A stretch of DNA of 21,053 nt from a virus: positions 1 to 21,053 of the IMG/VR virus record IMGVR_UViG_3300032046_004311; one strand, 5' to 3'. Shown piece after piece: positions 1 to 21,053 of this stretch (positions are counted from its first letter, which is position 1; each line of letters opens with the position of its first letter). The translations under genes were made by a program, and so were the position numbers. Under the pieces are notes generated by a model. The model ran no database searches. It was given only the letters and a program-made list of their open reading frames with translations, and was not told where the DNA came from.

Positions 1-174
1 GACGGCGGCGCGCATCTTTGCGTCACAGTGGGCGTCATATGCAGCGCGGTCTTCGCGCGAGAGACGGCCATACCATGCCGACTGAGCCGCCCGATTTCGG
101 GCGTCAAGCGCCTTGCTTGGCTTCTTGGAGATTTCGGTCACGGGCTTGCTGGCGAGGATTTCGGTGATGTTCAT
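1..174 (-). CDS. Small hypothetical protein behind promoter cassette A (3' end outside window)
   Basis: The first 58 codons are visible, starting with ATG at 174-172 and reading off the left edge of the window. The start is supported by a GGGAG Shine-Dalgarno about 6 nt upstream and by a strong sigma70-like promoter whose -10 box ends at 207, giving a leader of about 25 nt. The protein begins MNITEILASKPVTEISKK and is charged, probably helical, with no membrane segment. I recognise no family. It is not evidently related to the next gene (353-553), although both use the same promoter cassette. Its dedicated strong promoter with a built-in palindromic operator suggests early or regulated expression, as for many phage host-takeover or control proteins; that role is inference. 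Confidence 0.7.
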   Translation of the reverse strand, partial: MNITEILASKPVTEISKKPSKALDARNRAAQSAWYGRLSREDRAAYDAHCDAKMRAAV

Positions 175-188
175 TCTGGCTCCCTGTT

Positions 189-308
189 GTCGTGTGCCGT
201 GCGACCATTGTGAACGATACCGTTCGGCGTGTCAACCATTTCGTTCGTTTTGTTTCGCGTGGCGTTGCAGCGCCGTTGTGCGGTGTCTCGTGTGCCGGCA
301 CGCAGAAA
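189..308 (-). repeat. Promoter-cassette direct repeat, copy A
   Basis: Positions 203-308 are identical to 589-694 (106 bp). The adjoining 189-202 matches 576-588 with one single-base indel. Each copy directly precedes a small minus-strand gene and carries the promoter, a spacer palindrome and upstream palindromes. On the minus strand the repeat begins with the T-rich tail of the preceding terminator, so the unit reads terminator tail, upstream region, promoter. It is probably a duplicated regulatory module rather than a mobile element, because no ORF or terminal inverted repeat goes with it. Confidence 0.95.
207..235 (-). promoter_or_regulatory. Sigma70-like promoter A with embedded operator-like palindrome
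   Basis: On the minus strand there is a perfect -35 TTGACA (235-230), a 17-nt spacer and a -10-like CACAAT (212-207). The spacer region contains GAACGGTATCGTTC (225-212), an imperfect palindrome with 12 of 14 positions symmetric. It sits between the -35 and -10 boxes, where a bound repressor would block RNA polymerase. The predicted transcript start is near 200, about 25 nt before the ATG at 174. An A-rich stretch lies upstream of the -35 box. The promoter is read directly from consensus; the operator role is inference. Confidence 0.8.
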
Positions 309-327
309 CCCCGGGCTGACCGGGGCT
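302..327 (-). terminator. Rho-independent terminator after the 353-553 gene
   Basis: On the minus strand CCCCGG (325-320) pairs with CCGGGG (314-309) around a 5-nt loop, followed by TTTCTG (308-303). The hairpin lies 26 bp downstream of the minus-strand stop codon at 353-355 and immediately before promoter cassette A, so it would separate the two small transcription units. The U-tract is short, so termination may be partial. Confidence 0.65.
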
Positions 328-352
328 GCTGGCTGGGTTGTGGGGTGGGTGG

Positions 353-553
353 TCAGCCCTCGCTGTCGTCCATGGCACGGGCGTCGTTGACGATGTCAGC
401 GCATCGCTGGCGATTGCGCATCATCTCGGCTGTGGGGATCGACTTGTCCAATGCGCGTGCGCACGTCGTGTAGGTGTCGATGTCGTTGGCCGTGCGGGCC
501 TCGAGTTCCAACGCACGAATGGTATCGGTTGAGATGGTGTCAGCGGTCAGCAT
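353..553 (-). CDS. Small hypothetical protein behind promoter cassette B
   Basis: A 66-residue protein starting MLTADTISTDTIRALELE at the ATG 553-551, with AGGAG about 8 nt upstream. Longer in-frame extensions run through the promoter cassette and are rejected. The product is acidic and probably all-helical, ends in AMDDSEG, contains two cysteines and has no membrane segment. I recognise no family. It stands alone between promoter cassette B (576-694) and the terminator at 302-327, so it is a complete promoter-gene-terminator unit. A dedicated operator-bearing promoter for such a small protein suggests a regulatory or host-directed role, but the sequence alone does not show one. Confidence 0.75.
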   Translation of the reverse strand: MLTADTISTDTIRALELEARTANDIDTYTTCARALDKSIPTAEMMRNRQRCADIVNDARAMDDSEG

Positions 554-575
554 GTTCTGGGCTCCTGGTTGCGGC

Positions 576-694
576 GTCGTGTGCCGTGGACCATTGTGAA
601 CGATACCGTTCGGCGTGTCAACCATTTCGTTCGTTTTGTTTCGCGTGGCGTTGCAGCGCCGTTGTGCGGTGTCTCGTGTGCCGGCACGCAGAAA
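576..694 (-). repeat. Promoter-cassette direct repeat, copy B
   Basis: Second copy of the ~120-bp cassette, identical to copy A over 589-694 with one single-base indel near 588. It drives the 353-553 gene. The T-tract of the strong terminator at 691-726 is the first part of this repeat as read on the minus strand. Confidence 0.95.
593..621 (-). promoter_or_regulatory. Sigma70-like promoter B with embedded operator-like palindrome
   Basis: Minus-strand TTGACA (621-616), 17-nt spacer and CACAAT (598-593), with the same GAACGGTATCGTTC palindrome (611-598) as promoter A. The predicted transcript start is near 586, leaving a leader of about 33 nt before the ATG at 553. The leader after the promoter differs from copy A, so the core promoter has been kept while the ribosome-binding region has diverged. 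Confidence 0.8.
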
Positions 695-726
695 AACAAG
701 CGCCACCTCGCGAAAGGTGGCGCTTG
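691..726 (-). terminator. Strong terminator of the scaffold-capsid late operon
   Basis: A perfect 12-bp stem (726-715 pairing with 708-697) with a 6-nt loop, followed on the minus strand by TTTTT (696-692). It lies about 80 bp beyond the stop codon of the last gene of the minus-strand late operon (806-2542) and just before promoter cassette B. The plus-strand side has no T-tract, so it should act on leftward transcription only. Confidence 0.9.
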
Positions 727-805
727 CCGAACATGACCAAACCCTGACCCGGACCCACGACGGTCCGTCGTCGACGCTGCCACGGGGGCGCGTCGTTGTC
801 AACCG

Positions 806-2542
806 TCAGCGGGGTTGGCGGGCCTTTGCGGCTCGAGGCGGTGCCGGCGGGCCAGCACGTCCGAACGACTGCGAAGCCCAGGCGCTGTCTTTGATCCCCA
901 GGCGGCGCTTGATGACCTCCGGTGCCATGCCCTGGGCCTTTAGTTGGGCGATCCACTGCCCTCTCTGCTCGGGGGTCAGCGCAGCGAACGCGGCGCGCAT
1001 TTGGGCCCCCTGGTTCGCTGCTGCGACCTGGTTGCCGGGTCTGTCGAGGAACCCCAGCGCGTTCGGCGTGTCGGTTTTCGCCCTGCGAATGGCTTCCATG
1101 GCCTCCGGGGGCATGAGGTCCCCAGGCTGGCGCATCGGCGGCGGCGGGACCGCCGCGGGCGGGGCTTTGGTGGCGGCGGCTGCGCCCTCGGTTGCGAGCT
1201 CGTCCAGCGCTGCCGCGGTCTGCTTCGCTGCTGCGGGCGACTTGGCGACGGCGTCCCTGAACCTGAACTGCCGCAGCAGCCCACGCAGGGCGTCCTCGAC
1301 GCGCGTTGTGGGCAGCCTCAAGGCCTGAGAGATAGTGGCGAGGTCAGTTGTCCCCTTCTCGATTGCGATGCGCTGGATCTCCTGCTCCAGCGGGGACATG
1401 GCGGGGACGCTGATTCCACCAGGTAGCATCGTCTCCGTCGACGGGGCCCGCGGCGTCGGCGCCGACGGCGCAGGCACTGCCGGGGCTGGACGAGGCGCAG
1501 GGGGAGCCATCGGCGCCACGGGCGCAACCGGGGCGACAGCGACGGGGGCGGGGGCAACCGTGGCGACAGGCGCGGCCGGCGGGGCAGCCGCGGGGGCGCG
1601 CGGGGGCGCGACGGCTTTGAACTCCTCGAGGATCTTGGCGAGTTCAGCTTTCGTGAGTTGCGCGACGGGTGCCGTGGTCGCTTCCTCGACGGCGGCGACG
1701 GCGGGTGCTGCAGGAGTCCCGCCGGCGGCGCGCAGGGCCTTTTCGCCAGCGCGGGCCCCAGCGGTCAGGATGCCCGTGGGGCTGCCGGGGATGGCGGCGA
1801 CGACGTCACGGGCGACGGGGCTGGCGTCGGCTTTGGTGAGCAACCACCTGAGAGCGTCGGCGCCTTTGCGTGCTGCAGCCTGTCCGGCGTCTTTGACGTT
1901 GCCGACTTTGGCCAGTTGGCGCGCGATGACGGGCCCGACGATGGGGGCGGCTTTGGCAAGTGCTTTCTTTGTGACCTCACCCCCGACGATGCCCAGGGCG
2001 CCTTGACCGGCGCCAGCGAGCGAGAGCGGGTCAACGTCGGCGAGAGCAATGGAACCCGTCGCGGCCAGCGCGCGTTGAGCTTGGACGTTCTTCGGCGCCA
2101 GCGGCAGCGTGGAAATAATGCCGGTGACGGCGCCAGCGTCATAGGCAATTGGGCTGGCGTCATAGTCCCGCTCAACCTTGCGGCGTCGAGCGTCACGACC
2201 GACGGTGTAACCCTGCTGCAGCCGGGTGAGAGCGTCGGCGCCTTCCTCGCTGGCCGTCGTCGGGGATGCGACCTCGAGGGCTCCCGTCATCAACCCCGCC
2301 ATCGTGTCGTCAAGGCCGACGGAGCCCCATCGAGAGAACCCCGTTGCAAACCCGCGGGCAGCGTCGTTGATGGTGCGCGTTGGCGACGACCCCGACGGCG
2401 ACGGCACAACGGGGGCAACCGCTGCCGGCGCCATGGGCGGGGCGGCGTCGACGACGACGGCACCTTGGGCCTTGAACTGGTCGACCAGGGCGGCGGGGAC
2501 GCGCTTGCGCTTCCCGTTGAGTTCCATCGTCACGTCGGCCAC
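806..2542 (-). CDS. Large Ala/Pro-rich virion protein, probable internal/ejection protein
   Basis: A 578-residue protein with a GTG start at 2542-2540, supported by GAGGTGA about 6 nt upstream. Visible regions: a short basic N-terminal segment (about 1-30, LNGKRKRVPAALVDQF); small-residue and Gly-rich helical segments with amphipathic character (about 58-275); a Pro/Ala low-complexity linker (about 311-370); a winged-helix-like segment (about 384-430, containing ATISQALRLPTTRVEDAL); a second linker; and a C-terminal helical stretch with another helix-turn-helix-like pattern (about 524-556). It is last in the scaffold-capsid-adaptor operon, next to another long helical protein. That position and composition fit podovirus internal virion (DNA ejection) proteins, but no specific family is recognised. 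The DNA-binding reading of the winged-helix segment is inference. Confidence 0.6.
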   Translation of the reverse strand: MADVTMELNGKRKRVPAALVDQFKAQGAVVVDAAPPMAPAAVAPVVPSPSGSSPTRTINDAARGFATGFSRWGSVGLDDTMAGLMTGALEVASPTTASEEGADALTRLQQGYTVGRDARRRKVERDYDASPIAYDAGAVTGIISTLPLAPKNVQAQRALAATGSIALADVDPLSLAGAGQGALGIVGGEVTKKALAKAAPIVGPVIARQLAKVGNVKDAGQAAARKGADALRWLLTKADASPVARDVVAAIPGSPTGILTAGARAGEKALRAAGGTPAAPAVAAVEEATTAPVAQLTKAELAKILEEFKAVAPPRAPAAAPPAAPVATVAPAPVAVAPVAPVAPMAPPAPRPAPAVPAPSAPTPRAPSTETMLPGGISVPAMSPLEQEIQRIAIEKGTTDLATISQALRLPTTRVEDALRGLLRQFRFRDAVAKSPAAAKQTAAALDELATEGAAAATKAPPAAVPPPPMRQPGDLMPPEAMEAIRRAKTDTPNALGFLDRPGNQVAAANQGAQMRAAFAALTPEQRGQWIAQLKAQGMAPEVIKRRLGIKDSAWASQSFGRAGPPAPPRAAKARQPR

Positions 2543-2551
2543 GGGGTCACC

Positions 2552-3712
2552 TCAGTCTGCGTCGGGGAGAGAATCAAAGGACACGGGAGGCACCGTCGTC
2601 GACGGCACCGTCGCTGGGGCAGCCGTCGAGGCGCCACGCAAGCCTGCGATGAGGTTGTCAAGTCGTGACCCAGGGTTGCGACGCTTGGCGTCCAGCAGGG
2701 CGCGAATGGTCCGCACCTTGCCCCGGATGGTTTCGAGTTTGTCGTTGGGCCCAATCTTTAACCCGGCGGCTGCTTCGTTCTCGGCTTCGCTGGGGGCGTC
2801 GCTGCGCAGCGTGCCGAATATCTGGAGGTTGACGGCGTCACGAGTCGACGCAAAGTTGGTCCAGGCCTCATCTCCAAAGACCTTGGCGAACCCTTCACGC
2901 AGTGGGCCAGACAGGTAGCCGGGACCAAAGCCGCCATCGCTGTCAACGATGGAAAGGTCACCCTCGAGTTTGCCGATATTTTTCGTCATGCTGTCGACGT
3001 TGTTCTGGACTTTGCGCTCATCCTCCGAAGGCGCCAGCGGCTTCTCGCCAGACAGTTCCTGACGTGCCCTGTCAATCTGCAACTGGGTCAGCGTGCGGCG
3101 GGCGTCGGCGTCAGCCAGCTGCTGCTCAGTCTTTGGGGCGGGCCCCAGGGGTGCTTCTGCTTTGCGTTCGGCGAGGCGCGCGGTGGCGGCTGCCTGACGG
3201 GCCTTCACGGCGGCGGCGCTGGTGTCGTCAATGGCGGCGTCGCGGGCATCCAGAACGGACTTCCACTCCGTCGCCGGCAAGCCCCGGGCGACGGCGGCGC
3301 GTTCAAGGTCGGCCTGGGTGACGCCCCCATTCATGCCCTGTCGGCGCATCTCGCGTTCGACGTCGGCGGCAGCGGTGCTGATGTTGGTGGCGCGGGCGTC
3401 CTTGGCTGCCTTGACGGCGTCGGCGGCGACTTTGGCGCGGGTCTTCTCGAGGTCGGCGGTGGCTTTTGCCGTGTCGGCGCCCACGCGGTCCTTGCGAGCG
3501 GTGACGTCGGCGGCGAACTTTCGCTCTGCGAGGTCACTCGCGGCAACCTGCCCCGCGATGCCCGCCCCGGTCTGGATGAGCGACGGCAGCAACGACGCCA
3601 GCGCCGTCGAACGCGCAGCATCGCGGGCGCTGCGCTCTCGCTCAATTTCCAACTGCCCCGGGATGAGGCCGGCCATGGCAAGGATCTCAGCGGTTCGTGA
3701 TGCGCGGGACAT
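2552..3712 (-). CDS. Long helical coiled-coil protein, probable internal/ejection protein
   Basis: A 386-residue protein starting at the ATG 3712-3710. A GGGTGA Shine-Dalgarno overlaps the stop codon of the upstream adaptor gene (TGACCCATG junction). Residues about 20-210 are almost entirely Ala/Glu/Arg/Lys-rich helix with coiled-coil character. A distinct region around 240-345 contains Gly-rich FGPGYLSGP followed by helices, and the C terminus is Pro/Thr/Ser-rich and probably disordered. Long helical proteins downstream of capsid and adaptor genes are typical of podovirus internal or DNA-transfer proteins. No enzymatic motif (for example a lytic transglycosylase) is visible. The role rests on context and composition. 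Confidence 0.6.
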   Translation of the reverse strand: MSRASRTAEILAMAGLIPGQLEIERERSARDAARSTALASLLPSLIQTGAGIAGQVAASDLAERKFAADVTARKDRVGADTAKATADLEKTRAKVAADAVKAAKDARATNISTAAADVEREMRRQGMNGGVTQADLERAAVARGLPATEWKSVLDARDAAIDDTSAAAVKARQAAATARLAERKAEAPLGPAPKTEQQLADADARRTLTQLQIDRARQELSGEKPLAPSEDERKVQNNVDSMTKNIGKLEGDLSIVDSDGGFGPGYLSGPLREGFAKVFGDEAWTNFASTRDAVNLQIFGTLRSDAPSEAENEAAAGLKIGPNDKLETIRGKVRTIRALLDAKRRNPGSRLDNLIAGLRGASTAAPATVPSTTVPPVSFDSLPDAD

Positions 3713-3715
3713 GGG

Positions 3716-4357
3716 TCACCCGTTGATGAGTTGAATTTGATCGTGGGCGGACCGTCGCCAGAAGATACCAGAATCACGCGCGCCGCCAACGGTCAGCGGG
3801 GTGGCGGACCAGGCGGGTAGGTTGATCGTTGACGTCACCGAAGCCTGCAGTTCGGCGCGGCGCTTTTCCATGGAAGCCAGCGGGGGCTCGCCAGTTTTCA
3901 CCCAGCACGACGACGCGGCAACGTGGCACAACAACTGGTCCAGCGTCGTCATCGAGATAGACGACTGCGACCAGTTGAACGGGTCAGACGACAGCGCGGG
4001 GAACGCAGCGCGGGGGACATAGACGACGCGGCAAGCCTTGACCCCGACGACGTTGGCGAACCCGTCGAACTGGCGGCACGGTGGGATCTGCAGCACCCCG
4101 TTGCCGACCACCAGGGCAACGTTGGCAATTTTCAACGGGGTGATGCTGGCGAGCGAGAGCACTCCCGCCGACGTCGACGAGACGTCAACGGACTGGTGGA
4201 AAATGTTTGCGCCGCTGTCGATGACGCTTTGCCAGACTTCCTCCTGCGCAACCTGCAGCGCCGTCGTGATTTCGGCGTCAGAGATGAGCGGGTTCGCGTC
4301 GTTGTCGTCGAGGAGAAAGCGAACGCGCGTGATGGCTTGGGCGAGTGTGACAGTCAT
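3716..4357 (-). CDS. Putative head-tail adaptor (connector) protein
   Basis: A 213-residue protein. The N terminus, with ITRVRFLLDDND at about 9-20 followed by an ISDAEITTALQVAQEEVW helix, matches the usual pattern of phage adaptor proteins, which begin with a helical segment of the form RVR-LL-D then SDAEL and sit below the portal (gp6/gp8/DUF6682-type adaptors). The middle is beta-rich, and a helical C-terminal region (about 140-175) follows. The start ATG (4357-4355) overlaps the TGA of the upstream gene in an ATGA junction and has GAGGA upstream. Its place between capsid and ejection-type genes agrees with a neck role. The family assignment is from pattern recognition, not a search. Confidence 0.6.
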   Translation of the reverse strand: MTVTLAQAITRVRFLLDDNDANPLISDAEITTALQVAQEEVWQSVIDSGANIFHQSVDVSSTSAGVLSLASITPLKIANVALVVGNGVLQIPPCRQFDGFANVVGVKACRVVYVPRAAFPALSSDPFNWSQSSISMTTLDQLLCHVAASSCWVKTGEPPLASMEKRRAELQASVTSTINLPAWSATPLTVGGARDSGIFWRRSAHDQIQLING

Positions 4358-4737
4358 CGGCGTCCTCGGGTCTTCGGCATCGCCATAGCCGCGGCAAGGA
4401 GGTCCCGGCCGTCGACGACGCTGGCCAGCGCTTTGTTGATTTCGCGGCGGAAGTCGGCGCGATGGTCGTTCAGCGACAGTTCCTGTCGCATCTCCTCACG
4501 AATCCGCTGGCGCTCTGCTTTGTCGAGGACGTGCCATGCCTCCCACTGCCGTTTACCGTGCAACCCGTCGAAGACGCCGGCGCCGTCGCGCAGGAGCCCC
4601 ACGACGTAGGGGCTGGCGGATGGCTCGTGAACCAGCGACACCATCGGGACGCCACCGTTCGGGGCGCGCGACACTGTCACACGACCGAACGGGGTGGCGT
4701 GAAGGTCGGGGTCCTCGTTTACGGTGGCGAGGTCCAT
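4354..4737 (-). CDS. Hypothetical protein in capsid operon
   Basis: A 127-residue protein. I chose the ATG at 4737-4735, which overlaps the stop of the upstream membrane-protein gene (TGATG). A TTG one codon earlier is possible but less likely. The first half is probably beta-rich (FGRVTVSRAPNGGVPMVSLV); the second half is charged helix (about 65-115: WEAWHVLDKAERQRIREEM). No membrane segment, signal peptide or known motif is visible. Stop and start overlaps with both neighbours show translational coupling to the adaptor gene, suggesting a virion-assembly or virion-component role. I recognise no family. Confidence 0.65.
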   Translation of the reverse strand: MDLATVNEDPDLHATPFGRVTVSRAPNGGVPMVSLVHEPSASPYVVGLLRDGAGVFDGLHGKRQWEAWHVLDKAERQRIREEMRQELSLNDHRADFRREINKALASVVDGRDLLAAAMAMPKTRGRR

Positions 4738-5069
4738 CAACGCACCCCGGCGCTGGACTTGGTCACGACGGCTTTGGCGATGGCGCGGACCTTGACGTCG
4801 TTCTTGGCGCCGATGGCGCCCAACTCACGAACCACCATCTCCGATACCTCGAGAATCCGGTTGTCGATGTCGGTGGGGGTCGCGCGAATGAACGGGCCCA
4901 GGGCATCGTTGGCGCCTTTGACGGCGGCGACGATTTGACGCCGGCGTGCCTCGTCCATGTGAGCAGCCCACATGGGAAGGACGACGGGCCCGACGATGAG
5001 CGCAAGACCGCAAGCGGTGGCGAGCGCAGCGAGGATGACGGGAACCAGAGCGAGGAGAGCGGGGGGCAT
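4737..5069 (-). CDS. Small membrane protein, holin-like
   Basis: A 110-residue protein from the ATG 5069-5067. The ORF extends further upstream but only as a shadow of the preceding gene. Residues about 4-36 form one long hydrophobic segment (LLALVPVILAALATACGLAL onward). A soluble helical tail follows, with IVAAVKGANDALGPF and VSEMVVRELGAIGAKNDVKV. One N-terminal transmembrane helix with a cytoplasmic helical domain rich in Ala, Val and Lys resembles LL-H-type phage holins, but the match is loose. It follows another single-pass membrane protein, so the pair may be a holin with a second lysis factor. Alternatives are virion membrane-active proteins. The ribosome-binding site is weak (AAAAGG upstream). 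Confidence 0.55.
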   Translation of the reverse strand: MPPALLALVPVILAALATACGLALIVGPVVLPMWAAHMDEARRRQIVAAVKGANDALGPFIRATPTDIDNRILEVSEMVVRELGAIGAKNDVKVRAIAKAVVTKSSAGVR

Positions 5070-5082
5070 GTGGGAGGCCTTT

Positions 5083-5370
5083 TCAGCGCGCGCGGCGCGG
5101 GTTGTCGTTGTCGAGGCGGGTGACGTCGGCGCGCAGCGCGTCCAGCTTGGCGCCGATGCTGCCCAACTGGGTGAGGACTTGCGAGCGTTCGACGCTGGCC
5201 ACCTCGAGGACGGTGACCTTCTCAGTGAGGACCAGCGTTCTGTCTCGAACGCTGGTGATGCTTTGCGCTGCGACCAGGGACCCGCCGACGACGACGGCGC
5301 CCAGGATCGACACAAGCCACATGGGAAGGGTGACGCCGTTGGCGACGAGATGCATTGGCTGTTGGCTCAT
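5083..5370 (-). CDS. Small membrane protein with coiled-coil tail
   Basis: A 95-residue protein starting at the ATG 5370-5368, the first gene after the hairpin at 5387-5417. It has one transmembrane helix (about residues 13-37, WLVSILGAVVVGGSLVAA) and then a helical, probably coiled-coil domain (about 43-90). This topology is shared by inner-membrane spanins, accessory holins and other small phage membrane proteins. No lipobox or paired outer-membrane spanin is visible. The gene lies 13 bp before the holin-like gene, which supports a shared lysis-related role. Function is inferred from topology and context. Confidence 0.55.
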   Translation of the reverse strand: MSQQPMHLVANGVTLPMWLVSILGAVVVGGSLVAAQSITSVRDRTLVLTEKVTVLEVASVERSQVLTQLGSIGAKLDALRADVTRLDNDNPRRAR

Positions 5371-5386
5371 GGGGTTCCAAAGAGAG

Positions 5387-5417
5387 AACCCAGCCCCGTC
5401 GTCGACGGGGCTGGGTT
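5387..5417 (-). terminator. Perfect 14-bp-stem hairpin downstream of the capsid gene
   Basis: Positions 5404-5417 are exactly complementary to 5387-5400 with a 3-nt loop. On the minus strand the hairpin is followed by TCTCTCTTT. It fills most of the 53-bp gap between the capsid stop codon (5424) and the next ATG (5370). This fits an attenuating terminator that lowers expression of downstream genes relative to capsid, or an mRNA-stabilising hairpin for the capsid transcript. The imperfect T-tract suggests read-through. Confidence 0.75.
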
Positions 5418-5423
5418 GGCAGT

Positions 5424-6758
5424 TCAGAGTCCGGTGAGGCCGGTCATCACGCCGATGGCGCCGCGCTTGGCGCAGTACAACTGGTAGGACCCGGTGAAGT
5501 CCGAATCCATGCTCATGGTGGTGCGGTTGGTGACGACGACGCCACCGAGTTCGGTCAACTCCTCGGGCGCCATCTCAGCCCAGATGCCCAGTTTGGCGTG
5601 GTCGCGGTTGTGGAACACCACGATGGTCTGGGGGCAGTTGGGGTCGATGAGGACAGGACGGCCAGCGAGGTCCATCCCGCTGGATCGGACGTCACCGTAT
5701 TTGTCCGATTTCGCACCGAGGGGCTGCGGGCGCTGCGCCGTCGGCTGGATGCTCATGCCGAACACCGCACCCATGGCGCCAGCCTGGATTCGGTGCGCGG
5801 CGGCAACCTGGGGCGACATCAGCGCGTCGGTGAACTGCTCCCCGCTGTACTGCGTGATGCGCGCGTCAAACTGCAGGGCAGCCTCATGCGAGTAGGCCGC
5901 GCTCAGGGCGATGGTCTGACCGACCCAGCCGGGGAGTGCGGCGGGGGCGATACCGCCGAACGACGCCGTGGCACCACTGCCCGCGATGTCGTCGAACGAG
6001 TTCAGCCGCTTGCCAGCGATTGCGGTGCTGGAGCCACCAAAGCCGGGGAAGGTGCCTCGCAGGGAGAGGATGTCGGCGGTGTCGACGGCAGTCGCGCCGA
6101 GTGCGACGACGGCGCCAGTTGCCGGGTTGATCACGTCGTTGATGAACGTCACCGCAGCGGCGACGTTGGCGCTGTTGGCGCCTACGACGGTGGCAACCTT
6201 TGACTGGCATCGGACCGTGTAGGAGAACGTCAGCGACGTATCTACGAAGTTGTAAGCAACCCCGGGGATGAACAGCGAACCGTCGAGAAAGTTGATCGTC
6301 ACCGTGCTGTCGGCAGCGGTGCCCGACCACGTCGCGACGGCCTGGGGGTTGACCTGTCCGGCATACACACCACGACCGATGTGACGCGCAACAGACTTTG
6401 CCGAGAAGTCCAGCTTGCTATCAAGCATTTTGGTGAGTTCCTTGTCGGCGAGTTTGGCAAGCATCGCTTGCTTGCCCAGGCTCACGCGCGTGGTCACCAT
6501 GGTGGGCACGAACCGCGCCTTGACGGGGGTCGTGGTCTGACCGTTGGGCCGGTTGTCGAAGTCCAGCGCGTAGGTGGTTGCGGGGGACTCACCGACGTCG
6601 GCGGTGACGACGAGCTCCTCGCCGTCCTGCTCAACTTTCTCGAGCACCCCGCTGCCGATGAGCGGCGACATGCTGTTGATCGTGTTCACGAACCGTTCGG
6701 GCCCGAATTCAGCGATGATACCGCTGATGCTGTTGATCGTGACGTTTGGGAGAGCCAT
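5424..6758 (-). CDS. Major capsid protein (HK97-like fold, P22-type phage)
   Basis: A 444-residue protein from the ATG 6758-6756, with GAGG about 8 nt upstream. It starts 32 bp after the scaffold stop codon, the normal scaffold-capsid order. The N-terminal ~130 residues include a virus coat-protein-like pattern (VNTINSMSPLIGSG, then a beta-rich segment and a helical region around 110-150). A beta-rich insertion follows (about 155-260), then an Ala-rich helical region and a C-terminal part with GIWAEMAPEELTELGGVVVTNRTTMSMDS, typical of coat-protein C termini. The length suits P22-like coat proteins with an insertion domain. The sequence resembles capsid proteins of environmental podoviruses. 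Assignment is strong from context and moderate from sequence alone. Confidence 0.85.
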   Translation of the reverse strand: MALPNVTINSISGIIAEFGPERFVNTINSMSPLIGSGVLEKVEQDGEELVVTADVGESPATTYALDFDNRPNGQTTTPVKARFVPTMVTTRVSLGKQAMLAKLADKELTKMLDSKLDFSAKSVARHIGRGVYAGQVNPQAVATWSGTAADSTVTINFLDGSLFIPGVAYNFVDTSLTFSYTVRCQSKVATVVGANSANVAAAVTFINDVINPATGAVVALGATAVDTADILSLRGTFPGFGGSSTAIAGKRLNSFDDIAGSGATASFGGIAPAALPGWVGQTIALSAAYSHEAALQFDARITQYSGEQFTDALMSPQVAAAHRIQAGAMGAVFGMSIQPTAQRPQPLGAKSDKYGDVRSSGMDLAGRPVLIDPNCPQTIVVFHNRDHAKLGIWAEMAPEELTELGGVVVTNRTTMSMDSDFTGSYQLYCAKRGAIGVMTGLTGL

Positions 6759-6790
6759 TGGCGAACCTCAGTGAGTTGGTGTCCTCGCCG

Positions 6791-7693
6791 TCAGGACTGA
6801 CGACGAGCGTCAAGGAAATCGAGCATTCCCTTGGCATTGTTGGCGAACCGGCCAGTCGAACCGGCGGCGCCCCCTGGTGACCGCGCCCCAACGGGGACGT
6901 CGACGACGGCGGGGGCAGACTGGCGAGGCGCGTAGCCCAGCGCCTCGAGGCGTCGGGCTTCGCGCTCGTGGACCATTCGCGCTGCCTCGCTGGCGCTGAC
7001 GTCGTTGCGTGCTTTCATCACGGCAATGACGTCGGCGCGGTTGGCGAGACGATGCGTGGCCAGCGCGCTTTCGATTTGCGTCGAGAGTCGCGCCTTGATT
7101 TGCTCGCGTTCAGCCTCTTGCACGAAGCTCTGCTGCATCTCGCGCAACTTCGCTTCGTGCTCGACGGCTAGAGCGTCCGCACGTTCTTTGGCACGCTGCG
7201 ACAAACGGACGTCAGCGAGTTCCTCGTCACGAGAGTCGTATTGGACGCCGTCACGCAACTGCTGTCGGAGACGTTCGTTCTCCTCCTGCAGGAGTTGCGC
7301 GGCTGTCGAATATCGCTGGTTCTCGTGGGCAAGGCGTGCGGATTCTTCGCGTGCTGACTTCACGTTGTCGGACAGTTTGCCGATGCGAGCCTTGAACGCA
7401 GCCATGGGGACTGCGTCAGCCTGTCTGCGTTCGTCTGGTGCGTCGGCGCCCTCGGGGGGCGACTCGCCTTCCTTGCCTGGGGACGTGCCCAGTGAGTCAC
7501 CCGGGGAATCAGGCTGGCCGGAGGGTGAGACCGGGGCCTGGGGGGCTGCAGCGGCACGCTTGGCGGCGATGGATGCCATCATGCGCGACTGGGTGGACGC
7601 CGGCGCCTGGGTGGCGCTGGCTTCCTTGGGGTCGGTGGGCGAGGCCGATGAGGCGCCCAAATCAGCCGCTGGTGCGGCAGTGGTGGTGGTCAT
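6791..7693 (-). CDS. Scaffolding protein
   Basis: A 300-residue protein immediately upstream of the capsid gene. It has a disordered Ala/Ser/Pro/Gly-rich N terminus (1-95), a strongly charged coiled-coil core (about 97-205, for example EENERLRQQLRDG and REMQQSFVQEAEREQIK), a helical region (about 205-255) and a basic C-terminal tail (DARRQS). This architecture, with its position, is characteristic of phage scaffolds that drive procapsid assembly and leave before maturation. The ATG at 7693-7691 is the best start by composition but has no good Shine-Dalgarno. An ATG at 7732 has GAGGGG almost touching it and would add 13 residues encoded in the control-region palindrome. The start is therefore uncertain. 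Confidence 0.8.
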   Translation of the reverse strand: MTTTTAAPAADLGASSASPTDPKEASATQAPASTQSRMMASIAAKRAAAAPQAPVSPSGQPDSPGDSLGTSPGKEGESPPEGADAPDERRQADAVPMAAFKARIGKLSDNVKSAREESARLAHENQRYSTAAQLLQEENERLRQQLRDGVQYDSRDEELADVRLSQRAKERADALAVEHEAKLREMQQSFVQEAEREQIKARLSTQIESALATHRLANRADVIAVMKARNDVSASEAARMVHEREARRLEALGYAPRQSAPAVVDVPVGARSPGGAAGSTGRFANNAKGMLDFLDARRQS

Positions 7694-7732
7694 GTTACAT
7701 AGGTAGCACTGCAACTGCTTATGTGCAAACAT
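7692..7732. promoter_or_regulatory. Divergent control region with nested quasi-palindrome
   Basis: This lies between the divergent starts of scaffold (7693, minus) and the glycine-zipper gene (7752, plus). Arms are nested: ATGTT (7692-7696) with AACAT (7728-7732), ACATA (7697-7701) with TATGT (7720-7724), and AGCA (7705-7708) with TGCT (7716-7719), interrupted by 3-nt insertions at 7702-7704 and 7725-7727. It is clearly more AT-rich than its surroundings. No convincing sigma70 -35/-10 pair was found in either direction, unlike the left-end promoters. It may be a binding site for a phage transcription factor or a phage-specific late promoter; this is inference. Confidence 0.5.
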
Positions 7733-7751
7733 CCCCTCAGTAGGAGGCCAC

Positions 7752-8120
7752 ATGGCGCGACGATTGACCCCCGAAGACCTTGAACTGACAGCCGCCGAGA
7801 AACGCGCAGCCGCAATCCAGGGCGAAGGAGGGGCAGGGAAACGCGCCATCGGCAGCACGATCGGCAACGTGGCCGGCGCTGGCCTGGGTGCCCTGGGCTT
7901 CCTTGTCCCCGGCGTCGGCGCCGTCCTCGGGCCTGCTGCGATGGCCGCGGGCTCGCAACTGGGCGGGGCTGTCGGCGGGATGGCTGGCGATGCACTCGCT
8001 GAGGGTGAACTTGACGCCGCCAACAACGTCCTCGAGGAAGGCGAACGCAAGCGACAAGAGCGCATCGCGCGCTACAAGTTGCGGCAAGACGCACTCAACG
8101 ACCTTTTGAGCGAGGGCTGA
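7752..8120 (+). CDS. Glycine-zipper hydrophobic protein upstream of portal
   Basis: A 122-residue protein starting at the ATG 7752-7754 with a near-perfect AGGAGG 6 nt upstream. Residues about 32-82 are a Gly/Ala-rich hydrophobic stretch with repeated small-residue spacing (AIGSTIGNVAGAGLGALGF, later GGAVGGMAGDAL), able to form tightly packed membrane-inserting hairpins. The N terminus and the C-terminal third (about 85-120) are charged and helical. It is the first gene of the rightward late operon, 3 bp before the portal gene. Similar small Gly-rich proteins next to portal or ejection genes are often virion components thought to enter membranes, but a holin-like role is also possible. No exact family recognised. 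Confidence 0.65.
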   Translation: MARRLTPEDLELTAAEKRAAAIQGEGGAGKRAIGSTIGNVAGAGLGALGFLVPGVGAVLGPAAMAAGSQLGGAVGGMAGDALAEGELDAANNVLEEGERKRQERIARYKLRQDALNDLLSEG

Positions 8121-8123
8121 CCC

Positions 8124-9893
8124 ATGGCAGACCTGCCCCTGACGTCGTCAATCCTCGACGAATTCACAAAGCACAAGCGGCAGGGTGAGCGCATCGCGTT
8201 GCCCTATCGGCAGCTTGGCGAGTTGTGCGAGATGTTCGTTGGTGGTCGGCAGTGGGGCGTCTACAGCGGCCAGCGTCGGCAAGTCGTGAAGGACGCCTGG
8301 TTCGACGACGAGAACGTCCCCCGCTCACACATCAACGTCTGCCAAGGGCTAATGACGACCTTCTCGGCCTTGCTCAACAAGGACCGTCGCAGCGCGCTGG
8401 CGACCCCGACGACGCCGGACGACCCCGAGGACATCTACAACACCGAAATCACGAACCGCGTCATTGACTACGTCGCCCAGGAGCAGAAGACGGCGAGCAA
8501 GATTCACCAGGCAGTTCAGTACGCGTTTCAGGACGGTACCGCCGGCGTCAAGGTGTGGCCTGACGCCGTCAAAGGCGAAGTGCGCTGGTCGCGTCTGACG
8601 ATCCACGACTATTGGATTGACCCCGTCGAGGACTGGCATGACGCGCAGTGGGTCATTTTCGAGAACCACTACAGCGAGGACGACGTTGCGGTCATGTGGG
8701 AGGCCGGCGAGATCGCAGGCCTTCCACCGACAGAACAGGACTACATCAACGCAGCCGGCGAAACGGTCTGTGGCATCGTCGGCTACGAGTACTGGGTTCG
8801 ACCGTCGCGCAAATTTCCTGACGGCTTGTTTGCCGTCATCATCGGGACCGTCGTCGTCGTTCGCAAGGCCTATCCGATCATCGTCAACACCGAGGGGGAC
8901 CGCAAGGAATCCCTGCTGCCGTTGTCGTTGATGAAAATCCGTTTCCGACGAGAGAGTGCCTACGGGATCACGCCGCTTGCCGACTGCATCAACCTGCAGC
9001 GGCTGCTGAACGAGACACACGCGCGAACCATCAAGGTGATGCGCCTCGTCACGAACCCGCAAATTGCGATGCCCAAGCCACTTGCTGACAGCATCGACAT
9101 CACGCGAACCAACACGATCGACTACGATCCGAAGATGGACGATGCGCGGTCCAAGATTTTCGCTGTCGAACTGGGGACGGTCGGGCTCGACCTCTACAGG
9201 TTGCGCGACGACGCGAAGGCGTTCATGTTCGACGTCGTCGGGCTCAACGAGGTGACCAGCGGGGGCGCGGCGCCGACGTTGAGCGGACGCGCGATTGAGG
9301 CCTACTATGAGTTGGACTCACAGAAGAATTCAGACGCCCTCAAGTCGCTCGACGATATGGTGCTGGACGCGTGGCGGCTGTGCCTTGCCGTCGTCCAACT
9401 CTTCTACCCTGCCCCACGCGTCGCTGAGATAGTCCGCATGGACGCGGCTGACGTGTTCACTTTCACGGGCGCCGACGTCCAGGGCAAGAACATCCGTCTC
9501 GAGGCAGCCAGCGAACTTGAGCGACGCACCGACGTACGCGTGGGCAAAGCTGTTGAGAACGCCCAGGCTGGCGTCGGCGGGGCGCAGGACGTTGCCGCAG
9601 CTCAGAAGACAGCCCCGAACGCCGTGGCAAAACAAACTGCGGACCTCGCCGTTCGCACCTATCTGGCCGCTGGTGACGTCGATATCAACGTCAACGACCA
9701 CAGCATCCCGGCGCTGCGGCAAAGCATCGACCGGGCGAAGTCTCGCGCCATCGCGCAAGGGCGCAAGGGCGACTTTGTCGACCTGGTTCTCCTTGAAAAC
9801 CTCATCACCGAACAAATCGAAGGCACCGAACCCGACAACGGGGACGCAGCCCCGACGATGCCCGAAGAACAATCAACGCAGCCCGAGGGCTGA
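8124..9893 (+). CDS. Portal protein (P22-type)
   Basis: A 589-residue protein starting at the ATG 8124-8126, 3 bp after the upstream stop, with GAGGG upstream. The N-terminal region (about 15-75: helical segment, VGGRQWGVYSGQRRQ, then NVPRSHINVCQGLMTTFSALL) and the following helix and sheet order are typical of P22-type portals. So are WSRLTIHDYWIDPVEDWHDAQWV and the central KIRFRRESAYGITPLADCINLQR segment with its long helix. The C-terminal ~100 residues are Ala/Gln-rich, helical, then acidic and disordered. The portal forms the dodecameric DNA entry ring at the capsid vertex and docks terminase. It is encoded on the strand opposite to scaffold and capsid. Confidence 0.9.
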   Translation: MADLPLTSSILDEFTKHKRQGERIALPYRQLGELCEMFVGGRQWGVYSGQRRQVVKDAWFDDENVPRSHINVCQGLMTTFSALLNKDRRSALATPTTPDDPEDIYNTEITNRVIDYVAQEQKTASKIHQAVQYAFQDGTAGVKVWPDAVKGEVRWSRLTIHDYWIDPVEDWHDAQWVIFENHYSEDDVAVMWEAGEIAGLPPTEQDYINAAGETVCGIVGYEYWVRPSRKFPDGLFAVIIGTVVVVRKAYPIIVNTEGDRKESLLPLSLMKIRFRRESAYGITPLADCINLQRLLNETHARTIKVMRLVTNPQIAMPKPLADSIDITRTNTIDYDPKMDDARSKIFAVELGTVGLDLYRLRDDAKAFMFDVVGLNEVTSGGAAPTLSGRAIEAYYELDSQKNSDALKSLDDMVLDAWRLCLAVVQLFYPAPRVAEIVRMDAADVFTFTGADVQGKNIRLEAASELERRTDVRVGKAVENAQAGVGGAQDVAAAQKTAPNAVAKQTADLAVRTYLAAGDVDINVNDHSIPALRQSIDRAKSRAIAQGRKGDFVDLVLLENLITEQIEGTEPDNGDAAPTMPEEQSTQPEG

Positions 9894-9904
9894 GGAGCAA
9901 CCAT

Positions 9905-10279
9905 ATGGCAACGTCTCTAGTCAATCGCGCAGGGTTCGGCATCTTCATCAACGCGGGCGCCGTCTCCGACGGTAGCGCCGTCCTCGGGCTCACTCCCGTC
10001 AAGGTGACTCTCCCCGACGTCACCAACAATGGTGGCATTCTCGCATACGTCCTGATTCGCGTCGTGAACCCGAACGCGGCGGGGGTGGTGCTCGCAACGA
10101 GGATTGTCCCCCGTGGTGCAACTGCCCCGACGTTTGATGCGACCTTTTCCGCAACCGGTGGGCGCCATGTGCTGCCCGGTCAAGTCGACGAGTTCATTTT
10201 AAACTCAACCACAGAGATGTACATTGTCGCCAGCGCCGTCGCCTCGTCGTGGGCCGTCAACTCGCAGCACGTCCACTGA
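9905..10279 (+). CDS. Small beta-rich probable virion protein
   Basis: A 124-residue protein from the ATG 9905-9907, with GAGGAG about 6 nt upstream. It consists of alternating hydrophobic strands (VKVTLPDV, LAYVLIRVVNPNAAGVVLAT, HVLPGQVDEFILNS, EMYIVASAV). The pattern VNPNAAGVVLATRIVP, then LPGQ, then MYIVASA resembles small beta-sandwich proteins encoded next to phage head genes and suspected to be capsid decorations or head fibres. It contains no cysteine and no signal peptide. Position directly after the portal supports a virion role; the exact role is unknown. Confidence 0.6.
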   Translation: MATSLVNRAGFGIFINAGAVSDGSAVLGLTPVKVTLPDVTNNGGILAYVLIRVVNPNAAGVVLATRIVPRGATAPTFDATFSATGGRHVLPGQVDEFILNSTTEMYIVASAVASSWAVNSQHVH

Positions 10280-10321
10280 ACGGCGCCCCCTCGACCATCA
10301 CCATCAGCCGGAGCTCCCATC

Positions 10322-11320
10322 ATGCCGATCCCCCGCCCAAACACGCGACGACCGACAGCCCCGCAAGGCCTGCGTCCCATGGACGACCTTGACGAGTTGG
10401 CGGCGACGAGGATGCCTGCCAAGCCAAACACCGACAGGGCCACCACAGCCCCGCCAGCGAAGAAACCCGTCCAGACCCAGGGGGACGTGCGCGACGCGCA
10501 GCGGCGGGCATCCTATGAGGAGCAGCAGGCTGCCCAGGCGGCGGCGGCGGGGCAGGACTATGACGCCCGGGGCAACCCGTCGGACGCCAACGACGCGAAC
10601 GACAAGCGCGTCGAGGCCGAATACCTGAAACGCAAGAAAGCCAACGGCGGGGACGATCTCGACGAGTTGGCTCGTGAACGGCAGGCGGCGTCACAGGAGA
10701 TTGACGCGCAGAACGCTCGCGCATCCATGGACCAGCGCAGTCGGGCCGGCCTGGGCGGGCTGGGTCTGTCGGGCGCTGCGTCGGCGGCAGCCGGGGACCT
10801 CACCCGGCAGCAGGCCCGCAGCAAGACACTGACTCTGCAGGAGTTCGACCAGAACGCCGAAGACCAAGCGTTCACCGAAGTGCAGCGGCGCGCGGCGCTG
10901 GACGACCTCGAGGACGCAGCCGACATCGACTATGACGGCGACGGGATGGTGGCCGGCGTCAAGGTCGACGCAGACAGCGCCGTCGGCGACGGCAACCCAG
11001 AAAACAACGTCGACGACGTCGGCGCGACGGGATTGGACGCCCAAAAGGAAGCACTCGCGGCTCAGAACGAAATCTATTCCAGCGACGACTATTCGCTGTG
11101 GGATGACAACGCGCAGCCCGGAAGCATCCAGGAGCCCTACAAGTATCGCGGGGGCAAGGACTCCCTCGAGAGCATGCTTGGCGAGGTTGCCCCGGGCGCC
11201 CTGCCGCTGGTGAAATCCGAACAAGACACAGGCAACCCGCTGGACCCCAAGCGCGTCGTCTACACCGACCAGTTCGGGAATAGCTACGTCCTCGGGGACA
11301 GCAAAACGCGGCGGGGCTGA
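10322..11320 (+). CDS. Acidic, largely disordered probable virion protein with DxDxDG motif
   Basis: A 332-residue protein from the ATG 10322-10324, with GGAG about 8 nt upstream. The first ~60 residues are Pro/Thr-rich and basic; a long Ala/Gln/Asp/Arg-rich helical part follows (about 55-200). A DYDGDGMV segment at 203-210 follows the DxDxDG calcium-loop pattern, but position 12 of the loop is Lys, so it is not a standard EF-hand. The heptapeptide DDLDELA occurs twice (21-27 and 111-117), suggesting a repeated docking motif. The C-terminal ~80 residues look more ordered (VVYTDQFGNSYVLGD). No family recognised. Its place among structural genes suggests an internal or neck protein. Confidence 0.55.
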   Translation: MPIPRPNTRRPTAPQGLRPMDDLDELAATRMPAKPNTDRATTAPPAKKPVQTQGDVRDAQRRASYEEQQAAQAAAAGQDYDARGNPSDANDANDKRVEAEYLKRKKANGGDDLDELARERQAASQEIDAQNARASMDQRSRAGLGGLGLSGAASAAAGDLTRQQARSKTLTLQEFDQNAEDQAFTEVQRRAALDDLEDAADIDYDGDGMVAGVKVDADSAVGDGNPENNVDDVGATGLDAQKEALAAQNEIYSSDDYSLWDDNAQPGSIQEPYKYRGGKDSLESMLGEVAPGALPLVKSEQDTGNPLDPKRVVYTDQFGNSYVLGDSKTRRG

Positions 11321-11323
11321 CCC

Positions 11324-11548
11324 ATGTTGGTCAACCGCGCCACCATTCGCCGGCAACTGTCCGGCGAACCACCAGAAGACACCGGCTCACCCGAGGCCCG
11401 CGCCAGCGCCCTGGACGAACTCGGGGCCGATGCGCTTCCGACCGGCCCGGGGCTTCCGACGCCTGAGCAGCGCATCAAACAGGGGCGCCTGTCGCCGCTG
11501 TCGCAGCAGGCGCGCACTGGGCGGGCCTCGCTGCTGGGTGACAGGTAA
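11324..11548 (+). CDS. Small hypothetical protein
   Basis: A 74-residue protein, ATG at 11324-11326, preceded by a GGGGCTGACCCATG junction. It is rich in Pro, Gly, Arg and Leu (EPPEDTGSPEARASALDELG) and likely disordered or helical. Its stop overlaps the next ATG (TAATG at 11546-11550), showing translational coupling to the following fibre-like gene. It may be an assembly factor or small virion peptide. No family recognised. Confidence 0.6.
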   Translation: MLVNRATIRRQLSGEPPEDTGSPEARASALDELGADALPTGPGLPTPEQRIKQGRLSPLSQQARTGRASLLGDR

Positions 11549-12672
11549 TGGCGACTCGTGCGTTCGGCGCAAACGTTGACCGGCTCATCCGCCGGACGAC
11601 CATCGTCTACAGCGCCGACGACATCCGCCGGAACATCACCCTGCGGCTCAACGACGGGCTCCCGTGTGACTTGGAGATGGGCGCCGACATCACGACGGAG
11701 CGAGGATTCACCATCCCTGGTGAGTTGGCCTCGTTCTCGCTTGACGGCGGGACGACGTTCCGGCTGTTTGTCGGCGCCGACGTCGCGTCGCTTTTTGACT
11801 TCAGGGGGCGCGAACTCACCGACGGGAGCGGCCCGTCGAGTTTGCGAAACCTCGCCGTCGTCGTGAAGGCTGGGGTCACGGTGACGACGGCCTTCGTCGT
11901 CCGCCAGACGTTCGCGGCGTCTGACCTCGAATCTGCCCTGACCCTCGACCAGGTGAGCATTGACGCCAGCGCCGGGACGATGGTCAACGTCTTCGGCATG
12001 GGGAGCGACGGCACCCGGGCCCGCGTCGTTGCGACTGGTATGGCCCTTACCGCCGTCGAGAACATGTTTTCGACGGGCTCCAACCTCACGGCGTGGGTCG
12101 GCTGCCGGTTCACCGACATCATCGTTATCGGCATTGGGTTCACCCCGATGACTATTGGCCTCGGGTCGACGTCGCCATCGTTCGCCGAATGCGTGTTCCT
12201 GCGCATCTCGGGCGCCATCACCATCGATACCGGCTCGAACTCCTATGAGACGCTGTGGGCGTCGGTGGCCGGGGACAGCACGGGCGGCTTCATCACCCAC
12301 AACGCCACCGGCGGGAAGCCCCAGACCCTGCTGCGCGTGTCTGGCTTCACGCCGCGGACGTTGTCCGTCGACGACATCGACCTCGACAACATCGCAGGCG
12401 GGGGCGGGGGTGCTACGCCGACGGCTGCGACGATCACCGTCCCCTATGAGATGCAGGAACAGACCGCCACCGTCATCGACGCCAGCGCCACTGCGCTGAG
12501 CAAGGTGATGGTGCTGTGGGGCAACACGGCGGACACCGACGATAACCAGCCATCGTCGAGCAACGTCACATTCTCTGCTGTCGGCGCGGCGGGTTCGATT
12601 TCTGTCACAGTCAGCGACAACGGCGCCGAAATGGTCGGCGGCGTGTATAAGATTCTCTACATCCTCGGGTGA
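11548..12672 (+). CDS. Beta-rich probable tail or head fibre/spike protein
   Basis: A 374-residue protein starting at the ATG 11548-11550 within a TAATG overlap. It has repeated short beta strands with turn residues. Residues about 30-260 look like a right-handed beta-helix (ITLRLNDGLPCDLEMGADIT; later VENMFSTGSNLTAWVGCRF and ITIDTGSNSYE). A GGGGG linker (about 288-292) leads to a C-terminal beta domain (about 295-374) ending GVYKILYILG. Such proteins commonly form trimeric fibres, spikes or capsid decorations that contact the host surface. No catalytic motif is evident. The beta-helix reading is pattern-based. Confidence 0.55.
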   Translation: MATRAFGANVDRLIRRTTIVYSADDIRRNITLRLNDGLPCDLEMGADITTERGFTIPGELASFSLDGGTTFRLFVGADVASLFDFRGRELTDGSGPSSLRNLAVVVKAGVTVTTAFVVRQTFAASDLESALTLDQVSIDASAGTMVNVFGMGSDGTRARVVATGMALTAVENMFSTGSNLTAWVGCRFTDIIVIGIGFTPMTIGLGSTSPSFAECVFLRISGAITIDTGSNSYETLWASVAGDSTGGFITHNATGGKPQTLLRVSGFTPRTLSVDDIDLDNIAGGGGGATPTAATITVPYEMQEQTATVIDASATALSKVMVLWGNTADTDDNQPSSSNVTFSAVGAAGSISVTVSDNGAEMVGGVYKILYILG

Positions 12673-12675
12673 CTC

Positions 12676-13446
12676 ATGGCGCAGCTTTTCGACGTTCGCG
12701 GGAATCCATTCAGAGGCGCGCTCGACGCAATCGTCGGCGAGACAATCACTGACGCTCGATCGCAGACAGTTTCGCTGGCGGCGCTGAACGCGACGACGCA
12801 GATAGACCTGAACGGCGCATGCTCGGTGTTGCTCGACATGCGAAGCGCGGCGTTTACCGGCACTGTCGTCTTCGAAACGACCGTCGACGGGACAAACTGG
12901 GGCGTGATTACCGGACTCAACGGCGTGAACCCGGTCGCTTCCGTCGTCGGCGCCGGTGTCGTCCTCTCGCAGGTTGACCTCAGCGTCACTGGGAGTCGCT
13001 CCTTTCGCGTTCGCGTCTCGGCCTATACCTCGGGGACGCTCACCGTCGCAGGCCGCGCCACGTTCGCCGAATATTCGGTGATCGCGACGCCGTTCCCCGC
13101 GTCGCTCAACGTCACGGCGACGGCTGTCGTGAATACCGCCGTCACTTTGACGATTCCCGCCGCGCCTTCGTTTTTCCACTACATCACCCGGATTCAAATC
13201 AAGCGATTCTTTGTGACCGCTGGTCTTGCGGGCACAACGCCGACGCTCGTGACGACGACAAACATTCCCGGAACCCCGGCGTTCTCGTTCGGCACATCTG
13301 GCGCCATCGGCAGCACGATCGAGGAAGTCGTTGAGCCAGCGCTCCCCATCAAGTCGACGACGCTGAACACCGCGACGACCATTGTCTGCCCCGCGTCGAC
13401 GGACAGCATCTGGCGTGTGAACGTCAGCTATGCGCTGGGGATCTGA
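12676..13446 (+). CDS. Beta-sandwich probable virion protein
   Basis: A 256-residue protein from the ATG 12676-12678. The GGGTGA upstream includes the preceding stop codon (TGACTCATG). The first half carries the widespread phage pattern TGTVVFETTVDGTNWGVITG (about 57-76), typical of Ig-like or carbohydrate-binding-like beta-sandwich domains in phage surface proteins. The second half (about 133-256) is another beta domain, with FFHYITRIQIKRF and DSIWRVNVSYALGI. It lies between the fibre-like gene and the small 13448 gene. Surface decoration or fibre attachment is plausible; the exact role is unknown. Confidence 0.55.
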   Translation: MAQLFDVRGNPFRGALDAIVGETITDARSQTVSLAALNATTQIDLNGACSVLLDMRSAAFTGTVVFETTVDGTNWGVITGLNGVNPVASVVGAGVVLSQVDLSVTGSRSFRVRVSAYTSGTLTVAGRATFAEYSVIATPFPASLNVTATAVVNTAVTLTIPAAPSFFHYITRIQIKRFFVTAGLAGTTPTLVTTTNIPGTPAFSFGTSGAIGSTIEEVVEPALPIKSTTLNTATTIVCPASTDSIWRVNVSYALGI

Positions 13447-13447
13447 C

Positions 13448-13708
13448 GTGGCACTCATCACCGCACCGACACCTGGGCGAATCGTCTACTACACCGACAA
13501 CGACGGGGTTGCGTGGCCTGCTGTCGTCGTCGTCGTGCGAGACCTCGACGACGTCGACCTCGCCGTCTATGTCTCTCGCAGCACGACCGATGTCCTCGGG
13601 GCGCACTATCAGGCACGCGGCGAGCCTGGGACGTGGCGATGGCCGCCAGAGGCATCGGACATGCTGGACGTCGACGACGCAACCGGGTTAGTCGTGGGGG
13701 CATCATGA
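13448..13708 (+). CDS. Small conserved-type phage protein (PGRIVYY)
   Basis: An 86-residue protein with a GTG start at 13448-13450, supported by GGGGAT upstream and a 1-bp gap after the preceding stop. An earlier in-frame ATG at 13430 lies inside the upstream gene and lacks a ribosome-binding site. The N-terminal pattern TPTPGRIVYYTDNDGVAWPA and the later WRWPPEASD resemble a common class of small phage proteins that begin PGR-V-Y/W and end with a W-P motif; their function is generally unknown. It overlaps the next gene by an ATGA junction at 13705-13708, so it is coupled to the nozzle-like protein. Confidence 0.65.
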   Translation: MALITAPTPGRIVYYTDNDGVAWPAVVVVVRDLDDVDLAVYVSRSTTDVLGAHYQARGEPGTWRWPPEASDMLDVDDATGLVVGAS

Positions 13709-15174
13709 CCAGTGTCAGCATCAAGCGCTTTGAACGTCACAACGTCGTCGTGGGCAATGGTCGGCTGACAACGCGACGGGGGTTTGTCGTTTCGTTGGCT
13801 GCGACCACGCTGGGGCTTGTCAGTCACCAGTTCGTCGGCGGGTTTTCAGTGCTCGTCCCGTCGTCGTCAGAGACAGAACACTATCTGTTTCTGCAGGACT
13901 CCACGACGGGGCTTATGACGATGGTCGTCACCGATGAGGAATGGGGCGAGCGCTACAGGCTTGCGCTTGGGGCCCACCCGAATCAGCCCGTTTTCACGCA
14001 CGCACTGGTCAACAACCAGTTGATGGTAAACGCGCCGTCAATGTCGGCGCCGTTGTACGGGCTCCCCGGCGGCGGGATGATGCCCGCGGTGGCGACGGCG
14101 TCGGAGAACCCAGACACGACGGCGCTGGACGTCCCCCCCGGTCACATATGCTCCTTCGGTGACCGAATGCCGATCGCCCAGGGCAGCGTCGTCTATTTCA
14201 ACGACCCCACCATTGACCCACGCACCTACGTCGCTGAGAACGTCATTGCGATGCCGGCCACGATTCACGACATCACCCAGGGGCCCGATGGTGCCCTGTG
14301 GATGTTGACCCCGGCGGGGGCGTTCTCAATGGCCAGCGACGCACTTGGGCAGGGGCAGAGTGTGGCGGGGTTCATCTCGCTGATCCCCCAGGTGCGGACT
14401 TCTCGCCCTGGTGGTGCGTGCTCGACGCCGTTCGGGGTCGTCGCCCTGACCGCTGACGGCGTCGCCGTACTCAACGGCGGTAGCGTGCGGACGCTGCCGT
14501 TTTCGACGTACCAGGGGCGCAGGAAGTTGACCCGTCCCATTGACGTCCTCGACGCGCGGCAGTTCGGACGAGTGTTCCCCGCGTCGTTCGGGGTCCTTGT
14601 CGGATTCGGGACGGACCGAGACTACGCCGTTGCCGTCGACCTCGAGGAGGGCTCGACGTCGTTCTGGTACACTGGGGACAGCGCTGCCGTGCTCAACGTC
14701 GTGGGTGTGCTGCGGACGCGGGACGGCGAGGATCTAATCATCGACAAGTCTGGGGTGTATGCGCTCCACACCAAAGGCCTGCGCGACTTCTCCGACCTCC
14801 CAGCAGGCGACATCGCTGGGGCTGTCTGTGGCCGAATCCAGGCGGGCCCACGCGAAAACCCGCTGGTCCGTCGGGTCAGCATCTCAGCGGCCAACGGCGG
14901 AGCTCCTGTGGCTGTCTGCGGCAACGGGGTGAGCGACACAGCCAAAGCGACGACCGTCAACGGCGACTGCGTCATCGGTGGCGCGTTTGGCAACTTGTGG
15001 GGCAGCGTCGACTGGGCAACCCTGACGGCGCGAAGTGTGCGTTGCTCGCTCAACGTGCGCGCGACTGAGCTAGACCTCGAGGTCACCGTCAGCGGGATGG
15101 GGCGTGTTATCGTTGACGCTGTCGAGGTCCAGGCCGGTGGGACGTGGACCAGCAAGAAAGAGACGCAGACCTAA
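13705..15174 (+). CDS. Tail nozzle / tail-hub beta-propeller-like protein
   Basis: A 489-residue protein from the ATG 13705-13707 (ATGA overlap). Upstream in-frame sequence is arginine-rich shadow and is excluded. The protein is beta-rich. Motifs such as ICSFGDRMPIAQGSVVYFND (about 148-167), TQGPDGALWMLTP (191-203), GVVALTADGVAVLNGG and GEDLIIDKSGVYAL recur at spacings expected of propeller blades. This pattern is typical of podovirus tail hub or nozzle proteins (P22 gp10 / T7 gp12-like), which extend the portal channel and bear fibres. Its location among fibre-like genes agrees. The C-terminal ~80 residues form an additional beta domain. Moderately confident. Confidence 0.65.
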   Translation: MTSVSIKRFERHNVVVGNGRLTTRRGFVVSLAATTLGLVSHQFVGGFSVLVPSSSETEHYLFLQDSTTGLMTMVVTDEEWGERYRLALGAHPNQPVFTHALVNNQLMVNAPSMSAPLYGLPGGGMMPAVATASENPDTTALDVPPGHICSFGDRMPIAQGSVVYFNDPTIDPRTYVAENVIAMPATIHDITQGPDGALWMLTPAGAFSMASDALGQGQSVAGFISLIPQVRTSRPGGACSTPFGVVALTADGVAVLNGGSVRTLPFSTYQGRRKLTRPIDVLDARQFGRVFPASFGVLVGFGTDRDYAVAVDLEEGSTSFWYTGDSAAVLNVVGVLRTRDGEDLIIDKSGVYALHTKGLRDFSDLPAGDIAGAVCGRIQAGPRENPLVRRVSISAANGGAPVAVCGNGVSDTAKATTVNGDCVIGGAFGNLWGSVDWATLTARSVRCSLNVRATELDLEVTVSGMGRVIVDAVEVQAGGTWTSKKETQT

Positions 15175-15698
15175 TGGCCATCACCAACGGTTCATCCATC
15201 ACCTCAGCAGACCTCAACGCGATGACGACGACGTCGCTGGGGCTCATCCAAATCGACAACGCGCGGCTCCCCGGGTACGCCCCGCTCATTTTCACGTTTC
15301 AGAATCTGACGGCGTCAACTTCACTGGCGCGACGAAAAGCCCGATTTGTTGTTCCCGTCAATATGCTCGTCGATACGCTGGCCATTATCACGACCCCTGC
15401 GACGTCGTCGGCGTCGACCATCACGGCGACGGTGTCGGCGGGCGGGATTCTCGATGACTGGGCGATGGCTGTCACAGGGACGCTCGACACCATCGCAAAG
15501 AAACAGGCGCGGCTTTTGTTCGATGGAACGATGCTGGCCAAGCCAGGCCTTAACCAAGCGACAACGTCGCGAGTGGTTCGCCTGCTGCCCAAGGGGTCGA
15601 TCGTTGACGTCGAAGTGTCAACCACGAACGCAGCCACTGCGATGTGTGCGACCATTGTCATCTGCGGGCGTGCGCGCCTTGCTCGAGGTATCGCGTGA
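15174..15698 (+). CDS. Fibre-like beta-rich virion protein, paralogue of next gene
   Basis: A 174-residue protein starting at the ATG 15174-15176, overlapping the preceding stop (TAATG). The N terminus NGSSITSADLNAM matches the short G-ITxADLN pattern common at the start of phage fibre proteins. Residues about 33-85 (PLIFTFQNLTASTSLARRKA, then RFVVPVNMLVDTLAIITTPA) align by eye with the next protein (PILFPYNAGLSNASSVERRS, then RFVCPMACTIVRAFLDANI). The two genes therefore appear to be tandem duplicates. It probably forms part of a tail or head fibre. No enzymatic motif. Confidence 0.6.
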   Translation: MAITNGSSITSADLNAMTTTSLGLIQIDNARLPGYAPLIFTFQNLTASTSLARRKARFVVPVNMLVDTLAIITTPATSSASTITATVSAGGILDDWAMAVTGTLDTIAKKQARLLFDGTMLAKPGLNQATTSRVVRLLPKGSIVDVEVSTTNAATAMCATIVICGRARLARGIA

Positions 15699-16693
15699 AG
15701 GTGATTGCAACGCAACAGGCCGTCAGATTCACAACTGGCGATGCGCTGTCTCCGTCGGACCTCAACGACGTTTTCCTTTACGCGAAGGATGCGCTGGCCG
15801 ACGTCACCGAAAAGCGATTCGCACTTACGCCCATTTTGTTCCCATACAATGCGGGGCTTTCTAATGCGTCATCCGTTGAAAGGCGATCACATCGGTTCGT
15901 CTGCCCTATGGCTTGTACCATCGTTCGGGCGTTCCTTGACGCGAACATCACGGCGGCCAGCGCCGTCACCGTTCAAATCCAGCAAGCCGTTACCAGCGCC
16001 ATCCCCACGGGGGCGACGACGCCATACCTAAACATTGCAGCGGGGGCGACGACGGCCGACGACGTCGAGGATACCAACATTCAAAGCGTCACCCTGGACG
16101 CCGGCGTTGTCTATGACATCGTCGTCAGCGGGGCGTCGTTCACTGTCGATCGTCTCAATATCGTGCTGCACGTCCAGGTAGACCGATGGCGCGCGTTCGG
16201 CACGCTGGACGTCCCATCGTTCGCGTTCGAGGACTTCGCCGACGGACTTGCCGACGCAACGCTGGTGAGTGGCGCCATCGGACAGTTGGCCGCAGCCGTC
16301 GCGGGGCTGTCTGTGGCGCGCGGCATGGGCCCGGCGCTGCACGTCGAAGACACCTTCAACAACGCCACTCTTTCAAACGAATTATTGCGTGTGCTACCGG
16401 TGTCGTCGGCAACGCGGTGCACCTCTCGAATCGTGCGTGCCTATCTGTCATCGGTGACACTGGGGACGGGGCAAGTCGTGACGGCGCTATTGAGAAACGC
16501 GGCGGGTTTCACTGTGGCGACGCTCTCCAATAACCACGCTGTTGACCTCATCATGACCGCCGACAGCGGGGTGCTCGCCCTGACGTTGAACGGCGGGGTT
16601 GACCTGTTGACCGAAGACTTCACCGTTGAATTCTCCGCGTCGACGGCGCAGACAGTGCTGCGCGCTACGCTTCTCCTTTGGCTTGAATGGTGA
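15695..16693 (+). CDS. Fibre-like beta-rich virion protein with internal repeat
   Basis: A 332-residue protein with a GTG start at 15695-15697, overlapping the preceding TGA (GTGA) and preceded by GAGGT. An upstream ATG at 15644 lies within the previous gene and is rejected. The N terminus FTTGDALSPSDLNDVFLYAK is fibre-like. Two similar beta domains are visible: one around residues 35-170 (IVRAFLDANITAASAVTVQI) and one around 225-332 (IVRAYLSSVTLGTGQVVTAL). They are separated by an Ala-rich segment. The first domain also matches the neighbouring 15174 protein. This suggests duplication of one beta-sandwich module. It ends just before the endolysin. Confidence 0.6.
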   Translation: MKVIATQQAVRFTTGDALSPSDLNDVFLYAKDALADVTEKRFALTPILFPYNAGLSNASSVERRSHRFVCPMACTIVRAFLDANITAASAVTVQIQQAVTSAIPTGATTPYLNIAAGATTADDVEDTNIQSVTLDAGVVYDIVVSGASFTVDRLNIVLHVQVDRWRAFGTLDVPSFAFEDFADGLADATLVSGAIGQLAAAVAGLSVARGMGPALHVEDTFNNATLSNELLRVLPVSSATRCTSRIVRAYLSSVTLGTGQVVTALLRNAAGFTVATLSNNHAVDLIMTADSGVLALTLNGGVDLLTEDFTVEFSASTAQTVLRATLLLWLEW

Positions 16694-16697
16694 GCAC

Positions 16698-17150
16698 ATG
16701 AACGTCGTCGACGTCGCCCGAACCCAACTCGGGGTCAGCGAGAAGACCGGCAAGAACGACGGCATCCCAGCCCAGCGCTACATGCGCGGGGATGCGCTGG
16801 CCTGGTGCGCGGGGTTCGTGCTGTGGTGCGTGCACCAGTCGGACAGCCGCTGGCGTCACGCGTTCGAGTCGCAGCACTACAAGTGTCGGCGGGTCAGCGG
16901 GTTCGTCGCCGTCGCAGGCGAGAACGGGGTTTTCCGCCCCCGCAAGGGCTACAGCCCCCAGGCCGGCGACGTCATCTTTTTTGCGAACGCAACCAGCGAC
17001 GTCGGGGTGGCCGGGAACCACTGCGGGATCGTCGACGAAGTGGTGGGGGACCGCGTCCGCACCATCGAAGGCAACACGTCGAACAAAGTGGCGCGGCGGG
17101 AGTACGCTGTCGACGATCGGCGCATCCTCGGGTATGCAAGTCTCGCATGA
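16698..17150 (+). CDS. Endolysin, CHAP domain
   Basis: A 150-residue CHAP-type (NlpC/P60 superfamily) peptidoglycan amidase or endopeptidase. The catalytic cysteine is in ALAWCAGFVLWCV (Cys37), the catalytic histidine in GNHCGIVDEV (His108), and the polar residue in RTIEGNTS (Glu124/Asn126). PQAGDVIFF (88-95) is the usual CHAP strand before the histidine. The start ATG 16698-16700 lies 4 bp after the previous stop, with GGTGA upstream; the longer ORF from 16626 is a shadow. It is a minimal single-domain enzyme with no binding domain and no signal peptide, so release would need a holin, perhaps the membrane protein at 4737-5069. It could also be virion-associated. Confidence 0.85.
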   Translation: MNVVDVARTQLGVSEKTGKNDGIPAQRYMRGDALAWCAGFVLWCVHQSDSRWRHAFESQHYKCRRVSGFVAVAGENGVFRPRKGYSPQAGDVIFFANATSDVGVAGNHCGIVDEVVGDRVRTIEGNTSNKVARREYAVDDRRILGYASLA

Positions 17151-17164
17151 ACGCAAGGACAACC

Positions 17165-17497
17165 ATGACGACAACCAAGACCAAGCCAGACCCGCCGACG
17201 CTCCCCCTTGAGCCCCAGGCCGTCACGACACCGAAGCACCAGCACCCCGGCAACGCGCGCGGGTGGTATGCCCCCGCAAAGTATCTGCCCAACTTGTTCG
17301 TCCCGCTGGCGGTGCTTCAGACGCTCTCACAGATTGCCGACGACGACGGGGTCTGTTCCCTTGTCGAGGCAAAGCGCGAGATGAATAACGAGATTTTGTT
17401 TGCGATGCTGCGAATGCTCACCATCATGGGTCACATCGACGTCGTGGGCGAGCGCATCACCATCAAATCAATCCCCGCCACCAAGGACAGCCAATGA
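17165..17497 (+). CDS. Small winged-helix-like protein
   Basis: A 110-residue protein. I prefer the ATG at 17165, which has AAGGA 5 nt upstream. The ATG at 17147, overlapping the endolysin stop, would add six residues. The first ~35 residues are Pro/Thr-rich and disordered. Residues about 42-103 have a helix, helix, helix, wing pattern (VLQTLSQIADDDGV, then LVEAKREMNNEILFAMLRML, then GHIDVVGERITIKSI), like many winged helix-turn-helix DNA-binding domains. It sits between the endolysin and the co-chaperonin-like gene and ends in an ATGA overlap. It could regulate late transcription or assist packaging. The fold call is from pattern only. Confidence 0.55.
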   Translation: MTTTKTKPDPPTLPLEPQAVTTPKHQHPGNARGWYAPAKYLPNLFVPLAVLQTLSQIADDDGVCSLVEAKREMNNEILFAMLRMLTIMGHIDVVGERITIKSIPATKDSQ

Positions 17498-17982
17498 CCG
17501 ACATCGCCCACACGAAGTTCACCATTGTCGACAAGCGCAACACCGAGGATGCGGCCATCGTCGAGCCCGCCGTTGTCGACGGCGTCACCCCTGCAGCCGC
17601 CGACGGCATGGTCAGCGTCCACGAACTGTATTCCGGCGGGCTCCCCATCGGCGCCTTCGCCAGCGTCGCGCCGAACACTGCTCTCCTGCTGCCCCTGCGT
17701 CGCCCCGCGCGGTCAACCGGCGGCATCGTCACCGCTGTCGATGAGGTCAGAGGCACGCTGGGGACGGCGTGCGTCGCTTACATCGTGGCCGGCGTCGGCG
17801 AGGTGATGGCCGCTGCCGACCAGCACCCCCAGACGTGGACCCCCGTCGACGCTGGGGACGTCGTCGTCGTCCGCAATGCGATGCTTGAACCACTGCACCC
17901 CGACCTTGAACCGCTGTCGATCCATCGGCGCCACATCCTCGCCGTGATTCGCCTGCGCGACGAGCTTGTCAGCGAGGGGTGA
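17494..17982 (+). CDS. GroES-like (cpn10) co-chaperonin candidate
   Basis: A 162-residue protein from the ATG 17494-17496 (ATGA overlap). Residues about 63-155 match the GroES order: a strand LLLPLRRP, a mobile-loop-like STGGIV (74-79, compare SAGGIV in GroES), AYIVAGVGEV (95-104, compare GEVLAVGNG), VDAGDVVVV (118-126, compare VKVGDIVIF), and a C-terminal strand ILAVI (148-152, compare ILAIV). The N-terminal ~60 residues are an extra domain. GroES caps GroEL, and phage versions such as T4 gp31 help fold the major capsid protein. Placement beside terminase genes in a late operon fits a capsid-folding role. The GGIV residues are followed by Thr rather than Leu. Identified by eye. Confidence 0.6.
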   Translation: MTDIAHTKFTIVDKRNTEDAAIVEPAVVDGVTPAAADGMVSVHELYSGGLPIGAFASVAPNTALLLPLRRPARSTGGIVTAVDEVRGTLGTACVAYIVAGVGEVMAAADQHPQTWTPVDAGDVVVVRNAMLEPLHPDLEPLSIHRRHILAVIRLRDELVSEG

Positions 17983-17988
17983 GCAGCC

Positions 17989-18375
17989 ATGGTTACGACC
18001 AGGCGGGACATATTCGACACGGGGGCGAAGGAGCCAAAGCCCCCAGTCGACAAGAGCGCGGCGGACATCCCCGCCGACGCTTGGGTTCCCCGCGTCCCTG
18101 TCGTCGACGGGGTGGCCATGACGTTCGACGAGGCAGCCGACGAGATCCAGCGGCTGACCTCGACAAACCGCGCGCACTACATCCACGAATTGGAACTGCT
18201 GGCGACGGCTTGGCGCGGGGACGTGACGCTTGCATCGACGTCGGCGAAGGCAGCGATCCACCTCCTCGCGCTGGCTGCGGGCGCCCCCGAGAAGCGCAAC
18301 AAGCCGGCGCCGAAGACGTCCAGGCGCGTCGATGAGTTGCGCGCGCTGCTCACTGACGACGACGGTGACAGTTGA
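17989..18375 (+). CDS. Candidate small terminase subunit
   Basis: A 128-residue protein from the ATG 17989-17991, with GAGGGG about 10 nt upstream. It overlaps the large terminase start by 4 bp (TTGA). The N-terminal ~45 residues are Pro-rich; residues about 45-95 are helical (FDEAADEIQRLTSTNRAHYI, then ELELLATAWRG, then STSAKAAIHLLALAAG). A basic Lys/Arg/Pro tail follows, with VDELRALL near the C terminus. Small terminases are short, helical and encoded directly before the large subunit, where they bind viral DNA. Position is the main evidence, and no clear helix-turn-helix was recognised. Confidence 0.45.
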   Translation: MVTTRRDIFDTGAKEPKPPVDKSAADIPADAWVPRVPVVDGVAMTFDEAADEIQRLTSTNRAHYIHELELLATAWRGDVTLASTSAKAAIHLLALAAGAPEKRNKPAPKTSRRVDELRALLTDDDGDS

Positions 18376-19904
18376 GACGCCCGAAGTTCGACGTTGCGCG
18401 CAGAATGGCTGGCCTGCTGGCGATCCTCAGCCAGGAGAACGCCGGCGCCATCAGCCGTTGGCGCATCACTGCAGCCCAACTCGAGGTCTTACTGGCGATC
18501 CTCGACCATGAGCGCACGATCGTGCTCAAGGGGCGCCAAATGGGGGTCAGCACTGTGACCCTGCTGGCGCTGTTGGTGTTCGCCATATCGAACCCTGGTG
18601 TCCCCTGCGCCATCGTCGCCGACACTCGCGACAAAGCCCAGGGGCTACTCGCGCGGCTGGCCGGATGGTGCGAACAATTGGGTGTCGAACTGGGGGCACG
18701 CAATAAGGGGTCACTCGAGTTGGCGAACGCGGGCCCCGACGGCGTCGCCACCGTCATCGACGCCCTGTCTGCCGTGTCTCGTGCCGATGCTGGCGAGTCG
18801 CGCGTTGGTCGGTCCAAGTCCTACGGGTTCATCCATGCCAGCGAACTCGCTTTCTGGCTGTCGGACGCCGCCGTGTTTCGTGGGCTGACGTCGACGGCGC
18901 TCCCCGGGGCGCGCATCGTCGTTGAGTCGACGGCGTCGGCGGCTGACAACCTGTTTCGCACGCTGTGGAACGGCGACGGCGAGGACGGGGCTGGCGAGTG
19001 GCATCGAGTGTTCTTAGCGATCGAACGCCACCCCGTGTACCAGCGCGACCCCAGCACCATCGACGAGGCAACGTGGGAGACGCTGGCGGGCCCCAAGTAC
19101 GGGTTCACCTCGAGGGCGACAGCGGCCTGGTGGTGGCATCGGATGCGCGTCGACTTCGCTGGCGACGAAAGCGGGGCCTTGCGCGAGTTCCCTCAACTCC
19201 CCGCCCACTGCTTCTCCTTCGCCAAAGGCCGATGGATTCTCCGATTCACCGAGGCGGTCACAAACGCCGTCGGCAAGTGGGACGGCAAGGCGAAACGGTT
19301 CGACGGCTGGCACCACTACCGCGACAGGATGCCGGACGAGCCCGTCGTCATCGGCGTCGACATCGCCGCTGGCGGGGGCGGGGACTCGTCCGCCGTCGTC
19401 GTCTTGTCGCTGCTGACGGGAACCATCATTGCAACCTGGGTGAGCAACACGACGTCGCTGCCTGACCTGGTGGAGTTGGTGAAGGGTGCTGCCGTCACCT
19501 ACGTCCCCCAGACCATCGTCGTCGAATCCAACGGTGTCGGCATCGGCGTCTATGAGACGCTGCATCAGTTCTCGTCGTGGCACGTCACCGAACAACGCAG
19601 CGGGGAGGAGAAGCACTTTCGGCTGCAGCGGTTGAAACTGGCGATAGAGCAAGGCGTCGTCCCCATCGGGCCTGAGTTGGCTGTCGAGGTGAAGTCCTCG
19701 AACATTCAGCCGCCGACAGGACCCAAGGGGCGCCCATCGTATGAGGGCCTAGATGACTGCCTGAACGCGTTGTCGTTCGCGCGCGAGTTCTATCTGGGGG
19801 CGCTGCCGTCGTCATCCTCCGTCGACCCTATCGCGAGCCTTGACCACTCACGCGTGATCCACTCGTCAAAGGCACTGCGCAAGAAAACGCCAGAACGATA
19901 CTGA
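18372..19904 (+). CDS. terL: Large terminase subunit (packaging ATPase/nuclease)
   Basis: A 510-residue DNA-packaging motor. The TTG at 18372-18374 overlaps the upstream stop; an ATG at 18405 (residue 12) is an alternative. ATPase motifs: Walker A-like KGRQMGVST (53-61), Walker B FIHASE (153-158) and the coupling-type VESTASA (184-190). Nuclease motifs of the RNase H-like domain: VIGVDIAAGGGGDSS (326-340, Asp330), IVVESNGVGIGVYE (382-395, Glu385) and GLDDCLNAL (459-467, Asp461/Asp462). All expected parts are present in the right order and the length is normal. It would cut concatemeric DNA and pump it through the portal. It is the last gene of the rightward operon and converges with the RusA-type gene after only 5 bp. 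Confidence 0.92.
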   Translation: MRRPKFDVARRMAGLLAILSQENAGAISRWRITAAQLEVLLAILDHERTIVLKGRQMGVSTVTLLALLVFAISNPGVPCAIVADTRDKAQGLLARLAGWCEQLGVELGARNKGSLELANAGPDGVATVIDALSAVSRADAGESRVGRSKSYGFIHASELAFWLSDAAVFRGLTSTALPGARIVVESTASAADNLFRTLWNGDGEDGAGEWHRVFLAIERHPVYQRDPSTIDEATWETLAGPKYGFTSRATAAWWWHRMRVDFAGDESGALREFPQLPAHCFSFAKGRWILRFTEAVTNAVGKWDGKAKRFDGWHHYRDRMPDEPVVIGVDIAAGGGGDSSAVVVLSLLTGTIIATWVSNTTSLPDLVELVKGAAVTYVPQTIVVESNGVGIGVYETLHQFSSWHVTEQRSGEEKHFRLQRLKLAIEQGVVPIGPELAVEVKSSNIQPPTGPKGRPSYEGLDDCLNALSFAREFYLGALPSSSSVDPIASLDHSRVIHSSKALRKKTPERY

Positions 19905-19909
19905 CGACG

Positions 19910-20554
19910 TCAAGCTTTGACATCGCCAGGCACCGCATCCCATGCCGCCAGGGCGTTGCGCATCGCCAGCGTCGGCTGCCCGTAGCGGGCGACATCGACG
20001 ACGGCCTCGGACAGCCGCAGCCGCTGGGCCTGGGCGTCGACCTGCACACCCAGGGCAAATTCACGGGCCTCGGCGGCCTGCAGCAGGCCCTCGACGGTGC
20101 GGATGCGCTGCTGCTGTGGGTCGATGTCCTCGACGGGCATCACCTCGATGCGCACCAGGGGGCTGGTATCGTGGTCGGTACTCGCGCGGGTCCTGCCGGG
20201 CTTGGTCGACCGGCCGGTGACGGCGGCGGGGGACTGCAGGTAGACCCAATGCAGCCGGGCCGATGCGTCGTCGACACCGAGGAACGCCGCGACCTCGTCC
20301 CGCACGGCTTTACAGGCGGCGCTGAGGTTGTCGCTGTCGAGGGGGGTGCTGACGAACGGCCTGACGATGGTCACCCGGGCGCCGAGCTCTGGGCGACGCA
20401 ACGACACCGCATCGCCGCGCCAGTCGCCGGACGACAGGGAGAGGCGGGTGGCCTCGCGTTCGGCGACGACCCGGGCAGCGCGCACCCGGTGGTGCTCGCG
20501 GTTGTTCTGGCCGCGGGCGAGGGTGGTCTCGATGCGGGCGGTGAGGGTGGTCAT
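19910..20554 (-). CDS. rusA: RusA-type Holliday junction resolvase with C-terminal extension
   Basis: A 214-residue protein from the ATG 20554-20552 (ATGA overlap with the upstream gene). The RusA signature is visible: an N-terminal basic stretch NREHHRVRAARVVAE (18-32), then PLDSDNLSAACKAVRDEVAAFL (71-92) with Asp73, Asp75, Asn76, Lys82 and Asp86, then GVDDASARLHWVYLQ with Asp95/Asp96. In RusA, acidic residues at these places bind metal and cut four-way junctions during phage recombination or concatemer processing. RusA is usually ~120 residues; here ~95 C-terminal residues (helical, Gln/Arg-rich) are extra. It is the last gene of a tightly coupled minus-strand group. Confidence 0.8.
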   Translation of the reverse strand: MTTLTARIETTLARGQNNREHHRVRAARVVAEREATRLSLSSGDWRGDAVSLRRPELGARVTIVRPFVSTPLDSDNLSAACKAVRDEVAAFLGVDDASARLHWVYLQSPAAVTGRSTKPGRTRASTDHDTSPLVRIEVMPVEDIDPQQQRIRTVEGLLQAAEAREFALGVQVDAQAQRLRLSEAVVDVARYGQPTLAMRNALAAWDAVPGDVKA

Positions 20555-20706
20555 CGGGGCCCGGCCTCGCGGGTCGTGAAGGAATCGAGGGCGCGCTGCC
20601 GGCGGCGGGATCGGAGGGCGTCGTCGACGGCCTCGCAGGCGGCGACCACCCCGAGGGCTGCGCCAATGGCGACGGCGCCGACGAGGGCGATGATACCGAG
20701 GCTCAT
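20551..20706 (-). CDS. Very small single-pass membrane protein
   Basis: A 51-residue protein from the ATG 20706-20704, with GGGGG upstream, overlapping both neighbours by ATGA. Residues about 3-25 (LGIIALVGAVAIGAALGVVA) form one transmembrane helix, followed by a basic tail (LRSRRRQRAL) that should remain cytoplasmic. Such mini membrane proteins are common in phage early regions, and the function is unknown. Coupling to the zinc-ribbon and RusA-type genes implies co-expression. Confidence 0.6.
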   Translation of the reverse strand: MSLGIIALVGAVAIGAALGVVAACEAVDDALRSRRRQRALDSFTTREAGPR

Positions 20707-20945
20707 CGGACCCCCGGGCGACGCCAGCGTTTGACCGTGGCGGGCCTCGACATGAAGGTCCCGATGGCGGCGACCACGCGCTGCTTGCGCGCCAGATCCT
20801 CGGGGCTGATGGCCGGCGCGGAGGCGGCCTTCTCGGCGGCCATCGCAACCTGACACACCGGACAGGTCTCGTCGCAGCGGTCGCTCGGCACGGACACCCC
20901 GCAGTGCGAGCAGTCGTGGACCCATTGGGGCTCGTTGTCGGTCAT
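20703..20945 (-). CDS. Small zinc-ribbon protein
   Basis: An 80-residue protein from the ATG 20945-20943, overlapping the upstream stop (ATGA) with AGGAG just upstream. It contains DCSHCG (Cys12, Cys15) and ETCPVCQ (Cys28, Cys31), a CxxC...CxxC zinc-ribbon pattern, with an additional Cys24. A helical basic C terminus follows (about 45-80: LARKQRVVAAIGTFMSR). Zinc ribbons of this size often bind nucleic acid or protein partners. The surrounding RusA-type operon suggests a DNA-metabolism setting. Confidence 0.7.
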   Translation of the reverse strand: MTDNEPQWVHDCSHCGVSVPSDRCDETCPVCQVAMAAEKAASAPAISPEDLARKQRVVAAIGTFMSRPATVKRWRRPGVR

Positions 20946-21052
20946 GGCTCCTGCCCCTCGATGCGGGCCCGAGCTTGTTGCCGAGTCCATGAGACACCTA
21001 CCCCGGCGTCCCATGCCGCCAGGGCGGCGAGCCTGCGCTCCAAGCATAGCAG
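20942..21052 (-). CDS. C-terminal end of an unidentified gene (5' end outside window)
   Basis: An open frame runs in from the right edge for 36 residues and stops at 20944-20942, overlapping the zinc-ribbon start by ATGA. The visible part reads LLCLERRLAALAAWDAGVGV followed by a basic helix ending RIEGQEP. The precise 4-bp overlap, matching the other junctions in this operon, is the main evidence that it is a real gene. Too little is visible to name a family. Confidence 0.55.
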   Translation of the reverse strand: MLCLERRLAALAAWDAGVGVSWTRQQARARIEGQEP

Positions 21053-21053
21053 A

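Follow-up and report, generated by a model that had tools for sequence, protein, structure and literature searches.

A duplicated promoter-operator cassette in an environmental phage and the covariation of its spacer dyad with a phage-encoded winged-helix protein

The DNA analyzed here, termed the window, is the 21,053-nucleotide virus record IMGVR_UViG_3300032046_004311 of IMG/VR (positions 1 to 21,053). Its left end holds two small genes on the minus strand, each behind one copy of the same non-coding cassette. The parts of this locus are as follows, in minus-strand order.

698..725, minus strand: hairpin terminator upstream of copy A, closing the structural operon, with a 12-bp stem followed by GTTTTT (RNA fold -21.2 kcal/mol, z -6.1)
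576..694, minus strand: promoter-operator cassette copy A, predicted to drive gene B (repeat comparison, promoter scan)
647..660, minus strand: TGCA-centred box of copy A (GGCGCTGCAACGCC), a match to GGCnnTGCAnnGCC that aligns with the box of relatives
616..621, minus strand: -35 box TTGACA of copy A (promoter scan)
598..611, minus strand: operator near-palindrome GAACGGTATCGTTC of copy A (dyad analysis)
593..598, minus strand: -10 box CACAAT of copy A (promoter scan)
353..553, minus strand: gene B, encoding a 66-aa cargo protein (ORF)
306..327, minus strand: GC-rich hairpin past gene B followed by TTT, a weak terminator or attenuator (fold -17.4 kcal/mol, z -3.2)
189..308, minus strand: promoter-operator cassette copy B, predicted to drive gene A (repeat comparison, promoter scan)
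261..274, minus strand: TGCA-centred box of copy B (GGCnnTGCAnnGCC match)
230..235, minus strand: -35 box TTGACA of copy B (promoter scan)
212..225, minus strand: operator near-palindrome GAACGGTATCGTTC of copy B (dyad analysis)
207..212, minus strand: -10 box CACAAT of copy B (promoter scan)
1..174, minus strand: first 58 codons of gene A (ORF; the full 110 aa are encoded at L125:527-859)

The terminator at 698..725 was not listed by a stricter pattern scan. Since the T tracts at the hairpins behind genes B and A are weak, read-through past both may be possible.

The original prediction had described two copies sharing 106 identical bases, each with TTGACA, a 17-nt spacer and CACAAT on the minus strand, and this description was borne out. 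Compared within the window, 203-308 and 589-694 are the same over 106 bp, and the longer match of 189-308 to 576-694 contains a single 1-base gap. The boxes lie at 621-616 and 598-593 in copy A (621-593 overall) and at 235-230 and 212-207 in copy B (235-207), each pair matching 10 of 12 consensus bases with a spacing inside the 16-18 nt range, as expected of a sigma70-type promoter. The two cassettes are the only promoter-like matches in window 1-1000 (shuffled sequences: mean 0.1, sd 0.4), and GGCnnTGCAnnGCC occurs in the window solely at positions 261 and 647. The palindrome noted between the boxes is present at 598-611 and 212-225 as a near-palindrome, with 12 of its 14 bases symmetric. The products of genes B (66 aa) and A (110 aa, completed in L125) are non-homologous, as had been proposed.

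The same two-copy layout recurs in three other records, which come from other metagenomes, and the presence of both copies in these three assemblies rules out the assembly artefact that had been raised as an objection. Up to the -10 box, four near-identical records with both copies differ at one base, which reads CGCC in G000 and G002 and CGCT in G001 and G003, and the two copies agree within each record; past the -10 box, their leaders vary by small gaps. The operator has this base at its outer margin, where the T adds one pair to the dyad, and the within-record agreement, which concerns this single site, would fit gene conversion or repeated duplication. More generally, the 106-bp identity appears to speak for recent duplication or homogenisation, with the boxes and operator as the likely functional constraint.

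Overlaps between records imply a whole genome of about 28.9 kb. The ends of G001 match window 706-1 (98.2%) and 21053-11729 (99.9%), with 7.8 kb between them that hold the remainder of gene A, LPDF (a conserved gene of 66-69 aa), g182, a winged-HTH gene, a YqaJ-type exonuclease, a PHROG 11517 protein and a D5-type primase. Both cassettes sit before the replication operon, the position expected of early promoters. G001 runs from window base 1 round to 21053 without a third cassette in those 7.8 kb, so that the suggested array beyond the left end of the window fell away. No named relative was found among sequenced phages and plasmids by DNA, portal, capsid protein or gene A; terminase and primase gave the only matches, and these were weak. 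For the gene B product there were zero Pfam matches and a single weak PHROG match (E 0.038), and its relatives are confined to near-identical contigs. Nor did we find the integrase expected of a temperate phage: PF00589 was absent from 25 records and the resolvase family PF00239 from 10, some of the records being partial. Cro/CI-type HTH_3 domains, absent from the window group, were detected solely in the G004 group.

Scanning the viral collection by pattern uncovered a cassette family on about 30 environmental contigs, where a small ORF nearly always follows the cassette. The family order is terminator, box GGCnnTGCAnnGCC, A-rich stretch, TTGACA-17-CAYART and small gene. The TGCA-centred box, which precedes the -35 box by about 25 bp, is kept in nearly all members, and in the window it is restricted to the cassettes (261-274 and 647-660). 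Close relatives, with major capsid proteins 88-92% identical, mostly carry one cassette at the same site between structural genes and early operon, followed by a first gene that differs from one relative to another. That the cassette is an early promoter conserved within a phage group is, as a prediction, well supported. Multi-copy units recur in G004, G017 and G022. G004 carries four tandem units; every unit has a terminator of its own, and no two have the same small gene. The last contains a gene A homologue 83% identical to that of the window, and the other three are 71-86% identical to this last unit. The structural genes of G004 are for the most part unrelated to those of the window phage, yet it has four units including gene A; the cassette therefore travels, or is retained, together with cargo genes in different phage lineages. 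Because its four copies are only 71-86% alike, perfect identity is apparently unnecessary for function, which refines the proposal that identity implied duplication or selection.

A specific cassette pattern gave zero matches in 84,980 genomes. A looser one matched 19 of these 84,980, varied and mostly Firmicutes, which were deemed chance hits by their taxonomy rather than by individual inspection, and L151, L167 and L168 were judged by eye to be chance pattern matches. Scanning for the exact 14-bp palindrome returned mostly chance matches and one lead, L054.

Several variants of the locus were observed. Phages whose operators differ and whose structural genes are unrelated have the TGCA-centred box in common. 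In L156:11164-13306, from the same phage, about 1.9 kb with an HTH gene and an ImmA/IrrE-like gene (assigned by eye) lie directly behind copy A, and window 877-749 recurs after this insert of about 1.9 kb, which may mark a chimeric contig or a third inserted unit. On a contig whose YqaJ is identical to that of the window phage, L208:3015-3104 is a weak cassette of the G004 type, accompanied by a small gene; its position farther down the early region may mark a second insertion site. Similar promoters on the opposite strand occur in related phages (L142:9494-9564, L152:10650-10721, L153:8929-9000 and L155:1795-1725), lacking the TGCA box and retaining the A-rich stretch and leader. Inverted repeats of the form GGGCTC...GAGCC lie in the leaders past the cassette in L143, L149 and L158 and could base-pair with the ribosome-binding region.

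Within the promoter, close relatives differ above all in the 17-nt spacer, which is hypervariable. Ten distinct spacers place the dyad axis at one base step; 62 of their 80 pairs (0.78) are symmetric, where the expected maxima are 0.35-0.44 (p 0.0005 under both sequence shuffling and column permutation). Taken alone, the window operator is marginally palindromic (p 0.065). Half-sites differ by type: TGTCGCAG in clade A, TGCACC in B and C, GAGCGAT in D and GAACGAT in the window. The relatives tested have one operator site per genome, apart from one with an extra 3-mismatch site; the window phage has two, and our search for the 14-bp palindrome added no further exact site. The G004 group has a weaker dyad, six bases closer to the -35 box (column-permutation p 0.043), and no clear operator was seen in clade F (L213, L219). 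The Gram-positive LexA (SOS) box, GAAC-N4-GTTC, was rejected as an identity for the window operator, which reads GAAC-N6-GTTC.

The search for a phage HTH regulator, also proposed at the outset, led to a candidate in the early operon that covaries with the operator: a winged-helix (HTH_17/BldC-like) gene of about 80 residues, selected among five early genes after inspecting them. In the window phage it lies outside the window, some 1.5-2 kb downstream, and was read from near-identical records (L125:1950-2549). Modelled with AlphaFold (pLDDT 75.6), the protein folds as a winged helix; BldC is the best match to this fold (E 0.004), and Nu1 and Xis are among the other matches. At L125:1950-2549 the HTH frame continues into what G011 and L213 have as a separate gene, and at L217:4770-5666 the winged-HTH gene of G009 is duplicated in tandem, its first copy truncated.

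In Mantel tests on 10 to 17 taxa, which represent about five operator types and few independent clades, spacer distance tracks HTH distance with r 0.90 (17 taxa) and 0.85 within clades A-C. Controlling for LPDF and g182 leaves a partial r of 0.82-0.86 (p 0.0001 at 0.84). Such joint divergence is what would be expected of an HTH protein paired with operators in early promoters, and the covariation points to this protein as the regulator. An unlikely alternative is that the dyad is bound by a host regulator or another phage protein and that the covariation records shared ancestry and block co-transfer. The small number of independent clades speaks for such an explanation, as does the upstream promoter DNA (124 bp), which also tracks HTH across all 13 taxa (r 0.76-0.84); the spacer signal nevertheless persists when this DNA is controlled for (partial r 0.74-0.81). 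Against co-transfer, LPDF and g182, located between operator and HTH gene, lose all correlation once HTH is controlled for, and within clades A-C the adjacent promoter DNA, its bases nearly constant, does not follow HTH (26 bp upstream, r 0.008; 20 bp downstream, r 0.044). Host sites, moreover, would not be expected to vary so much among such close phages. L226 and L227 combine the HTH gene and operator of clade A with an intervening LPDF gene of clade C; as read from these sequences, recombinants break the link of HTH with neighbouring genes and not its link with the operator.

We therefore consider it probable that a sigma70-type early promoter was duplicated together with a cargo gene, and that both copies are controlled by a coevolving HTH protein that the phage itself encodes and that most likely acts as a repressor. 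Host sigma70-type polymerase would fire both copies on phage entry, copy A transcribing gene B and copy B gene A, with the early replication operon downstream. The HTH protein made from this operon is predicted to bind both spacer dyads and, once bound, would silence the two copies when early expression is over; between relatives, operator and protein would change specificity jointly. The repeat, its layout and conservation, the fixed dyad axis and the covariation are observed, whereas binding, the timing of regulation and a repressing rather than activating role are inferred. We favour repression since 17 nt is already an optimal spacing and any protein bound there would occupy the gap between the boxes. 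MerR-type activated promoters have their boxes 19-20 nt apart and the regulator site in this gap, and they were set aside as a model given the 17-nt spacer of the window, although its operator also lies in the spacer. Of the original interpretation, the duplicated promoter-operator, the two unrelated genes and a probable co-regulation by one HTH protein hold, and the leftward array does not.

That a strong promoter was simply duplicated recently, its identity reflecting age only and carrying no regulatory meaning, seems improbable. The 106 identical bp, over which the copies within a genome show no separating mutation, are what such an event would leave, but it accounts neither for the fixed dyad axis and the covariation across relatives nor for the recurrent multi-copy units in G004, G017 and G022. 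Very improbable is that the HTH protein is a Nu1-like small terminase subunit and the dyad a packaging site: the best match of the G011 protein is the PHROG 57 small terminase (E 2.6e-7) and the lambda Nu1 domain is among the fold matches, yet the gene lies in the early operon, away from the large terminase (window 18372-19904), the sites occupy a fixed place within promoter spacers, and PHROG 66 (excisionase/regulator) scores higher for the clade A and C proteins.

A wider proposal seems somewhat less likely than not: apparently non-lysogenic phages may possess an immunity-like specificity, in which a hypervariable operator, set in an early promoter that is otherwise conserved, coevolves with a BldC-like protein, so that a phage might shut down another of its own type during co-infection, with promoter-gene-terminator units spreading between mostly unrelated phages. 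The close relatives constitute a natural series of matched operator/regulator pairs in an otherwise nearly constant promoter, so that changes of DNA recognition in a BldC/MerR-like winged helix can be tested directly. They also raise the question of why phages without detectable integrase would diversify early-promoter specificity, and suggest that small early genes may be gained as promoter-gene-terminator units.

A literature search found no matching repeated early-promoter system, and several known systems share individual features with the cassette. In Cluster K mycobacteriophages, SAS is a 13-bp motif, GGGATAGGAGCCC, at translation starts, thought to act in translation initiation (PMC3203893). 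SAS/ESAS resemble the window repeat in lying just upstream of several genes, and ESAS has inverted repeats; the window repeat, in contrast, is a full sigma70-type promoter with a spacer operator, and direct reading of the sequence found GGGATAGGAGCCC absent before the start codons of genes A and B, in agreement with the anticipated difference in layout. Kayvirus-type virulent phages likewise have many host-type sigma70 early promoters and units that include host-takeover genes (PMC7698491); the available part of that account describes no covarying operator, whereas the cassette of the window group is long and conserved and includes a TGCA box on its upstream side. Cluster A mycobacteriophages offer a phage repressor acting on early promoters, with repressors and sites that co-diverge (PMC6550527, PMC9283540), but theirs are temperate phages with asymmetric, numerous sites mostly outside promoters, while the window group, in which no integrase was found, has a dyad at essentially one site per promoter. 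The 17-bp dyad repeats of Cluster O (PMC4351075) are also repeated dyads of unproven function in phage genomes; they number more than 30 copies, mostly off promoters, whereas the dyad of the window group lies at promoters only.
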